DNA of 64,000 nt from Faunimonas pinastri. Lineage in GTDB: Bacteria; Pseudomonadota; Alphaproteobacteria; Rhizobiales; Afifellaceae. A program made the position numbers and the translations under genes. Positions within the stretch are counted from its first letter, which is position 1. The number at the start of each line of letters is the position of its first letter. The DNA lies in NCBI RefSeq assembly GCF_900110915.1, contig NZ_FOFG01000001.1, forward strand, positions 248,001 to 312,000. The letters are read 5' to 3'. Shown here piece by piece: positions 1 to 64,000 of the stretch. Under the pieces are notes generated by a model that saw only the letters and a program-made list of their open reading frames with translations, made no database searches and was not told the origin of the DNA.

Positions 1-2
1 AG

Positions 3-422
3 ATCTTCGGCTTCTCGCCGTTCGGCACGATGAAGCACGGCAAGCCGGACAGCGCGACGCTGAAGCCCGCCAGCCAGTGCAAGCCGATCGACTATCCCAG
101 GCCCGACGGCGTGCTCACCTTCGACCGGCTTTCCTCGGTCTATCTCTCCAACACCAATCACGCGGAAGACGAGCCGGTGCATCTGCGCGTCGCCGATCCG
201 GTGATCCAGAAGACCAGCGAGCACGACATCTATGCCGGGCCGTCGCAGAGATACTGCCCGGCCGGCGTCTACGAGTGGGTGGAGGAGGCGAGCCAGCCGC
301 GCTTCGTGATCAACGCGCAGAACTGCGTCCACTGCAAGACGTGCGATATCAAGGATCCGAACGCCAACATAACCTGGGTGCCGCCGCAAGGCGGCGAGGG
401 GCCGGTCTATCCGAACATGTGA
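3..422 (+). CDS. Electron transfer flavoprotein-ubiquinone oxidoreductase, C-terminal part (5' end outside window)
   Basis: The enzyme takes electrons from ETF (fatty acid and amino acid oxidation) and passes them to ubiquinone at the inner membrane. The frame is already open at the window edge, so only the last 139 residues are seen. They hold the C-terminal 4Fe-4S ferredoxin-like domain: a CPAGVYEW segment, then NCVHCKTCDI, which together supply the four cluster cysteines, followed by the typical ending PNANITWVPPQGGEGPVYPNM. The FAD and quinone parts lie upstream, outside the window. The next gene starts 10 bases after the stop and may be co-transcribed. Family assignment is secure. Confidence 0.95.
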   Translation: MFGFSPFGTMKHGKPDSATLKPASQCKPIDYPRPDGVLTFDRLSSVYLSNTNHAEDEPVHLRVADPVIQKTSEHDIYAGPSQRYCPAGVYEWVEEASQPRFVINAQNCVHCKTCDIKDPNANITWVPPQGGEGPVYPNM

Positions 423-432
423 GGGGGATGTC

Positions 433-747
433 GTGGAAACGACGGATCAGGAAATCGAAGGCTTCAGGATCGTCACCGTGGAGGGAATCCTGGAGGATCT
501 GGAAGTGCCGGACGTGTCCGCCCTGCAGGAGCGGTACGGTCCCGGCACCTTCGGCTGCCACGAGGCGCTGCATGTCTCATCGATCGAGCTGCAGTCCGTC
601 TCGGACAATCTGATGTCGCACCCGGCGGTGGCGCTGAACTCCGAATGGTACCAGCTGGCATACCGGGCGCACGAAGCGCTGGTGGAACTCTATCAGGCGA
701 TCGGTGCCGAACACCTGGCGACCGAGGATGAGGCGGAAGAGGCGTAA
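433..747 (+). CDS. Small acidic protein of unknown function
   Basis: This 104-residue protein has no domain that I recognise. It starts with GTG, with a GAGGGGG ribosome binding site at 421-427 just before it, inside the short gap after the ETF-QO stop. No signal peptide or membrane segment is visible. The middle reads FGCHEALHVSSIELQSVSDN, and the C-terminus is an alanine- and glutamate-rich helix-like stretch ending EDEAEEA. There is a single cysteine. The tight spacing suggests it shares a transcript with ETF-QO, but that does not give it a function. It is convergent with the small membrane protein gene that ends at 751. Confidence 0.7.
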   Translation: METTDQEIEGFRIVTVEGILEDLEVPDVSALQERYGPGTFGCHEALHVSSIELQSVSDNLMSHPAVALNSEWYQLAYRAHEALVELYQAIGAEHLATEDEAEEA

Positions 748-750
748 GCC

Positions 751-924
751 TCAGCGCTTCTTCGGCGTGTAGCGGCCGGTGGCCGGGTCGAGTTCCAGCG
801 TGTCGGTCGGCCGCTCGCGCACGCTGGTCATCTCGCGGTCGACTCGCGTCATCTCGCGTTTCAGCGCCTTCCAGGCGTAGGCGCCGCCGGCGACGATGAC
901 GCCAAGCAGGATGAACTGGGGCAT
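751..924 (-). CDS. 57-residue single-pass membrane protein, unknown function
   Basis: The protein begins MPQFILLGVIVAGGAYAWKALKREM: one hydrophobic N-terminal segment (about residues 3-16), then a charged cytoplasmic tail with two similar EMTRVDREMTSVRE stretches that look like a short coiled coil. The ATG at 922-924 has a strong GGAGGAACC site before it, so I prefer it to the longer frame starting at 1023. It follows the S49 peptidase gene by 10 bases in the same direction, so the two are probably one transcript. It could be a partner or anchor of the peptidase, but that is only inferred from position. Confidence 0.7.
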   Translation of the reverse strand: MPQFILLGVIVAGGAYAWKALKREMTRVDREMTSVRERPTDTLELDPATGRYTPKKR

Positions 925-934
925 GGTTCCTCCT

Positions 935-1828
935 CTACAGACCGAAGCGCGAACGGCTGGCCCGCTCTTCCAGTTCCGTGACGAAGCCGTCCGCGAGAGC
1001 CTGCCCGGCCATGGCGGGGGCACCGGAGGAAAGGCCGAGGCGGCGGGCGAGGAAACCCTTTTCCGAGCCGATGACCTTCAGCCGGGCCTTCTTGCCGAAG
1101 CGCTCGTGCAGCACGGTGCGCATGTCGCCAGTCCGGTCGGCGAGGCCCAATGAGACGGCGGTGCGGCCCGACCAGAACATGCCGGAGAAGATATCGGGAT
1201 TGTTGGCCAGCACGTCGCCGCGGCGCGATCGCACGAGGTCGATGAACATGTCGTGCACCTCTTCCTGGATCGCCTTGAGGCGCTGCACGTCTTCCGCCTT
1301 TTCCGGCTGGAAGGGATCGAGGATCACCTTGCTTTCGCCGGACGTGTAGACGCGCCGCTCGATGCCGAGCTTCCCGATCGCTCCGACAAAGCCGAAGCCG
1401 GCGGAAACCACGCCGATGGAGCCGACGATGGAGGCCGGGTCCACGATGATCTCGTCGCCGGCGCAGGCGATCATGTATCCGCCGGAGGCGCACACGTCCT
1501 CCACGAAGATCAGAACGCCCTTTTCCTTTTCCTCCGCCAGCGCGCGGATGCGGCGGTAGATCAGGTGCGACTGCACCGGCGAACCGCCGGGCGAATCGAT
1601 GATGATGGCGACGCAGGGGGCGGACTTGATGTCGAAGGCCTTCTTCAGCGTCGCCGCCGTGCCTTGCAGCGTCAGGCCCGCACGGAAACGCCCGCCCTGT
1701 CCGATCGTGCCGGAAAGCCGGACCACGGGGATGACGGGCGCATCCTTGCCGCCCGGAAACCACGATCTCACCCGCTGCCAAAAGCCGTCCTGCACGCCAA
1801 GTCCTTCCGAAATCTCGTTTCTTCTCAT
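935..1828 (-). CDS. S49 family signal-peptide-peptidase-like serine protease
   Basis: A 297-residue single-domain S49 (SppA/SohB-type) protease of the ClpP/crotonase fold. The expected nucleophile is Ser115 in VCASGGYM and the general base is Lys167 in SGESKVIL, giving the Ser/Lys dyad of SppA. An oxyanion-type segment IIIDSPGGSPV lies at 76-85. The length fits the short bacterial SppA forms, which work as oligomers. There is no clear N-terminal membrane anchor; the first 30 residues are amphipathic, so membrane attachment may come from the small membrane protein encoded just downstream. In the family the role is degrading leftover signal peptides or damaged membrane proteins. Confidence 0.9.
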   Translation of the reverse strand: MRRNEISEGLGVQDGFWQRVRSWFPGGKDAPVIPVVRLSGTIGQGGRFRAGLTLQGTAATLKKAFDIKSAPCVAIIIDSPGGSPVQSHLIYRRIRALAEEKEKGVLIFVEDVCASGGYMIACAGDEIIVDPASIVGSIGVVSAGFGFVGAIGKLGIERRVYTSGESKVILDPFQPEKAEDVQRLKAIQEEVHDMFIDLVRSRRGDVLANNPDIFSGMFWSGRTAVSLGLADRTGDMRTVLHERFGKKARLKVIGSEKGFLARRLGLSSGAPAMAGQALADGFVTELEERASRSRFGL

Positions 1829-1868
1829 GAAGATGACGCCCCGGTGCGGCTTTGGCTAGTCCCGCGCT

Positions 1869-2645
1869 CTACAGCGTTAACGAAGCCTCGCCGGCCAGCA
1901 CCGGCCCGGCGGCTTCCGTCCATCTGCCGTCGCTCTCGTGCAGCACCAGCGGTGGCGCGAGGCGGAAGGGGGCGCGATTGCCCTTGGTGGCCGTCACCAG
2001 AACGCGGTTGGCCGGCTCGTCGGCATGCGGATGCACGGCAATGACCGCGATGGCGCCCCAGCCCTGACCCAGCGCCTGCAGGAGCCGCGGCAGGGCATCG
2101 GCCCGATGAACGATGCCGAGCCGGCCACCCTGGCCCAGCAGGCCGGATGCGGTTCGGATCCAGTTCGCCAGCGTGTCGGCGTCGCCCACATGCGCGGCGG
2201 CGCGGTGCGGATCGGGTGAGACGCGGCCCTCGTCCGGCATCGCAAAGGGCGGGTTCATGAGGACCCAGCACGCGCCGCCATCGGCCAGCCCGTAGGTTTC
2301 CCGTTCCGGCCTTCGCGCCGTGACGTCACCTTCAAGAAGGGTGACGCGGCCGGCGAATCCCGCATTTTCCGGCAGGTCGAGCGCGGCGCGGCCGAGCGCG
2401 ATCATCGCCGGATTGTTTTCCACCCCGATCACTTTCGCGTGGGAGAGGCGCGCGGCCAGCGAAAAGGCGATGGCGCCCACTCCCGTGCCGAGATCGACGA
2501 GGAGGCCTTCCGTTTCAGCCGGAACTAGGGCCTGCAACAACGCCGCGTCGAGACCGACGCGGTGGCCCCGCCGGGGTTGCAGCAGGCGCACACGGCCGCC
2601 CAGGAAGGCGTCGGTCGTGGTATCGCCCGAATCGACGGGCTTCAT
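1869..2645 (-). CDS. tRNA1(Val) adenine-N6 methyltransferase-like protein (TrmN6/YfiC type)
   Basis: A 258-residue class I SAM-dependent methyltransferase. The SAM-binding motif I is DLGTGVGAIA at 51-60, followed by VENNP at 75-79, and the catalytic NPPF tetrad typical of N6-adenine methyltransferases is at 131-134. The layout matches the YfiC/TrmN6 family, which methylates A37 of tRNA1(Val), though substrate cannot be proved from sequence; the neighbouring possibility is a 16S/23S N6-adenine or HemK-like enzyme. The start codon overlaps the stop of the DUF2007 gene by an ATGA overlap, so translation is likely coupled. Confidence 0.85.
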   Translation of the reverse strand: MKPVDSGDTTTDAFLGGRVRLLQPRRGHRVGLDAALLQALVPAETEGLLVDLGTGVGAIAFSLAARLSHAKVIGVENNPAMIALGRAALDLPENAGFAGRVTLLEGDVTARRPERETYGLADGGACWVLMNPPFAMPDEGRVSPDPHRAAAHVGDADTLANWIRTASGLLGQGGRLGIVHRADALPRLLQALGQGWGAIAVIAVHPHADEPANRVLVTATKGNRAPFRLAPPLVLHESDGRWTEAAGPVLAGEASLTL

Positions 2646-2875
2646 TCCCGTCGCGCCGCGGGCAGTTCGGCGGCGAGGCCGGCTTCCTCGAGGATCCGGC
2701 GGGCGCGCGGAAGCTCATCCCGGGCGACGAGGCAGCGGCGCGGGATCACGCCGAGCGAGCCCTCGACGATGCTCATATTCTGGTCCGCGACGGCGAAGCG
2801 GATACCGGCTTCGGCAAGCAGGGCCTGAATGAAGGACAAGAGAACCGGATCGTTGGTGCGCAGAAGTTCGTCCAT
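2642..2875 (-). CDS. DUF2007 domain protein
   Basis: A 77-residue protein beginning MDELLRTNDPVLLSFIQALL and containing the DUF2007 pattern: a short alpha-beta unit with an AEAGIRFAVADQNMS segment and a second helix DELPRARRILEEAG. Members are small cytoplasmic proteins sometimes called putative signal-transducing proteins; the real role is unknown. I chose the ATG at 2873-2875 because the upstream extension has no homology-like character and the family starts here. It is the first gene of a leftward group with the tRNA methyltransferase (4-base overlap) and is divergent from the polyprenyl synthase gene. Confidence 0.85.
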   Translation of the reverse strand: MDELLRTNDPVLLSFIQALLAEAGIRFAVADQNMSIVEGSLGVIPRRCLVARDELPRARRILEEAGLAAELPAARRE

Positions 2876-3010
2876 GAGCAAGCCTAGTCGGGAGAAGGGG
2901 TGCGGCGAAGTGCGTTTAGCCTTTGGACGCAACATTTGCACCCTTGACCCTCTTTATGCTGTTTATGTCGCCGATGCCGGGTCCGAGGGTCGCCTCGAAG
3001 GAGAATTGGT

Positions 3011-4027
3011 GTGGGAGTAGTGTTGTCTTTCGAGGATTCCGAGGAACGTCGCGCCTCCATCGAGCCGCTGCTGAAGGTCACCGCTGCCGGCATGGCAGAG
3101 GTGAACCGGATCGCCGTCGAAAAGACCGGCTCCGACGTCAAGCTCATCCCCGAAGTGGCGCGCTACCTAATCGATTCCGGCGGCAAGCGCCTGCGCCCGA
3201 TGCTGACCATTGCCGCGGCCCAGGCCTGCGATGCGCCGGCGGATGCCGCGGTGAAGCTCGCGACGGCCGTGGAGTTCATGCACACCGCCACGCTGTTCCA
3301 TGACGACGTGGTGGACGAAAGCAACACGCGGCGCGGCAAGCAGACGGCGCGGCTCGTCTGGGGCAACCAGGAAAGCGTGCTGGTCGGAGATTTCCTGCTG
3401 GGCCAGGCTTTCAAGATGATGGTCGAGGTCGGCTCGCTGGAAGCGCTGGACGTGCTTTCCACCGCCGCCTGCACGATCGCCGAGGGCGAGGTCCTGCAGC
3501 TCGGCACGGCCAAGAACACCGACACGACCGAAGACGAATATCTCGACGTGATCCGCGGCAAGACGGCGGCGCTCTTTTCCGCCGCGGCGGAAGTCGGCCC
3601 CATCCTCGCCGGGTCCGACCGTTCCGTGCGCGCCGCCTTCCGCTCCTACGGCGCCAATCTGGGCATCGCCTTCCAGCTCATCGACGACGCGCTGGATTAC
3701 GGCGGCACGTCGGCGCAGCTCGGCAAGAATGTCGGCGACGACTTCCGCGAGGGCAAGGTGACGCTGCCGATCGTGCTCGCCTATCGGCGCGGCACCGCCG
3801 ACGATCGTGCGTTCTGGCAGCGCAGCCTGATCGAGGGCTCCATCGAGGAGGGCGACCTTGAGCGGGCCATCTCTCTTCTCGACCGTACCAAGGCGATTGC
3901 CGACACGATCGAGCGGGCGCGCCATTATGGCGCGATGGCCACCGATGCGCTCGCCTGGCTGCCGGAATCGGCCAGCAAGTCCGCCCTTCTGGAGGCCGTC
4001 CGGTTCTCCATCGAGCGTGCCCATTGA
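3011..4027 (+). CDS. ispB: Polyprenyl diphosphate synthase (octaprenyl/decaprenyl type)
   Basis: A 338-residue trans-prenyltransferase that extends farnesyl diphosphate with isopentenyl diphosphate to make the ubiquinone side chain. Both aspartate-rich motifs are intact: DDVVD at 98-102 and DDALD at 225-229. The substrate-binding GGKRLRP is at 57-63. The GTG start at 3011 has an AAGGAG site seven bases before it. Chain length (C40 or C50) cannot be read reliably; alphaproteobacteria often make C50. The divergent DUF2007 gene begins 135 bases upstream, so the promoter lies in 2876-3010. Confidence 0.93.
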   Translation: MGVVLSFEDSEERRASIEPLLKVTAAGMAEVNRIAVEKTGSDVKLIPEVARYLIDSGGKRLRPMLTIAAAQACDAPADAAVKLATAVEFMHTATLFHDDVVDESNTRRGKQTARLVWGNQESVLVGDFLLGQAFKMMVEVGSLEALDVLSTAACTIAEGEVLQLGTAKNTDTTEDEYLDVIRGKTAALFSAAAEVGPILAGSDRSVRAAFRSYGANLGIAFQLIDDALDYGGTSAQLGKNVGDDFREGKVTLPIVLAYRRGTADDRAFWQRSLIEGSIEEGDLERAISLLDRTKAIADTIERARHYGAMATDALAWLPESASKSALLEAVRFSIERAH

Positions 4028-4107
4028 TGGGTGCACACCCCGGTCGGGTGACCCTCAGGCCAAGGGGCTGTTGCCCCACGGCCTTCTGAAGCTATTGTTC
4101 TGATCAA

Positions 4108-5946
4108 ATGCAGCGGAGCGGAAAAAGAATGGGACGCGTCATGAGGGGGATGCGAATGGGCCGTTCAGTGCCGGCCATTGCCCTCGCCGTACTGCTGCTC
4201 GGCCATGCGGCCCACGCCGCCACCGTCGTCACCGAAGATTTCGGCGAGGAAACGCTGGCCGGCGATTTCCTGTCCGCGCTGAATGCCGATGCGGAGAAGG
4301 ATCTCGACAAGGCATCCTTCTTCTATCAGCGCTCGCTGCATCAGGACCCCGACGATCTCCTATTCCTGGAGCGTGCGCTGGTTCTCAGCGCCTCCACCGG
4401 TGAGATGGCCGATGCGCAACGTTATGCCGACACGATGCTGCGCCGTGCGCCCGACAGTCGCGCCGCGCGCCTCGTGCTCGCCGTCGCCGACTTCAAGGAA
4501 GGCAAGTATCCGGATGCGCAGCTCGTGCTCGGGACGAAGGGCACGGATGCGCTGGGCGAGCTCACCAAGGGGCTGCTGAACGCCTGGGCCGATTTCGGGC
4601 GTGGCAACACCGACCAGGCGCTGGCCCGCATCCAGAGCCTCAAGGGGGAGGCATGGTTCGAGCCCTTCAAGCTGCTTCATTCCTCCTATATCGCGACGCT
4701 GGCCGGCCGCAGCGAGGATGCGCTCAAGCTCCTGAAGCAGGCGCGTGACGCCGACCAGAACGCCGTACGCATCACCGAGGGCTACGCGCGCGTGCTGGCG
4801 CAGTTGAACCGCCGCGACGAGGCGGTGCAGGTGCTGGACGAATATCTGACGCGCTTCCCCGACAATCCGCTGGCCACCGCCACGCTGGCCGAGATCAAGT
4901 CCGGCAAGCCCGTGAAGCCCTCCGTGGGCACGCCGGCGCAAGGCGCGGCGGAAGTGCTGGCGGGAATCGGCGCGGCGCTGGGCGACGATGGCGGCATCGA
5001 GGTGCCGACCCTGTTCCTGCGCCTCGCCATGCATCTCGACCCCAATGCTTCCGACGGCCTCGCCGCCGTGACGCTGGGCAGCCTGCTCGTCGACAATGGC
5101 AATGGCGATACCGGCATCAAGCTGCTTGAAAGCGTCGATCCGGCCGAGCCCTTCCGCTCGCTGGGCCTGCTGCGCGCGGCGCTGGCGCTGGACCAGATGG
5201 ACAAGGCCGGGGAGGCGGAGACCGCCTTCAAGGCATCCATCGAGCGCAATCCGGACGACATCCAGGCGCGCATCGCCTTCGGCAACATGCTGCGCAGCCA
5301 CGAGCGCTTCAAGGAATCGGCCGATCTCTACAGCTCCGCGATTTCCAAGATCCCCAATCCCGGCAAGCCGGACTGGACGATCTTCTATTTCCGCGGCATC
5401 GACTACGAGCGGGACAATCAATGGCCGAAGGCCGAGGCGGATTTCAAGAAGGCGCTGGAGCTCTTTCCCGACCAGCCGCTGGTCCTGAACTATCTCGGCT
5501 ATTCCTGGGTTGATCGCGGCCTGAACATGCAGCCGGCGCTCGACATGATCCGCAAGGCCGTGGAGCTTCGCCCCAAGGACGGCTTCATCGTGGATAGCCT
5601 GGGCTGGGCCTTCTACAAGCTCGGGCGCTATCCGGAAGCGGTGGAGCAGCTGGAGAACGCGGTCGCCCTCCGGCCGGAGGATCCGACGATCAACGACCAT
5701 CTGGGCGATGCCTACTGGAAGACGGGCCGGGTGCTGGAGGCGCAGTTCCAGTGGCGTCACGCGCGCGACCTCGGCGCCAAGGAGCCGGACCTCGCGCTGA
5801 TCAACCGGAAGATCGCCGCGCGACAGCTGATCGAGAAGGATGCCGACCCGGCTCCGCAGGGACAGCCCGCCACGCCGCCGCAGCAATCCCAGCCGGCGCC
5901 CGGCAAGGCTTCGGCGGACGCGCCCCCGGCGCCCGACAAGATCTGA
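4108..5946 (+). CDS. Exported tetratricopeptide-repeat protein
   Basis: A 612-residue protein with an N-terminal signal sequence (SVPAIALAVLLLGHAAHA, cleavage expected after AHA) followed by TPR helices along most of its length. Several classic TPR units are readable, for example the stretch around EAETAFKASIERNPDDIQAR and PEAVEQLENAVALRPEDPTI. The C-terminus is a proline/alanine-rich tail of about 35 residues. Several Met codons precede the signal; the ATG at 4132 or 4156 may be the true start. Similar TPR proteins stand beside polyprenyl synthase and ispE in related bacteria, with unproved roles in the periplasm or at the outer membrane. Confidence 0.85.
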   Translation: MQRSGKRMGRVMRGMRMGRSVPAIALAVLLLGHAAHAATVVTEDFGEETLAGDFLSALNADAEKDLDKASFFYQRSLHQDPDDLLFLERALVLSASTGEMADAQRYADTMLRRAPDSRAARLVLAVADFKEGKYPDAQLVLGTKGTDALGELTKGLLNAWADFGRGNTDQALARIQSLKGEAWFEPFKLLHSSYIATLAGRSEDALKLLKQARDADQNAVRITEGYARVLAQLNRRDEAVQVLDEYLTRFPDNPLATATLAEIKSGKPVKPSVGTPAQGAAEVLAGIGAALGDDGGIEVPTLFLRLAMHLDPNASDGLAAVTLGSLLVDNGNGDTGIKLLESVDPAEPFRSLGLLRAALALDQMDKAGEAETAFKASIERNPDDIQARIAFGNMLRSHERFKESADLYSSAISKIPNPGKPDWTIFYFRGIDYERDNQWPKAEADFKKALELFPDQPLVLNYLGYSWVDRGLNMQPALDMIRKAVELRPKDGFIVDSLGWAFYKLGRYPEAVEQLENAVALRPEDPTINDHLGDAYWKTGRVLEAQFQWRHARDLGAKEPDLALINRKIAARQLIEKDADPAPQGQPATPPQQSQPAPGKASADAPPAPDKI

Positions 5947-5958
5947 TCCCATCCGATC

Positions 5959-6831
5959 TTGCCTGCGCTTCCCGCAAGGTGGCTTGCCGCCGCCAAGATC
6001 AACCTTGCGCTGCACGTCACCGCGCAGCGCCCGGACGGCTACCACGATCTCGAAAGCCTCGTCGTCTTCGCCGATCTGGGCGACGCGGTTTCCGTATCGC
6101 GCGCCGACACGCTGTCGCTTGAGGTCAGCGGCCCCTTCGCCGCCCATGCGCCGGGCGGCCCGGAAAACCTCGGCTGGCGTGCCGCTCTGGCGCTGGACCG
6201 TGCGGCGGGAAATGGCGGCCGAGGTGCCGCGATCGCGCTTTCCAAGGAGATCCCCGCCGGCACCGGTTTCGGCGGCGGTTCGGCCGACGCGGCAACGGTA
6301 CTGATCGCGCTGAACACGCTCTGGGATCTCGGTCTCTCCAACCGGGAACTCGCCGGAATCGGCGCGCCTCTGGGGGCCGATATCGCGATGTGCGTCCATT
6401 CCCGCGCGTTGCTGGCCGGCGGCGTCGGCGATGCGATCGAGGCCGTTCCGGGCATGCCGCCGTTGTCGATGCTGCTGGTCTGGCCGGGACGATCCGTCTC
6501 CACGCCGGCGGTGTTTCGCGCGCTGACGGAGCGGAGCAACCCGCCTCTGCCGAAGCTCGGGGCGGATTGGCTCAGGACACCCGCGGCCGTCGTCGATTAT
6601 CTCTCAGGCACCCGCAACGATCTGGAGCCGGTGGCCCGCTCGCTGGAGCCGGCGATTTCCGATGCGCTCGATGCCATCGCGGCGACATCCGGCTGCGCGC
6701 TCGCGCGCATGTCCGGCTCGGGAGCCGGCTGTTTCGGGATTTATCCGGACATGGATCAGGCTCGGGCGGCCGCCGTGGAAATCGGCTGTGCTTATCCTGA
6801 CTGGTGGGTGCGGGCGACGCTCGCTTCCTGA
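5959..6831 (+). CDS. ispE: 4-diphosphocytidyl-2-C-methyl-D-erythritol kinase
   Basis: A 290-residue GHMP kinase of the MEP isoprenoid pathway that phosphorylates CDP-methylerythritol with ATP. The N-terminal AAAKINLALHV holds the substrate-binding lysine, and the ATP loop GTGFGGGSA is at 101-109; a third GHMP motif, MSGSGAGCFG, lies near the C-terminus. The start is taken as TTG at 5959, 12 bases after the TPR gene, because the family begins just before the KINL motif and no ATG or GTG fits. The product feeds the polyprenyl synthase encoded upstream. Confidence 0.92.
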   Translation: MPALPARWLAAAKINLALHVTAQRPDGYHDLESLVVFADLGDAVSVSRADTLSLEVSGPFAAHAPGGPENLGWRAALALDRAAGNGGRGAAIALSKEIPAGTGFGGGSADAATVLIALNTLWDLGLSNRELAGIGAPLGADIAMCVHSRALLAGGVGDAIEAVPGMPPLSMLLVWPGRSVSTPAVFRALTERSNPPLPKLGADWLRTPAAVVDYLSGTRNDLEPVARSLEPAISDALDAIAATSGCALARMSGSGAGCFGIYPDMDQARAAAVEIGCAYPDWWVRATLAS

Positions 6832-6964
6832 GGACCGGGTGCCCGGTCGGCGACGCCGCTTCTTGTCGGGACGGTGACATCGAAACCGGCCCGGGGCGGG
6901 GATTGTCTTGACCCCGGCAACCCGGCATGGCACCCAAACTCCGAAATTCTGACCGGGGTCTGCC

Positions 6965-7930
6965 TTGAGCGGTTCGAGCCTTTCCGACATTCCGAGCCAT
7001 ATGGACCCGCGCCGGTCCTTCCAGGGCCTGATCCTGACGCTGCAGCGTTATTGGGCGGACTATGGCTGCGTGATTCTGCAGCCCTACGACATGGAAGTGG
7101 GCGCCGGCACGTTCCATCCGGGAACGACCCTGCGTTCGCTCGGTCCGCGTCCGTGGAAGGCCGCCTATGTGCAGCCGTCGCGTCGACCCACGGATGGCCG
7201 TTACGGCGAGAATCCGAACCGGCTGCAGCATTATTATCAGTTTCAGGTCATTTTGAAGCCGTCTCCTCCGGAGCTGCAGGACCTGTATCTCGGTTCGCTC
7301 GCCGCTATCGGCATCGATCCGGCGTTGCACGACATCCGCTTCGTCGAGGACGATTGGGAAAGCCCGACGCTCGGCGCCTGGGGCCTCGGCTGGGAATGCT
7401 GGTGCGACGGCATGGAGGTGTCGCAGTTCACCTATTTCCAGCAGGTCGCGGGTTTCGAGTGCGCGCCTGTCTCGGGCGAGCTGACCTATGGTCTGGAGCG
7501 TCTCGCCATGTATGTGCAGGGGGTGGACAGCATCTACGACCTGAACTTCAACGGCCGGGAAGGCGCGGAAAAGGTCAGCTACGGCGATGTCTTCCTGCAG
7601 GCCGAGCAGGAATTCTCGCGCCACAATTTCGATCACGCCTCGACGGAGATGCTGCTTCGCCACTTCGAGGATGCCGAGCGCGAATGCATGGCGCTCTTGG
7701 AAGCCGGCAAGCCGGAGCGCGAGGGCGGCCTGCATCGCATGGTGCTGCCGGCCTACGACCAATGCATCAAGGCGAGCCATCGCTTCAACCTGCTGGATGC
7801 GCGCGGCGTGATCTCCGTCACCGAGCGGCAGAGCTACATCCTGCGCGTCCGCACGCTGGCGCGGGCCTGCGGCGCGGCTTGGCTGCAGACGGACGCCGGC
7901 GGCCACACCGTCGTCGAGAAGGCGGCCTGA
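6965..7930 (+). CDS. glyQ: Glycyl-tRNA synthetase alpha subunit
   Basis: The catalytic subunit of the alpha2beta2 glycyl-tRNA synthetase. The 321-residue sequence contains the family's [18 protein letters not shown] start of domain, the [16 protein letters not shown] segment, the class II motif [23 protein letters not shown], and [11 protein letters not shown]. Length is normal. Either TTG at 6965 or ATG at 7001 (residue 13) may be the start; neither has a strong ribosome site. A CTTGAC box at 6907-6912 could be part of its promoter. The beta subunit gene lies about 1.8 kb on, separated by an oppositely directed c-di-GMP gene. Confidence 0.96.
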
Positions 7931-7956
7931 GGGACGTCAAAGGGGAGGAGTTGGTC

Positions 7957-7980
7957 CGGCCCGCCCTTCCGGGCCGCCTT
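7957..7980 (+). terminator. Possible glyQ terminator hairpin
   Basis: A 7-bp stem CGGCCCG (7957-7963) pairs with CGGGCCG (7970-7976) around a CCCTTC loop, followed by a weak pyrimidine run CCTTTC. It lies 27 bases after the glyQ stop and before the end of the convergent EAL gene. The short tail makes it an uncertain terminator. Confidence 0.4.
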
Positions 7981-8002
7981 TCGGGCGCTGAAGCCGGGCC
8001 GG

Positions 8003-9625
8003 TCAGACGACCTGAGCCGTGGCCTTTTCGGCAGTCTGCGCCAGCACCAGCGCGCGGGCTTCCGACGCGTTGACGGCGCGGCTGAAAAGATAGCCCTGGC
8101 CGAGCGCACAGCCATCGAGAAGCAGCGCCTGCTGCTGGTCTACCGCCTCGATGCCTTCCGCCGTGACGGTGAGGCCGAGACCCCGCCCGAGGCTCAGGAT
8201 GGCGCCGACGATCGCCGCGCTGTCATTGCTGCCGCTCATGGTCTGCACGAAGCTGCGGTCGATCTTCAGCCCGTCGAAGGGGAAGTTCTGCAGCTGCGAC
8301 AGGGTGGCGTAGCCGGTGCCGAAATCGTCGAGCGAGATGTGGATGCCGGCGGCGCGAAAATCGTCGAGGATGCCGCGAGCGCTGTCGATGTTGCGGACGA
8401 AGACGCGCTCCGTCACTTCCAGCTCCAGCCGGTTCGGGGCGAGGCCGCTTTCACCAAGGATACGCAGGAAGCGCAGGCCGATCGTCCGGTCGCGCAGCAG
8501 CACCGGTGAAAGGTTCACCGAAAGCTTCACATGCGACGGCCAGTGCCGCGCTTCCTCGCAGGCCCGGCGCAGGAGATCTTCCGTCAGCGGGCCGATTAGG
8601 CCGCAATCCTCCGCCAGCGCGATGAAGCGGGCGGCCGGGATCTCGCCCAGCGTCGGATGTTGCCAGCGGGCGAGCGATTCGAATTTGACGATAGAGCCGG
8701 TGGAAAGCTCCACGACCGCCTGGAAATGCGGGACGATCCCGTCGGTGCCGATCGCCTCCTGCAGATATTCCTGCAGGGCGGCGCGTTCCTGCAGCGCTGC
8801 GTCCATCTCGTCGTCATAGAAACAGATGCCGGATTTCATCTCCAGCCGCGCCTCATGCAGCGCGATCTCGGAGCGGCGAAGCGCTTCCTGAGCGGCCACG
8901 TCGCTCTTGGCCGTGCCGACTGCGGCGTTGGTCGAGGGCAGCATCACGATGCCCAGGGCCGTGCCGACCTCGTGCCGGGTGGAGCCGATCAGCACCGGGT
9001 CTTCCAGCCGGCCGATAATGCGCTTGGCGAGGTCCTCGGCCTGGTGGCGGTTGCCGAGGCCGGGGCAGAGCAGGGAGAATTCCTTGCTGCCGAGCCGGGC
9101 GATCAGGGTCGCCTCGTCGGAGAAGCGGTTGAGCCGCCGGGCCATGATCCGGAGGATCTCGTCGCCGACGGCATGACCGAAGACTTCGTTGATGGAACGG
9201 AAACCGGTGAGATCCAGCGTGTAGAGGGCCGCGGGCCCTTCGAGTTCGCCGGCGGCGAACTTGGCGTTCAGCACGTCCTCGAAGTGGCGCCGGTTCGCAA
9301 GGCCGGTCAGACTGTCATGGCAGGCCATCTGGCGGGCATGCAGTTCGGCCGCGACGCGAAGCGTCAGTTCGGCGCGCTGCCGCCGGATGCAGCGGATGGC
9401 GAAGACGAGAAAGGCCGCGCTGATGAAGCAGAGCGTCAGGACGAGCTCGTTGAAGCCGAGCAAACGGCGTTCGCCGGCCAGTCCGGAAAACGTCGGGGCG
9501 ACGTCGCTGCGCAGCAACCACAGCCGAAGCAAGGCGGCCGCGCCGAAGATAATCACGAGATCGAGGTACAGGCGCCGGGACATGCGCGCCTGCCGCAGAT
9601 CCTGAAACTCCGTCGCCAAAGACAT
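8003..9625 (-). CDS. Membrane c-di-GMP phosphodiesterase with degenerate GGDEF and EAL domains
   Basis: 540 residues: two N-terminal membrane segments (about 19-39 and 58-80), a GGDEF domain and an EAL domain. The GGDEF signature is altered to GSKEF (RLGSKEFSLL), so cyclase activity is unlikely. The EAL signature reads ESL (KFESLARW), keeping the metal-binding Glu; the other phosphodiesterase residues look intact: SVNLSP, LEVTE, DDFGTGYATL, LKIDRSFV, AEGIE and GQGYLF. I therefore infer an active phosphodiesterase, perhaps tuned by GTP through the dead GGDEF domain. It sits between glyQ and glyS on the other strand, and is divergent from glyS. Confidence 0.9.
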   Translation of the reverse strand: MSLATEFQDLRQARMSRRLYLDLVIIFGAAALLRLWLLRSDVAPTFSGLAGERRLLGFNELVLTLCFISAAFLVFAIRCIRRQRAELTLRVAAELHARQMACHDSLTGLANRRHFEDVLNAKFAAGELEGPAALYTLDLTGFRSINEVFGHAVGDEILRIMARRLNRFSDEATLIARLGSKEFSLLCPGLGNRHQAEDLAKRIIGRLEDPVLIGSTRHEVGTALGIVMLPSTNAAVGTAKSDVAAQEALRRSEIALHEARLEMKSGICFYDDEMDAALQERAALQEYLQEAIGTDGIVPHFQAVVELSTGSIVKFESLARWQHPTLGEIPAARFIALAEDCGLIGPLTEDLLRRACEEARHWPSHVKLSVNLSPVLLRDRTIGLRFLRILGESGLAPNRLELEVTERVFVRNIDSARGILDDFRAAGIHISLDDFGTGYATLSQLQNFPFDGLKIDRSFVQTMSGSNDSAAIVGAILSLGRGLGLTVTAEGIEAVDQQQALLLDGCALGQGYLFSRAVNASEARALVLAQTAEKATAQVV

Positions 9626-9757
9626 GCCGCCCCCAAGCAGGCGCTTCTGCCCTATGCGCCCGTTCCATCACTATTCCCGGATTGGTTGAGGAAGGATGAA
9701 CAGGCGAGAGCGTGACAAGTGCGGCCGCGCTTTGTATGGCAACGCTGCGAGGTGAAG

Positions 9758-11884
9758 ATGCCTGAACTGCTGCTCGAACTGTTTTCCGAAGAAATTCCTG
9801 CGCGCATGCAGGAGAAAGCCGCCGACGATCTGCGCCGCATGGTGACGGACGGTCTGGTGAATGCCGGGTTGACCTATGAGGGTGCCAAGGCCTTCTCCAC
9901 GCCGCGGCGGCTGGCGCTGACGGTGCAAGGCGTCACGGCCCGCTCCGCCGATGTGCGCGAGGAGCGCAAGGGTCCGCGCGTGGGCTCGCCGGAAAAGGCG
10001 CTGGAAGGCTTCCTGCGCGGTGCGGGCCTCACCTCGATCGAGCAGGCCCAGATCCAGTCCGATCCGAAGAAGGGCGAGTTCTACGTCGCGATCATCAACA
10101 AACCCGGCCGCCGTGCCGAGGAGATCATCGCCGACCTCGTGCCGGAGGTGATCCGCGGCTTTCCCTGGCCGAAGACCATGCGCTGGGGCGAGCGGTCCGC
10201 GCCGAAGGACACCCCCTATGCGGGGCCTGACGCGGAAGGACCGAACACGCTGCGCTGGGTGCGGCCGCTCCGCTCCATCCTCTGCACCTTCGGGCCGGAC
10301 ACCGAGGAGCCGACGATCATTCCCGTCGAGATCGGCGGCGTGACCTCCGGCAATCTGACCTTCGGCCACCGCTTCATGTCGTCGGGCGAGCCGATCCGCA
10401 TCCGCCGCTTCGACGATTACCAGCCGAGCCTTGAGCGCGCCAAGGTCGTGCTCGATGCCGAACGGCGCAAGGCGATCATCGAGACGGAGGCCAGGAACCT
10501 CGCCTTCGCGCAGGGGCTGGAAGTCGTGGAAGACAAGGCGCTACTGGACGAGGTGGCGGGGCTTGTCGAGTGGCCGGTCGTGCTGATGGGCACGTTCGAT
10601 CCGGCTTTCCTCGCGATCCCCGACGAGGTGATCCGGCTGACGATCCGCGCCAACCAGAAATGCTTCGTGCTGCGCGATCCCGCCACTGGAAGGCTCACCA
10701 ACAAGTTCCTGCTGACCTCCAACATCGAGGCGCGTGACGGCGGCCAGGAAATCATCGCCGGAAACCAGCGCGTCATCGCCGCCCGGCTTTCCGATGCCCG
10801 CTTCTTCTGGGAGCAGGATCAGGCGACCCGGCTGGAAGACTGGGCGAAGAAGCTTCAGACCGTGACGTTCCACGAGAAGCTCGGCACGCAGGCGGCGCGC
10901 GTGGAGCGCATCGCGGCGCTGGCGCGAGAACTCGCTCCCGTGGTCGGAGCCGATGCCGACGATGCGGAGCGCGCCGCCCGCCTTGCAAAGGCCGATCTCG
11001 GCACCGGCATGGTCGGCGAATTCCCGGAACTGCAGGGGGTGATGGGCCGCTACTACGCAACGGCGCAGGGCGAAAAGGCCGCCATCGCCGATGCCGTGCG
11101 TGACCATTACAAGCCGCAGGGGCCGGGCGATGCCGTGCCGACGGAGCCTGTTTCGGTCGCCGTGGCATTGGCCGACAAGCTCGACACGCTGATGGGCTTC
11201 TGGGCCATCGACGAGAAGCCGACGGGATCCAAGGATCCCTTCGCGCTTCGCCGCGCGGCGCTGGGCGTGATCCGCATTTTGCTCGGAGCCGAGCGCAAGC
11301 TGCCGCTTCTCACCCTCGCCGCCGACAAGCAGACGCCCGAAGCGGCCCGCGATCTCCTCTCCTTCTTCGCCGACCGCCTCAAGGTCTATCTCCGCGACGA
11401 GGGTGCCCGGCACGATCTGATCGATGCCGTCTTTGCGCTACCGGGGCAGGACGATCTTCTGATGATCGTCCGCCGCGTTGAGGCGCTCGGTCGCTTCCTC
11501 GATACGGAGGACGGCAGGAACCTTCTCACCGGCTATCGCCGCGCCGCCAATATTCTGCGCGCCGAAGAAAAGAAGGACGGCGAGGGCGCCTTCGGCGGCG
11601 AGCCGGACGGCAAGCTGATCGCCGAAGCGGGCCTGCCGGAAGAAAAGCGGCTCTATGAGGCGCTGAGCGTGGAGGAGCGTGCCGCCCGCGCCGACGTGGA
11701 GCATGAGAACTTCGAGGGCGCGATGAGCGCGCTGGCGAAGCTTCGCCCGGTGGTGGATGCCTTCTTCGACAAGGTGACGGTCAATACCGACGATCCGGCG
11801 ATCCGCCTGAACCGATTGAAGCTTCTCGACCGGCTGCGGCAGGCGACGCTGACGGTTGCCGACTTCTCCCGCATCGAAGGGTAG
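9758..11884 (+). CDS. glyS: Glycyl-tRNA synthetase beta subunit
   Basis: A 708-residue beta subunit, needed for tRNA binding and for full activity of GlyQ. It starts with the family signature [18 protein letters not shown], which fixes the ATG at 9758; a GAGGTGAAG ribosome site precedes it. An HD-like region and the C-terminal anticodon-binding (DALR-like) region with RLKLLDRLR are present. Length is typical. It is divergent from the EAL gene with 132 bases between, where its own promoter must lie, because glyQ is cut off by the opposing gene. Confidence 0.96.
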
Positions 11885-11890
11885 GACGAG

Positions 11891-11926
11891 GCGGCGCTCA
11901 GGTTCCCCGCGAGACCTGAGCGCCGC
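11891..11926 (+). terminator. 13-bp perfect hairpin after glyS
   Basis: GCGGCGCTCAGGT (11891-11903) pairs perfectly with ACCTGAGCGCCGC (11914-11926) around a 10-base loop, six bases after the glyS stop. No T-run follows, so it may stop transcription weakly or protect the 3' end of the mRNA. Confidence 0.55.
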
Positions 11927-11988
11927 AACCGAACCGTCGCTTCACCGTTAGCTCCTCCAACAGCCATTCCCTGTCCGAGGAGCCGTCC

Positions 11989-13557
11989 ATGTCCAAGCTG
12001 AAGAAAGTCGCCGACCAGGTCATCGTCATCACGGGAGCGACGAGCGGTATCGGTCTGGCGACGGCCCGGACGGCGGCGGAAAAGGGCGCCAAGCTCGTCC
12101 TGGTCGCGCGCAGCGAGGAAACGCTGAAGGAAATCACGCAGGAGATCCGCGCCAAGGGCGGCGAGGCGATCTACGTGGTGGCCGATGTGGGAGACGAGGG
12201 GCAGGTAAAGGCCGCGTCCACCGCCGCGATCGGCGAGTTCGGCCATTACGACACCTGGATCAACAATGCCGGCGTGTCGATCTTCGGCACCATCGAGGAA
12301 ACCTCCACGGAGGATCTCCGCCGCCTGTTCGAAACGAATTTCTGGGGCCTCGTCTATGGCTCGCGCGCGGCGGTGGAGCATTTCCGCCAGCGCGGCGGCG
12401 GCAAGCTGATCAACCTCGGCAGCGTCGCCAGCGATGTCTCCATCCCGCTGCAGGGCATGTATTCCGCTTCCAAGCACGCGGTGGCCGGCTTCACCGACGC
12501 CCTGCGCATGGAAGTGAAGCACGAGCGCCTGCCGATCTCCATCACGCTGATCAAGCCCACCAGCATCGGCACGCCGTTCAAGGACCACGCCAAGAACTAC
12601 ATGGACAAGGAACCGACGCTGCCGCCGGTCGTCTATGACGTGCAGATCGTGGCCGACACCATCGTTTATGCCGCCGAGCACGACGTGCGCGACATGATGG
12701 TGGGCGGCGGCGGCCGCATGATGAAGGCGATGGCCGGCCTGATGCCGAAGTTCAGCGACTGGATGGGCTCGCGCACCATGCCTTCCGCGCAGAAGACCAA
12801 CAAGCCCGCTCCCGGCGTGCAGGATCGCTCGCTCTACAAGGGCGGGGCGGATGGCAGCGAACGCAGCGACTATCCGCAGATCCGCAAGACCAGCGTCTAC
12901 ACGACCATGGAGATGCACCCGACGTTGACCGCGCTGGGTCTCGCCGTGGGCGCGCTGGTCGTCACCGGCCTGGTGCTGCGGAGCCGCTCGTCGTCGCGAC
13001 CGCTGGTTTCGGCAAAGACGATGCGGCAGCTCGGCAGGCAGTTGCCCGACCGTTCCACGCTCGCCTCCTACATCCCTGACAGCTCGACGCTGCGTTCCTA
13101 TGTGCCGAGCGCCCGAGACGTTCGCTCGCATCTGCCCAGCGCCCACGATGTCCGTTCCGCGCTGCCGAGCGCCTCGACGGTGAAGTCGCAGCTGCCGAGC
13201 CGCTCGACGCTCGCGTCCTACATCCCGAGTGCCTCCACGGTCGCCAGCTACATCCCGAGCGTGTCGGACATGCAGTCCACCGCCTCGGATCTCAAACGCC
13301 AGGGCCGCAAGGCGGCCGAGCAGCTGCCGGACAAGTCGTGGTTTGCGAAGCGTTGGGCCGCAGGTTCACGCGACGCGCACAAGCTCGCCAGCCACGTGCC
13401 GGACACGTCGTGGTTCGCGAAGCGCTGGGAAGAGGGTTCCCGCCGCGCCGAGAAGGCTGCCAAGCAGGTGCCGGATCGGTCATGGTTCGAGAAGCGTTGG
13501 GCGGAAGGGTCCCGCAAGGCCCGCAAGGCCACCGAGCGGACCGGCCTCTTCGGCTGA
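11989..13557 (+). CDS. Membrane-anchored short-chain dehydrogenase with two-part repeat tail
   Basis: 522 residues in three parts. Residues 1-260 form an NAD(P)-dependent SDR: cofactor loop TGATSGIG at 15-22, NNAG at 92-95, catalytic Ser145, Tyr158 and Lys162 (YSASK). A single membrane segment spans about 311-330. The tail holds eight decapeptides (353-432, consensus P-S-x-S-T-V-x-S-x-I/L) and then three 24-residue repeats (446-517, each with SWFxKRWxxGSR). The ATG at 11989 has a GAGGAG site. The substrate is unknown. A second SDR near 39.8-40.9 kb has the same dehydrogenase-plus-membrane plan but no repeats. The tail is basic and probably cytoplasmic or DNA/membrane-surface binding, but this is a guess. 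Confidence 0.88.
   Translation: MSKLKKVADQVIVITGATSGIGLATARTAAEKGAKLVLVARSEETLKEITQEIRAKGGEAIYVVADVGDEGQVKAASTAAIGEFGHYDTWINNAGVSIFGTIEETSTEDLRRLFETNFWGLVYGSRAAVEHFRQRGGGKLINLGSVASDVSIPLQGMYSASKHAVAGFTDALRMEVKHERLPISITLIKPTSIGTPFKDHAKNYMDKEPTLPPVVYDVQIVADTIVYAAEHDVRDMMVGGGGRMMKAMAGLMPKFSDWMGSRTMPSAQKTNKPAPGVQDRSLYKGGADGSERSDYPQIRKTSVYTTMEMHPTLTALGLAVGALVVTGLVLRSRSSSRPLVSAKTMRQLGRQLPDRSTLASYIPDSSTLRSYVPSARDVRSHLPSAHDVRSALPSASTVKSQLPSRSTLASYIPSASTVASYIPSVSDMQSTASDLKRQGRKAAEQLPDKSWFAKRWAAGSRDAHKLASHVPDTSWFAKRWEEGSRRAEKAAKQVPDRSWFEKRWAEGSRKARKATERTGLFG
13045..13284 (+). repeat. Eight in-frame 30-bp repeats coding decapeptides in the SDR tail
   Basis: Residues 353-432 split into eight units of exactly ten: PDRSTLASYI, PDSSTLRSYV, PSARDVRSHL, PSAHDVRSAL, PSASTVKSQL, PSRSTLASYI, PSASTVASYI and PSVSDMQSTA. 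Pro at position 1 and Ser at position 8 never change; units 1 and 6 are almost identical, which suggests duplication of blocks. Confidence 0.9.
13324..13539 (+). repeat. Three in-frame 72-bp repeats coding SWFxKRW units
   Basis: Residues 446-517 are three units of exactly 24 residues starting LPDKSWFAKRWAAGSR, VPDTSWFAKRWEEGSR and VPDRSWFEKRWAEGSR, each closing with a lysine/alanine-rich helix. The PD-x-S opening recalls the preceding decapeptides, so both repeat types may share an origin. Confidence 0.9.
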
Positions 13558-13599
13558 ACCGAAGGCCTCAGGTCGAAGGGTGAAAGTGACCGGCTGGTC

Positions 13600-14868
13600 T
13601 CAGGACCAGCCGCCGCCCAGCGTCCGGTAGAAGACGTGACGGCCGATCTTGTCCATCTTCTCCATGGTGCGGGCCCAGCGCGGCTTCACGTAGACGGCAT
13701 GGTAGTGGGTGGAATCGCCGACGTCGGCGATCCACGTCTTGCCGTCGGTGACTTCCTCGGCCACGCGCTGCGCCGTCTGCCAGGCGCCAAAGTCGTAGAT
13801 GCGCTTGCGATCGCCGTCGCATGCGAATGAGAACTGGCAGTGGTCGCGCCATTCGGCGTTCTGGTAGACCACTTCGCAGATCGTGTTGGGATAAGCGGGG
13901 TTCTTGACGCGGTTCAGGATCACCTGCGCAACCGCCGCCTGACCTTCCTCCGACTCGCCCCGCGCTTCGAAATACACGCCGCGGGCGAGGCAGGCCTGCT
14001 CCTCCGGCTCGTGCACGCTGGCCGGCAGCACCGTCGACGTCCAGTCATGATAGTTGGGATCGAACTGCGCCATGCTGCGGCCGTCAAGCCAGGCGGTCAG
14101 CACGGTCTTGTCGGGCCGGTCGAGCGGAACGGCGACGCCGTTGGCGCTGGCCGCCTCGTCGGAGCCGCGCATCACGGCGGAGAAGGGCGCCTGGATTTCC
14201 GATTCCGGGTTGGCATAGGCGAGCACCGGTGCCTCGGCGTCGGCCTTGGCGAGGATCGCCGCCGGGCGGTCACCCTTGGCCAGCACGACGGGCGCGCCGG
14301 CGGTCTTCGCCGAGGCGACCCAGGGGATGGAGGCCGGTGGGGTGCCGATGCTGGCCCTGGCGACGCGAACCGGCGCATCGGAGGCCGGGTCGGCGCTCGG
14401 CACGAAGCTGGAAAAGGCGACCAGCGTGGAACGGAAATCGGCGTCGGGGATCGCGAAGGAGACGCGCGGCAGCGCCTTGTCGTCGGTCTGGTTGGAGAAG
14501 ATGCTCTTCAGGTCGAAAACCTGGCCGGCGGATGGAATGCCGTTGCGGAAGCCGACGCGGGCGTTGCGCGTGATCTGCAGGTCCGACTTGCCGGCGCGGT
14601 TGACGTTGTTGTCCGCCATCTCCACCCGCGACCGGGCGGTGCGGGCGCGGATCGCGTCTTCGAAGCGGGCCAGTGTCGCGGAGGGCGTGTCGACCGAGAT
14701 CAGTTGCAGATCGGCGGCGAGCCGCCTGGCCGGAGCGCCATCGCCGGAAAAATCCGGCCTGTCGTGGAACGAAGTCGCGGTCGTCGTTGTTGCCGTTACA
14801 GCAAGGGCCATGAAGCCAATCGCCGGAAGCGTTCCGAGCACACGTCTTTGCGGCTTCATTCGACCCAT
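13600..14868 (-). CDS. SleB-type cell wall hydrolase
   Basis: 422 residues with an N-terminal hydrophobic signal or anchor (LGTLPAIGFMALAVTAT), a long low-complexity linker, and a C-terminal Hydrolase_2/SleB domain of about 130 residues (CLARGVYFEARGES, AVAQVILNRVKNPAYPNTIC, HCQFSFACDGD, STHYHAVYVKPRW). The YFEARGE glutamate is the expected catalytic acid of this lytic-transglycosylase-like family that cuts peptidoglycan. The frame extends to a GTG at 14946 without a ribosome site; I prefer the ATG at 14868 (or the one at 14859), which a GAGGGG precedes. A hairpin CGGCTGGTC/GACCAGCCG (13591-13612) overlaps the last codons and may act in termination against the convergent SDR gene. Confidence 0.88.
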   Translation of the reverse strand: MGRMKPQRRVLGTLPAIGFMALAVTATTTTATSFHDRPDFSGDGAPARRLAADLQLISVDTPSATLARFEDAIRARTARSRVEMADNNVNRAGKSDLQITRNARVGFRNGIPSAGQVFDLKSIFSNQTDDKALPRVSFAIPDADFRSTLVAFSSFVPSADPASDAPVRVARASIGTPPASIPWVASAKTAGAPVVLAKGDRPAAILAKADAEAPVLAYANPESEIQAPFSAVMRGSDEAASANGVAVPLDRPDKTVLTAWLDGRSMAQFDPNYHDWTSTVLPASVHEPEEQACLARGVYFEARGESEEGQAAVAQVILNRVKNPAYPNTICEVVYQNAEWRDHCQFSFACDGDRKRIYDFGAWQTAQRVAEEVTDGKTWIADVGDSTHYHAVYVKPRWARTMEKMDKIGRHVFYRTLGGGWS

Positions 14869-15080
14869 TACGCGGATACGCCCCTCGTGACTGGCGGACT
14901 GCAAGGCGCATGGCGAAAAGAAGGCCATGCGTTCGACAGAGGCCACTGAATCAAATCATGGTTGATAAGCGGTTAATGGTGCCCCCCAGGGCGTCGCCGC
15001 TCGCAACGAGGGTGTGTTTACCAGTGTTAATGGGGCGAGATTTGGACTGCGCGGCAACTTTGTAAAATCTTTGTAATCAC

Positions 15081-17771
15081 TTAGCCGGCTTCTCCCACTG
15101 TCCGGGCCTCCCGCGCGGTCGCCAGGGCGGCCTGTGCCGCGGCCAGACGGGCGATGGGCACCCGGTAGGGCGAGCAGGATACGTAATCAAGCCCGATCTT
15201 CTCGCAAAACAGCACCGAGGCGGGATCGCCGCCATGCTCGCCGCAGACACCAAGCTTGATGTCCGGACGAACCTTGCGCCCCTCGTTCGCTGCGACCCGA
15301 ATCAGGACACCCACCCCCTCTGCGTCGAGCGTGCGGAAGGGATCGGCCTCCAGCAGATTGAGGTCCCGATACGCTTCCAGGAAGGACGCCGCGTCGTCGC
15401 GCGAGATGCCGAAGGTCGTCTGGGTGAGGTCGTTGGTGCCGAAGGAAAAGAACTCCGCGCTTTCGGCGATCTCGTGAGCGCGCAAGGCGGCGCGCGGCAG
15501 TTCGATCATCGTGCCGACGCTATAGGCCGGGCGGGCGCCGCGCTCCACGGCGATGGCGTCCGCCGCCTGGTCGATCAGCTTCCGCACGCGGTCAAGCTCG
15601 GTTTTCATCGCGACCAGCGGCACCATGATCTCCGGCGCGATCGGCTCGCCTGTCTCCGCCGAGACGTCGGCCGCCGCCTCCAGGATCGCGCGCGCCTGCA
15701 TGGTGGGGATCTCGGGATAGGTGATGAGCAGGCGGCACCCGCGATGGCCGAGCATCGGATTGCTCTCCGTCAGCGCGATGACGCGCCCGCGAAGCGCCGC
15801 TTCCGTCACGCCCATGCTGGCGGCAACCTCGGCGATCTCCGCGTCCGTATGCGGCAGGAACTCGTGCAGCGGCGGATCGAGCAGCCGGATCGTGACGGGC
15901 AGGCCGCGCATGATCCGGAAGAGATCGGCGAAGTCCTTGCGCTGCATCGGGAGGAGCCGCGACAGCGCGGCGCTGCGTCCTTCCGTCGAGTCCGCCAGGA
16001 TCATCTCGCGGACGGACAGGATGCGGTCGCCCTCGAAGAACATGTGTTCCGTCCGGCAGAGGCCGATGCCCTCCGCGCCGAATTCGCGAGCGGTGCGCGC
16101 ATCGCCCGCCGTCTCGGCGTTGGCGCGGATACGGAGACGGCGCACGTCGTCCGCCCAGCCCATGAGCTCGCCGAAATCGCCGCTGAGCGCCGGCTGGATC
16201 ATCTCGACATAGCCGGCCATGATCTCGCCGGTGCCGCCGTCGATGGTGACCGGGTCGCCGGCATGGAAGACCCGGCCGCCGACAGTCATGGTGCCGGATC
16301 TGACGTCGATCCGCATCGCGCCGGCGCCGCAGACGCAGGGCTTGCCCATGCCGCGCGCGACCACGGCCGCATGGCTGGTCATGCCGCCGCGCGAGGTGAC
16401 GACGCCGCGCGCCGCCACCATGCCCTGGATGTCCTCCGGGCTCGTTTCGGCGCGAACCAGGATCGTGCTCCGCCCGGCGGCGGACAGCCGCTCCGCTTCG
16501 GCCGAGGTGAAGACGATCTCGCCCGCCGCGGCGCCGGGGGAGGCGGGCAGGCCGCGCGTGATGACGTCGCGATGGGCGTCGGGATCCAGCGTCGGGTGGA
16601 GAAGCTGGTCGAGAGATGCGGGCTCGACCCGGTCGATCGCCTCTTCTCGGCTGATCAGCCCTTCCGCCGCCATGTCCACGGCGATCTTCAGCGCCGCCCG
16701 TGCGGTTCGCTTGCCCGAGCGGGTCTGCAGCATCCAGAGTTTCCCATTCTCGATGGTGAACTCCATGTCCTGCATGTCGCGATAATGCGCTTCCAGCCGC
16801 CGCGCGACATCGAGGAAGCCCGCGAAAGCCTCCGGCATCAGCGCTTCCAGCGAGGGGCCGGGCGAGGCGGCGGCGATCCGTGCCTGCTCGGTCAGCTCCT
16901 GCGGCGTGCGGATACCCGACACGACATCCTCGCCCTGCGCGTTGACCAGGAACTCGCCATAGAGCTCCCGTTCGCCGGTAGAGGGATTGCGGGTGAAGGC
17001 GACACCGGTGGCCGAGGTCGCGCCCATGTTGCCGAAGACCATGGCCTGCACGGTGACGGCCGTGCCCCATTCCTGCGGAATGTCATGCAGCCTGCGGTAG
17101 GTCACGGCGCGCGAATTCATCCAGGAGCCGAAGACCGCGCCGATCGCGCCGCGCAGTTGCTCCACCGGATCCTGCGGGAAAGGCGCGCCCAGCGTTTCCT
17201 CGATCATTTCCTTGTAGCGGGCGACGACCTGCTGCCAGTCCTCCGCCGCCATGTCGGTATCCTGCTCCAGCCCGCGACGCTCGCGCTCGATCTCCAGGAT
17301 CGCCTCGAACTCGCCGTGGTCGACGCCAAGCACCACGTCGCCATACATCTGGATGAAGCGGCGGTAGGAATCCCACGCGAAACGCGCGTCCGCCATCTCT
17401 GCGATGCTGTGGACGGTTTCGTCGTTCAACCCGAGGTTCAGAACCGTATCCATCATGCCCGGCATGGAGGCGCGGGCGCCGGAGCGGACGGAAACGAGGA
17501 GGGGTGCCGCGGGATCGCCGAAACGGCGGCCGGCTATGCGGCCGACTTCTTCGAGTGCGGCGGCGATCTGGCCGCGGAGATCGTCGGGATAGGCGCGCTC
17601 GTGGGCATAGAACCAGGTGCAGACTTCGGTGCTGATCGTGAAGCCCGGGGGCACCGGCAGGCCGAGGCTCGCCATTTCCGCCAGGTTCGCGCCCTTGCCG
17701 CCCAGGAGATCGCGCATCGCGGCGGAGCCCTCCGCCGCGCCGTCACCGAACGTATAGACCCACTTCCCCAC
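15081..17771 (-). CDS. ppdK: Pyruvate, phosphate dikinase
   Basis: An 896-residue, full-length dikinase that interconverts pyruvate + ATP + Pi with PEP + AMP + PPi. It opens with VYTFGDGAAEGSAAMRDLLGGKGANLAEM (nucleotide-binding domain), carries the phosphorylated histidine His467 in GGMTSHAAVVARG, and the catalytic cysteine Cys866 in SCSPYRVPIARLA. In alphaproteobacteria it serves gluconeogenesis or carbon balance. It appears monocistronic: SleB follows after a 134-base gap. A perfect palindrome at 17828-17842, 57 bases upstream of the start codon, is a candidate operator. Confidence 0.97.
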   Translation of the reverse strand: MGKWVYTFGDGAAEGSAAMRDLLGGKGANLAEMASLGLPVPPGFTISTEVCTWFYAHERAYPDDLRGQIAAALEEVGRIAGRRFGDPAAPLLVSVRSGARASMPGMMDTVLNLGLNDETVHSIAEMADARFAWDSYRRFIQMYGDVVLGVDHGEFEAILEIERERRGLEQDTDMAAEDWQQVVARYKEMIEETLGAPFPQDPVEQLRGAIGAVFGSWMNSRAVTYRRLHDIPQEWGTAVTVQAMVFGNMGATSATGVAFTRNPSTGERELYGEFLVNAQGEDVVSGIRTPQELTEQARIAAASPGPSLEALMPEAFAGFLDVARRLEAHYRDMQDMEFTIENGKLWMLQTRSGKRTARAALKIAVDMAAEGLISREEAIDRVEPASLDQLLHPTLDPDAHRDVITRGLPASPGAAAGEIVFTSAEAERLSAAGRSTILVRAETSPEDIQGMVAARGVVTSRGGMTSHAAVVARGMGKPCVCGAGAMRIDVRSGTMTVGGRVFHAGDPVTIDGGTGEIMAGYVEMIQPALSGDFGELMGWADDVRRLRIRANAETAGDARTAREFGAEGIGLCRTEHMFFEGDRILSVREMILADSTEGRSAALSRLLPMQRKDFADLFRIMRGLPVTIRLLDPPLHEFLPHTDAEIAEVAASMGVTEAALRGRVIALTESNPMLGHRGCRLLITYPEIPTMQARAILEAAADVSAETGEPIAPEIMVPLVAMKTELDRVRKLIDQAADAIAVERGARPAYSVGTMIELPRAALRAHEIAESAEFFSFGTNDLTQTTFGISRDDAASFLEAYRDLNLLEADPFRTLDAEGVGVLIRVAANEGRKVRPDIKLGVCGEHGGDPASVLFCEKIGLDYVSCSPYRVPIARLAAAQAALATAREARTVGEAG

Positions 17772-17827
17772 GGCACTCTCCCGGTCTCCGCACGGCGGGG
17801 AGATGCCCAGCCGCGAGACTTACCTCG

Positions 17828-17842
17828 TTGTGCAATGCACAA
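17828..17842. promoter_or_regulatory. Perfect 15-base palindrome upstream of ppdK
   Basis: TTGTGCAATGCACAA reads the same on both strands around its central base (7+1+7). It lies 57 bases before the ppdK start, where a regulator of that promoter would bind. The TGCA-centred half sites resemble those of PhaR/AniA-type regulators of carbon storage in alphaproteobacteria, from memory only; the binding protein is unknown. Confidence 0.5.
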
Positions 17843-17946
17843 TGCGGTAAGCCGACGAAATGTTCCGGGAAGAGTCTACAGCGTGAAAGTCACCCGGCAA
17901 GACTTAAGCCGCCGGGCCGATTTATTCGTCTTCTGAACAAATTAAC

Positions 17947-17977
17947 CTTCGCCGGAGAAGTAGATCCTCCGGCGAAG
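17947..17977 (-). terminator. fabI terminator
   Basis: An 11-bp perfect stem, CTTCGCCGGAG (17947-17957) with CTCCGGCGAAG (17967-17977), nine-base loop. It starts eight bases after the fabI stop, and on the minus strand is followed by the U-rich GGUUAAUUUGUU, as expected for an intrinsic terminator. Confidence 0.7.
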
Positions 17978-17984
17978 CGGTAGA

Positions 17985-18803
17985 TCAGTCCTTGACGACG
18001 GAGATATCCGGCGCGTCGACGGCCTTCATGCCGACGACGTGGTAGCCCGCATCCACATGGTGGATCTCGCCGGTGACGCCCTTGCCCATGTCGGACAGGA
18101 GATAAAGCGCGGACTGGCCGACATCCTCGATGGAAACCGTGCGGCGCAGCGGCGCGTTGTACTCGTTCCACTTCAGGATGTAGCGGAAATCGCCGATGCC
18201 GGAGGCGGCCAGCGTCTTGATCGGGCCGGCGGAGATGGCGTTGACGCGGATCGCGGAGGGGCCGAGATCCACCGCCAGGTACTTCACGCTCGCCTCGAGC
18301 GCGGCCTTGGCGACGCCCATGACGTTGTAGTGCGGCATCACCTTTTCCGCGCCGTAATAGGTGAGCGTCAGGATGGAGCCGCCCTCCTTCATCAGCGGCT
18401 CGGCGCGGCGGGCGAGCGCCGTCAGCGAATAGCAGGAAATCTGCATCGACTTGGTGAAGTTGGCTTCGCTGGTGTCGATGTAGCGGCCGGTCAGTTCGTC
18501 CTTGTCGGAAAAGGCGATGGCGTGGACCAGGAAGTCCAGCTTGCCCCAATGCTTCTCCACTTCGGCGAAGACGGCGTCCATCGAGGCGGCGTCGGTGACG
18601 TCGCAATGGCCGACGACCAGTGCGTCGAGTTCGGCCGCCAGCGGCTCCACCCGCTTCTTGAGCGCATCGCCCTGATAGGTCAGCGCCAGTTCCGCGCCGG
18701 CGTCACGCGCTGCCTTCGCGATTCCCCAGGCAATCGACCGGTTGTTGGCAATACCCATCACCAGACCGCGTTTGCCGCGCATGATCCCGCTTCCGGCGTT
18801 CAT
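17985..18803 (-). CDS. fabI: Enoyl-[acyl-carrier-protein] reductase (NADH)
   Basis: A 272-residue FabI, the last step of each fatty-acid elongation round. It shows the atypical SDR cofactor segment GIANNRSIAWGIAKA and the FabI catalytic pattern Tyr159-x6-Lys166 in PHYNVMGVAKAA, with the accessory Tyr149. Length and motifs are normal, so triclosan-type inhibitors would be expected to bind. The gene stands alone with a terminator after it and a 141-base AT-richer gap before it that should hold its promoter. In many relatives fabI stands beside a histidine phosphatase gene and aroC; here those are 7 kb away. Confidence 0.96.
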   Translation of the reverse strand: MNAGSGIMRGKRGLVMGIANNRSIAWGIAKAARDAGAELALTYQGDALKKRVEPLAAELDALVVGHCDVTDAASMDAVFAEVEKHWGKLDFLVHAIAFSDKDELTGRYIDTSEANFTKSMQISCYSLTALARRAEPLMKEGGSILTLTYYGAEKVMPHYNVMGVAKAALEASVKYLAVDLGPSAIRVNAISAGPIKTLAASGIGDFRYILKWNEYNAPLRRTVSIEDVGQSALYLLSDMGKGVTGEIHHVDAGYHVVGMKAVDAPDISVVKD

Positions 18804-18944
18804 CCAAAAAACCTTATCTTACGTCACCCGGCGGAGTCCGGAGCCTTCGGCCGGTAATGACATGAGAGGGGCGGCCCATCAAGCCGCTCGGCCACAAGCA
18901 GGACGCGATCGGTGCAACTCATCCGAAAGCGTTGCATAAAATTG

Positions 18945-19676
18945 CTAGAAAAAGCTCTGCTGGACCGGTTCGCGAGACGCGGGGGCGATTTTCGGCTCCT
19001 CGCGCGTCCACAGATCGGGCCCCTCATTGACGGCCGCGTTGACGCGAGCGGAGACGGGAACGCAGGAAAGCGCGTCGTCCGGAGCGGGCCGGAGCAGGCG
19101 AAGCGCCGCGTCGGTGTCCAGTTCGGAGGAAAGCCAGGCGTCGAAATCCTCCGGCGCGATGATCACCGGCATGCGGTGATGGATGCCGCTAAGCGCGGCA
19201 TTGGCGTCCGTCGTGACGATGGCGGCCGTGTCGATCTCGCTGCCGTCCGCCCCGCACCAGGTTTCCCAGATCCCGGCAAAGGCGACGAGTTCCTCGTCGT
19301 CGCGGCGGATCCAGAACGGCTGCTTCTGCGAGGCGCCGGCCTTGATCCCGAGCGCCTGCCATTCGTAGAAGCCGGAGGCGGGCACCAGACAACGGCGGCG
19401 ACGGATGGCGTTGCGAAAGGCGGGTTTTTCGGTGATCCCGTCGGCGCGGGCGTTGAAGAGCACCCGCATCTCGTCCGGCTGCTTGCTCCAGGCGGGGATC
19501 AGGCCCCAGCGCACCGGCATCAGCCTGCGCCGGCGCTCCCAGAGCGCGACGATCGAAATCGGCTGCGTCGGCGCGATGTTGTAGCGCGGCGGGACGAGCC
19601 GTTCGTCGAAGGGCTCCACGGCAAAGATGCGGCGAAGCGCTTCCATGTTGGTGACCAGCGCGTATCGTCCGCACAT
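18945..19676 (-). CDS. SRAP-family (YedK/HMCES-like) abasic-site protein
   Basis: 243 residues beginning MCGRYALV, so Cys2 becomes the N-terminal nucleophile that cross-links to abasic sites in single-stranded DNA. The other family residues are visible: YNIAPTQ, the SGFYEW glutamate, and GIHHRMPVII. These proteins shield abasic DNA at replication forks. The start is fixed by the MCGRY motif at 19674-19676 although the open frame runs on upstream. It is divergent from the Nudix gene, whose start is 58 bases away. Confidence 0.93.
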   Translation of the reverse strand: MCGRYALVTNMEALRRIFAVEPFDERLVPPRYNIAPTQPISIVALWERRRRLMPVRWGLIPAWSKQPDEMRVLFNARADGITEKPAFRNAIRRRRCLVPASGFYEWQALGIKAGASQKQPFWIRRDDEELVAFAGIWETWCGADGSEIDTAAIVTTDANAALSGIHHRMPVIIAPEDFDAWLSSELDTDAALRLLRPAPDDALSCVPVSARVNAAVNEGPDLWTREEPKIAPASREPVQQSFF

Positions 19677-19733
19677 AATCGCTTTCCGGAACAGGTTTCG
19701 CACACGAGATGGGCAACGCGCCTGGAATGCAAG

Positions 19734-20165
19734 ATGCCTCAGAATGACGCAGGCCGGCTCGTGGGCGCCAGCCTCATCCTGCTTTCGAGCCAGGCCGTCC
19801 TGATGGTCCGGCGCGGCAAGCCGCCCTTCGATGAACTCTGGAGCTTTCCCGGCGGTCATGTGGAGGCGGGCGAAAGCGCGGAAGCGGCGTCGCGGCGTGA
19901 GCTTCGGGAAGAGACGGGGCTCGTCGCCGGCGACATCGTTCCGATCGGGCGTTTCCAGCCACTGCCCGAGCGCTCGGCCCTGTGGCTCGACGTCTTTGCC
20001 GGCGCGCTGCCGGCGGGGGAGGCGGTCGCTGCCGACGATGCGCGCGAGGTGGCGCTGGTGCCATTCGGCCTCGTCGGGGGGCTCAGGACCACGCCGGGCG
20101 CGACCGGCTGGATCGCGCGCGCGATCCAGGCCCTGTGCCCCGGCTTGCCGGGCGGGGGGCCATGA
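19734..20165 (+). CDS. Nudix hydrolase
   Basis: A 143-residue protein with a complete Nudix box: GGHVEAGESAEAASRRELREETGL fits GX5EX7REUXEEXGU. The N-terminal strand VGASLILLSSQAVLMVRRGKPPF and the Nudix placement resemble ADP-ribose or nucleoside-diphosphate-linked pyrophosphatases, but the substrate cannot be told. I take the ATG at 19734; the open frame begins much earlier. Its TGA overlaps the start of the next gene (ATGA), so the two are probably translated together. Confidence 0.88.
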   Translation: MPQNDAGRLVGASLILLSSQAVLMVRRGKPPFDELWSFPGGHVEAGESAEAASRRELREETGLVAGDIVPIGRFQPLPERSALWLDVFAGALPAGEAVAADDAREVALVPFGLVGGLRTTPGATGWIARAIQALCPGLPGGGP

Positions 20166-20692
20166 AGTTCCTCTTGCGGGCAGGTGCCGTCCCGGCGCAG
20201 AGATCCGCCATGCTCATGCCAAGCGCGCTCCGGCTCCCGACCAAGATTCTGGCCTCTCTTCTGGCCGGCTGGCTTGCCGTCGGAGTTCCGGCGGTGGCCA
20301 TCGCGGCCGGCAGCGGCAAGGGAAGTTCGGGAAAGCCGGCGGCTCCGGCCACGCCCGCTCCGCCGCCCCCACCCCCTGCGGAGCCGCCGCCGCCGGCCTA
20401 CGAGAAATCTCTGCTCCGCCTTTCCGAGATCCTGGGCGCGCTGCACTTCCTCGGCGGCATCTGCAAGGTCGACGAACCCGTAAGCTGGCGCGACCGGATG
20501 CAGGCGCTCCTGGATGGCGAGAAGCCACAGGCGGCCGAGCGCGCGCGGCTGATCTCCAGCTTCAATTATGGCTTCGAGACCTACAACGCCGTCTATCGCA
20601 CCTGTACGCCTTCGGCCGAACGGGCCATGGAACTCTACCTGGCGGAGGGGCAGAAACTCTCCACCGAGCTCCGCTCGCGCTACGCCCAATAG
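20162..20692 (+). CDS. TIGR02301 family exported protein
   Basis: 176 residues: an N-terminal signal (ILASLLAGWLAVGVPAVAIAAG), a proline-rich linker of about 25 residues, and a C-terminal helical domain of the alphaproteobacterial TIGR02301 type (EKSLLRLSEILGALHFLGGIC, SWRDRMQALLD, YNAVYRTCTPSAE). Two cysteines, in GGIC and RTC, may form a disulfide in the periplasm. The function of the family is unknown. It overlaps the Nudix gene by four bases. Confidence 0.82.
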   Translation: MKFLLRAGAVPAQRSAMLMPSALRLPTKILASLLAGWLAVGVPAVAIAAGSGKGSSGKPAAPATPAPPPPPPAEPPPPAYEKSLLRLSEILGALHFLGGICKVDEPVSWRDRMQALLDGEKPQAAERARLISSFNYGFETYNAVYRTCTPSAERAMELYLAEGQKLSTELRSRYAQ

Positions 20693-20829
20693 AGAGCCGT
20701 CGGAGCCCAACAGGCGCCGGCGTCACCGCAAGGAAGCGCGGGAAGCCGATTAACTATCGGTTCATTATCCTGTAAGGTGCCCTGGCACGCATGATAACCC
20801 CGGCGCGGGGCGCAACACGGGAACGATTC

Positions 20830-21087
20830 GTGACGGAACAGGCCGAACACATCGAGGAAGAGGAGCTCGGCTCCCAGAAGCGGGAAGTCTATGCCCGCTT
20901 CGCCGAAGTCTGGCGCGACGCCATCGAGGATGGCATCGATCCCGAGCTTTTGGCCCATGTCGCGCTGTTTGCCGCGTTCAACGATCTGATCGACATGTAC
21001 GGCGAGGCCGCCGTGGTGCAGTTCGCCGCGCGCCTGCCGGAGCGGATCTCCTGCGGCGAGTTCACGACCCCAACGGTCCTGAACTAA
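20830..21087 (+). CDS. Small acidic protein of unknown function
   Basis: 85 residues from a GTG at 20830 (MTEQAEHIEEEELGSQKREV), or 98 residues from an ATG at 20791 that has a TAAGGTG site 13 bases earlier; I cannot decide between them. The protein is a compact helical unit (VYARFAEVWRDAIEDG, HVALFAAFNDLIDMYGEAAV) with no cysteine, signal or membrane segment. I do not recognise a named family with confidence. Confidence 0.7.
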   Translation: MTEQAEHIEEEELGSQKREVYARFAEVWRDAIEDGIDPELLAHVALFAAFNDLIDMYGEAAVVQFAARLPERISCGEFTTPTVLN

Positions 21088-21211
21088 GGCCCGGATTCGT
21101 AGGCCAGTATCGAAGGGCCGGAGCCGAAGGCCACAATCGAAGGCCGGCATCTTGGCCGGGCGGGGCCGAAGCCGGTCGGCGCTTAATTATTCCAGCGATC
21201 GAGGAAGTCCG

Positions 21212-22057
21212 ATGTTGTCCAAGCCGGTTGTCGCGGCGCTTGCCCTGCTTTTCCTCGGTTCCTCCCCGCTGGTCGGTGTGGCTTCCGCCGCCGCGGTCGC
21301 GGGAACCGTTCTGGCGCAGACCGCTCCGGCGGCCGACAGCGTGACCGGTTCCGGCAATGCCAATCCGCAGGCCGATGACGACAACGGCGACGAAGGCCCC
21401 GACGAGGGCAAGGACAGCGCGACCCCGCCGGCCAAGCCGACGCCGACGCAGCCGGCTCCCGCTCTGTCATCCGGCAATGCCGCCACGCCTGACGGCTCGG
21501 GCAAGGCTGCGGCCACGCCACCCGTCGCTCCGGCCGCTCCTTCCGCGACCACGCCCGACCAGGCCGATGGAACGGACGCCGGCAAGGCCGCCCCGCCGCC
21601 GATCCTGCGCGCGCAGACCGACATGCCCGATCCCGTGCGCAAGACGTGGCAGGAACTCGTGGAGGCCGCGCAGTCTGGCGATATCGAGAAGCTGCGTCCG
21701 CTGATGCAGAAGCAGTCGGAGCCGCCGGCCGTGTCCTTCGACGAGGTGGGCGATCCCATCGAGTACCTCAAGAGCCTGTCGGGCGATCCGCAGGGCCGCG
21801 AGATCCTGGCGATCATGCTGGGCATCCTGCGCAGCGGCTTCGTCCATGTGGATGCCGGCCTGCCGCAGGATGTGTTCGTCTGGCCGTACTTCTCGCACTA
21901 TCCGCTGGACAAGCTGACGCCGCCGCAGATGGTGGAGCTCTTCACCATCCTGACCTCGTCCGACTATGACGAGATGAAGTCCTACGGCAACTACACCTTC
22001 TTTCGCGTCGGCATCAGCCCCGACGGGACGTGGCGCTTCTTTCTCGCCGGCGACTGA
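21212..22057 (+). CDS. Exported protein of unknown function with low-complexity linker
   Basis: 281 residues. The N-terminus (MLSKPVVAALALLFLGSSP...) is a signal peptide with likely cleavage after an ALA/AQT region. Residues about 45-130 are a linker rich in Ala, Pro, Asp and Thr. The C-terminal 140 residues form a folded domain without a family name known to me: DPVRKTWQELVEAAQSGDIEKL, then QGREILAIMLGILRSGFVHVD, then a conserved-looking VFVWPYFSHYPLDKLTPPQMVEL and FFRVGISPDGTWRFFLAGD. No cysteines are seen. The ATG at 21212 follows a GAGGAAG site. Probably periplasmic. Confidence 0.75.
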   Translation: MLSKPVVAALALLFLGSSPLVGVASAAAVAGTVLAQTAPAADSVTGSGNANPQADDDNGDEGPDEGKDSATPPAKPTPTQPAPALSSGNAATPDGSGKAAATPPVAPAAPSATTPDQADGTDAGKAAPPPILRAQTDMPDPVRKTWQELVEAAQSGDIEKLRPLMQKQSEPPAVSFDEVGDPIEYLKSLSGDPQGREILAIMLGILRSGFVHVDAGLPQDVFVWPYFSHYPLDKLTPPQMVELFTILTSSDYDEMKSYGNYTFFRVGISPDGTWRFFLAGD

Positions 22058-22090
22058 GGAGCGGCTTCGCCCGCCTCCCGACGGACGGTC

Positions 22091-23542
22091 CTAATCAGCC
22101 GGCCGTTCTTCCGCGAAGCCGTCGCCCGATGGCTTGGCGAAGCGGCGGCGGAGCGCGGAAAGGGAAGGGCGGGAGGAAAAGATCGACGTTTCGACCCCGA
22201 CCAGCCGGCGCACCGCGAAGGTCAGCCACACCGCGCGGATGGCGATAGCCAGCGACGTCGCGAGCGCCGAGCCTTCGATGCCGAAAGGGATGACGAGGGC
22301 GAAGTTCAGCGCGAGGTTCAGCACCACCGCGCCCACCGCCGTCCAGGCGGAAAAGCGGCCGTGTCCGGTCATGTTGAGGAGATCCTCGGCCGGCCCCGCC
22401 GCCACGCGGGCGATCATGCCGAGCGCCAGGATCGCCAGCGCGGGATAGCCGGGCGTGAACTCCCGGCCGAACATGGCGAGCAGCCAGTGGCCGCCCAGCG
22501 CCAGGATGCCGGTCACCACGAAGGCCAGCGCGAAGGTGAAGAAGCTCACCTCGCGCACGATGCGTTGCAGGCCCTCCCGGTCGCCGCGCGCATGCAGGGC
22601 GGAAAAGACGTGGGCCGTGCCGATCGTCGCGGCATAGGGGATGAGCTGCGTCACCTGCATGATGCGGGTCGCCGCGAAATAGACCGCGATCTCCGCCGGG
22701 CTGACGAAGAAGGACAGCACGATCACGTCGGAAAAGGTGAAGAGCTGCGAGGCTCCGTACATCACCGAGAAGGGGATGGAGCCGCCGATCCAGGAGCGGA
22801 CCCGGAACTCGCGGGGGCCCACGGGCACCGTCCGCCTCACCCGGCCGGTGATCGCGAAGGTCTGGTAGACCGAGGAGATCACCAGTGTGCCGAGCAGGCA
22901 GAAGAGCGCGTTCACGGACGTCGGCGCGAAGCCGGTCCAGACCACGGCGATCATGCCCAGCATGAGCAGCAGGTGGCGCAGGATATAGGTCGGGAAGAGC
23001 GCCGGAACGGTCCAGAAATAGCTGCGTCCGACACCCTCGAAGAAGCCCTGCAAACAGCCGAAGGGGAGGGCCAGCGCCATGATGGTCATGGGCGCGAAAT
23101 AAACCCCGTCGATCCAGGGATGACCGACCAGGAGCCCGATCTCGATCAGCGCCGCCGAACCGATCGAAGCCGCCAGCACGATCAGCGGTCCCGCACGCAG
23201 GAAGCCGCGCAGATGGTTCATCTCGCCGTGCTCGCGCATTTGCGGGATGTAGCGCACCGGCGAATCGGAGAAGCCAAGCGTGGAGAGCGACGCGAAGACC
23301 AGGAACCAGGCCCAGATATAGGCGAAGATGCCATATTCGTAGCTGCCCATCAGCCGGGCGAGCACGAGCTGGGCGATATAGGCGAGCGCGGCGTTGCTCA
23401 GGCGGATGCCGAAGGCGAGCGCGGAGGATCGACGCGCCACCGCGCGCTCGTCCGTCTGCGACAGGAAGGCCCGGGCCTGCGCGAAACCGCGTCGCAGCCG
23501 GCTGGGTCGGTGTCCGGCGGGATGACCGGGGGAAGCGCTCAA
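22091..23542 (-). CDS. Polysaccharide/lipid-linked oligosaccharide flippase (MOP superfamily)
   Basis: 483 residues with about 12-14 hydrophobic segments and a basic N-terminus, the pattern of Wzx/MurJ-like flippases of the MOP superfamily (for example FGIRLSNAALAYIAQLVLARLMG and the GTAHVFSALHARGD loop). These move undecaprenyl-linked sugars or related lipids across the inner membrane. No glycosyltransferases lie nearby, so the cargo is unknown; it may serve O-antigen, exopolysaccharide or another envelope sugar. Divergent from ygfZ with 133 bases between. Confidence 0.85.
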   Translation of the reverse strand: MSASPGHPAGHRPSRLRRGFAQARAFLSQTDERAVARRSSALAFGIRLSNAALAYIAQLVLARLMGSYEYGIFAYIWAWFLVFASLSTLGFSDSPVRYIPQMREHGEMNHLRGFLRAGPLIVLAASIGSAALIEIGLLVGHPWIDGVYFAPMTIMALALPFGCLQGFFEGVGRSYFWTVPALFPTYILRHLLLMLGMIAVVWTGFAPTSVNALFCLLGTLVISSVYQTFAITGRVRRTVPVGPREFRVRSWIGGSIPFSVMYGASQLFTFSDVIVLSFFVSPAEIAVYFAATRIMQVTQLIPYAATIGTAHVFSALHARGDREGLQRIVREVSFFTFALAFVVTGILALGGHWLLAMFGREFTPGYPALAILALGMIARVAAGPAEDLLNMTGHGRFSAWTAVGAVVLNLALNFALVIPFGIEGSALATSLAIAIRAVWLTFAVRRLVGVETSIFSSRPSLSALRRRFAKPSGDGFAEERPAD

Positions 23543-23675
23543 CAGGAACTCCGCGCGGTCATTCCGCTCACCCGTGCATAGACCTTTGGACTTAAGATCG
23601 CGTAATCACATCTCAGGGGCATCCGCACGGTTCCGTGTGGCCCATGCCTCCGTTTCAGACCGAGAGATTCCACTC

Positions 23676-24515
23676 ATGCCCGTGGCCCAACTCGACGATC
23701 GTGCCGTGATCCTCATCAGCGGAGAGGATGCCCACGCCTTTCTCCAGAACATCCTGACGCAGGACATGGACGATGCGGATCAGCGCGGCGCCGCCTATGG
23801 CGCGCTGCTCTCGCCGCAGGGCAAGATCCTGTTCGACTTCGTCGCCCACAAGCACCAGAGGGGCTATGCGCTGGACTGCCGGGCGGACGTGGCGGAAGCG
23901 CTGGCGAAGCGGCTCGGCATGTATCGGCTCCGCGCCAAGGTGGAAATCGCCGCCGCGCCCGATCTGGCCGTCTTCACCGCCTGGGACGGGGATGAGGCCG
24001 GGCGGCCGGCCGATCCCCGGCTGGAAGCGCTGGGCGCTCGCTGGATCGCGCCTGTGGGCTCGGTCGAGGCCAACGCCGGCGCCGACGACTATCATGAGCA
24101 CCGCGTCGCGCTGACCATTCCCGAAGGCGGCCTGGATTTCGAGTTCGGCGACACCTTCCCCCACGACGCGGCGATGGATTCGCTGGATGGCGTGGCCTTC
24201 GACAAGGGCTGCTATATCGGCCAGGAAGTCGTGAGCCGCATGCGCCATCGCGGAACGGCGCGCCGCCGCATCGTCAGCATCCATGCCAACTGGCCATTGC
24301 CCGAAGCCGGGGCGGAGATCGTCGCCGGCGAGCGGCCGCTTGGCCGGCTGGGTTCGTCCAGCGAGGGCAAGGGGATCGGCCTCGTGCGCCTCGACCGGCT
24401 TCGCGACGCGCTGGAGGCGGGGCTTCCCGTCCGCATCGGCCCGGAAGAGGTCACCGTCGCGCTGCCGCCATGGGCGACCTACGTGTTTCCGCCGTCCGAC
24501 GCTTCGGAAAGCTGA
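23676..24515 (+). CDS. ygfZ: Folate-binding YgfZ/GcvT-like protein
   Basis: A 279-residue IscA/YgfZ-pathway protein that uses tetrahydrofolate to help maturation or repair of some Fe-S enzymes. The hallmark motif KGCYIGQEVVSRMRHRG is present with its conserved cysteine. The N-terminus AVILISGEDAHAFLQNILTQDM is typical. The ATG at 23676 is chosen because the family begins here; the upstream open frame is not conserved-looking. It starts a rightward group of four genes, the next beginning one base after its stop. Confidence 0.92.
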   Translation: MPVAQLDDRAVILISGEDAHAFLQNILTQDMDDADQRGAAYGALLSPQGKILFDFVAHKHQRGYALDCRADVAEALAKRLGMYRLRAKVEIAAAPDLAVFTAWDGDEAGRPADPRLEALGARWIAPVGSVEANAGADDYHEHRVALTIPEGGLDFEFGDTFPHDAAMDSLDGVAFDKGCYIGQEVVSRMRHRGTARRRIVSIHANWPLPEAGAEIVAGERPLGRLGSSSEGKGIGLVRLDRLRDALEAGLPVRIGPEEVTVALPPWATYVFPPSDASES

Positions 24516-24516
24516 G

Positions 24517-25131
24517 ATGTCGGACCGTCGCGGCGCGCCGCCGCGCGCCTGGCAGCGCATGCTTTCCGGCCGGCGGCTGGATCTTCTCGATCCCTCGCCC
24601 TTCGACATCGAGATCGCCGATATCGCGCACGGTCTTGCCCGCGTCGCCCGCTGGAACGGGCAGACCTCGGGCGACCACGCCTTCTCCGTCGCGCAGCATT
24701 CGCTGGTGGTGGAGCGCATCCTGTCGCTCCGCGATCCCACCGCGAGCCGGATGGCGAAGCTCGCCGCCATGCTGCATGACGCGCCGGAATACGTCATCGG
24801 CGACATGATCTCGCCCTTCAAGGCGGTGCTGGGCGAGGACTACAAGGCGGTGGAGCGGCGGCTGCTGGCCGCGATTCATATCCGCTACGGCCTGCCGACG
24901 CAGATTTCGGCGGAGCTGACCAGGCGGATCAAGAAGGCCGACCGGATTTCCGCTTATTGGGAAGCGGTGCGGCTCGCCGGCTTCGCCAGCACGGAGGCCG
25001 TTCGCCTCTTCGGCAATCCGGATGGGGTGGGGGAGGCGGAAATCGGCGATCTTCTGGATCCCTGGCCTGCGAAATCCGCCGAATCGCTCTATCTGGACCG
25101 GTTCGCCGCGCTGGTTGCCGCAGAGCCATGA
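24517..25131 (+). CDS. HD-domain hydrolase (YfbR-like 5'-nucleotidase type)
   Basis: 204 residues with the HD metal-binding residues: the early His in HAFSVAQHSLVV, the HD pair in AAMLHDAPEYVIGDM, and the late Asp in KKADRISAYWEA. This order matches YfbR, a dNMP 5'-nucleotidase, and the general HD phosphohydrolase family. The gene follows ygfZ with a one-base gap and overlaps the region before the phosphatase gene, so it is part of the same transcript. Confidence 0.87.
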   Translation: MSDRRGAPPRAWQRMLSGRRLDLLDPSPFDIEIADIAHGLARVARWNGQTSGDHAFSVAQHSLVVERILSLRDPTASRMAKLAAMLHDAPEYVIGDMISPFKAVLGEDYKAVERRLLAAIHIRYGLPTQISAELTRRIKKADRISAYWEAVRLAGFASTEAVRLFGNPDGVGEAEIGDLLDPWPAKSAESLYLDRFAALVAAEP

Positions 25132-25160
25132 CCGATCCGGCGGGACGCGAGGAGTTTCCG

Positions 25161-25679
25161 ATGAGCGCCATCTATGTCTGCCCGCTCGGCCGCGTCGCCG
25201 ATCTCGTGAAGGAGACCGGCGCCAGTCACATCGTGACGCTGATCAACCGGGAAACCCTGAAGGACGTGCCGCGCGCGGTGCCGAAGGAGAATCATCTCCT
25301 GCTTGGCTTCAACGACATCGTGGAAGCGATGGACGGCATGATCCTGCCGGCGGAAGAGCATGTGCGGGAGCTCCTGGACTTCATCGAACGCTGGGACCGC
25401 AAGGCGCCGGTCGTGATTCATTGCTGGGCGGGCATCAGCAGGTCTACCGCCAGCGCCTATATCGCCTATTGCGCGCTCCGGCCGGATCTCGACGAGCGGG
25501 TGGTCGCGGCGCGGCTGCGCCAGCGCTCGCCGCAGGCGACACCCAACGCCCTGCTGGTGGCCCATGCCGACCGGTTGCTCGGCCGCGACGGCCGGATGAT
25601 CGCCGCCATCGAAAGCATCGGGCGCGGCGCCTCCGCCTTCGAAGGCACGGTGTTTTCCCTCGCCCTCGACGAAGCCTGA
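25161..25679 (+). CDS. Tyrosine/dual-specificity-type protein phosphatase
   Basis: A 172-residue protein with the Cys-phosphatase loop HCWAGISRST (C-x5-R followed by S/T), preceded by a candidate general acid in LGFNDIVEAMDGM. It has no signal. The ATG at 25161 has a GAGGAG site; an earlier ATG at 25128 overlapping the HD stop is also possible. Such small phosphatases occur next to ygfZ and HD genes in rhizobia-like genomes, with unknown substrates. Confidence 0.87.
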   Translation: MSAIYVCPLGRVADLVKETGASHIVTLINRETLKDVPRAVPKENHLLLGFNDIVEAMDGMILPAEEHVRELLDFIERWDRKAPVVIHCWAGISRSTASAYIAYCALRPDLDERVVAARLRQRSPQATPNALLVAHADRLLGRDGRMIAAIESIGRGASAFEGTVFSLALDEA

Positions 25680-25711
25680 TTTTCCAACAGAACGATTGCC
25701 GGAGACCTCCC

Positions 25712-26293
25712 TTGAAGCACCTGCCGCTGATCTTTGTTCGCCATGGCGAGACCGAATGGAACCGGGGCGGCAAGCTGCAGGGCCATCGCGACATTCCGCT
25801 GAACGCCATGGGCCGGCGGCAGGCGGCGCGGAACGGCCGCGCTCTGGCCTCGCTCATCGGCCAGCGGGACTGGGATTTCTGGGCCTCGCCGCTGGACCGG
25901 GCGTCGGAGACCATGCGGATCGCGCTTCGCGAAGCCGGACGGCCGGACCAGGCGTTCCGCACCGACGATCGCCTGCGCGAGATCACCTATGGCGAGTGGG
26001 AAGGCATGACGCTTCCCCATCTCTTCGAGCATGAGCCGGAGCGGATGAAGCGCCGCGACCAGGAGAAGTGGCTCTTCCAGCATCCCGGGGGCGAAAGCTA
26101 TTCCATGCTCTCCGACCGCGTCGCCGCGTGGCTTTCCGAGCTCCACGGCCCGACGATCGTGGCTGCCCATGGCGGCATCATGCGCGTGCTGCTGCACCTG
26201 ATCGGCGGCATGTCGACGGATGCCGTGCCCTTCCTTTACGCGCCGCAGGACCGCATCCTTGTCTTCACCGCGCGGCAGGTCGCTACGATCTAG
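25712..26293 (+). CDS. Histidine phosphatase family protein (phosphoglycerate-mutase-like)
   Basis: 193 residues with the catalytic RHG box in FVRHGETEWNRGGKLQG and the second histidine in VAAHGGIMRVLL; a conserved Arg in SPLDRASETM and Glu in ITYGEWEGM complete the pocket. It may be a cofactor-dependent phosphoglycerate mutase or a broad phosphatase such as CobC; sequence cannot separate them. The start is TTG at 25712, with GGAG at 25701-25704. It follows the tyrosine phosphatase by 32 bases and precedes aroC by 54, so these genes may be linked. Confidence 0.9.
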   Translation: MKHLPLIFVRHGETEWNRGGKLQGHRDIPLNAMGRRQAARNGRALASLIGQRDWDFWASPLDRASETMRIALREAGRPDQAFRTDDRLREITYGEWEGMTLPHLFEHEPERMKRRDQEKWLFQHPGGESYSMLSDRVAAWLSELHGPTIVAAHGGIMRVLLHLIGGMSTDAVPFLYAPQDRILVFTARQVATI

Positions 26294-26347
26294 GTTTGAC
26301 CGCGCCGGAATGGCTGCCTAGAAGACGGCAGTTTTCCGGCGGTCTCC

Positions 26348-27451
26348 ATGTCTCACAACAGCTTCGGCCATCTCTTCCGCGTCACCACCTGGGGCGAAAG
26401 CCACGGGCCTTCGATCGGCTGCGTGGTCGATGGCTGCCCGCCCGGAATTTCGCTGACGGAAGCGGAAATCCAGGTGGAGCTCGACCGCCGCCGTCCCGGC
26501 CAGTCGCGCTTCACCACGCAGCGGCAGGAGCCGGACCAGGTCCGCATCCTGTCCGGCGTCTTCGAGGATGACAAGACCGGCGGCCCGGTGACGACCGGCA
26601 CCTCCATCTCGCTGCTTATCGAGAATGTCGATCAGCGCTCCAAGGACTACTCCGACATTCGCGAGCGCTACCGGCCGGGACACGCGGACTACACCTACGA
26701 CGCCAAATACGGGGTGCGGGACTATCGCGGCGGCGGGCGTTCCTCGGCGCGCGAAACGGCGATGCGCGTAGCGGCCGGTGCGATCGCCCGCAAGATCCTG
26801 AAGGGCGTCACGGTCCGGGGCGCACTGGTGCGCATCGGCGAGCACGAGATCGACCGTAATCGCTGGAGCTGGGATGAAGTGGGCAACAATCCGTTCTTCT
26901 GCCCGGACGCGGTCATGGCGGAGCGCTGGGCCGATTACCTCGACGGAATCCGCAAGGCGGGCTCTTCGGTCGGAGCCGTGGTGGAGGTGATCGCCGAAGG
27001 CGTGCCGGTGGGCCTCGGCGAGCCGATCTACGGCAAGCTCGACGCGGACATCGCCGCCGCGATGATGTCGATCAACGCGGTCAAGGGCGTGGAGATCGGC
27101 AACGGTTTCGAGGCCGGGAGCATTCGCGGCGAGGACAATGCCGACGAGATGCGGATGGGCAATGACGGCAAGCCGCTCTTCCTTTCCAACCATGCCGGGG
27201 GCGTGCTGGGTGGCATCTCCACCGGCCAGCCGGTCGTGGCGCGCTTCGCGGTGAAGCCGACCTCATCCATGCTGACGTCGATGCGCAGCGTGACCCGGAG
27301 CGGCGACGACGTGGACGTCATGACCAAGGGCCGCCACGATCCCTGCGTCGGCATTCGCGCCGTGCCGGTGGGCGAGGCCATGCTCGCCATCGTGCTGGCC
27401 GACCATTACCTCCGCAATCGCGGCCAGACCGGCGCCGACGCGCTCGCCTGA
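26348..27451 (+). CDS. aroC: Chorismate synthase
   Basis: A 367-residue enzyme for the last shikimate step: EPSP to chorismate with reduced FMN. It starts [21 protein letters not shown] and contains the family signatures [34 protein letters not shown] and [17 protein letters not shown]-like (here [19 protein letters not shown]). Length is normal. It is the last rightward gene before a long leftward group; a hairpin lies just after the stop. Confidence 0.97.
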
Positions 27452-27456
27452 TCGAG

Positions 27457-27478
27457 GCCCTCGGCTCGGGCCGAGGGC
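27457..27478. terminator. Hairpin between aroC and the convergent methyltransferase gene
   Basis: GCCCTCGGC pairs with GCCGAGGGC around a TCGG tetraloop, beginning six bases after the aroC stop and ending 12 bases before the end of the convergent gene. It has no T-run but is placed where both transcripts end. Confidence 0.5.
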
Positions 27479-27489
27479 GCCTGTGGGAC

Positions 27490-28560
27490 TCAGCCCGCTC
27501 GACGGAACGTCACGACTTTCGAGAAGAAGGCGTTGGTCGAGCTTTCCAGCGTGAAACCGGCCTCGCCGAAGATCGCTTCCAGATCTTCGCCGAGATAGCT
27601 CGTGTAATAGGGCTCGTGGAACAGCTGGGGGAAGAGCTCCAGCAGCCCGTCATAAGCGGGATTGTCGCCGGTCTGCAGCGATTCCACGAAGACGAAGAGA
27701 CCGCCCGGCCGGATGACGCGGCCGATCTCGCGGGCCACCTCGCGCCGCACCTTGGGCGGCAGCTCGTGGAAGAGATAGATGCAACTCGCCATGTCGAGGC
27801 TGGCATCGGCAAGCGGCAGGGACTCCGCCTTGGCGACCACGCCGTGGGCGCGCGGCGCCCGGCCGACCCGCCGCCCGGCTTCCTGCACGTAGGGCTCCGA
27901 CAAGTCGATGGCCAGCGAGGGCAGGCGGGGAAAGGCGCGACGCACCTGCGCCATGAACGAACCCGTGCCGCAGGCGATGTCGGCAAAGGCCATTTTCCGC
28001 TGGTCGCGGCCCCGAATGGCTTCCGCCAGCGGCACCAGCGCCTGCCGGCGCATGGCGTTGGCGGCGCCGTTGAACAGCACCTCCACCTGGGTGTCGTAGA
28101 TCTCCGCCGATTCCTCCGTCATCCAGCCGCCGCTCTGGAAGTGGAAGTTCTGGAGATAATAGCGGGGCCGGTTGCCCGGCGCCTCTTCGTGCACCTCCTG
28201 ATGCGCCCCGGTGCGGCGTCGGCGCGCCACTTCCGGCACGTCGCGGAAAAAGGCGCGGCTGCGGGCAAGAAGACCGGCGAGGCCGCCTTCCTCGTCCTGC
28301 GGCATGGGATAGAGCCCCGCCTCGACATTGGCGAGGTCGCGCTTCATCAGCGCCGCGACGTCGCGAAGCAGGCGCTGGAGGTTGGGCACGGGCGTTGTGG
28401 GCGGCCGGATCTTCGGCCGCTGGTCCGGCGCCTCCTTGTCGATCCGCCGGACCATGCGCCGCATCGCGACGCCCTGTCCCGCATACCACGCGACCCGGCT
28501 TCCCTGTCGGGCGGCGAAGGAAAGGCGCGTCGCCCAGCGCTCGAAATTCGTATCGGCCAT
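27490..28560 (-). CDS. Class I SAM-dependent methyltransferase
   Basis: 356 residues. The SAM fold lies in the second half: a motif I FADIACGTGSFMAQVRRA, the acidic loop AIDLSEPYV, and a motif IV-like ASCIYLFHELPPKVRREVAREIGRVIRPGG, as in Methyltransf_11/25 proteins. The N-terminal 150 residues are charged and hold no clear domain. The substrate is unknown; a small molecule or lipid is more likely than a protein. It is the last gene of a leftward series. Confidence 0.85.
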   Translation of the reverse strand: MADTNFERWATRLSFAARQGSRVAWYAGQGVAMRRMVRRIDKEAPDQRPKIRPPTTPVPNLQRLLRDVAALMKRDLANVEAGLYPMPQDEEGGLAGLLARSRAFFRDVPEVARRRRTGAHQEVHEEAPGNRPRYYLQNFHFQSGGWMTEESAEIYDTQVEVLFNGAANAMRRQALVPLAEAIRGRDQRKMAFADIACGTGSFMAQVRRAFPRLPSLAIDLSEPYVQEAGRRVGRAPRAHGVVAKAESLPLADASLDMASCIYLFHELPPKVRREVAREIGRVIRPGGLFVFVESLQTGDNPAYDGLLELFPQLFHEPYYTSYLGEDLEAIFGEAGFTLESSTNAFFSKVVTFRRAG

Positions 28561-28616
28561 CGGATCTACGTTGGTCCCCTACCCGCGCCTTTCAAGGCCG
28601 GCAACGGTCGCGCGCT

Positions 28617-29846
28617 TCAATTCCGCAAGAAGAGGCCGATGACCTCCGTCTCGGCGGAATAGACGAACTGATCGATCGGCACCACGCGCTCCAGCCGGTA
28701 GCCGCCGTCGATCAGCACGCGTGCATCGCGGGCGAAGGAGGCGGGATTGCAGGAGACCGCCGCGATGCGGGGCAGCTTGGAGCCGGCAAGCACCGCCGCC
28801 TGCTCCCTGGCGCCGACGCGCGGCGGGTCGAAGACGGCCCCGTCGAAGCCCTTCAGCTCCTTCACCTGCACGGGAAATTCGAAGAGGTCGCGCCGCTCCG
28901 TCTCGATCGCCTTCAGCCCCTGGGCACGGCGGATCGCGTCGCCAAGGGCCGCGAGCGCCACGGGGCTGCTTTCCACCGCGCGAACGGCGGCGGTGCGGGC
29001 GAGCGCCAGCGAGAAGGTGCCGAACCCGGCAAAGAGATCCGCGACCCGCTTGGAACCGGCAAGGTGCGGCAGCATCAGGTCGATCATGACCGCTTCGGCT
29101 TCCGCCGAGGCCTGGATAAAGGCGCCGGGCGGGGTCACCATCGGCGTGCCGGCAATCATCAGCATCGGCTCGGCGAAGGTGGCGATCATCTCGCCATTCA
29201 CCGTGAGCCGGGCAAAGTCCGCCGCCTGCGTCGCCTGCAACAGCGTGCTCACCAGCCTGGACGGCACCTTCGGAGCCTCGGTCACGGAAACGTCGAGGCC
29301 GTTATCGGTGGCCAGCACGTTGATCCGCGCCGGTTTGCGCCCGAGCCCGAGCTTGCCGACAAGCGTGCGCAGATCCCCGAGCTTCGCCTGGATGGCGGGA
29401 ACCGCGACCGGGCACTCCTCGACGTTGAAGATCTCGTTGGAGAGGCGACGGTGATAGCCCATCACCAGCTTGCCCTCGACCTGCGCGACCGTCAGCACCA
29501 CGCGGCGGCGGCTGTCGACGCGCACCCCGATCGTGGGGGCCGCCTCGACCTCGATCTTCTGCTGATCCAGCGAATCCTGCACGAAGCTGCGCTTCAGGTC
29601 GCGCGTCTGCTCCAGCGGCATCATCTGCAGCGCGCAATTTCCGCAAATGCCGAAATGCTTGCAGATCGGGGCGACGCGGTCGGGGCTCGGCTCGACGATA
29701 TCGAGGATCCTGGCGCGGTCGCCCTTCACCTCCGCCGAGATACGCTCGCCCGGCAGCGAGAAAGGCACATAGACCGGCCCACGCGCGCCCTGCGCAATGC
29801 CGTCGCCACGGTGGCCGATAGTCTCGACCGTCAGGATCTCAGGCAT
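28617..29846 (-). CDS. RNA 5-methyluridine methyltransferase (TrmA/RlmD family, Fe-S type)
   Basis: 409 residues: a short N-terminal TRAM-like part, a cysteine-rich Fe-S region, and the methyltransferase fold. The cluster cysteines are in PICKHFGICGNCALQ with a fourth in NVEECPVAV, as in RlmD. The SAM motif is DLFAGFGTFSLALA and the catalytic cysteine is in SCNPASFARD. It methylates uridine C5 in 23S rRNA or tRNA; which one cannot be told. It overlaps the tlyA gene by eight bases. Confidence 0.9.
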   Translation of the reverse strand: MPEILTVETIGHRGDGIAQGARGPVYVPFSLPGERISAEVKGDRARILDIVEPSPDRVAPICKHFGICGNCALQMMPLEQTRDLKRSFVQDSLDQQKIEVEAAPTIGVRVDSRRRVVLTVAQVEGKLVMGYHRRLSNEIFNVEECPVAVPAIQAKLGDLRTLVGKLGLGRKPARINVLATDNGLDVSVTEAPKVPSRLVSTLLQATQAADFARLTVNGEMIATFAEPMLMIAGTPMVTPPGAFIQASAEAEAVMIDLMLPHLAGSKRVADLFAGFGTFSLALARTAAVRAVESSPVALAALGDAIRRAQGLKAIETERRDLFEFPVQVKELKGFDGAVFDPPRVGAREQAAVLAGSKLPRIAAVSCNPASFARDARVLIDGGYRLERVVPIDQFVYSAETEVIGLFLRN

Positions 29847-30579
29847 TTACCGCTCCAAGCAGGTATTCGTTGTTTCCGTCGCCGCCGCTGATCGGGGAGG
29901 GCGCGGTGCCGACGACGCGCCAACCCTGCTCTTCGCCGATCCAGCGCGCCATTTCCGCCAGAGCGGCTTCGCCGGCGGCGGGGTCGCGGACGATGCCACC
30001 CTTGCCGACGCCGTCGCGACCGACCTCGAACTGCGGCTTCACGAGTAGCACGGCCCAGGCGCCGGGCTTGGCCATCGCCAGGGCCGGAGGCAGCACGAGC
30101 TTCAGCGAAATGAAGCTGACGTCCGACACGAGCGCCTGCACCGGATGATCTTCGAGATCCTCCGCTACGAGGGCGCGGGCATTGATGCCGTCCTTGACGA
30201 GAACCCTCGGATCGCCGGCGATCAGCGGATGCATCTGGTCGTGCCCCACATCCACGGCCACCACGGACTGGGCGCCCCGCTCCAGCAGCACCTGCGTGAA
30301 GCCGCCGGTGGAGGCTCCCAGGTCGAGCATGGAAAGCCCCTCGGGCGAGAAGCCGAAAGTATCGAGCCCGGCGACGAGCTTCAGCGCGGCGCGCGAAACA
30401 TAATGCTGCCCGGGATCGTCTACCGTGAGGGCCGCATCGGCGCCGACGCGCTGGCTCGGACGCGAAACGGTCGCGCCATCCACCCGCACCGTCTCGCGCA
30501 GGATCATGTCGCGTGCCCGCGAGCGGCTGGGCGCCAGTCCCCCGGCGACCAATGCCTCGTCCAGTCTAAGCTTTTCCAA
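29839..30579 (-). CDS. tlyA: TlyA-family rRNA 2'-O-methyltransferase
   Basis: 246 residues: an S4 RNA-binding domain at the N-terminus (RLDEALVAGGLAPSRSRARDMI) and an FtsJ/RrmJ-like methyltransferase with motif I LDLGASTGGFTQVLLERGA. Family members methylate cytidine 2'-OH in 16S and/or 23S rRNA; some were first named haemolysins. It shares eight bases with the downstream RNA methyltransferase, so the pair is co-translated. In many relatives dxs lies directly upstream; here an SCO gene does. Confidence 0.92.
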   Translation of the reverse strand: MEKLRLDEALVAGGLAPSRSRARDMILRETVRVDGATVSRPSQRVGADAALTVDDPGQHYVSRAALKLVAGLDTFGFSPEGLSMLDLGASTGGFTQVLLERGAQSVVAVDVGHDQMHPLIAGDPRVLVKDGINARALVAEDLEDHPVQALVSDVSFISLKLVLPPALAMAKPGAWAVLLVKPQFEVGRDGVGKGGIVRDPAAGEAALAEMARWIGEEQGWRVVGTAPSPISGGDGNNEYLLGAVNA

Positions 30580-30616
30580 TCGGTATCCCCGTCCGCGAGC
30601 AGCGCGGCAGGGAGGT

Positions 30617-31246
30617 CTATGCCACGAGCCGCTTCAGCTTGGCGACCGCCGTGTCATCTTTCTCGTCATGCACGATCGTGCCGACGAGGCTGCCCTCGGC
30701 ATCGAGCAGGAACACGGAGGCGGTGTGGTCCATGCTGTAGCCGCCGCTCTGGTCCGGCACTTTCTTGTAATAAACGCGGGACTGGTCGAGCATGGCTCGC
30801 ACCTTGTCGGGCTCGCCGGAAAGCGCGGTGACCTTGCCGCCGAACGCCGTCAGGTACTCCTTCAGCACGGCGGGCGTGTCGCGCTCTGGATCGACGGTGA
30901 CGAAGACGAATTGCAGCTTGTCGGCGTCGGTGCCGAGCTTGTCGGCCCAGATCGTCATCTCCGACAGCGTGGCGGGACAGACGTCGGGGCAGTGGGTGTA
31001 GCCGAAGAAGAGGGCGGTCGGCTTGCCCTGCAGGATCGACTGGTCGACCGGCTTGCCATCCTGGTCGACGAGTTGGAACGGCTTGGAAAACGGCTGGATC
31101 TTCGTTGCCTGCGCGTCCTGGTCGTTCTGGGGCGGCCCCTGCCGGGTCATGCCCATATAGCCGCCGATGAACATGCCGGCGGAAGCGATCACGGTCAGGA
31201 CGATCAGCACCCACAGGCCGACGCGAACGGCTCGGTAGCTGTTCAT
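30617..31246 (-). CDS. SCO1/SenC-family copper thioredoxin-like protein
   Basis: 209 residues: N-terminal membrane anchor (VGLWVLIVLTVIASAGMFIGGYM) and a periplasmic thioredoxin-fold domain with the copper-binding CxxxC in THCPDVCPATLS and the distant histidine in YSMDHTASVFLL. SCO proteins deliver copper to the CuA site of cytochrome oxidase or reduce its cysteines. No oxidase genes are near. Its start overlaps the stop of the 77-residue exported protein gene (ATGA), suggesting joint translation and perhaps joint function. Confidence 0.93.
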   Translation of the reverse strand: MNSYRAVRVGLWVLIVLTVIASAGMFIGGYMGMTRQGPPQNDQDAQATKIQPFSKPFQLVDQDGKPVDQSILQGKPTALFFGYTHCPDVCPATLSEMTIWADKLGTDADKLQFVFVTVDPERDTPAVLKEYLTAFGGKVTALSGEPDKVRAMLDQSRVYYKKVPDQSGGYSMDHTASVFLLDAEGSLVGTIVHDEKDDTAVAKLKRLVA

Positions 31247-31476
31247 ATCTTCAGCATTCCCCCACGGATCTGCAGCATGCCATTGTCATCCATCCGCACG
31301 CGCTCCAGCCGGCAGACGCTTTCCGGGAGCGCGGGCCGCATCACGGCCATGTTGAACGAAATGTCTTCCTCGCCGCGCGGAAGCGGATCGGCTGAGGTGA
31401 CGGCCCCGCGGACGAGCGACACCGCGGCCGTGATCGTCAAGGCGACGGCGAGGGTGACGGGCAGTAGCAGGCGCAT
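31243..31476 (-). CDS. 77-residue exported protein, unknown function
   Basis: Begins MRLLLPVTLAVALTITAAVSLVRGA, a signal peptide or single membrane anchor, followed by about 50 residues (EEDISFNMAVMRPALPESVCRLERVRMDDNGMLQIRGGML) with one cysteine and several methionines. The ATG at 31476 has a TGGAGAACC site. The gene overlaps the SCO gene by four bases. The Met/Cys content and coupling to SCO hint at copper handling or a partner role, but this is only inferred from position. Confidence 0.72.
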   Translation of the reverse strand: MRLLLPVTLAVALTITAAVSLVRGAVTSADPLPRGEEDISFNMAVMRPALPESVCRLERVRMDDNGMLQIRGGMLKI

Positions 31477-31586
31477 GTCAGGTTCTCCAGGCGACATCCT
31501 TCTCCTGCCTAAAGGTTGCGGCGGCTTATGGGCAGATCCCCCGTCGCCGCGTGCTTTTTGGTCACGCCCCTCATGGCTTGCGTCCC

Positions 31587-32546
31587 TCAAGGATAGTTCA
31601 CGCGGGCCGGGATGCGAAAGGCAGGACCTTCGGGAGCGGGCACGAAATCGTCCGGCGCCTCGCCCTGCACGAGATCGAAGCGGCCGGCCTTCCAGGCTTC
31701 GCGCGCGTCCTCGATCCGTTCGCGGCGGGAAGAAACGAAGTTCCACCAGATGTAGCGGCGGCTTTCCAGGGGGGCGCCGCCGAGGATCAGCAGGCGCGAA
31801 TCCGTGACGGCCCGGATCGTGATCCGGTCGCCCGGCCGGAACACGAGCAGGCGGGGCGCCTCGAACCGGTCGCCGGCGATCTCTATCTCGCCGGACAGCA
31901 CATAGATCGCGCGTTCCTCGAAGGACGGATCGAGCGGCAGGCTGTGCCCGGCCCGAAGCGCGGCGTCGGCATAGATCGTTTCGGAATAGGTGCGGACCGG
32001 CGAGGTCGCGCCATACAGGGATCCCGTGATCAGCCGAACCTCGGTCCCCCGGTCGCTGATGACCGGCAGCTCGCCGGCGCCGTGATGGCTGAAGGCCGGG
32101 GCGTTTTCCTCCGCGCCTTCCGGCAGGGCGACCCAGGTCTGGATGCCGAAGACGGAGCCCGGCGCGGCGCGAAGGCCCTCCGGCGTGCGTTCCGAATGCG
32201 CGACGCCGCGCCCGGCCGTCATCCAGTTCACGTCGCCCGGCCGGATCACCTGCTCCGTGCCGATGGAATCTCGGTGCAGGATCTCGCCGTCGAAGAGATA
32301 GGTGACGGTGGCAAGTCCGATATGGGGATGCGGGCTGACATCGAGGCCCGCGCCCAGCAGGAACTCGCAAGGCCCCATCTGGTCGAAGAACACGAACGGG
32401 CCGACCATGCGCTTGCCGACGGAGGGCAAAGCGCGTCGGACCTCGAAGCCGCCGATCTCGCTGGTGCGGGGCACGATCACGGTTTCCACCGCCTCGCAGG
32501 AGGCGGCGTTGCCGGCGATCGGGTCGTCTGTGGCTTCCCCGCTCAT
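31587..32546 (-). CDS. Pirin family protein
   Basis: A 319-residue bicupin. The metal-binding histidines of the N-terminal cupin are visible: [19 protein letters not shown], then EILHRDS and [11 protein letters not shown]. Two cupin domains are expected from the length. Bacterial pirins act as quercetinase-like dioxygenases or as modulators of other enzymes; the exact role is unknown. It lies between the small exported protein gene and xseB on the same strand, where related genomes often carry dxs. Confidence 0.92.
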
Positions 32547-32566
32547 TCGCTTGCCCCCGTCGGTGT

Positions 32567-32818
32567 CTACTCCGCGTCGAACGGCTCTGCGCCTACCGCG
32601 CGGCCGTTCGGACCGGTGCGGATCTTTTCCACGCGCTCTTCCGCCTGCTTCAGCAGCGAATCGCAGCGCTGTTTCAGCGCTTCGCCGCGTTCGTAGATCG
32701 CGATGGATTCTTCCAGCGGAACGTCGCCGCGCTCCAGCCGCGTCACGATGGATTCCAGCTCCTTGAGAGCGTTCTCGAATGACAGGGTCGCCACTTCGGC
32801 GGTCGCGTTTTCGGACAA
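32567..32818 (-). CDS. xseB: Exodeoxyribonuclease VII small subunit
   Basis: An 83-residue XseB: two helices with the family pattern [41 protein letters not shown] (only part is unbroken here: [12 protein letters not shown] and [14 protein letters not shown]). Several copies join XseA to cut single-stranded DNA in both directions. The xseA gene is not in the window. It follows the histone deacetylase-like gene by nine bases, a linkage common in rhizobia-like genomes. Confidence 0.93.
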
Positions 32819-32827
32819 AACTCTCTC

Positions 32828-33751
32828 CTATGCCGCCATGAGCTGGCGGATATGGGCCGCCGCGGACGAGGCGAGACCCTGCAGATCATAGCCTCCCTCC
32901 AGCAACGAGACGAGGCGGCCATCGGCCGAGCGGTCGGCCTCATCCATGAGCTTGCCGGTCGCCCAGGCGAAATCGTCCTCGACCAGTTCGAGATTGGCGA
33001 GTGGATCGCGATGGTGCGCATCGAAACCGGCAGAAATCAGGACGAGATCGGGGCCGAAATTGCGCACGGCCGGCAGGATGCGCTCGCGAAAGGCCTCGCG
33101 GAAGCGGCTGCCGTCGTCGCCGGCAACCAGCGGCGCATTGAAGATGTTGCCGATGCCCGTCTCGCCCAGCGCCCCCGTGCCGGGGAAAAGCGGCATTTCG
33201 TGCGTGGAGGCATAAAGCACGGACGCGTCGGACCAGAAGATGTCCTGCGTGCCGTTGCCGTGATGCACGTCCCAGTCGACGATGGCCACGCGCTCGATGC
33301 CGTAGGTTTTCTGCGCATATCGGGCGGCGATGGCGGCATTGTTGAAGAGGCAGAAGCCCATAGCTTCCGAGACCTCGGCATGGTGACCCGGCGGCCGGCT
33401 CGCGACGAAGGCATTCGCCACCTCCCGCTTCGCGACGGCGTCCACCGCGCGAAGCGCCGCGCCCATGCCGCGCAGCAGCGCTTCCAGCGTTCCCGGCGAA
33501 AGGTTCGTGTCGGCTGAGAGCGCCACCAGCCCGCTGTCGGGGATGCGGTCGCGAATGCGGGCGACGTAATCTGCTGCGTGGACGAATTCGGCGACCGCAA
33601 GGTCGGCTTCCGGCGCTTCCTCCCGCAGGAGGCCGGAGAAATCCTCGTGGTCGAGCGCATCGTGCAGCGCGCGCATGCGATCCGGCCGCTCGGGATGACC
33701 GGCCGGGGTCAGGTGCTCCAGAAAGGCGGCATGATGCAGAAGCAGGGTCAC
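32828..33751 (-). CDS. Histone deacetylase-like (acetoin utilisation/AphA) family hydrolase
   Basis: A 307-residue zinc amidohydrolase of the class II HDAC-like family. The catalytic histidine pair is in PPGHHAEVS, zinc ligands are in [13 protein letters not shown] and [13 protein letters not shown], and the Tyr-containing loop LEGGYDLQG is near the end. In bacteria these deacetylate acetylpolyamines or acetyl-lysine; no substrate can be named here. Probably transcribed with xseB. Confidence 0.92.
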
Positions 33752-33791
33752 GGCTGAACTCCGGGCCGGTTCGTGCGAAGCGCGTCTGCCA

Positions 33792-34787
33792 TCAAATTTC
33801 CCTTTCCGGGCGCGGTGCGGCGGCCCGCATCAGCCTGTCATTGATGGCTTCGCCCAGCCCGTGCTGCGGGATCGGCATGACCGCGATAGCAACCGGATCG
33901 ACGGAATCGAGTTCCGCCAGCCCGTCGAAGAGCCGGGCCGCCGCTTCCACGAGGTCGCCGCTCGCGCTGAGGTTCAGCGTCGCCGAGGCTTTCTCCTGAC
34001 CGGGGAGGGGAGCCGGGCCGAACGCGAGCAGGGCCTCGCCGGGCTCCACGTTCCGCGCCTCCAGCCGGACGGGAACGCGCGGGGCATAATGGCTGGCCAG
34101 CATGCCCGGCGCCTGGATCGTCGCGCCCGGCGCCTTGCGCAGGAGCGGCCGGCCGAGATGCGCCTCGATGTCTTCCGCCGCGACGCCGCCCGGCCGCAGC
34201 AGGCGCGGCGCGTCCTCAAGCAGCGAGACGATGGTGGATTCCACGCCGACCGGGCAGGGGCCTGCATCGATCACCAGCGAGACGCGGTCGCCGAGCTGGT
34301 CAACCACATGTCCGGCGCGCGTCGCGCTGATGCGGCCGGAGCGGTTGGCGCTGGGCGCGGCCAGCGGACGGCCGAGTGCGGTGACGATCTCCCCCGCAAT
34401 GCCGCGCGGCCAGCGGATCGCGATGCTGTCGAGCCCGGCGGTGACCAGCGGATGCGCGGCGGCGCCGGGGCGGAGCGGCACGACGAGGGTCAGCGGCCCC
34501 GGCCAGAAAGCGTCGATCAGCCGTTCGGCACGGGCGTCGAAGACGCCATAATCGGCGGCCATTTCGGGGCCGTCGACATGGCAGATCAGCGGATTGAAAC
34601 GGGGGCGTCCTTTCGCGTCGAAGATGCGCGCGACCGCCTCGCCGTCGGTCGCGTCGGCCGCCAGCCCGTACACCGTCTCGGTTGGAATTCCGACCAGCTC
34701 TCCCGCGCGCAGACGCCCGGCCGCGAGCGCCACGATCTCGGCGGTCCGTTCCGCTTCCAGACGGATCACTTGAGGGCTAGGGGACAC
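33792..34787 (-). CDS. L-threonylcarbamoyladenylate synthase (Sua5, two-domain)
   Basis: A 331-residue protein that makes threonylcarbamoyl-AMP for the t6A37 modification of tRNAs reading ANN codons. The YrdC domain shows GIPTETVYGLAADA, the KGRPRFNPLI segment, and LAAPSANRSGRIS; the C-terminal Sua5 domain contains PGMLASHYAPRVPV. I take the GTG at 34787, with a GGAG site five bases away; the frame continues to 34865. The Sua5 form, not the short YrdC, is present. Confidence 0.93.
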   Translation of the reverse strand: MSPSPQVIRLEAERTAEIVALAAGRLRAGELVGIPTETVYGLAADATDGEAVARIFDAKGRPRFNPLICHVDGPEMAADYGVFDARAERLIDAFWPGPLTLVVPLRPGAAAHPLVTAGLDSIAIRWPRGIAGEIVTALGRPLAAPSANRSGRISATRAGHVVDQLGDRVSLVIDAGPCPVGVESTIVSLLEDAPRLLRPGGVAAEDIEAHLGRPLLRKAPGATIQAPGMLASHYAPRVPVRLEARNVEPGEALLAFGPAPLPGQEKASATLNLSASGDLVEAAARLFDGLAELDSVDPVAIAVMPIPQHGLGEAINDRLMRAAAPRPEREI

Positions 34788-34943
34788 GGCGCTCCAGCAA
34801 CTGGCGGGTTTCAAGGCATCGGAAGGCTTGCCATTCCGATTAAGCGGGTTGCGGCGCTCTCGCAAGGGCGGCGGGGCAGGTGGCGGAGAATGACCGCCCC
34901 GCCCGAAAGCGGCTAAGCAGGAAGCGGAGAGGAAACTGATTCG

Positions 34944-36170
34944 ATGCGATTTTCCGTCGTGCTTGCCGGACTGCTCGGAGCCCTCATCGGGTTCGGGGGA
35001 ACCATCGCGCTAGCGATCTCCGCGCTGCAGGCCATGGGGGCGGACCAGGCGCAGGTTTCCTCCGGCGTTACCGCGATCTGCCTGTCGCTGGCCGCGACGA
35101 CCGCGTTCCTCAGCATCCGCTACCGTCAGCCGATCGTGACTGCGTGGTCGAGTGCGGGCTGCGCCCTCCTCGCCGCGACGCACGGCGTCGATATCCATCA
35201 GGCGGTCGGCATGTTCCTGGTAACGGGCCTGCTGGTGCTGATCACCGGTGCGATCCGGCCGGTCGCGAACCTCGTCCTCAAGATCCCGCCGACGCTGGCC
35301 GCCGCCATGCTGGCGGGCGTGCTGCTGCACTTCAACATCCAGATCTTCCAGAGCGCCGTGGGCGCGCCGGCGCTGGTCTATCCGCTGGTCGCCGCCTTTT
35401 TCGTCTTTCGCCTGTTCAATCCGGCTCTGGCCGTGGTGCTGGTGCTGGCGCTGGGCGTGGTGCTGAGCTGGGCGCTCGGCTTGATCGCCCCGATCGAGAC
35501 GACCGCGCAGCTTTCCACCGTCGGATGGATCAGCCCGTCCTTGGACCTGCCGATGCTGATCGGCATCGGCCTGCCGTTCTATCTGGTCAGCATGGCTTCC
35601 CAGAACCTCGCGGGGTTCGCGGTGCTGAGGACCTACGGCTACGTGCCGCCGTCGCGGCCGATCCTCGGCATTCTCGGCGTGGCGTCGCTGCTTTCCGCCC
35701 CGTTCGCGGCCTCCACCACCAACCTCGCCGCGATCACCGCCTCCATCTGCGCCGGGCACGAGTCGCATCCGGACCCGCAAAAGCGGTGGCTCAGCGGCCC
35801 CTTCTATGCGCTGGGCTATGTGGTCTTCGGCGCATTCGGGGCGTCGCTGGTGTCGCTCTTCGGCGCGATGCCGCCGGCGCTGGTGGCCGCGGTCGCGGGC
35901 CTCGCTTTATTCGGGCCGCTGACCAATGCGTTTTCCACCGCGCTGAGCCGCGAGAACGAGCGGCTGCCGGCCATCCTGACCTTTGTGATCACGGCGTCCG
36001 GCATCACGATCTTCACCGTGAGTTCCGCCTTCTGGGGGCTGCTCGCCGGCATCGTCGTGATTGGCCTGCAGCATGTGGAGCAGCGGGTTCGCCGCCGCTC
36101 CCCGATCCCTCAGCCGGAAATCCCTCAGCCGGGATCCACTCGGCCGGACGCCGACCGGCCCGCCCGCTGA
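34944..36170 (+). CDS. BenE family benzoate/proton symporter
   Basis: A 408-residue membrane protein with 11-12 hydrophobic segments and the BenE pattern (LLGALIGFGGTIALAISALQAMGA, PLVAAFFVFRLFNPALAVVL, GIGLPFYLVSMASQNLAGFAVL). BenE carriers import benzoate with protons, though many members carry unknown anions or purine-like compounds. No benzoate-degradation genes lie nearby, so the substrate is uncertain. The C-terminus ends in a repeated IPQPEIPQPG-like tail. It stands alone, divergent from sua5 by about 156 bases. Confidence 0.88.
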   Translation: MRFSVVLAGLLGALIGFGGTIALAISALQAMGADQAQVSSGVTAICLSLAATTAFLSIRYRQPIVTAWSSAGCALLAATHGVDIHQAVGMFLVTGLLVLITGAIRPVANLVLKIPPTLAAAMLAGVLLHFNIQIFQSAVGAPALVYPLVAAFFVFRLFNPALAVVLVLALGVVLSWALGLIAPIETTAQLSTVGWISPSLDLPMLIGIGLPFYLVSMASQNLAGFAVLRTYGYVPPSRPILGILGVASLLSAPFAASTTNLAAITASICAGHESHPDPQKRWLSGPFYALGYVVFGAFGASLVSLFGAMPPALVAAVAGLALFGPLTNAFSTALSRENERLPAILTFVITASGITIFTVSSAFWGLLAGIVVIGLQHVEQRVRRRSPIPQPEIPQPGSTRPDADRPAR

Positions 36171-36184
36171 GGCTCAGGCGGCCT

Positions 36185-37222
36185 TCAGGAGAAGGCTGCC
36201 CCGCGCGGGCTCGGGCGGCCCGCTTCGCGCCACTTGCGCATCAGCGCGTCGAGCTCGGGTTCCGCGGCTTCCGGCAAGGCGACCTTCAGCGCGACGAGGA
36301 GGTCGCCCTGGCCGCTCGTGGTCGGCAGACCCTTGCCCTTCAGCCGCAGCACCTTGCCGTTGCCCGAACGGGCAGGGACCGTGATCTGCACCTTGCCCGA
36401 AAGGGTGGGCACGGGGATCTTGGCGCCGAGCACCGCTTCGTCCAGGCTGAGCGGCAGGTCGAGATGAAGATCCGCGCCTTCCACCCTGAAAAGCGGATGC
36501 GGCACGAACTTCACCGTCACCAGCGCATCGCCTCCGCGACCGGTCGCGGAGGGATAGCCCTGGCCCTGCAGACGGATCGTCTGCCCGTCGACGACGCCCT
36601 TGGGCAGCGTCAGCGCGACGGACTTGCCGGTCGGCAGGTCGACGCGTGATTTGCGCCCCTCGGCGACCTCTTCCAGCGTGACGGCGACTTCGGCCTTGGC
36701 ATCGACGCCGCGGCCGGCGCTCGCACCCGCCGATTGCTGGCCCGCGCCACCGCTGAAGCCGGAGGAGGAGCGCGCCCGGCCGCCGCCGAAGCCGCCGAAC
36801 AGGGAGGACAGGATGTCGTCGTCGGCTTCCTGGCCCTGCTGGTTGCGTCCGCCGCCGGAGGAGAACCGGAAGCCGCTCGCGCCGGAGCGCCCGCCTCCCA
36901 TGCCTGCGAAGATGTCGGCGAAGTCCTCGGGGGCAAAGCCGGACTGGCCGTAGCCGGACTGGTTGTAGCCCTGGCCACCGGCGAAGCCCTGAAAGCGCGG
37001 CTTGCCTTCCGCATCGATCTCGCCACGGTCGAACTGGCCGCGCTTGTCCTTGTCGCCAAGGATTTCATAGGCGTTGTTGATCTCGGAAAAACGCGCCTGG
37101 GCGCCGCTGTCGCCGGGATTCTGGTCGGGATGGTTGGCCTTCGCGAGCTTGCGATAGGCTTTCTTGATATCGGAGTCGGCGGCCGACCGGCCGACGCCGA
37201 GCACGTCATAGGGATCGCGCAT
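36185..37222 (-). CDS. Type II J-domain protein (CbpA/DnaJ-like, no zinc finger)
   Basis: 345 residues: J domain at 1-70 with the HPD motif (KANHPDQNPGD), a Gly/Phe/Ser-rich stretch of about 90 residues, then the two beta-barrel client-binding domains (RVDLPTGKSVALTLPKGV, GDALVTVKFVPHPLFRVEG). The four CxxCxGxG zinc units of DnaJ are absent, so it is a type II Hsp40 that brings clients to DnaK. It is convergent with BenE and read in the same direction as the lipoprotein gene upstream. Confidence 0.93.
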   Translation of the reverse strand: MRDPYDVLGVGRSAADSDIKKAYRKLAKANHPDQNPGDSGAQARFSEINNAYEILGDKDKRGQFDRGEIDAEGKPRFQGFAGGQGYNQSGYGQSGFAPEDFADIFAGMGGGRSGASGFRFSSGGGRNQQGQEADDDILSSLFGGFGGGRARSSSGFSGGAGQQSAGASAGRGVDAKAEVAVTLEEVAEGRKSRVDLPTGKSVALTLPKGVVDGQTIRLQGQGYPSATGRGGDALVTVKFVPHPLFRVEGADLHLDLPLSLDEAVLGAKIPVPTLSGKVQITVPARSGNGKVLRLKGKGLPTTSGQGDLLVALKVALPEAAEPELDALMRKWREAGRPSPRGAAFS

Positions 37223-37371
37223 GTCACCTCTTCCAAGGGATTGCAGGAGTTGATGTCAATATGGTGAGTGCGAGGTCCTGCGTCCAGCGTTTCCGCGCGC
37301 CGGCGGCTTCGTGCGGCAGGCCCGGTCGGGCCCGGCGTCTGCCGGGAAAGATCAGGCCCCCGAAGGACCGA

Positions 37372-37854
37372 TCAGGCCGGGTCGATCCGTACCACGGCGC
37401 CGGTGCCCATGGCGCTCTTGCAGATCGTGCCGGAATAATGATGGACGCCGCCGAAGCTGGTGACGGTGGTCTCGAAGGGCTTGCAGCCGGGCTCCGTCGC
37501 GGCGGTCTTATGGGCCTCCGGGGCCATGGTGCCGGACGAACCGGTTTCCGCGTTGATCCAGTCCTTCTTGGCGGTCACGTCGGCAGCGGCCCCGCTTTCG
37601 AACAGGATGGCGCTTCCCGCGGTGCCGATCTTCTTGGCGTCGGAGTAAGCGAGGGTCTGCGGCAGCGGCGAGCCGACTTCGACGGGGGTGGCGATCGAGC
37701 CGGTGACGATCGGATCGGGCTTGGTATCGTCGCTGGAGAGCTTCATCGAAATCGATGCGCAGCCCCCGAGCGAGACGCTTGCCCCCATCAGTGCCGCAAA
37801 AGTGGCGTTACGCCACTGGAGAGCTCTGGAATGTTCTTTATACTGATCAGCCAC
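37372..37854 (-). CDS. Surface lipoprotein, RT0821/Lpp0805-like
   Basis: 160 residues from GTG at 37854, or 166 from GTG at 37872. The hydrophobic segment NATFAALMGASVSLGGC ends in an LGGC lipobox, so it is probably a lipoprotein. The mature part contains paired cysteines (TEPGCKPFET and SGTICKSAMG) and closes with a small beta-rich domain. It resembles the alphaproteobacterial RT0821/Lpp0805 surface proteins and their 17-kDa-antigen-like relatives, of unknown function. It is divergent from pdxH. Confidence 0.7.
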   Translation of the reverse strand: MADQYKEHSRALQWRNATFAALMGASVSLGGCASISMKLSSDDTKPDPIVTGSIATPVEVGSPLPQTLAYSDAKKIGTAGSAILFESGAAADVTAKKDWINAETGSSGTMAPEAHKTAATEPGCKPFETTVTSFGGVHHYSGTICKSAMGTGAVVRIDPA

Positions 37855-37913
37855 GATCTGCACACGCAACACTCACGATCGACACCGAGTAAGGTGCCGT
37901 AGGAGAGTTAAGA

Positions 37914-38519
37914 ATGTATGAGTCGCTGAACGCGACCAATCCGTTTCTGCTTTTTGCCGACTGGTTGAAGGAGGCGGAGGGGAGCGAACCGAACGATCCG
38001 AACGCGATGGCGCTGGCGACGGTCGACGAGAGCGGCATGCCTGACGTCCGCATGGTGCTGCTGAAGGGGTTCGACGACGGCGGGTTCGTCTTCTACACCA
38101 ATCTCGGCAGCGCCAAGGCGCGCGAGCTGGCGACGACGCCCAAGGCCAGCCTCTGCTTCCACTGGAAGTCGCTGCGCCGGCAGGTGCGCGTGCGCGGCAT
38201 GGTGGAGCGTGTGCCCGACGGGGAAGCCGATAGCTATTTCGCCAGCCGACCGCGCCAGAGCCGTCTCGGCGCATGGGCGAGCCGCCAGTCCGAGCCTCTC
38301 GGCGCGCGCGGCGAGCTGGTGGAGGCTGTCGAAAGTTTTGCCGAGAGGTTCCCCGGCGAGGACATTCCCCGCCCGGCGCACTGGTCCGGCTACCGGCTGA
38401 AGCCCGAAGTGCTGGAATTCTGGCGGGACGGCGAGTTCCGTCTGCACGACCGGCTTGTCTTCCGTCGCAGCTGGACCAGCGAGGCGAGCCGCTGGGAGAC
38501 GCTCTGGCTCTATCCCTGA
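37914..38519 (+). CDS. pdxH: Pyridoxamine/pyridoxine 5'-phosphate oxidase
   Basis: A 201-residue FMN enzyme that makes pyridoxal phosphate. Family motifs are present: the FMN-binding [21 protein letters not shown], the segment [23 protein letters not shown], the [16 protein letters not shown] signature and the ending [20 protein letters not shown]-type tail. The ATG at 37914 has an AGGAGAG site. Length fits; the two divergent start regions (pdxH and the lipoprotein) are 60 bases apart. Confidence 0.95.
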
Positions 38520-38566
38520 GGGGGCAGCCCGGCCTCTCGGCCTGAGCTTCGTCCGGTCGCCTCGCT

Positions 38567-39286
38567 TCAACCGAAGAAGGCGCTCAGCAGCGACAAGACG
38601 ATCGCGGTGAAGGCCCCGTTCAGGCCCATGCCGATGCCGGCGAACGTGCCGGCGATCTCGTTCACCTGGAAAGCGCGCGCGGTGCCGAAGCCGTGCGCCG
38701 CCAGCCCCGCCGCGAACCCCCGGGCCGCCGGATCGCTCACGCGCAGCAGGTTCATCAGCGGCGTCACGATGATGCTGCCGAAGATGCCGGTTACCAGCAC
38801 CAGGATAGCGGCAAGACTGGGTATGCCGCCCAGCGTCTCGGCGATCGCCATGGCGATCGGCGTGGTCACGGATTTCGGCGCCACGGTTGCGAGGATTTCC
38901 GGCGGCGAGCCGAAGAGCCAGGCAATGCCGACCGCGCTGACCATGGCGGTGATGCCGCCGGCCACGAGGGCGCAGCCGAGCGGCACGAGCACGGAGCGCA
39001 CGGTGCGGAGATTGCGCCAGAGCGGCACGCCGAGCGCGACCGTCGCCGGACCCAGCAGGAAGTTCACGAACTGCGCGCCCTTGAAATAGGTCTCGTAGTC
39101 CGTCCCGGTCGCCTCCAGCAGCAGGATCACCAGCGCCACGGCGATGACGACCGGGCTGGCCAGCGGATTGCGGTGCGCCTTGATCGAGATCCAGTCCGCG
39201 GCCGCATAGGCGAGCAGGGTCACGGTCAGCCACAGCAGCGGTGACGTGGAAAGGTAAACCCAGGTGCTGCTCAGCCCGGCGCTCAT
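38567..39286 (-). CDS. lrgB: LrgB/CidB family membrane protein
   Basis: A 239-residue membrane protein with six or more hydrophobic segments and the LrgB pattern (LLGPATVALGVPLWRN, PKSVTTPIAMAIAETLGGIPSLAAILV, HGFGTARAFQVNEIAGTFAG). LrgAB/CidAB systems act in programmed lysis, pyruvate or glycolate export, depending on the species. It begins with an ATGA overlap at the LrgA gene's stop, so both are translated as a unit. Confidence 0.9.
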   Translation of the reverse strand: MSAGLSSTWVYLSTSPLLWLTVTLLAYAAADWISIKAHRNPLASPVVIAVALVILLLEATGTDYETYFKGAQFVNFLLGPATVALGVPLWRNLRTVRSVLVPLGCALVAGGITAMVSAVGIAWLFGSPPEILATVAPKSVTTPIAMAIAETLGGIPSLAAILVLVTGIFGSIIVTPLMNLLRVSDPAARGFAAGLAAHGFGTARAFQVNEIAGTFAGIGMGLNGAFTAIVLSLLSAFFG

Positions 39287-39711
39287 GGCGTCGCCTCCCG
39301 GTTCGGGCCCCGGCTTCGCGCCGCGCCCCGGTCGGAGATTTGCGGGTCGGAGATTTGCGGGTCGGGAATCGGATTGCGGCGGCGGGCGACGAACTGGAAC
39401 ACGAGCGCGGTCACCGCCAGCGTCAGTACGGTGGAAACCAGGATGGCCGTGCCCAGCGCCAGCCCGTAGCGGCTGAGATTGGCGCCCTGCCGGATGATGC
39501 CGACGGAAACCGGAATGTAGAGCAGGACCAGGTTGCGCAGGATGACGCTTGTCGTCGTCTCAAGCTCCGGCCCCGCCCGGCCGCGTACCGTCAGGATCGC
39601 CGCCAGCAGCAGCATGCCCAGCACCGGGCCGGGGAAGGGCAGGCGGAGGAAGCGGACCAGCGCTTCGCCCGCCAGCTGGCAAAGAAACAGAACGGTGATG
39701 GCCTGGAGCAT
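39283..39711 (-). CDS. lrgA: CidA/LrgA family membrane protein
   Basis: A 142-residue holin-like protein with four membrane segments (CQLAGEALVRFLRLPFPGPVLGMLLLAA, LVLLYIPVSVGIIRQG). The cytoplasmic tail after about residue 112 carries a near-perfect tandem 15-base repeat (coding SDPQI, about 39331-39366) and is longer than usual for the family. Together with LrgB it forms the usual two-gene unit; the natural role in this group is probably metabolite export. Confidence 0.88.
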   Translation of the reverse strand: MLQAITVLFLCQLAGEALVRFLRLPFPGPVLGMLLLAAILTVRGRAGPELETTTSVILRNLVLLYIPVSVGIIRQGANLSRYGLALGTAILVSTVLTLAVTALVFQFVARRRNPIPDPQISDPQISDRGAARSRGPNREATP

Positions 39712-39832
39712 GGTGCGGTCCCGCGTCGCGTCGCGCGAACATACGGGATGCCCACGGTTGCCCGAAAGGCACCTTACCGCATGGCCCGGTCGCGCCCGGC
39801 GCAGGGAAGGCGCAGAACCGCTCCGGGTCTAG

Positions 39833-40903
39833 CTAGAGGCGGCGGGCCCGGCGCAGCTGCTGCCGGATTTCACGCGCCGTCAGCTTCGGCGGCGGGGCGG
39901 GCTTCTTGCGCGACAGCAGCAGCCGGCCGATCAGCCAGCCCAGAAATCCCGCGCCCGCGACCGTGACGCTGCCGAGCGTGGAGCGTGGATGCTCGGACAG
40001 GAACAGAGCCGGCGAAAAAGAGCGGGCCCTGTTGCCGAACCGGCCGCGCGCACCGAAATCGCCGGGCACGGGCGCAAAGAGATTGTCGCCCCTCGGCGTT
40101 TCCGGCTCGCTGGTCATCTGGCCCGAATAGCCCTTCTTCGCCATCATGCGGTCGAGCAGGCCGGGCGCCACCTTCTGTCCAAGGATCGCCTGATAGGAGG
40201 ACGAGCCGATCCAGTATTCGCGACGGCCGGGATGCAGCGCCGCGTAATGGATGCCGCTGGCCGCCACTTCCGGCTGGTAGATCGGCGGCACCGGCTGCTG
40301 GCGGAAGGGCATCTTGTTGCGCGCCCATTCGAATTGCGGCGTGTTCACCGCCGGCAGGTGCACCACCGTCAGCCGGACGCGCGAACCATCGTGGATGAGC
40401 TCGGAGCGCAGGGAATCGGTGTAGCCGACGATGGCGTGCTTGGCCCCGCAGTAGGCCGATTGCAGCGGAATGGAGCGGTAGGCCAGTGCCGAGCCGATCT
40501 GCACGATGGTGCCCCGGTCGCGCACCCGCATCCGCTTCAGCGCCGCCATGGTGCCGTGCACGTTGCCCAGGTAAGTCACCTCGGTGATGCGACGGAATTC
40601 CTCCGGCGACATCTCGTGCAGGGGGCCCAGCAGCGTCGCCATCGCGCCGTTGATCCATATGTCGATGGGGCCGAATTCCTCCTCCACCCGCGTGGCGGCG
40701 GCCTCTACCTGATCGTGGTCGGCGACGTCCAGCGGCAGCGCGAGCGCCTGCCCGCCGATGTGGCGGACCTCTTCGGCCGCCGCTTCGAGCCGCTCCGGGC
40801 CGCGCGCTATCAGCCCGATCGAGGCGCCGTCGCGGGCAAAGCGCGCCGCCACCGCCCGCCCCACGCCGGCCGAAGCTCCCGTAATCACCACAACCTTCGC
40901 CAT
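39833..40903 (-). CDS. Membrane-anchored short-chain dehydrogenase (second copy of the SDR+TM plan)
   Basis: 356 residues. The SDR part has the cofactor loop TGASAGVG at 8-15, an unusual NGA (not NAG) at 85-87, Ser138, Tyr151 and Lys155 (YCGAK). A linker of 50 residues leads to a single membrane segment at about 311-330, then a basic tail KKPAPPPKLTAREIRQQLRRARRL. The plan (SDR, linker, membrane segment at the same residues) matches the 12-kb SDR, but the repeat tail is missing. The start at 40903 has a perfect GGAGGTGGG site. Substrate unknown. Confidence 0.9.
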   Translation of the reverse strand: MAKVVVITGASAGVGRAVAARFARDGASIGLIARGPERLEAAAEEVRHIGGQALALPLDVADHDQVEAAATRVEEEFGPIDIWINGAMATLLGPLHEMSPEEFRRITEVTYLGNVHGTMAALKRMRVRDRGTIVQIGSALAYRSIPLQSAYCGAKHAIVGYTDSLRSELIHDGSRVRLTVVHLPAVNTPQFEWARNKMPFRQQPVPPIYQPEVAASGIHYAALHPGRREYWIGSSSYQAILGQKVAPGLLDRMMAKKGYSGQMTSEPETPRGDNLFAPVPGDFGARGRFGNRARSFSPALFLSEHPRSTLGSVTVAGAGFLGWLIGRLLLSRKKPAPPPKLTAREIRQQLRRARRL

Positions 40904-41005
40904 CGACCCACCTCCTGCCCAAGACCTTGCGAGCTCTGATCGGAACCGCATGGACGCATCGCAGGTTCCCGGATCGATATGGGACCGGACACGAGGAGAG
41001 TGGCC

Positions 41006-41437
41006 TTGAAGTCGAAGCAGCTTGCGACAAGCGGGGACCGCGCCTTCGTGCTGGTCCTCGACAGCGGCGATGAGGTCCTGCAAAGCATCAAGGCCTTCGC
41101 CAGGGACAACAGGATCCTTGCCGGCCGCTTTACGGGGCTCGGCGCATTCTCATCCGTTGTTCTCGGCTTCTACGATTTCGAGACGAAGGACTATCACCGC
41201 ATCCCGATCGACGAGCAGGTCGAGGTGGCGAGCTTCGTCGACAACATCGCGACGACCGACGAGGAGGTCTCCATCCACCCGCATATGGTCGTCGCCAAAA
41301 GGGACGGCAGCGCGTTCGGCGGGCATGTGCTGGAAGGCCGGGTCCACCCAACCCTGGAAGTGCTGATCGAGGACGCGCCCGCCCATCTCCGGCGCGTTCG
41401 CGACAAGGAGACCGGCTTGCCGATGCTCAAGGTGTGA
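41006..41437 (+). CDS. PPC (DUF296) domain protein
   Basis: 143 residues with the PPC/DUF296 fold, named from plant AT-hook proteins and also found in bacteria: RILAGRFTGLGAFSSVVLGFYD, SIHPHMVVAKRDGSAFGGHVLEG. Metal-binding histidines (HPH and GGHV) are conserved in bacterial forms. The function is unknown. TTG at 41006 with GAGGAG eight bases before is the best start; an ATG at 40979 lacks a site. Divergent from the SDR by 102 bases. Confidence 0.85.
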   Translation: MKSKQLATSGDRAFVLVLDSGDEVLQSIKAFARDNRILAGRFTGLGAFSSVVLGFYDFETKDYHRIPIDEQVEVASFVDNIATTDEEVSIHPHMVVAKRDGSAFGGHVLEGRVHPTLEVLIEDAPAHLRRVRDKETGLPMLKV

Positions 41438-41454
41438 GCGTCCGGCGCGGCGCC

Positions 41455-42555
41455 TCAGTTGTGGAGCACCGCACAGAAGCCGCCGACGGAATGGATGCGG
41501 TCGCAGAGCTCGTTGGCGTTCGTCCGGCTCTGCGTCGGCACGCGGATATTCCAGAAAGCGCGCCGACCCCGGTTGCGGGTGCGCACGATCATGGGATCCC
41601 GTCCTCCCAGGACGCTGGCATAACGCCCCTGCAGCCGGCGATAGAGCGAAATGGCGCGGGCCTGCGAGAAATTGCCGACGACCTGCACGCCCCAGGGACC
41701 ATACGCCGTGCGGATACCCGTGGTCACGTTGCGGTCGGGCTGACGGAGAATGACGGCCAGCGCCTTGCAGTCCGACGGCCCGGCGGGATCGGCGGGCTCC
41801 GCGTCGGCCCGGCTCTTGGACCATTCCTCGACGGGATGGCCGGTGATCGCCATGACATAGTCGCGGGTTTCCCACGCAAGCTCGCCCTTGCCGGAGACCC
41901 AGTCGGCCACACGGCGCGGGCCGCCATTATAGGCGGCGGCCGCAAGGCCGAGATTGCCGAACTGGTCGGCGAGCTCGCGCAGGAAATGCGCCGAGGCGGG
42001 AATCGCCTTGACCGGATCGAAGGGATCGTCGAGGCCGCGCTCATCGGCCGTGCCGGGCATGAACTGGGCGATGCCCTGCGCGCCCGCCGGGCTGACGGCG
42101 CCGGTCTTGAAGCTGCTTTCCTTCCAGATCAGGCGCGTCAGGAAGGAAGACGGTAGCCGCTCCTGCTTCGCCGCCGCCTCGATCAGGTTGCAGATGGTGG
42201 TCGTCTCGGCATTCACCACCGGCTTGGCCTTGCCGACGGCGAGCGGGGACGCATCTGAAGCATCGGCCGACGATTGCGAGGGGGAGGGCGCGTTGGCCGG
42301 AGCTGGGGCCGAAGCTGGAGGCGTGGCCGGTCTGGCCGCTTCTACTGTCGACGGCGATGCGGCGGGTGCGGGATCCGCAAAGGCTTGTGCCGCCGGGAAA
42401 CTGAAAAGAAGAAGGACGGCCAGAGCCCCAAGGGCGTTATGATCGCGCCCGGCTCCGACGGCGGCCCGCCATCGGACGGCGGCACTGGAAGGGGCATCGA
42501 CAGCGCGCCGGTGCGCCCTGATCCGCGCAAGAAACTGAAGGAGAAAGAACAGCAT
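41455..42555 (-). CDS. Lytic transglycosylase (SLT domain)
   Basis: 366 residues: a basic N-terminus followed by a hydrophobic signal (LGALAVLLLFSFPAAQAFA), an Ala/Pro-rich linker, then the goose-type/SLT domain with the catalytic glutamate in LIWKESSFKTGAVSPAGAQGIAQFMPGTA and the GGPRRVADW segment typical of family members. It cuts peptidoglycan glycan strands to 1,6-anhydro ends. No start codon lies between the ATG at 42555 and the signal, so this start (overlapping the divergent reductase start) or a TTG further up must be used; no clear ribosome site is seen. Confidence 0.86.
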   Translation of the reverse strand: MLFFLLQFLARIRAHRRAVDAPSSAAVRWRAAVGAGRDHNALGALAVLLLFSFPAAQAFADPAPAASPSTVEAARPATPPASAPAPANAPSPSQSSADASDASPLAVGKAKPVVNAETTTICNLIEAAAKQERLPSSFLTRLIWKESSFKTGAVSPAGAQGIAQFMPGTADERGLDDPFDPVKAIPASAHFLRELADQFGNLGLAAAAYNGGPRRVADWVSGKGELAWETRDYVMAITGHPVEEWSKSRADAEPADPAGPSDCKALAVILRQPDRNVTTGIRTAYGPWGVQVVGNFSQARAISLYRRLQGRYASVLGGRDPMIVRTRNRGRRAFWNIRVPTQSRTNANELCDRIHSVGGFCAVLHN

Positions 42556-43135
42556 GTCAGAAGGCAAGACGTTCCGGGTTCTGGCGATCGGCGGCAGCCT
42601 GCGCAAGGGATCCTACAATCGTTGCGTGATCAATGCCCTGCCGGAACTCGCGCCGGCCAATGTCGAGATCGTGATCGGGCCGTCCTTCGGCGACTTCCCG
42701 CTCTACGATTCCGACCTTCAGGCGGAAGGCTTCCCCGCGCCGGTGCGCGCCATGGGCGATGCGATCCGGGCCGCAGACGGCGTGGTGATCGTCACGCCGG
42801 AATATAATTATTCCGTCCCCGGCTATCTCAAGAACGGCCTCGACTGGATTTCTCGCCTGCCGGACACGCCGTTCTTCGGCAAGCCGGTCGCCCTGCAGTC
42901 GGCTGCAATGAGCATGCTCGGCGGCGCGCGGGCCCAATATCACCTGCGCCAGATCCTGGTCTTCCTCGACGTGCTGGTCTTCAATAAGCCGGAGGTCTTC
43001 ATCACCTTCGCGCAGAACAAGATCGACGCGGAAGGGCGGCTGCACGACCAGCAGACGCGCGACTTCATCACCCAGCAGCTCACCGGTTTCGCCGCCTTCA
43101 TGGATCGCGTCGGCGATACGAAGAAGGGCGCCTGA
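42554..43135 (+). CDS. NADPH-dependent FMN reductase family protein
   Basis: A 193-residue flavodoxin-like reductase. The FMN phosphate loop GGSLRKGSYNR lies near the N-terminus and the family's TPEYNYSVPGYLKNGLDWISR motif is complete. Related proteins reduce quinones, azo dyes or chromate. The ATG has an AAGGAG nine bases before it. The divergent transglycosylase gene begins two bases inside this start, so the promoter of each gene lies in the coding part of the other. Confidence 0.92.
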   Translation: MSEGKTFRVLAIGGSLRKGSYNRCVINALPELAPANVEIVIGPSFGDFPLYDSDLQAEGFPAPVRAMGDAIRAADGVVIVTPEYNYSVPGYLKNGLDWISRLPDTPFFGKPVALQSAAMSMLGGARAQYHLRQILVFLDVLVFNKPEVFITFAQNKIDAEGRLHDQQTRDFITQQLTGFAAFMDRVGDTKKGA

Positions 43136-43154
43136 GCCGGCACCTGAGCCTTCA

Positions 43155-43176
43155 AAGGGCGCCGGGAGGCGCCCTT
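43155..43176. terminator. Terminator hairpin between FMN reductase and acvB genes
   Basis: AAGGGCGCC (43155-43163) pairs with GGCGCCCTT (43168-43176) around GGGA; the A/T ends let it work in both directions for the convergent genes. Confidence 0.6.
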
Positions 43177-43194
43177 CATCGCGCCTCCCGGGCG

Positions 43195-44064
43195 TCAGGG
43201 CTTCGGAGCGGCCGACGAGCCGGCCTCTGCCTGGCTGTCGGCCGAAGTCGGGCCGGGTGCCGGCGCGGCGTTCACCGCGGGCGGGTTCTGCGCGGGCGCG
43301 GGCGTGGTCGGCGTGTTTTCCCGACGCTGGAACGCATCCAGGATGTGAGCGCCCAGAGCCTCGTAGTTCTCGTCGAAATGATGCCCGCCGGTGGTCTTGA
43401 TCACCTCCATCTTGGAGGTGACGGAAGGCTCCGTGCAGATCGTGTCGTCGCTGTCTTCCTCGCCATAGACGCAGAGCACGCGGTCCAGCGGCAGCGTCTG
43501 CACGGCCGGCAGCACGTCGTGGTCGCCATCCTCGATGCCGATCCAGCCCTCGATGCTGACATGGAAGCCGACCTTGTGCTCCGGCGCCAGCAGGGCGATG
43601 AGCTTGACCCGGTCCTTGATCGCGGGATCGACGAGGTTCCAGGCGAAGGGGAAGACGTCCGCGCCATAGGAATAGCCGATGATCATGATCGGCAGCTTGC
43701 CCGTGGGATCGGCGGTGGCGACGATGCTCTTGAGGTCGTCGGCCACGGTCGGCGGCTCGCGCGACGTCCAGAAGGTCTCCATCGCGTCGACGCCGACCAC
43801 ATGGATGCCCTGGTGGGACATCCAGTCGCCGATGGTCTTGTCGAGGTCGGCCCAGCCGCCATCGCCGGAATAGATCACCGCCAGCGCCTTGGGATGGGCT
43901 GCATCCGGGCCGACCGCCGGCACATCGACAGTGCTGGCCGGCTCCACGTCGGACTGATCGGTTGCGGTATCGGCCGCATGCGCCGGGGCAACGGGCAGGC
44001 AGGCGCCCGCCCATCCTGCGACGGCGAAGGCGGCGGCGGCAAAAAGGGTCCCGAACTTGCTCAT
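43195..44064 (-). CDS. acvB: AcvB/VirJ-like periplasmic lysyl-phosphatidylglycerol hydrolase candidate
   Basis: 289 residues: signal peptide (AAAAFAVAGWAGACLPVAPAHA), then an alpha/beta-hydrolase domain of the VirJ family with the nucleophile Ser132 in IIGYSYGADVF, acid candidate Asp204/206 in YGEEDSDD, and His228/229 in TGGHHFDENY. The last 38 residues are a Pro/Ala-rich tail. In Agrobacterium, AcvB removes lysine from the lysyl-phosphatidylglycerol made by LpiA, and the two genes form an operon as here (ATGA overlap). The length is that of VirJ (single domain), not of the longer AcvB. The open frame continues into mprF, but the ATG at 44064 is the sensible start. Confidence 0.85.
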   Translation of the reverse strand: MSKFGTLFAAAAFAVAGWAGACLPVAPAHAADTATDQSDVEPASTVDVPAVGPDAAHPKALAVIYSGDGGWADLDKTIGDWMSHQGIHVVGVDAMETFWTSREPPTVADDLKSIVATADPTGKLPIMIIGYSYGADVFPFAWNLVDPAIKDRVKLIALLAPEHKVGFHVSIEGWIGIEDGDHDVLPAVQTLPLDRVLCVYGEEDSDDTICTEPSVTSKMEVIKTTGGHHFDENYEALGAHILDAFQRRENTPTTPAPAQNPPAVNAAPAPGPTSADSQAEAGSSAAPKP

Positions 44065-46754
44065 TTGCGCAGCATTCCAAATCGTCCCCTGGAAACCAGG
44101 GCTGTTACGTCCATCAGAACCTGGGGGATAACAAGGCCCCCCGGGCAGGCGATATATTGCGGTGTCCAGACCGGATCGAACTTCTGCTTGAAGGCTTTCA
44201 GCCCCTCGAAGCGATAGAAGTCTTCGCCGCGCCGGTAAAGCAGCGTGCCCACCCTGTTCCATGTGGAGGCGAGCGGATGATTGGAAAGGCCTGCTAGAGG
44301 TGCGGCGCCCAGATTGAACCAGCGATAGCCCTCGGCCTTCCCCCAGAGCAGGAGCTGGGCGAAGAGTGCGTCCATCAGCACCGACGAGCGCCCGGGCAGG
44401 TAGCGCATCATGTCGATGGAGAGCTCTTCCTTCTCCGCGCCGCGCCAGAGATTGGCGAAGGCGATGATTTCGCCGTTTTGCCGAAGCACCACGGCATCGG
44501 TCTCGGAAACGTAGGATTCGGAGAAGAAGCCCAGCGAGAAGCCTTTCTCGCTGCCCGATTTGCTTTCCAGCCAGGCATCGGAAACGCCGCGAAACTCTGT
44601 CATGTGAGCGGGCACGTCGGCCTTCGGCATGACCTCGAAGGTGATGCCCTCGCGCTCCGCCCGCTTGTTGGCATAGCGGAAATCCGCCCGCTTGCCGCCC
44701 GCGAGCGAGAACGTGGTGAGGTTCACCCGCGCCACTTCGCCGATCTTGAGGAGGCCGAGCCCCATGTCGAGATAGGTCGGGATATGCCCGGGGCCGACGC
44801 TGTAGAAGACGACGCGGCCCGCATTGCGGTCGGCAAGCTCGCGGAAGCGCCAGATCAGGTCCACGGCCGTGTCGTCCGGCCCGACGGGATCGCCCATGCT
44901 GACCCAGCTCTTGCCCGAGCGGCCATACATCAGGAAGGCACTCTCGTCGGCCGTCATCAGCATCTTCTTGTCGCCGAGAAGCGCGAGATAGGAATTGGTG
45001 TTGGGCGAGGCGGCGACGACGTTGCGGATGCGGTCGTCGATGGGATCGGGCTCGAACGGCAAGGCGAAGCGGCGGTTCACCAGCGTGTCGATGCCGATCC
45101 AGAGGATCAGGATGCCGACCGCCACGGTGGCGCGCAGGAAGCGGGAGGCGTTGCCGTGCTCGTGGGTGTGCCAGGCGAAGTTCCACCAGAGGTCGCTGGA
45201 ATATTCCACGTGGCGGTAGGTGAAGAAGCCGAGCCAGGTCGCGGCCGCCACCGTCGCGATCACCATCACCAGCCAGGGCAGCGAGAGGTGCATGTCGGCG
45301 CTGAAACCGCGCCGGTAGAAAGCTGAACGGAAGGAGATGAGCGCCACGGCGATGGCCGCCATGATGGCGGCTTCCTCCCAGTCCAGCCCCTTGGCGAGCG
45401 ACAGGAAGGCGCTCGCCGCCAGCAGCACCAGCGCCGCCACCCAGGCGAACTGCAATCGGCGCACCAGTCCGCGCCCGACGATCAGCAGGCAGACGCCGAT
45501 GACGCTGGCCAGCAGATGCGACGTTTCCGCCGCTGCCAGCGGCACGAAATGGCGAAGCACACCGAGGCGGCCCTGGACGGCCGGGAGCACGCCGGAGATC
45601 AGCAGCACCACGCCGGCGAGGAACACGAGGGCCGCGGCGGCGATCGGCACGATCGGCCGCAGGATCGCCTGTGCGGTGCCGGCTGCACTCTGGATGCGCT
45701 CCTTGCGCCGCAGCCCTTCGGAGAGGACGAGGCCCACGGCCGTCACCCCCAGCGGCAGCACGTAATAGATGATGCGGTAGACGATCAGCGCGGCGATGAC
45801 GTCGGCCCGGCCGCCGACGCCGAGGCCGGCCACCAGCGTCGCCTCGAAGGCGCCGACGCCGCCCGGCGCATGGCTGATCAGGCCGAGGATGACGGCGCCG
45901 ACATAGACCAGCAGGAAATAGGGGACGCTGCCCACAGAGCCCGACGGCAGCAGCGCGTAAAGCACGATGGCGGAGGCGGCGAGATCGATCGAGCCCAGCA
46001 GGATCTGTGCGATCGCCATCTTGGCGTCGGGCAGGCGGAGCGACCAGCCGCCAAGGCGCACCGTGCGGGGCGTGCGGCCGAGCCAGACGACGAAGGCGAC
46101 CAGCGCGGCCAGGACGACGATGCCCACGGCGCGATCCGCACCGCCGGTCATCCACTGGATGTCGGTGAGCGTGCCGGGCGCGAAGGTGAGCGTCAGGCCG
46201 AAGATGGAGACGAAGCCCAGCCAGAACGTCATCCACGAGGTCGCCATCACGCGGACGACGTCGGCGGCATCGAGACCCTCGCTGGAATAGATGCGGTAGC
46301 GCAGAGAGCCGGCGGTCAGCACGCCGAAGCCCAGGGCGTTCGACACCGCGAAGCCGGCGGAGCCAGCCGCGGCGGCGACCCACCACGAAACCCGGCCCGG
46401 CGCGGAGGTGCGCGTCGCCACGATGTCGAAGCCGGCGAGAGCGGCGAAGCTGACTGCGGTCGCGATCAGCGCGATCAGGATGCGGCCGGGCGGGGTGTCG
46501 TCGAGCGAATCGCGGATCTCGCCGACCGTGACGTCCTGCGTGAAGCGGTGCAGCACCCATATCGCCAGGCAGACGAGGGCAACGCTGACCAGCGCGCCGA
46601 CATAGGGTTTCCAGCGCCCCCCGGATTTCCCGGGCGTGGGATCGAGCAGTTCCTGCGCATGCTGCGCCTGCTCCTGCGTGCCCGCCGCCATCTGTGCTCC
46701 ACCCCGAACGGCCTCCCCAGCGGAAGCCGGCACGCTTGCTTTGTTCATGACCAT
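44061..46754 (-). CDS. mprF: Bifunctional lysylphosphatidylglycerol flippase/synthetase (MprF/LpiA)
   Basis: About 897 residues from the ATG at 46754 (46748 is equally good). The N-terminal half has about 12-14 membrane segments (flippase) and the C-terminal DUF2156 acyltransferase-like domain transfers lysine from Lys-tRNA to phosphatidylglycerol (VVAASPNTNSYLALLGDKKMLM, GDPVGPDDTAVDLIWRF, MRYLPGRSSVLMDALFAQLLL). This makes the membrane more positive and protects against cationic peptides and acid. In Rhizobium tropici and Agrobacterium the pair is acid-induced. Inverted repeat at 46801-46819 may be a control site. Confidence 0.93.
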   Translation of the reverse strand: MVMNKASVPASAGEAVRGGAQMAAGTQEQAQHAQELLDPTPGKSGGRWKPYVGALVSVALVCLAIWVLHRFTQDVTVGEIRDSLDDTPPGRILIALIATAVSFAALAGFDIVATRTSAPGRVSWWVAAAAGSAGFAVSNALGFGVLTAGSLRYRIYSSEGLDAADVVRVMATSWMTFWLGFVSIFGLTLTFAPGTLTDIQWMTGGADRAVGIVVLAALVAFVVWLGRTPRTVRLGGWSLRLPDAKMAIAQILLGSIDLAASAIVLYALLPSGSVGSVPYFLLVYVGAVILGLISHAPGGVGAFEATLVAGLGVGGRADVIAALIVYRIIYYVLPLGVTAVGLVLSEGLRRKERIQSAAGTAQAILRPIVPIAAAALVFLAGVVLLISGVLPAVQGRLGVLRHFVPLAAAETSHLLASVIGVCLLIVGRGLVRRLQFAWVAALVLLAASAFLSLAKGLDWEEAAIMAAIAVALISFRSAFYRRGFSADMHLSLPWLVMVIATVAAATWLGFFTYRHVEYSSDLWWNFAWHTHEHGNASRFLRATVAVGILILWIGIDTLVNRRFALPFEPDPIDDRIRNVVAASPNTNSYLALLGDKKMLMTADESAFLMYGRSGKSWVSMGDPVGPDDTAVDLIWRFRELADRNAGRVVFYSVGPGHIPTYLDMGLGLLKIGEVARVNLTTFSLAGGKRADFRYANKRAEREGITFEVMPKADVPAHMTEFRGVSDAWLESKSGSEKGFSLGFFSESYVSETDAVVLRQNGEIIAFANLWRGAEKEELSIDMMRYLPGRSSVLMDALFAQLLLWGKAEGYRWFNLGAAPLAGLSNHPLASTWNRVGTLLYRRGEDFYRFEGLKAFKQKFDPVWTPQYIACPGGLVIPQVLMDVTALVSRGRFGMLRK

Positions 46755-47142
46755 TCTTACACAGGTCGACGACCGGACAACGAAGGGCGTGAGGGTGTGG
46801 GTTTCCGGTTGTCGGAAACTGCACAGTCCGAACACTCGAAGACGCCGGTTGACCTCAGCCGTTACACCGGCATGCTCAACCACGGAAAGTGGGCATTATG
46901 TTGGACATGCGCCACGCCCCTAGGGCTTCTCGCCGCAGGCAGGGCCGGGGAGGAGCGAGGGACAGGCCCAGGGAGGCCGATGGGCAGGCCACAGCACAGG
47001 AAACAGGATGATCCTTGTCCATTGACAGGCGTTCCTGCGTCCCGCAATCCGGTCGATGTTCTTTCCGGCGGCACTTGTCCGCCGCATCATGACTTGCCGT
47101 CCGCCGCGGAAGACGGCGGCGAACCTGCCAGGGAGATGGATG
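46755..47142. other. 388-base divergent intergenic region (mprF / TRAP binding protein)
   Basis: Only short shadows of open frames occur here, none with a good ribosome site. It must hold the promoters of the leftward mprF-acvB unit and of the rightward takP gene. A TTGACA box is at 47022-47027, 113 bases before the takP start region, without a clear -10. The inverted repeat described separately lies in the mprF half. Confidence 0.6.
46801..46819. promoter_or_regulatory. Perfect inverted repeat upstream of mprF
   Basis: GTTTCCG-GTTGT-CGGAAAC is a perfect 7-5-7 inverted repeat located 47-65 bases before the mprF start. It is too short to be a strong terminator and is placed like an operator for a dimeric regulator. 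Confidence 0.4.
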
Positions 47143-48240
47143 ATGAAACGCCGTGACGTCCTCAAAGCCGCCGGACTGGGAATTGCCGGCGCATCGACGC
47201 TTGCCATGCCCGCGATTGCACAGGCGACGCCGGAGCTGAAGTGGCGGATGACGTCGTCATTCCCCAAGTCGATGGATGTTCTCTACGGCAATGGTGAGCT
47301 CGTCGCGAAATACGTTGCCGAAGCGACCGACAACAAGTTCCAGATCCAGCTTTTCGCGCCGGGCGAGATCGTCCCCGCGCTGCAGGCGCTGGACGCGGTC
47401 GCCAACAACACCATCGAGATGGCGCATACCTGCAGCTATTATTACTGGGGCAAGGATCCGGCCTTCGCATTTGGAACGGCGGTTCCCTTCGGCCTGAACT
47501 CCCGCATGCAGAACGCGTGGATGTATTATGGCGGCGGCATCGAGCTGATGAACGAGTTCTACGCCAAATTCGGCGTCGTCGGCTTTCCCGCCGGCAACAC
47601 CGGGGCGCAGATGGGCGGCTGGTTCCGCAAGGAAATCAACACGCCGGAGGACCTGAAGGGCCTGAAGATGCGCATCGCCGGCTTTGGCGGCGCGGTGCTG
47701 CAGAAGCTCGGCGTGATCCCGCAGCAGATCGCCGGCGGCGATATCTACCCCTCGCTGGAAAAGGGCACGATCGACGCGGCGGAATGGGTCGGCCCCTATG
47801 ACGACGAGAAGATCGGCTTCTACAAGGTCGCGCCTTATTACTACTATCCCGGCTTCTGGGAGGGCGGCGCCTATCTCCATGCCTTCATCAACAAGGCCAA
47901 GTACGACGCCCTGCCGGACAGCTACAAGCAGGCGCTGCAGATCGCGACCAAGGCCGCGACTTCCGACATGCAGGCCCGGTACGACATGGTGAACCCGCCG
48001 GCGATGAAGCGGCTGGCGCAGGCCGGCGCCAAGCTTCGCCCGTTCAGCCAGCAGGTGCTCTCTGCCTGCTTCGACGCGGCCCAGCAAAGCTACGATGAGC
48101 TGAATGCCAAGAACGCGGACTTCAAGAAGATGTACGATTCCATGATGGCGTATCGCCGGGATGCCTTCCTTTGGTTCCAGGTCTCGGAATATCCGGCCGA
48201 CACGTTCCTCATGGTGCAGCAGCGCGAAGGCAAGCTCTGA
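47143..48240 (+). CDS. takP: TRAP transporter substrate-binding protein, TakP type
   Basis: A 365-residue periplasmic receptor. The signal peptide carries a twin-arginine motif (KRRDVLKAAGLG) and ends in PAIAQA, so export is by Tat. The mature protein closely follows the 2-oxoacid receptor TakP of Rhodobacter (TSSFPKSMDVLYG, YYYWGKDPAFAFGTAVPFGLN, GNTGAQMGGWFRKEIN, KMRIAGFGGAVLQKLGV, AAEWVGPYDDEKIGFYKVAPY), so pyruvate- or 2-oxobutyrate-like acids are the likely ligands. The start follows AGGGAG. It is convergent with the membrane subunits, an unusual order. Confidence 0.92.
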   Translation: MKRRDVLKAAGLGIAGASTLAMPAIAQATPELKWRMTSSFPKSMDVLYGNGELVAKYVAEATDNKFQIQLFAPGEIVPALQALDAVANNTIEMAHTCSYYYWGKDPAFAFGTAVPFGLNSRMQNAWMYYGGGIELMNEFYAKFGVVGFPAGNTGAQMGGWFRKEINTPEDLKGLKMRIAGFGGAVLQKLGVIPQQIAGGDIYPSLEKGTIDAAEWVGPYDDEKIGFYKVAPYYYYPGFWEGGAYLHAFINKAKYDALPDSYKQALQIATKAATSDMQARYDMVNPPAMKRLAQAGAKLRPFSQQVLSACFDAAQQSYDELNAKNADFKKMYDSMMAYRRDAFLWFQVSEYPADTFLMVQQREGKL

Positions 48241-48270
48241 CCCCCCACCAGGGATTTCGCCTGAAATGGA

Positions 48271-48296
48271 AAAACCCGGCCGCGAGGCCGGGTTTT
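48271..48296. terminator. Bidirectional intrinsic terminator between takP and dctM
   Basis: AAAACCCGGCC (48271-48281) pairs perfectly with GGCCGGGTTTT (48286-48296) around GCGA, followed on the plus strand by TCTTT. The A/T arms give a U-run on both transcripts, fitting two convergent genes. Confidence 0.9.
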
Positions 48297-48310
48297 TCTT
48301 TGGACGATCG

Positions 48311-50359
48311 CTACTGCGCCGGGCCGCCGAAGCTTGGCGGCTGCGACAGGTCCGGAGTGGCCGTTTCCGGTGCGGGTGCGGTTTTCGCTGCTGGAGCCGG
48401 GGGCGGCGTAGGGCCCCCGAAACTTGGCGGCTGCGAAAGGTCCGGTGCGCCCGGCTGCGGTGCCGGAATTGTCGGCGCTCCGAAGCTGGGCGGCTGCGAC
48501 AGATCCGTGCCGGCCGGAGCGGCAGTCTTTGCCGCCGGGGCAGGCTGGGTCGCCGGGGCGGGTTGGGCTGGCGTGGCCGGAGCCCCGAAACTCGGCGGTT
48601 GCGACAAATCGGGCGTCGCTGCCGGAGCCGCATCGCCCGGCGGTGACGCGGGTGCGCCGAAGCTCGGCGGCTGCGAGAGGTCGGGTGCTCCGCCGGACGC
48701 GGGCGCGGCCGGTCCGCCGAAGGAAGGCGGGGCGCTCAGGTCTACCCCGCCGCTCGTGGGCTGGCCGTAGCCGGCGGGCGCGCTCTGGCTCGCTGGCGCG
48801 GGCTGCGGCGCTGGCTGGCCCTTGTAGCGCAGCACCATGCCGGGAAACGCGATGGTGAGGGCGATCATCAGGATCTGGATGCCCACGAAAGGCAGCGCGC
48901 CGCGATAGATCTGGCCGGTGGTGACCGGCGCGGTCATCCGGCCGGTGATCTTGTCGCGATACGCCTCCTTGGGCGCGACGGAGCGCAGATAGAAGAGCGA
49001 GAACCCGAAGGGCGGGTGCATGAAGCTCGTCTGCAGATTGATGCCGAGCAGTACGCCGAACCAGATCAGGTCGATGCCGAGCTTGTCCGCCGCCGGTCCG
49101 ATCAGCGGGATCAGGATGAACGCCACCTCGAAATAATCGAGGAAGAAGGCGAGGAAGAAGACGATGACGTTGACGACGATGAGGAAGCCGACCTGGCCGC
49201 CCGGCAGGCTCGTCAGCAGGTTCTCGACCCAGATATGGCCGTTCAGCCCGTAGAAACTGAGCGAGAAGACACGAGAGCCGATCAGGATGAACATCACGAA
49301 GGAGGAGAGCTTCGCCGTCTGCTCCACGGCCTGCCATGTGCGGGTGAAGCCGAGCCGCCCCTTGGCCGCGGCCAGGAGCAGCGCGCCGACCGCGCCCATC
49401 GCCCCGCCCTCCGTCGGCGTCGCGATGCCGAGGAAGATCGTGCCGAGTACCAGGAAGATCAGCGCCAGCGGCGGGATCAGCACGATGATGACCTGTTCGG
49501 CCAGCCGCGACAGCAGCTTCAGCTTCGACGCCCGGCTGGCGAGCGCGATGACGTAGGCGACGAGGGCGCCGAGGCTGATCGCCCAGATACCGGCATTGCC
49601 GACGCCCCCGGCTTCCATCCACCGGAGCGCGCCATATCCGGCGGCCGCGCCGATCAGCAGCGTTACCAGAAGCGACGTTACGCCGGAACCGAGCGTGCGC
49701 GCCTCCTTCGGTAGCGCCGGGGCGAAGTCGGGCGACAGCATCGACCGGATGAAGACATAGCCGACATAGAGCAGCGTCAGGATGATGCTCGGCACCAGCG
49801 CGCCGGAATACATGTCGCCAACGGAGCGCCCGAGCTGGTCGGCCATGACGATCAGCACCAGCGACGGCGGGATGATCTGCGCCAGCGTGCCGGACGCCGC
49901 GATGACGCCGGAGGCCATGCGCCGGTCGTAGCCGTAGCGCAGCATGATGGGCAGCGAGATCAGGCCCATGGCGATGACGGAGGCCGGGACCACGCCGGTG
50001 GTCGCCGCCAGCAGCGCGCCGACGAAGATCACGGCATAGGCAAGCCCGCCCCGGATCGGCCCGAAGAGCTGGCCCACCGTGTCCAGCAGGTCTTCCGCCA
50101 TGCCGGATCGCTCGAGGATCAGGCCCATGAAGGTGAAGAACGGGATGGCGAGCATGGTGTCGCTGCTCATCACGCCGAAGATGCGGTCCGGCAGCGCCTG
50201 GAAGAGGTTGGGCGCGAAGAGGCCAGCCTCGATGCCGACCACGCCGAAGAGCAGGCCGGTGAAGGCCAGCGAGAAAGCGACGGGAAAGCCGATCAGCAGA
50301 AAGACGATGAGCGCGCCGAACATGATCGGCGCGAGATTGGCGATCATGAACTCAGGCAC
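48311..50359 (-). CDS. dctM: TRAP transporter large permease subunit (DctM) with repetitive C-terminal tail
   Basis: 682 residues. Residues 1-510 are a DctM/SiaM-type permease with about 12 membrane segments (AIPFFTFMGLILERSGMAEDLLD, GIATPTEGGAMGAVGALLLAAA, PPFGFSLFYLRSVAP). Residues 513-682 are an added hydrophilic tail, rich in Pro, Ala and Gly, that contains DLSQPPSFG six times (first copy DLSAPPSFG), spaced 20-35 residues apart. The tail is absent from typical family members. The start (ATG at 50359) overlaps the DctQ gene by eight bases. It works with the DctQ subunit and presumably with the convergent TakP. Confidence 0.92.
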   Translation of the reverse strand: MPEFMIANLAPIMFGALIVFLLIGFPVAFSLAFTGLLFGVVGIEAGLFAPNLFQALPDRIFGVMSSDTMLAIPFFTFMGLILERSGMAEDLLDTVGQLFGPIRGGLAYAVIFVGALLAATTGVVPASVIAMGLISLPIMLRYGYDRRMASGVIAASGTLAQIIPPSLVLIVMADQLGRSVGDMYSGALVPSIILTLLYVGYVFIRSMLSPDFAPALPKEARTLGSGVTSLLVTLLIGAAAGYGALRWMEAGGVGNAGIWAISLGALVAYVIALASRASKLKLLSRLAEQVIIVLIPPLALIFLVLGTIFLGIATPTEGGAMGAVGALLLAAAKGRLGFTRTWQAVEQTAKLSSFVMFILIGSRVFSLSFYGLNGHIWVENLLTSLPGGQVGFLIVVNVIVFFLAFFLDYFEVAFILIPLIGPAADKLGIDLIWFGVLLGINLQTSFMHPPFGFSLFYLRSVAPKEAYRDKITGRMTAPVTTGQIYRGALPFVGIQILMIALTIAFPGMVLRYKGQPAPQPAPASQSAPAGYGQPTSGGVDLSAPPSFGGPAAPASGGAPDLSQPPSFGAPASPPGDAAPAATPDLSQPPSFGAPATPAQPAPATQPAPAAKTAAPAGTDLSQPPSFGAPTIPAPQPGAPDLSQPPSFGGPTPPPAPAAKTAPAPETATPDLSQPPSFGGPAQ
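48326..48742 (-). repeat. Six copies of a DLSQPPSFG-coding repeat in the DctM tail
   Basis: Copies begin at tail residues 28, 48, 72, 107, 128 and 158 (residue 513 = tail 1). The nonapeptide is the same in five copies; the gaps between are Pro/Ala-rich and vary in length, so the DNA repeats are interspersed rather than strict tandem. Confidence 0.92.
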
Positions 50360-50930
50360 CGGGCTTGTCCTCCAGGATCATGTCTTCGTTGGCCGGGTGC
50401 GTATGCATTTCTGGCGTGGGATCGGCGATGGCGTCGTTGAGCACGCCGATGCGCTTGATGATTTCCGACAGGCACTGGAGGAACAGCAGGACGAAGGCGG
50501 CGAGGATCAGCGCCTTGGCCGGCCAGATGATGAGCCCGCCCGCGTTCATCGACATTTCCTGCTGCCGGAACGAGGTCAGGACGTTGGGCACCGCCTCGTA
50601 GACGATGAGGGCGGTGAAGGGCAGCAGCATCACGACGAAGCAGACGAGGTCGATCCAGTCGCGCGTCCGCTTGGACAGCCGGCTCGACAGGATATCGATG
50701 CGGATATGCTCGTTGCGCTGGAGCGTGTAGGCGGCGGCCAGCAGGAATACGGCGCCGAAGAGATACCATTGCAGCTCCAGCCAGCCGTTGGAGCTGTAGT
50801 CGAAGGCCTTGCGCACGATCGCATTGCCGGCGCTGACCAGCACGGTCGCCAGGATCAGCCACGACACGGCCTTGCCGACGAACGCGCAGATCGCGTCGAC
50901 CGCCGCGCTGAAACTCAGAAGGGGCTTCAA
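50352..50930 (-). CDS. dctQ: TRAP transporter small permease subunit (DctQ)
   Basis: A 192-residue four-helix membrane protein with the DctQ pattern (KAVSWLILATVLVSAGNAIVRKAF, LQWYLFGAVFLLAAAYTLQRNEHIRIDIL, RTRDWIDLVCFVVMLLPF). The likely start is TTG at 50930 with AGGAGG seven bases before it; no ATG fits. The first two of four helices precede the conserved NEHIRIDIL. It overlaps dctM by eight bases, so both are translated together. Confidence 0.9.
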   Translation of the reverse strand: MKPLLSFSAAVDAICAFVGKAVSWLILATVLVSAGNAIVRKAFDYSSNGWLELQWYLFGAVFLLAAAYTLQRNEHIRIDILSSRLSKRTRDWIDLVCFVVMLLPFTALIVYEAVPNVLTSFRQQEMSMNAGGLIIWPAKALILAAFVLLFLQCLSEIIKRIGVLNDAIADPTPEMHTHPANEDMILEDKPGA

Positions 50931-51046
50931 GACATCCTCCTCGCGCCCGGGGAGAGCACGCTTGTTCTTGTCTTCCCGATTTTGCGGGCGGTATGGCAGT
51001 TGCCGGCCGGGATCGCAATGCTCGGCGGCCGGAAAAGGCCTGAGGT

Positions 51047-52474
51047 CTAGGCGCCCGCCTTGGAGGCTTCGGGGGAGGCGGCGGATGGCCCCGACCGGTG
51101 CGCGACCTCGTTGCCGGCTTCGGGGGAGAGCCGGGCGAAGTGGATCGAGGACGCCGCCACCAGGACGGAAATGCCGATAAAGGCGATGCCGAAGGCTTCC
51201 GGCGAGGTGGCCGGGGCAATGCCGGCTCCGCTCACGACATCCAGCATCAGGGCCGCGAGGCCGATGCCGATCGACTGCGAAAGCTGCTGCGCCATGGAGG
51301 CGAAGCTCGTCGCCGCGCTCATGCGGCGGTTGTCGACGTCGGCATAGGTGATGGAGTTGATCGCGGTGAATTCCAGCGAGCGGAAAAAGCCGCCCACCAG
51401 CAGGATCGCGAACATCACGGGCACGCTGGTCGCCGGCGAGAAGGTGGCGCAAAGGGCGATGAAGAAGGCCGCCAGAAGCGCATTCCAGATCAGCGTGCGC
51501 CGGAAGCCGAAGAAGCGGAGGGTCGGCTGGGCCGCGAACTTCATGGTGATCGCGCCGGCCGCCGCCGCGAAGGTGGTGAGGCCCGAGGCCAGCGCCGAGC
51601 GGCCGAAGCCCGCCTGCAGCATCAAGGGCAGGAGGAAGGGCACGCCGCCGATACCGACGCGAAACAACGAACCCCCGACGATGCCGGCGGAAAAGGTCGG
51701 GATCCGCAGGAGGTTCAGATTGATGATCGGCGCCGCCACCCTGCGGGCATGCTGGACGTAGAGCGCTATGGCCGCGCAGCCCGCGACCACGAACAGCGCC
51801 TCCACCGGGCGCGACAGGATATCGTCGCCCAGCGTCTCCAGAACGAAGGTGACGCCGGCGATCCCGATGCTGATGAGAGCGAACCCGCGGAGATCGATCC
51901 GGGGCACGTTCGGCTCGCGAACATCCTCCAGGAAGATGGAGGCGAGCACGATGCCGATGATGCCGATGGGCACGTTGATCCAGAAGACCCACGGCCAGCT
52001 GGCATAGGTGACGATCAGGCCGCCCAGCGGCGGGCCGAGAAGTGGGCCGACCAGCGCCGGGATGGAAACCCAGTTCATGGCGTTCACGAGCTCGGATTTC
52101 GGAACCGCGCGAAGCAGCGCCAGCCGCGCCACCGGCACCATCATCGCGCCGCCGATGCCCTGCACGATGCGCGCGGCCACGAGAGCGGAAAGGTTGGGCG
52201 CGAACGCGCAGGCGACGGACGCCAGCGTGAAGATGAGGATCGCCAGCCGGAACACGGTGCGCGTGCCGAAGCGATCGGCCACCCAGCCGGAGAGCGGCAT
52301 GAAGACCGCGAGGCTGAGAAGATAGGCCGTCATCGCCATGTGCAGCCGGACGGGGCTGACGTGATAGGCGTCGGCGATGGTGGCGAGAGCCGTTCCCAGC
52401 ACGGTGGAATCGATGCTCTGCATGAAGAGGGCGCAGGCGACGATGATGGCGATGATGCGATGCTGAGATGTCAT
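51047..52474 (-). CDS. DHA2-family drug:proton antiporter (MFS)
   Basis: 475 residues with about 14 membrane segments and MFS motifs: motif A (SGWVADRFGTRTVFR), and motif C-like GPLLGPPLGGLIVTYASWPWVFWINVPIG, as in EmrB/QacA. It exports toxic compounds; the cargo is unknown. A charged tail (SPEAGNEVAHRSG...) ends it. No regulator or membrane-fusion partner is adjacent; it stands between TRAP genes and msrB. Confidence 0.9.
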   Translation of the reverse strand: MTSQHRIIAIIVACALFMQSIDSTVLGTALATIADAYHVSPVRLHMAMTAYLLSLAVFMPLSGWVADRFGTRTVFRLAILIFTLASVACAFAPNLSALVAARIVQGIGGAMMVPVARLALLRAVPKSELVNAMNWVSIPALVGPLLGPPLGGLIVTYASWPWVFWINVPIGIIGIVLASIFLEDVREPNVPRIDLRGFALISIGIAGVTFVLETLGDDILSRPVEALFVVAGCAAIALYVQHARRVAAPIINLNLLRIPTFSAGIVGGSLFRVGIGGVPFLLPLMLQAGFGRSALASGLTTFAAAAGAITMKFAAQPTLRFFGFRRTLIWNALLAAFFIALCATFSPATSVPVMFAILLVGGFFRSLEFTAINSITYADVDNRRMSAATSFASMAQQLSQSIGIGLAALMLDVVSGAGIAPATSPEAFGIAFIGISVLVAASSIHFARLSPEAGNEVAHRSGPSAASPEASKAGA

Positions 52475-52786
52475 GGACCGGCCCGGATCGGGCCGGCCAT
52501 TCCGATGAACGCGCAGCCGATGCTCGGGAGAACCCAGGCGTTCAAGGCGGGAATCAGGCGGTCCAGCGGGCGGCGAAGCGGCCCCATGTCGTTCTAGATA
52601 AAGCAGAGTTCGCGAAATTAAAGAGCTAAGGGCTCCTTAACGGTCACATCGGCGAGAGTAACAGCCGGATCGCGTGTTCTTGAGCGCGCCTGTGCTGGTT
52701 TTCGCCCGGCGCAGACCCTCACGAACTTTCGGCCCCGTGGATCCGTATATCTCAAGAGGAAATACGTTTTGAGACCGGAGTCTCCC
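52475..52786. other. 312-base divergent intergenic region (MFS / msrB)
   Basis: No gene is visible. It is AT-richer near 52600-52640 and holds a short inverted repeat TAAGG-GCT-CCTTA (52627-52639) among several overlapping dyads. Both divergent promoters should lie here; I cannot place them. Confidence 0.5.
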
Positions 52787-53284
52787 ATGCTGAACAAGCG
52801 CGAATTTCTTTTCCGCAGCGCCGGCCTTGGCCTTGCCGTCCCGCTGGGGCTGAGGGCCGGATGGGTCGGCACCGCCGCGGCTGCGGCCTATTCCGTCAGT
52901 CACAGCGACGCGGAGTGGAAGAAGCTCCTGAGCCCCGCCGCCTATCACGTGCTCCGCCGCGAGGGAACGGAGAGGGCCTATTCCAGCCCCCTCAACGACG
53001 AGCATCGCAAGGGCGTCTTCGCCTGCGCCGGCTGCAACCAGGCGGCTTTCTCGTCCGATGCGAAGTTCGATTCCGGTACGGGCTGGCCGAGCTTCACCCG
53101 CGCCTTGCCGGGCGCTGTCGGGACCGGGCAGGACCACCGCCTGATGATGGCGCGGACCGAGGTGCATTGCAGCCGCTGCGGCGGTCATCTCGGCCATGTC
53201 TTCGACGACGGCCCCGCGCCCACGGGCAAGCGCTTCTGCATGAACGGGGTGGCGATGACCTTCAAGCCGGGCGCGACGGCCTAG
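52787..53284 (+). CDS. msrB: Exported peptide-methionine (R)-S-oxide reductase
   Basis: 165 residues. The N-terminus (NKREFLFRSAGLGLAVPLGL) is a Tat-like signal, so this MsrB is probably periplasmic. The MsrB fold is complete: zinc-binding CxxC pairs in FACAGCNQAAF and HCSRCGGHLGHVF, and the catalytic cysteine in RFCMNGVAM. It repairs R-methionine sulfoxide in exported proteins. The ATG at 52787 follows GGAG. Its TAG stop shares the CTAG at 53281-53284 with the convergent arfB gene. Confidence 0.94.
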   Translation: MLNKREFLFRSAGLGLAVPLGLRAGWVGTAAAAAYSVSHSDAEWKKLLSPAAYHVLRREGTERAYSSPLNDEHRKGVFACAGCNQAAFSSDAKFDSGTGWPSFTRALPGAVGTGQDHRLMMARTEVHCSRCGGHLGHVFDDGPAPTGKRFCMNGVAMTFKPGATA

Positions 53285-53697
53285 TCGAATGACGTGTTGC
53301 GCATCTTCTTGGTTTCGGAGCGGCGGTTTTTCTGCTCCAGCCGCCGTTTTACGGAGGCGCGCGTCGGGCGGGTCGGCCGGCGCACCACCGGGCGGACGGC
53401 CGCGCGGCGGATCAGTTCCACCAGGCGCACGACGGCATCCTCCCGGTTGCGGTCCTGCGAGCGGAACGAGCGGGCGGTGATGACGATCACACCGTCCTTC
53501 GTGAGCCTCTGGCCGGCCATCGCCATCAGCCGTTCGCGGACGTCCTCGGGCAGCGACGGCGAGTTCCTCGCGTCGAAGCGGATCTGCACCGCCGTCGCGA
53601 CCTTGTTGACGTTCTGGCCGCCGGGGCCCGAGGACTGGATAAAGCTTTCCTGAATCTCGTCCTCGTGCAGGGCGATGCGGTGGGTGACCGGGATCAT
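53281..53697 (-). CDS. arfB: Alternative ribosome-rescue factor ArfB (peptidyl-tRNA hydrolase)
   Basis: 138 residues. The catalytic GGQ is in QSSGPGGQNVNKVATAV, and the C-terminal tail is very basic (RRPTRPTRASVKRRLEQKNRRSETKKM), as in ArfB/YaeJ, which inserts it into the empty mRNA channel of stalled ribosomes and hydrolyses the peptidyl-tRNA. Full-length. Convergent with msrB and sharing its stop region. Confidence 0.94.
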   Translation of the reverse strand: MIPVTHRIALHEDEIQESFIQSSGPGGQNVNKVATAVQIRFDARNSPSLPEDVRERLMAMAGQRLTKDGVIVITARSFRSQDRNREDAVVRLVELIRRAAVRPVVRRPTRPTRASVKRRLEQKNRRSETKKMRNTSFD

Positions 53698-53784
53698 CAG
53701 GCGGGGCCGGCCGGGAAGCGGAGGCGGCTGCAGACGGGAAGGTCGGGCATCATCCGTCTCCGCAACAAGCGGCCGAGCCGAAGC

Positions 53785-54075
53785 TCAGGCTGCCCGGGCC
53801 GCCTTCATCGTCTCGGCGCGCTCGCCAGCGTTCTGGCCGGCGCCTTGGGCGGAACGGGGGGAAGGCGCGCTCATGCGTTCGGGGAATTGCATGGCTACCC
53901 GCGCGCTGACGCCCGCTTCGATCAGCATCTGCGAGATCAGGACCGGCGAGACGGCCGTGTCGTTCAGCATGGCCATGATGCGTTTCGTCGTCCCGGCGAC
54001 ATCCAGAACCGAATCGTCACGGATGACGGCGCTGACGGCGCTGCGGATCTCTTCGTCCAGGATCGGATAACTCAC
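53785..54075 (-). CDS. Small protein of unknown function
   Basis: 96 residues from a GTG at 54075 (MSYPILDEEIRSAVSAVIRD), with GGAGAG just before; a TTG at 54087 would add four residues. The first 70 residues look like a folded helical unit (VLDVAGTTKRIMAMLNDTAVS, LISQMLIEAGVSARVAMQFPE), the rest is disordered. No family recognised. Confidence 0.65.
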   Translation of the reverse strand: MSYPILDEEIRSAVSAVIRDDSVLDVAGTTKRIMAMLNDTAVSPVLISQMLIEAGVSARVAMQFPERMSAPSPRSAQGAGQNAGERAETMKAARAA

Positions 54076-54331
54076 GCGACTCTCCAACTCTCTGCGTGCC
54101 GAATCTTACTCGTTAGCCACACTGCTCGGCGGCAGTATCTTTAGCCGACCAAGAAGGGTCAAGCCCGACGGAGGTTCCGCCGGGCTGGAAGAATTCTCGT
54201 CATCGGGAGAGGTGTGGTTCGGCCTCCCCGCGCGCCAGTCCATCACACGACAGTGTGACGCATCTGCGACGAAGACGGGGAGGACGGCCGGGAGGAGCGA
54301 GCGCTGGAGGGAACGCCCGTATTCGCGGGCT

Positions 54332-54820
54332 TCAGTTGGGGAGAAGCGCGCTCAGATCGCCGAGCACGTTGACATCCGGCAGCACCTCCGGGGAAGGCTG
54401 CCGTGAGCCGAAGCGCGGCCGCGCGTCGACGAGTTCCTGCAGCGTGTGCTGGTCGAGAATGTCGATGAACGCCTTGAGCGCCTGCTGCAGGATGCGGTTC
54501 ACGGGCGAGGCCGGCTGGATCGGGCAGCGTTCGGCCGCCTGGCCGAAGCAGTCCGCCTGCACATGCGATTCTTCCGTCAGTCGCACGATCTCGCCAATCC
54601 GGATCTCCCGGGGATCGCGGGCAAGGCGAAGGCCGCCATTGCGTCCGCGCGTGGTCCGCACGAAGCCGCCCTGCACCAGCAGCGGCACGATCTTGAGGAC
54701 GTTGAACTCGGTGATCTGGTAGGCCCTGGCGATATCGCCGGCCCGCACCTGCTCATCCGGACGCAGCGCGCAATAGATCAGGATCCGGAGCGCGTAGCTC
54801 GTCTGCTTGGTCAGCCTCAT
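54332..54820 (-). CDS. Rrf2 family transcriptional regulator with only two of three cluster cysteines
   Basis: 162 residues. The winged-helix N-terminus (LTKQTSYALRILIYCALR, ITEFNVLKIVPLLVQGGFVRTTRGRNGGLRLA) is that of NsrR/RirA-type sensors, the closest-looking being RirA/NsrR. The cluster loop has Cys91 and Cys99 (ADCFGQAAERCPI), but the position where the third ligand is expected, at 105, is Ser (CPIQPASPVN). It may bind an altered cluster, sense something else, or need another ligand. It is divergent from an SDR gene; a dyad at 54849-54868 lies over its promoter region. Confidence 0.87.
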   Translation of the reverse strand: MRLTKQTSYALRILIYCALRPDEQVRAGDIARAYQITEFNVLKIVPLLVQGGFVRTTRGRNGGLRLARDPREIRIGEIVRLTEESHVQADCFGQAAERCPIQPASPVNRILQQALKAFIDILDQHTLQELVDARPRFGSRQPSPEVLPDVNVLGDLSALLPN

Positions 54821-54848
54821 TGCCGTCCTCCGGAGCGCGTGCCTGAAT

Positions 54849-54868
54849 GATTTAGCATGGTTCTAATC
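54849..54868. promoter_or_regulatory. Imperfect dyad before the Rrf2 gene
   Basis: GATTTAGCATGGTTCTAATC, with TTAG-N7-CTAA inside it, lies 29-48 bases before the Rrf2 start, where its promoter would be. It is a candidate autoregulatory site; the match to known Rrf2 boxes is not close. Confidence 0.3.
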
Positions 54869-55000
54869 TAGCGCTCTCTGGTTCGAACGGCAACCTGGCC
54901 CGCAAACCTTTTCAACGCGCCGGCATAGTGGCCGTGAGGAACCGCTTTGGCCAGTCTCCATTCATCGCTGCAGATGGCGGCTTCACCGGCGGGAGAGATC

Positions 55001-55813
55001 ATGGCAGCGGAGCGGGACATGCTGAGGCTGGACGGGCAGGTGGCCGTGGTCACCGGGGCAAGCTCCGGGATCGGGGCGGGTGCCGCCGAGGCGCTGGCGG
55101 AGGCGGGAGCCGCCGTGCTCGTGAATTATCACAGCGACCGGGACGGCGCGGAGAAAACGCTGAAGGCGGTCCGCGAAGCCGGGTCCAGGGGCTTCGTCAT
55201 GAAGGGGGACGTGGCTAGCGAGGCGGACGTGATCGCCCTTTTCGATGCGGCGGAAAAAGAACTCGGCCCGGTCGACATCGTCTTCTCCAACGCGGGCATC
55301 CAGAAGGACGCAGCCTTCACCGACATGACGCTGGACGACTGGAATACCGTGATCTCGCTCAACCTGACCGGCGGCTTTCTCTGCTCGCGCGAGGCGGTGC
55401 GCCGTTTCCGCAAGAAGGGGAGGCGCGAGGAGATCAGCCGTTCGCTCGGCAAGATCGTCTTCAATTCCTCCGTCCACGAGGTCATTCCCTGGGCGGGTCA
55501 CGCCAATTACGCGGCCGCCAAGGGCGGGATCTCGCTGCTGATGCAGACGCTGGCGCAGGAAGTGGCGCATGAGGGCATTCGCGTGAATTCGGTGGCGCCC
55601 GGCGCGATCGCCACCGCCATCAACGAGGAAGAACGGCGCAAGGGCGAAAAGGAGATGCTGAAGCTCATCCCCTATGGCCGGATCGGCGACCCGCTCGATG
55701 TCGGTCGGGCGGTGGCCTGGCTCGCATCGGATGCCGCCGACTATGTCGTCGGCCACTCCCTTTTCGCCGATGGCGGCATGCGGCTTTATCCCGGCTTCAT
55801 CGGCAACGGCTGA
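55001..55813 (+). CDS. SDR oxidoreductase (glucose 1-dehydrogenase-like)
   Basis: 270 residues with the classic SDR set: cofactor loop TGASSGIG near the N-terminus, SNAG in VDIVFSNAGIQ, catalytic Ser in FNSSVHEVI, and Tyr/Lys in NYAAAKGG. The overall pattern resembles glucose 1-dehydrogenases, but many such proteins act on other sugars or steroids. The ATG at 55001 follows a GGGAGAG site; a second ATG at 55019 is possible. Divergent from the Rrf2 regulator, which may control it. Confidence 0.88.
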   Translation: MAAERDMLRLDGQVAVVTGASSGIGAGAAEALAEAGAAVLVNYHSDRDGAEKTLKAVREAGSRGFVMKGDVASEADVIALFDAAEKELGPVDIVFSNAGIQKDAAFTDMTLDDWNTVISLNLTGGFLCSREAVRRFRKKGRREEISRSLGKIVFNSSVHEVIPWAGHANYAAAKGGISLLMQTLAQEVAHEGIRVNSVAPGAIATAINEEERRKGEKEMLKLIPYGRIGDPLDVGRAVAWLASDAADYVVGHSLFADGGMRLYPGFIGNG

Positions 55814-55827
55814 GCCTGCGCGCCACC

Positions 55828-57111
55828 CTATCCGTTCGATAGCCTGTCGATCGGGCGTGATGGTCCGACGCTCGCCGTCCCCGCGAAGGCGGCGAGATCG
55901 CCGGCAAAGGTCCAGCCCGTGTCGGGCATGGCAGCGGCCGTGCGCACCCGGTTGCGTCCGGCCGCTTTGGCCTCGTAAAGCGCACGGTCGGCATCGCGGA
56001 CGAGGCATTCGATCGTGTTGCAGCGGGCGGACGACAACGACACGCCGATGCTGATCGTGGCTCCGATCGCCCGTCCTCCCACATCGTCGGCGGCGGCGGC
56101 GAAGCTCCTGCGCAGACGCTCGGCCAGCATTTCCGCCCCTTCCCAGTTGCTCATGGGAAGCACGATGCCGAATTCCTCGCCGCCCATCCGGCCCAGGATG
56201 TCGCTGCCGCGGATCATCCGCGTCGCCTCGACGCACAGGAGCTGCAGCACGCGATCGCCGACCTGATGGCCGAAGGTATCGTTGACCCGCTTGAAGTGGT
56301 CGAGGTCGATCAGCAGGAAGGCGATGCTGCTGCTTGTCCGCTGGGCCTGGGCGAGTGAGACCTGCGTGAACTGGAAAAGCCCGCGGCGGTTCAGGGTGCC
56401 CGTGAGCGGATCGGTTAGCGCCGCGGCCCGAAGCCGAACCTCGACCCTCTCCTTGGCCATGGCGAGCAGCAGGAACGACATGCAGATGGAATAGAGGATC
56501 AACTCCACCGCGATGATGGCGAGAACGCCATGGTTCAACACCAGCGAGGCGGCCGTGATCGGCGAAATCACCGCGAACGGCACCCGGGCCAGCAGCGCCA
56601 CGCCGTGGATGAACAGGAAGACGACGGCCGGCCAGCGTGTCGCCAGCCGTCTGTCGCCGCCGCGCCAGAACTCGTAGGCGCCGCCAAGGCTGTATGGACC
56701 GGCCAGCAGCGCGGCACCGATGACGCGGAGGTTGATATCGCCGTAGAAGATCGGAATCCGGCAGAGCACCAGCCAGGCGATCGGCCCAGCCAGAAGCCAC
56801 GAAACGCGGAAGGGCTTGCCGTTGAACGCCCGGACGCTGGACCAGATCAGCCCGTAATAAAGAATGACCAGCGCGTTCGCGATGTCGATGGACAGGACGT
56901 CCGGGACATGGCCGCGCAGGAAGAAAAAGCCGAAACCGGCTGCGCAGAGCAGATAGGACAGGCCCCACCAGCCAAAGGAATCGATCTCCCGATTCTGCAC
57001 CCAGGTGGAGAGAAACAGGACTCCGATGATCGTCGCGATGAAGATCGTGATCGCAGCGAGAGTTGGCAGGTCGAGAAGCATCGCGGCGTTGTCGAAGAAG
57101 AAGCTCTGCAA
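55828..57111 (-). CDS. Membrane diguanylate cyclase (GGDEF)
   Basis: 427 residues: about six hydrophobic segments in the first 210 residues, then a GGDEF domain with an intact active site GGEEF (RMGGEEFGIVLPM), expected to make c-di-GMP. No obvious I-site RxxD directly before it is needed for activity; the segment LIDLDHFKRVNDTFGHQVGD is typical. The N-terminal sensor is not assigned to a named family. A strong hairpin sits 16 bases before the start codon. Confidence 0.92.
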   Translation of the reverse strand: MQSFFFDNAAMLLDLPTLAAITIFIATIIGVLFLSTWVQNREIDSFGWWGLSYLLCAAGFGFFFLRGHVPDVLSIDIANALVILYYGLIWSSVRAFNGKPFRVSWLLAGPIAWLVLCRIPIFYGDINLRVIGAALLAGPYSLGGAYEFWRGGDRRLATRWPAVVFLFIHGVALLARVPFAVISPITAASLVLNHGVLAIIAVELILYSICMSFLLLAMAKERVEVRLRAAALTDPLTGTLNRRGLFQFTQVSLAQAQRTSSSIAFLLIDLDHFKRVNDTFGHQVGDRVLQLLCVEATRMIRGSDILGRMGGEEFGIVLPMSNWEGAEMLAERLRRSFAAAADDVGGRAIGATISIGVSLSSARCNTIECLVRDADRALYEAKAAGRNRVRTAAAMPDTGWTFAGDLAAFAGTASVGPSRPIDRLSNG

Positions 57112-57128
57112 GCCTGCATCTTCCGTAG

Positions 57129-57150
57129 AAGAAACCCTTGCGGGTTTCTT
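57129..57150 (-). terminator. Hairpin before the diguanylate cyclase gene
   Basis: AAGAAACCC (57129-57137) pairs with GGGTTTCTT (57142-57150) around TTGC. Its AT-rich arms allow a U-run in either direction. For the leftward transcripts it either ends purU mRNA or acts as an attenuator in front of the cyclase gene. Confidence 0.6.
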
Positions 57151-57185
57151 TTATCAATGTTCGATGGCAGTTGAAACGATCTTAC

Positions 57186-57221
57186 GCCGCCACCCCGGAA
57201 AGAATATTGCCGGGGTGCGGC
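57186..57221 (-). terminator. Hairpin after purU
   Basis: CACCCCGG (57191-57198) pairs with CCGGGGTG (57210-57217), extended by GCCG/CGGC with one bulge. It begins 15 bases after the purU stop. There is no U-run. Confidence 0.45.
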
Positions 57222-57236
57222 CGGCGTTCTGTTTCG

Positions 57237-58139
57237 TCAGCTGAAGACGACCGTTTTGATTCCGTTCAGGAAAACGCGTCTCTCGACGTGGTAGCGGACC
57301 GCGCGGGCCAGCACCCGGGCTTCGATGTCCCGGCCCTTCGCCACCAGCGATTCCGCGCTGTCGGCATGGGTGACGCGCTCCGCGTCCTGCTCGATGATCG
57401 GACCTTCGTCGAGATCCGCCGTCACGTAATGCGCGGTCGCGCCGATCAGCTTCACGCCGCGGCTGGAGGCCTGGTGGTAGGGCTTGGCGCCCTTGAAGGC
57501 CGGCAGGAAGGAATGGTGGATGTTGATCACCCGGCCGGACAGCGCCTCGCTCATCCGGTTGGACAGGATCTGCATGTAGCGGGCGAGAACGACCAGTTCG
57601 GCGCCCGTTTCCTCCACCAGCGCCAGGATCCTGTCCTCGGTTTCGGCCTTGTTGTCGCGCGTGACCGGCAAATGGTGGAACGGAATGCCGTTCGCTTCCG
57701 CCAGCGGGCGCGAATCCTCGTGATTGGAGACGATCGCGACGATGTCGATCGGCAGCGCGCCAAGGCGCTTGCGATAGAGCAGGTCCTGGAGGCAATGGTC
57801 GAACCTGGAGACCATGATCAGGACGCGGGTGTGCACCGCCATGTCCTTGACGGTCCATTCCATGGAGAAGCGCTTCGCCACCGAGCGGAGCGCCCCCTGG
57901 ATATCCTCCACCGTGACGGCCTCCGGCGGCGCGAAGACGACGCGCATGAAGAAGAGGTCGGTTTCCGGGTCGCCGAACTGCGCGCTTTCCAGGATGTTGC
58001 AGCCGGAATTCGCGAGCGTGCCGGAAACGCCGGCGACGATGCCCGGCTGGTCGGCGCAGGACAGGTTCAGGACGAAGCGGCTCGAAGCCGGACGCGAGGC
58101 GGAGGGCGCCGCATCGGCGGCTTTCGTTACTGCATTCAT
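57237..58139 (-). CDS. purU: Formyltetrahydrofolate deformylase
   Basis: A 300-residue enzyme that releases formate from 10-formyl-THF, balancing one-carbon pools. An N-terminal ACT domain (RFVLNLSCADQPGIVAGVSGTLA) is followed by the formyl-transferase fold with INIHHSFLPAFKGAKPYHQA and GATAHYVTADLDEGPIIEQ, which hold the catalytic Asn/His/Asp. I take the ATG at 58139, not the upstream GTG. Length is normal. Confidence 0.95.
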   Translation of the reverse strand: MNAVTKAADAAPSASRPASSRFVLNLSCADQPGIVAGVSGTLANSGCNILESAQFGDPETDLFFMRVVFAPPEAVTVEDIQGALRSVAKRFSMEWTVKDMAVHTRVLIMVSRFDHCLQDLLYRKRLGALPIDIVAIVSNHEDSRPLAEANGIPFHHLPVTRDNKAETEDRILALVEETGAELVVLARYMQILSNRMSEALSGRVINIHHSFLPAFKGAKPYHQASSRGVKLIGATAHYVTADLDEGPIIEQDAERVTHADSAESLVAKGRDIEARVLARAVRYHVERRVFLNGIKTVVFS

Positions 58140-58279
58140 GGCGGGTCCAGTCGAAAACGGACGGCGATCGCACAGGCGATGCCGATTGAACTCGGGGCCA
58201 GTCTTACCGGGGAACCCGCGAGCGGCCAAGCGCCCTCGGTGCATCGCATCATGATACGCCGAAAGGCGGGGCGAGACGC

Positions 58280-59170
58280 TCAGGACAGGACGAGCACGCC
58301 CTGGTGCTTGGCCTTTTCCGGCGGTTCGACATGGATGGTGATCACCGCTTCGCCCGTCTCCCTGCGGATCGCCGCCTCGATCCGGTCGCAGATGAGATGC
58401 GCGTCGCTAACCGCCATGGAGCCGGGAACCACGAGGTGAAACTCCACGAAGGTGACGCGGCCGGCGCTCCGGGTGCGGAAATCATGCGCCTCGATCGCGC
58501 CGTTGGCATGAACCGCGACGAGCTCGCGAAGACGGGCGGTCACCTCCGGGTCGGGCGCTTCGTCCATCAGCCCGCCGACGGAGGTGCGAACGAGGCTGTA
58601 GCCGGTCCACAGGATGTTGAGCGCGACGATGGCGGCCAGCGCCGGGTCGAGCCGTGTCCAGCCCGTAAGGGCCACCAGCGCGACCCCGACGATGACGCCC
58701 ACGGAGGTGAAGACGTCGGCCATCAGGTGCTTGCCGTCGGCGCTCAGCGCCGGCGAACGCCAGCGGCGCCCGAGCCGCGTGAGGAAGACGGCCCAGCCAA
58801 GGTTTATGGCGGTCGCCAGAAGGTTGACGGCCAATCCGAGCACCGGCGCGTCGAGCGTCTTCGGCGCGAACCAGTCGTAATAGGCTTCCCGCAGGATCGA
58901 GAGCGATGCCAGCACAATCAGCACCCCCTCCAGCACGGCGGAAAGATATTCCGCCTTGTGGTGGCCATAGGGATGGTTCGCGTCGGCCGGCTTGGCGCTG
59001 ACGGACAGCGCGATGACCGCCGCGATGGACGCGACGATGTTGATGATGCTTTCGAGCGCGTCGGAATAAAGCGCCACGCTGCCCGTCAGCCACCACGCCG
59101 CGACCTTGAGAAGCAGGACCACCACGGCGATCGCCACGCTGCCGAGGGCAGCTTTGATTGTGCGGCTCAT
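58280..59170 (-). CDS. Cation diffusion facilitator (Zn/Fe/Mn/Co) transporter
   Basis: 296 residues with six membrane segments and a C-terminal cytoplasmic domain. Metal-site residues are in helix II (SVALYSDALESIINIVAS) and helix V; DANHPYGHHKAEYLSAVLEG is the CDF signature loop. The helix II Asp pattern (SDALES) resembles the FieF/MntE-like forms, which prefer Fe, Zn or Mn rather than Cd/Zn only. It exports metal by proton exchange. Leftward, divergent from the DUF4142 gene. Confidence 0.93.
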   Translation of the reverse strand: MSRTIKAALGSVAIAVVVLLLKVAAWWLTGSVALYSDALESIINIVASIAAVIALSVSAKPADANHPYGHHKAEYLSAVLEGVLIVLASLSILREAYYDWFAPKTLDAPVLGLAVNLLATAINLGWAVFLTRLGRRWRSPALSADGKHLMADVFTSVGVIVGVALVALTGWTRLDPALAAIVALNILWTGYSLVRTSVGGLMDEAPDPEVTARLRELVAVHANGAIEAHDFRTRSAGRVTFVEFHLVVPGSMAVSDAHLICDRIEAAIRRETGEAVITIHVEPPEKAKHQGVLVLS

Positions 59171-59386
59171 GGGGCCTCGTCATGTCGGCAGGAGCCCGTT
59201 GCGTAGCCAGAACTCGCGCCCGGCGCAACGCGTTGCATTGTCCACCCACAGCAGCTTCACCGGCTCATGTCTTTCCCGGGCCGACCTCGGAACGGGTGCC
59301 CCTGTCAGCCGTTCCTAGCCACAGAAGCAGCGAGCGGCACCTCCAGGCCGTGCCGCTTCGCAATCAATCGAGGTGAGGAGAAATCC

Positions 59387-59947
59387 ATGAAATCGATTCT
59401 TTTGGCGAGCGCCATGTTCGCTGCCGCCAGCGCCGTCGCCATTGTTCCGGCGAGCGCCCAGTCCGCCAAGAAGACGCACGCCGAAGCCGCCATGCAGCAG
59501 AAGAGCTCCTCCAAGACGGCGATGACCGCTCAGAAGTTCGTCGACATGGCCGGTCCCTCCAACCAGTTCGAGATCGATTCGAGCCAGTCGGCGCTGGAGA
59601 AGGCGAAGTCGCCGGAGCTGAAGCAGTTTGCCCAGCAGATGATCACCGACCACGGCAAGGCCGCCGACGACATGCAGATGGCGTTGCAGTCGGAACAGGG
59701 CGTGACCGCCCCGAGCGGCCTCGACAAGAAGCATCAGCAGGAACTGGATCAGGTCAACTCGGCCAAGAACTTCGACAAGGCCTACACCACCGCGCAGGTG
59801 AAGGCCCACAAGGAAGCCGTGGCACTCTTCACGCAGTATTCGGAGAGCGGCGAGGACGGCGCGCTGAAGACCTTCGCGGCGCAGACCCTGCCGACGCTAA
59901 AGATGCACTACAAGATGATCCAGGACATCGCGAAGAAGATGTCCTGA
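59387..59947 (+). CDS. DUF4142 domain exported protein
   Basis: 186 residues: signal peptide (LLASAMFAAASAVAIVPASAQ) and a DUF4142 four-helix domain (AQKFVDMAGPSNQFEIDSSQSA, ELKQFAQQMITDHGKAADDM, LKTFAAQTLPTLKMHYKMIQ). Members are periplasmic proteins of unknown role, often stress-related. The ATG at 59387 follows GTGAGGAG. A strong terminator comes right after the stop. Confidence 0.93.
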   Translation: MKSILLASAMFAAASAVAIVPASAQSAKKTHAEAAMQQKSSSKTAMTAQKFVDMAGPSNQFEIDSSQSALEKAKSPELKQFAQQMITDHGKAADDMQMALQSEQGVTAPSGLDKKHQQELDQVNSAKNFDKAYTTAQVKAHKEAVALFTQYSESGEDGALKTFAAQTLPTLKMHYKMIQDIAKKMS

Positions 59948-59978
59948 CACCCGTCGAGGGTCGACGTTCGATGACAGG

Positions 59979-60009
59979 GAGCCCGGCAATCGCCGGGCTC
60001 TTTGTTTTT
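59979..60009 (+). terminator. Terminator after the DUF4142 gene
   Basis: GAGCCCGGC (59979-59987) pairs with GCCGGGCTC (59992-60000) around AATC, followed by TTTGTTTTT. A classical intrinsic terminator; the convergent RND gene ends six bases later. Confidence 0.9.
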
Positions 60010-60014
60010 GTCGG

Positions 60015-63000
60015 CTATTCCGCGGCTTCAGGCACCTGAGGTGGCAGGCCGGGGCCGCTTTCATTCTCTCGGTTCCGGTTTCGCCCGGGGCGGTTCTCGC
60101 GCGGCAGGAGGTGCCGGAGACGGCGGCCGAGGTTGCGCTGCAGGTCGTCCATGAAGGTGTAGACGATCGGCACGTATACGAGGCTGAGCACGGTCGAGCT
60201 GAGCAGGCCGCCGATCACCGCGATCGCCATCGGCGCGCGTGATTCCGCGTCCGCCCCGAAGCCCAGCGCCATGGGCAGCATGCCGGCGCCCATCGCGACC
60301 GTGGTCATGATGATCGGCCGGGCGCGCTTGCGGGCGGCGTCGATCAGCGCCTCGTGCCGGCTGACGCCACGCTCCGCCTGCGCGACCAGCGCGTATTCCA
60401 CCAGCAGGATGGAGTTCTTGGCCGCGATTCCCATGAGCATCAGCACGCCGATCAGCGCCGCGACCGAAAGGCTGGAGCCGGTGATCAGCAGGAAACCGAG
60501 CGCCCCGCCGATGGAGAGGGGAAGGGCGGTCAGGATCGTCACGGGCTGCACGAAGCCGCGGAAGAGCAGCACGAGCACCGAATACATCAGCAGCACGCCG
60601 GCACCGAGCGCCATGGCAAAACCGGTAAAGAGCTCCTTCATGTGTTCCGCGTCGCCCTGCTGCACTTCCTCCACGCCGGGGGGCAGGTTGCGCATGATCG
60701 GCAGCGCATGGATCCGCTGCGTCGCCTGGCCGAGTGTCAGCGATCCAAGCTGCGCATCCACGCTGAATTTGCGCCGCCGGTCGAGACGGTCGATCTCATT
60801 CGGACCGGAGCCGAAGGAAAGGTCGGCCACGGCCGAAAGCGGCACGGTGGCGGTGGTCCCGTGCACCTGCAGGTTGCCGATGCGGGCGAGGTCGTTGCGC
60901 GCATCGTCCTTCAGGCTGACGAGGATCGGGATCTGCCGGTCTTCCAGGTTGAACTTGGGGAGGTTGGTCTCCGCGTCGCCGAGCGTCGCGATATCGACCG
61001 TGGCGGCGATGGTCTGGGCGGAGATGCCCAGCTCCGCCGCGATGTCCTTCTTGGGAGTGACGTGCAACTCCGGCCGGGCAAGACTGGAGGTGGAAAGCGG
61101 ATTGATCAGGCCGGGAATGCCGCGCATCTGGGCCACCAGCTTATCCGTAGCCCTGGCAAGTGCCGCCTGATCGTCGCCGGTGAGCGAGACCGAGACCTTG
61201 GAGCCCGACTGGCCGTCGGCGCCGAAGGCGATTTGCGCGCCGGGCACGGCCTGCAATTCGCGCGAGACCATCGCCTCGAATTGCTGCTGCGAGAGGCTGC
61301 GCTGGCTTTTGTTCACCAGATTGGCCGTCACCGTCGCGGTGCGGACCTCGGCGGCGGCGGAGATGCGGCCAAAGCCGGTCTGGCTCTGCGAGCCCTCCAC
61401 GGCGTAGACGCCGGTCACCTCTGGATGGCGGCGCAGAATGTCGGTGATCTGCAGCACCGCCCGGTCGGTTTCGCCAAGCGTGGAGCCGGGCGCGAGCTTC
61501 ACCGAGAGTACCGAGCGGCCGCGATCGGTGGCCGGCATGAATTCGCTCGGCAAAAGACCGGCGAGCATCATGGAGCCCACGAAGAAGCCGATGCCGAGGG
61601 CCAGCGTGATCCAGCGCCAGCGAAGCGCCAGCTGCAGGAGACGCAGATACGGCCCCATCCAGCGCGGGGCGTGTTCCCCGGCTTCCCCGCCACCTGCGTC
61701 ATGGGCCTTCATGAAATAGGCGCCGACCAGCGGCGTCAGCGTGCGCGCGACGAGCAGCGAGAAGAACACGGACACGCAGGCGGCGAGCGCGAAGCTGCGG
61801 AAGATCTTGCCGGGAATTCCCGGCATGAAGGCGACCGGCAGGAAGACGGCGATGATGGTGGAGGTGGTGGCGACCACGGCCAGCCCGATTTCGTCGGCGG
61901 CCTCGATCGCCGCCTGGTAGGCCCGCTTGCCGCTTTCGCGCATGTGGCGGACGATGTTCTCGATCTCCACGATCGCGTCGTCGACCAGAATTCCGACCAC
62001 CAGCGAGAGCGCCAGCAGCGTCATCGTGTTGAGCGATTCGTCGACGGCGTACATCACCGCGAATGTCGGGATCAGTGACAGCGGCAGGGCGATGGCCGAG
62101 ACGATGGTGGCGCGGATGTCGCGCAGGAACATCCAGACCACGATCACGGCCAGCAGCGCACCGATCCACAACGATTCCAGCGCCGCGTCATAGCCCGCCA
62201 GCACAAAGTCGGTGGAGGTCGTGACCTCGTCCAGACGAACGTCCGGGTGTTCCTGCATGAAGCGCTGAACCCGGGCGCGAACGTTGCGGGTGACGTCCAC
62301 CTCGCTGGAACCGACGGAGCGGAAGACGCTGACGGCGACCACCTCCTTGCCGTTGAAGCGGGCGCGCTGGCGCGGCTCCTCCCAGGTGTCCTCGACCTGG
62401 CCGAGGTCGGAAAGGCGGACGGAATTGCCGTTGGAGAGCGCGATCCGGGTGTCGGCCAGTCCCTTCACCGTCGCGACGCTGCCGAGCGTCCGGATCGATT
62501 GCTCGCCCGTGCCAAGCGTGGCGCGGCCGCCCGGCTGGTTGACGTTGACCTTGGCGAGCGTCTGGCTCACCTCCGCCGCGGTGACGCCCAGCGCCATCAG
62601 CCGGTCGGGATCGAGCTTCACGCGGATCGCCCGGTCCACGCCGCCCTCGCGGGTGATCTTTGAAACGTCGCCCACCGACAGCATGGCCTTGGCGATGTCG
62701 TTGTCCACGAACCAGCTGAGCTCGTCGGGCCGCATGCCGGGCGCCTCGACCACATAGGTGAGGATGGCGACGTCGGTCGCTTCCACGCGCTGGATGATCG
62801 GCTGGTTGGCCGCCGCCGGCAACGAGCTTTCCACGCTGGAGACGGCGTTGCGCACGTCGTTGGTGGCGCGGTCGATGTTGGTTCCCAGCGTGAACTGGAT
62901 GCTGGTGGTCGATGCCCCGTCGGAAACGGTGGAGCTGATGTGATCGACATTGCCGAGGCCGGCCAGCGCATCCTCCACGATGCGGGTGACCTGCGTTTCC

Positions 63001-63179
63001 AGCTCGCTCGGGGCGGCGCCCGGTTGCGTCACCGTGACGACCACCACCGGCAGGTCGATATCCGGCATGCTGTTGGTGCGCAGGCGCAGGAAGCTCACCG
63101 CACCGGCGATCGTCAGCACCAGGAAGAGGACGATGGTCGGGACCGGATGCCGGATCGACCAGGAGGAAATGCCGTTCAT
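60015..63179 (-). CDS. RND multidrug efflux permease (HAE1/AcrB type)
   Basis: A full-length 1054-residue permease with 12 membrane segments and two large periplasmic loops. The proton-relay aspartates are in helix 4 (GILVDDAIVEIENI). Other family marks include SWSIRHPVPTIVLFLVLTIAG at the N-terminus and RARPIIMTTVAMGAGMLPMAL. The start shares an ATGA overlap with the adaptor gene (63176-63179), so both are translated together. No outer-membrane TolC-type gene is visible in the window. Confidence 0.95.
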   Translation of the reverse strand: MNGISSWSIRHPVPTIVLFLVLTIAGAVSFLRLRTNSMPDIDLPVVVVTVTQPGAAPSELETQVTRIVEDALAGLGNVDHISSTVSDGASTTSIQFTLGTNIDRATNDVRNAVSSVESSLPAAANQPIIQRVEATDVAILTYVVEAPGMRPDELSWFVDNDIAKAMLSVGDVSKITREGGVDRAIRVKLDPDRLMALGVTAAEVSQTLAKVNVNQPGGRATLGTGEQSIRTLGSVATVKGLADTRIALSNGNSVRLSDLGQVEDTWEEPRQRARFNGKEVVAVSVFRSVGSSEVDVTRNVRARVQRFMQEHPDVRLDEVTTSTDFVLAGYDAALESLWIGALLAVIVVWMFLRDIRATIVSAIALPLSLIPTFAVMYAVDESLNTMTLLALSLVVGILVDDAIVEIENIVRHMRESGKRAYQAAIEAADEIGLAVVATTSTIIAVFLPVAFMPGIPGKIFRSFALAACVSVFFSLLVARTLTPLVGAYFMKAHDAGGGEAGEHAPRWMGPYLRLLQLALRWRWITLALGIGFFVGSMMLAGLLPSEFMPATDRGRSVLSVKLAPGSTLGETDRAVLQITDILRRHPEVTGVYAVEGSQSQTGFGRISAAAEVRTATVTANLVNKSQRSLSQQQFEAMVSRELQAVPGAQIAFGADGQSGSKVSVSLTGDDQAALARATDKLVAQMRGIPGLINPLSTSSLARPELHVTPKKDIAAELGISAQTIAATVDIATLGDAETNLPKFNLEDRQIPILVSLKDDARNDLARIGNLQVHGTTATVPLSAVADLSFGSGPNEIDRLDRRRKFSVDAQLGSLTLGQATQRIHALPIMRNLPPGVEEVQQGDAEHMKELFTGFAMALGAGVLLMYSVLVLLFRGFVQPVTILTALPLSIGGALGFLLITGSSLSVAALIGVLMLMGIAAKNSILLVEYALVAQAERGVSRHEALIDAARKRARPIIMTTVAMGAGMLPMALGFGADAESRAPMAIAVIGGLLSSTVLSLVYVPIVYTFMDDLQRNLGRRLRHLLPRENRPGRNRNRENESGPGLPPQVPEAAE

Positions 63180-64000
63180 CGGGCGGCGGCTTCGGCGGAG
63201 CCGCCGAGATCGGCATCGGCCACCGCGATCCGCACCGCGTCGCCGTCGTTCAGAAAGCCCGCGCCGGAAACGACCACCCGGTCTCCCGGCGAGACGTCGC
63301 CGTCGATCGCCACGCGGCCGTTCTGTCGTGCCCCGGTCGTGACGGGAAGGAGCTTGGCCGTGTTGCCGCTCGCGACCGCGAAAACGGAGGACGCGCCGTT
63401 GCGCCAGACCAGAGCGCTTTCCGGCACGGTCAGCGTGAGGCGGGGCTCCGTACTGATCTCCACCCGCGCGAACATTCCCGGCTTCATGGTCGTGTCCTGG
63501 GGCAAGGCGACGTAGACGGTGCCGAGCCGCGTCGCGGCGTCGACGACCGGGCCGACCTTGCGCACGCTGCCGGTAAAGGTATTGCCCGCCGCGTCCCTCG
63601 CCGTCGCAGACTGGCCGGCGGCGATGCCCGGCAATTCGGCTTCCGGCACCTTGGCCTGCACCTCCAGCCGGTTGTCGCGGATCAGGTGGAAGAGCTCGCC
63701 GCCGGCGGAAGCGACGGTGCCGATCAGGGCCTTGCGCTGGGAAACGGTGCCGTCGGCCGGCGCGACGATGCGGGTCTGCGCGAGCTTCGCCTGCAACTCC
63801 GATAACGAGGCCTGCGCCTGCTGAATCTTTGCCTGGCTGGTCTTCAGCGTCGCTTCGCGCTGCTGCATCGTCTGGCGGGAAATGTCGCTGTTGCCGCTGA
63901 GGAGGCGGGCACGATCGACGTCGGCCTCCGCGTAGTCCGCATTGGCCTGAGCCTCGGCGATCGCCGCCTGCTGCTGCGCGACCTGGGCGCGAAGCAGGGA
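63176..64000 (-). CDS. RND periplasmic adaptor (membrane fusion protein), N-terminus outside window
   Basis: The frame is open to the window edge; 274 C-terminal residues are seen. They contain the end of the alpha-helical hairpin with heptads (QQQAAIAEAQANADYAEA, QREATLKTSQAKIQQAQASL), the lipoyl half-motif AQTRIVAPADGTVSQR, and the beta-barrel and membrane-proximal parts (GELFHLIRDNRLEVQAKVPE, KPGMFARVEIS). It links the RND pump to an outer-membrane channel. Confidence 0.92.
   Translation of the reverse strand, partial: SLLRAQVAQQQAAIAEAQANADYAEADVDRARLLSGNSDISRQTMQQREATLKTSQAKIQQAQASLSELQAKLAQTRIVAPADGTVSQRKALIGTVASAGGELFHLIRDNRLEVQAKVPEAELPGIAAGQSATARDAAGNTFTGSVRKVGPVVDAATRLGTVYVALPQDTTMKPGMFARVEISTEPRLTLTVPESALVWRNGASSVFAVASGNTAKLLPVTTGARQNGRVAIDGDVSPGDRVVVSGAGFLNDGDAVRIAVADADLGGSAEAAAR

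Follow-up and report, generated by a model that had tools for sequence, protein, structure and literature searches.

Downstream of its catalytic domain, a short-chain dehydrogenase (SDR) gene of Faunimonas pinastri continues through a membrane segment into a long repetitive tail. The gene lies in the window, by which we mean the whole stretch of 64,000 nucleotides that was analysed. The question is what this tail is, and whether it works for the enzyme or is merely tolerated.

The dehydrogenase and its membrane helix

The gene and the segments that lead up to the repeats are the following:

11989-13557 (+): SDR open reading frame of 522 aa, short-chain dehydrogenase of NCBIfam subfamily PRK07109
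11989..12888 (+): SDR domain, aa 1-300 (PF00106 and PRK07109 matches; 48-sequence alignment)
12889..12921 (+): conserved linker TSVYTTMEMHP, in the subfamily SxYT..xxHP (alignment consensus, homologue tails)
12922..12978 (+): membrane helix TLTALGLAVGALVVTGLVL, aa 312-330, hydropathy 2.19 (homologue scan, structure model)
12979..13041 (+): basic post-membrane segment RSRSSSRPLVSAKTMRQLGRQ, with a charge of +4 within its first 15 residues (sequence)

Residues 10-200 of the open reading frame match PF00106 (E 3.9e-51). The full frame scores 375.8 bits against NCBIfam PRK07109 (NF005495; cut-off 264) over model positions 2-326 of 334. On the protein this match covers aa 3-327, and the membrane helix (aa 312-330) lies inside it and reaches just past its end. 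The cofactor motif TGATSGIG is found at aa 15 and NNAG at 92, and the catalytic residues S145, Y158 and K162 (YxxxK = 158-162) are present and conserved in the 48-sequence alignment. With score, motifs, catalytic residues and helix in agreement, we assign the protein to PRK07109 on the basis of its sequence. AlphaFold2 models the SDR domain with pLDDT values mostly above 90 and the helix at 311-334, and by structure the enzyme is best matched by ordinary SDRs plus HSD17B13. The closest SDRs, at 53-57% identity, belong to scattered phyla.

The helix is present in nearly all PRK07109 homologues (97 scanned; mean hydropathy 1.79). The original prediction of an SDR followed by a membrane segment upstream of the repeat was thus borne out by the PF00106 and PRK07109 matches and by the hydropathy scan. 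The helix ends at alignment residue 334, and 188 more residues follow it. In 90 of the 97 PRK07109 members fewer than 80 residues follow the helix, mostly fewer than 30. The membrane helix is thus a trait of the subfamily, and the repeat tail is not. In the SDR of Microvirga makkahensis (L073:4001-5272, +), the linker and membrane helix are apparently duplicated at the C terminus.

No gene neighbours of the SDR are common to the loci beyond close taxa. Two further genomes of this bacterial family, G002 and G006, have glyS directly beside a SleB-like hydrolase gene with no SDR between the two genes, so the whole gene was either gained here or lost there. The window holds a second PRK07109 SDR (39833-41083, -; 471 bits), which is 33% identical to the first, has a short basic extension past its membrane helix and has relatives in four genomes of the same family. 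Among the Cupriavidus loci (L056-L086), the SDR lies near a putative LigD-like DNA ligase gene, named by sequence, in 13 loci. In Massilia/Herbaspirillum (L050, L066, L071, L081), the matches are about 2 kb long, which suggests two adjacent SDR copies.

Two repeat arrays in one register

The tail itself is made up as follows:

13042..13281 (+): eight decapeptides, LPDRSTLASY IPDSSTLRSY VPSARDVRSH LPSAHDVRSA LPSASTVKSQ LPSRSTLASY IPSASTVASY IPSVSDMQST (lag-10 identity)
13252..13323 (+): transitional 24-residue unit IPSVSDMQSTASDLKRQGRKAAEQ, consisting of decapeptide 8 as head and 14 residues that keep the 24-mer register (shuffling fit)
13324..13539 (+): three strongly basic 24-residue units hPDxSWFxKRWxxGSRxAxKA, starting at 13324, 13396 and 13468 (TRF, lag-24 identity, model helices)
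13540..13557 (+): C-terminal TGLFG and stop codon (sequence)

The lag-10 self-identity is 0.55 over 84 residues. In 20,000 shuffles it had a mean of 0.11 and a maximum of 0.27, and when any lag from 2 to 30 was allowed in 3,000 shuffles, identity reached at most 0.31. Eight gap-free units of ten residues had been claimed from position 13045; their number and length hold, but the natural start lies one codon earlier, at 13042, and the array ends at 13281. Proline in column 2 and serine in column 9 are fixed in 8/8 units. Column 1 is hydrophobic (L/I/V), column 3 is Asp or Ser, column 5 is mostly Ser, column 6 is Thr or Asp, and column 7 is V/L/M. The array is nearly neutral in charge (+1.9).

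A second array of three 24-mers and a hybrid unit, both missing from the original prediction, follow. TRF reports the 24-mer array with a period of 72 and 3.2 copies. Lag-24 identity is 0.51 across the last 91 residues, and the 24-mers are pairwise identical at 14-16/24 residues. The 24-mer region carries a charge of +11, and the whole tail a net charge of about +17. Decapeptides and 24-mer heads fit each other in register (P = 0.0015). The transitional unit fits the three 24-mers with P = 5e-5 by shuffling, its residues 11-24 alone with P = 0.005. Since unit 8 is the head of this transitional 24-mer, the tail forms one register of seven short units, one hybrid and three long units.

Reading frame, age and constraint

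GC3 is 0.88 and 0.86 in the two arrays and 0.89 in the SDR. The codon-position GC of both arrays matches that of the SDR, so the arrays are read in frame, and a frameshift or non-coding continuation can be ruled out. Where decapeptides share an amino acid, they use the identical codon in 51% of cases vs 40% expected from codon usage (P = 0.026); for the 24-mers the values are 62% vs 59% (P = 0.40). Pooled dS is about 1.07 for the 10-mers and 0.73 for the 24-mers. With synonymous divergence between units near saturation, the duplications are old, and recent slippage is ruled out as their source. For pN/pS we obtained 0.78 (10-mers) and 0.51 (24-mers). Constraint on the decapeptides is thus weak on average except in the fixed columns, and clearer in the 24-mers.

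Distribution of the tail and other long tails

Barring one chance match, this tail was not found in other genomes of three overlapping samples (297 for the order, 385 for the class and 398 for the phylum), which contained one genome of this genus. The exception, a phylum-wide match in L159 (E 9e-5), overlaps an ispD/ispF-like open reading frame and was judged to be due to chance. No second copy was found in the genome itself. Nor did the tail have relatives in Pfam, NCBIfam, PHROGs, PDB sequences, phages or viral contigs: the best Pfam and NCBIfam matches stayed under the curated cut-offs, those in PHROGs had E above 0.6, and PDB sequences gave none. A match on an Alicyclobacillus plasmid (L146) was judged to be one of composition, to a different Pro/Ser repeat with a period of 12 by eye. 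It lies in a hypothetical protein beside ParA (L146:1102-2280, +), which contains a long ASEVPSNKASNVA-type repeat. A literature search found no decapeptide repeats reported with SDRs.

The other 96 PRK07109 members in the comparison likewise lack the tail, in line with the claim that the repeat is foreign to the SDR family. Its absence from relatives had been named as a sign of recent neutral expansion. Relatives without the tail do exist, but recent expansion does not follow, given the near-saturated synonymous sites.

Seven of the 97 PRK07109 members on the tree have 80 or more residues past the helix, and all seven long tails are basic (pI 9.8-11.2). Helix hydropathy is 2.09 in these members vs 1.77 (P = 0.007), a difference that is suggestive, although the seven rows are not independent. 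A periodicity of 11 residues is significant in L127 and L128 (same order) and in L137, that is, in three tails from two lineages; the tails of L083 and L139 resemble that of L137, with periodicity that is not significant. L127:4703-6238 (-) and L128:5045-6439 (+) carry 11-residue tails of unequal length (GGYAGDAASRV-like), which have parts in common and differ in length by about 50 residues. A fixed unit length with changing tail length, which had been expected of a functional repeat, is thus seen in two species in which this enzyme bears another tail, one of 11-residue units. The Caulobacteraceae-like L083, L137 and L139 have a second hydrophobic helix close to the end, past the basic helical tail, possibly forming a membrane hairpin.

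Mapped on the SDR tree, tail state must have changed four times or more; the window protein stands among short-tailed members (support 83). Long tails therefore arose more than once. With unrelated tails at the same point in two other lineages, tail growth is convergent among the sequences compared.

What the tail may do

The tail is, by its sequence, real, well-formed and outside the usual layout of the family; a function for it can be proposed conditionally. Our preferred reading, which we put forward tentatively and at somewhat less than even chances, is that of a membrane-anchored PRK07109 dehydrogenase whose lineage-specific repeat tail serves as a spacer and, through cationic, surface-binding helices at its end, positions the enzyme. 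The membrane helix would keep the enzyme at the inner membrane. AlphaFold2 models the decapeptides as helices of 5-7 residues split by Pro-Ser loops, with no compact fold; pLDDT in the tail is about 43-77, pTM is 0.22 for the tail alone, and no homologous tails stand behind the prediction. Each decapeptide may accordingly be pictured as a short Ser-capped helix broken by Pro, and the array as a flexible, extended spacer rather than a solenoid. The 24-mers are modelled, with low confidence, as longer helices (449-467, 474-491 and 498-517). They could be the working end, in which cationic helices with a W/F/W cluster would stick to an anionic surface; amphipathicity is significant in just one of them (P = 0.009; about 0.18 in the other two). 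This surface might be phospholipid of the membrane or a polymer, either of the envelope or a nucleic acid. Such a tail would add a second attachment, electrostatic or amphipathic, and determine the place or the strength of the enzyme's attachment.

Two features point to opposite sides of the membrane for the tail: the basic residues past the helix would suit the cytoplasm, whereas one helix following a cytoplasmic enzyme would suit the periplasm. For a periplasmic tail, a chain of charge +17 would have to cross the membrane, against the positive-inside rule.

A possible though rather unlikely alternative is a low-complexity extension, produced by old slippage or duplication and tolerated beyond the anchor, with no selected function except harmlessness. 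Its absence from all other sampled genomes and from the other PRK07109 members compared would fit this, as would the decapeptide pN/pS of 0.78, the lack of a confident fold and the unrelated tails at the same spot in other members, which are expected of a permissive end. However, no unit indel is seen although synonymous sites approach saturation, every one of the eight decapeptides has Pro2 and Ser9, both arrays keep one register, and SWF.KRW..GSR.A is retained in the 24-mers with their pN/pS of 0.51.

By analogy with p180, the tail might instead be a cationic scaffold, facing the cytoplasm or the envelope, for ribosome, RNA, DNA or peptidoglycan. We consider this improbable. A strongly basic tail past a single membrane helix is indeed the p180 layout (PMC3362647), but a sequence relation to p180 was neither found nor expected, and the charge of the window protein sits in the 24-mers and not in its nearly neutral decapeptides. 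Moreover, a p180 peptide of three decapeptides bound no RNA, whereas the lysine-rich region did (PMC3362647).

The original prediction, in which the decapeptides are either a solenoid-type folded domain or a Ser/Thr scaffold that is phosphorylated, would suit the exact period and the fixed Pro and Ser columns, but is very unlikely given short helices without compact packing (pLDDT 49-77), no sequence relative among solved structures and no Pfam repeat family above cut-off; the solenoid in particular finds no support in the low-confidence model, itself a prediction made without homologous tails.

If the tail is functional, as a spacer with a surface-binding end or otherwise, one point of a membrane enzyme has received repeat modules more than once and in different forms, with natural short-tailed controls supplied by the SDR tree. 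If the tail is neutral, it still marks the C terminus of a tail-anchored enzyme as a place that permits repeat growth. The Pro/Ser decapeptide unit is undescribed, and its transition into a cationic 24-residue unit is clear.

Comparison with known systems

HSD17B13, a human protein associated with membranes and lipid droplets, is a membrane-associated SDR. It has the SDR fold and is among the top structural matches, but its identity is about 24% and it has no repeat tail.

In the eukaryotic ER protein p180 (RRBP1), basic domains, tandem decapeptides among them, come after a single membrane helix (PMC3362647), the same order as in the window protein. The likeness is an analogy only: no homology is shown, unit, topology and size are different, and p180 has no dehydrogenase.

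C-tail-anchored proteins such as ElaB and YqjD resemble the short-tailed PRK07109 members in having a C-terminal membrane helix and then basic residues (PMC5525287). They end a few residues past the helix, however, and with its 188-residue tail the window protein falls outside the short-tail definition. If that tail were translocated, the protein would be type II-like, a distinction taken from PMC6794478. In E. coli, an extended domain past the helix shifts the demands of insertion towards a strongly hydrophobic helix (PMC6794478).

PRK07109 (NF005495) is the subfamily of the enzyme itself, and with it the window protein shares the entire SDR domain, the linker and the C-terminal membrane helix. 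The model and most members stop soon past the helix, whereas the window protein adds 188 repeat residues. The members with 11-residue tails also have the SDR, the membrane helix and then a long basic repeat tail. Their period is different (11), their units are Gly/Ala-rich (GGYAGDAASRV) and not Pro-based, they stand at other positions on the SDR tree, and a second hydrophobic helix closes the Caulobacteraceae-like tails. It is conceivable, though rather doubtful, that PRK07109 dehydrogenases repeatedly gain basic repeat tails past the helix as exchangeable modules that choose a site in the envelope; the tail of 10- and 24-residue units would then be a new, structurally undescribed type.
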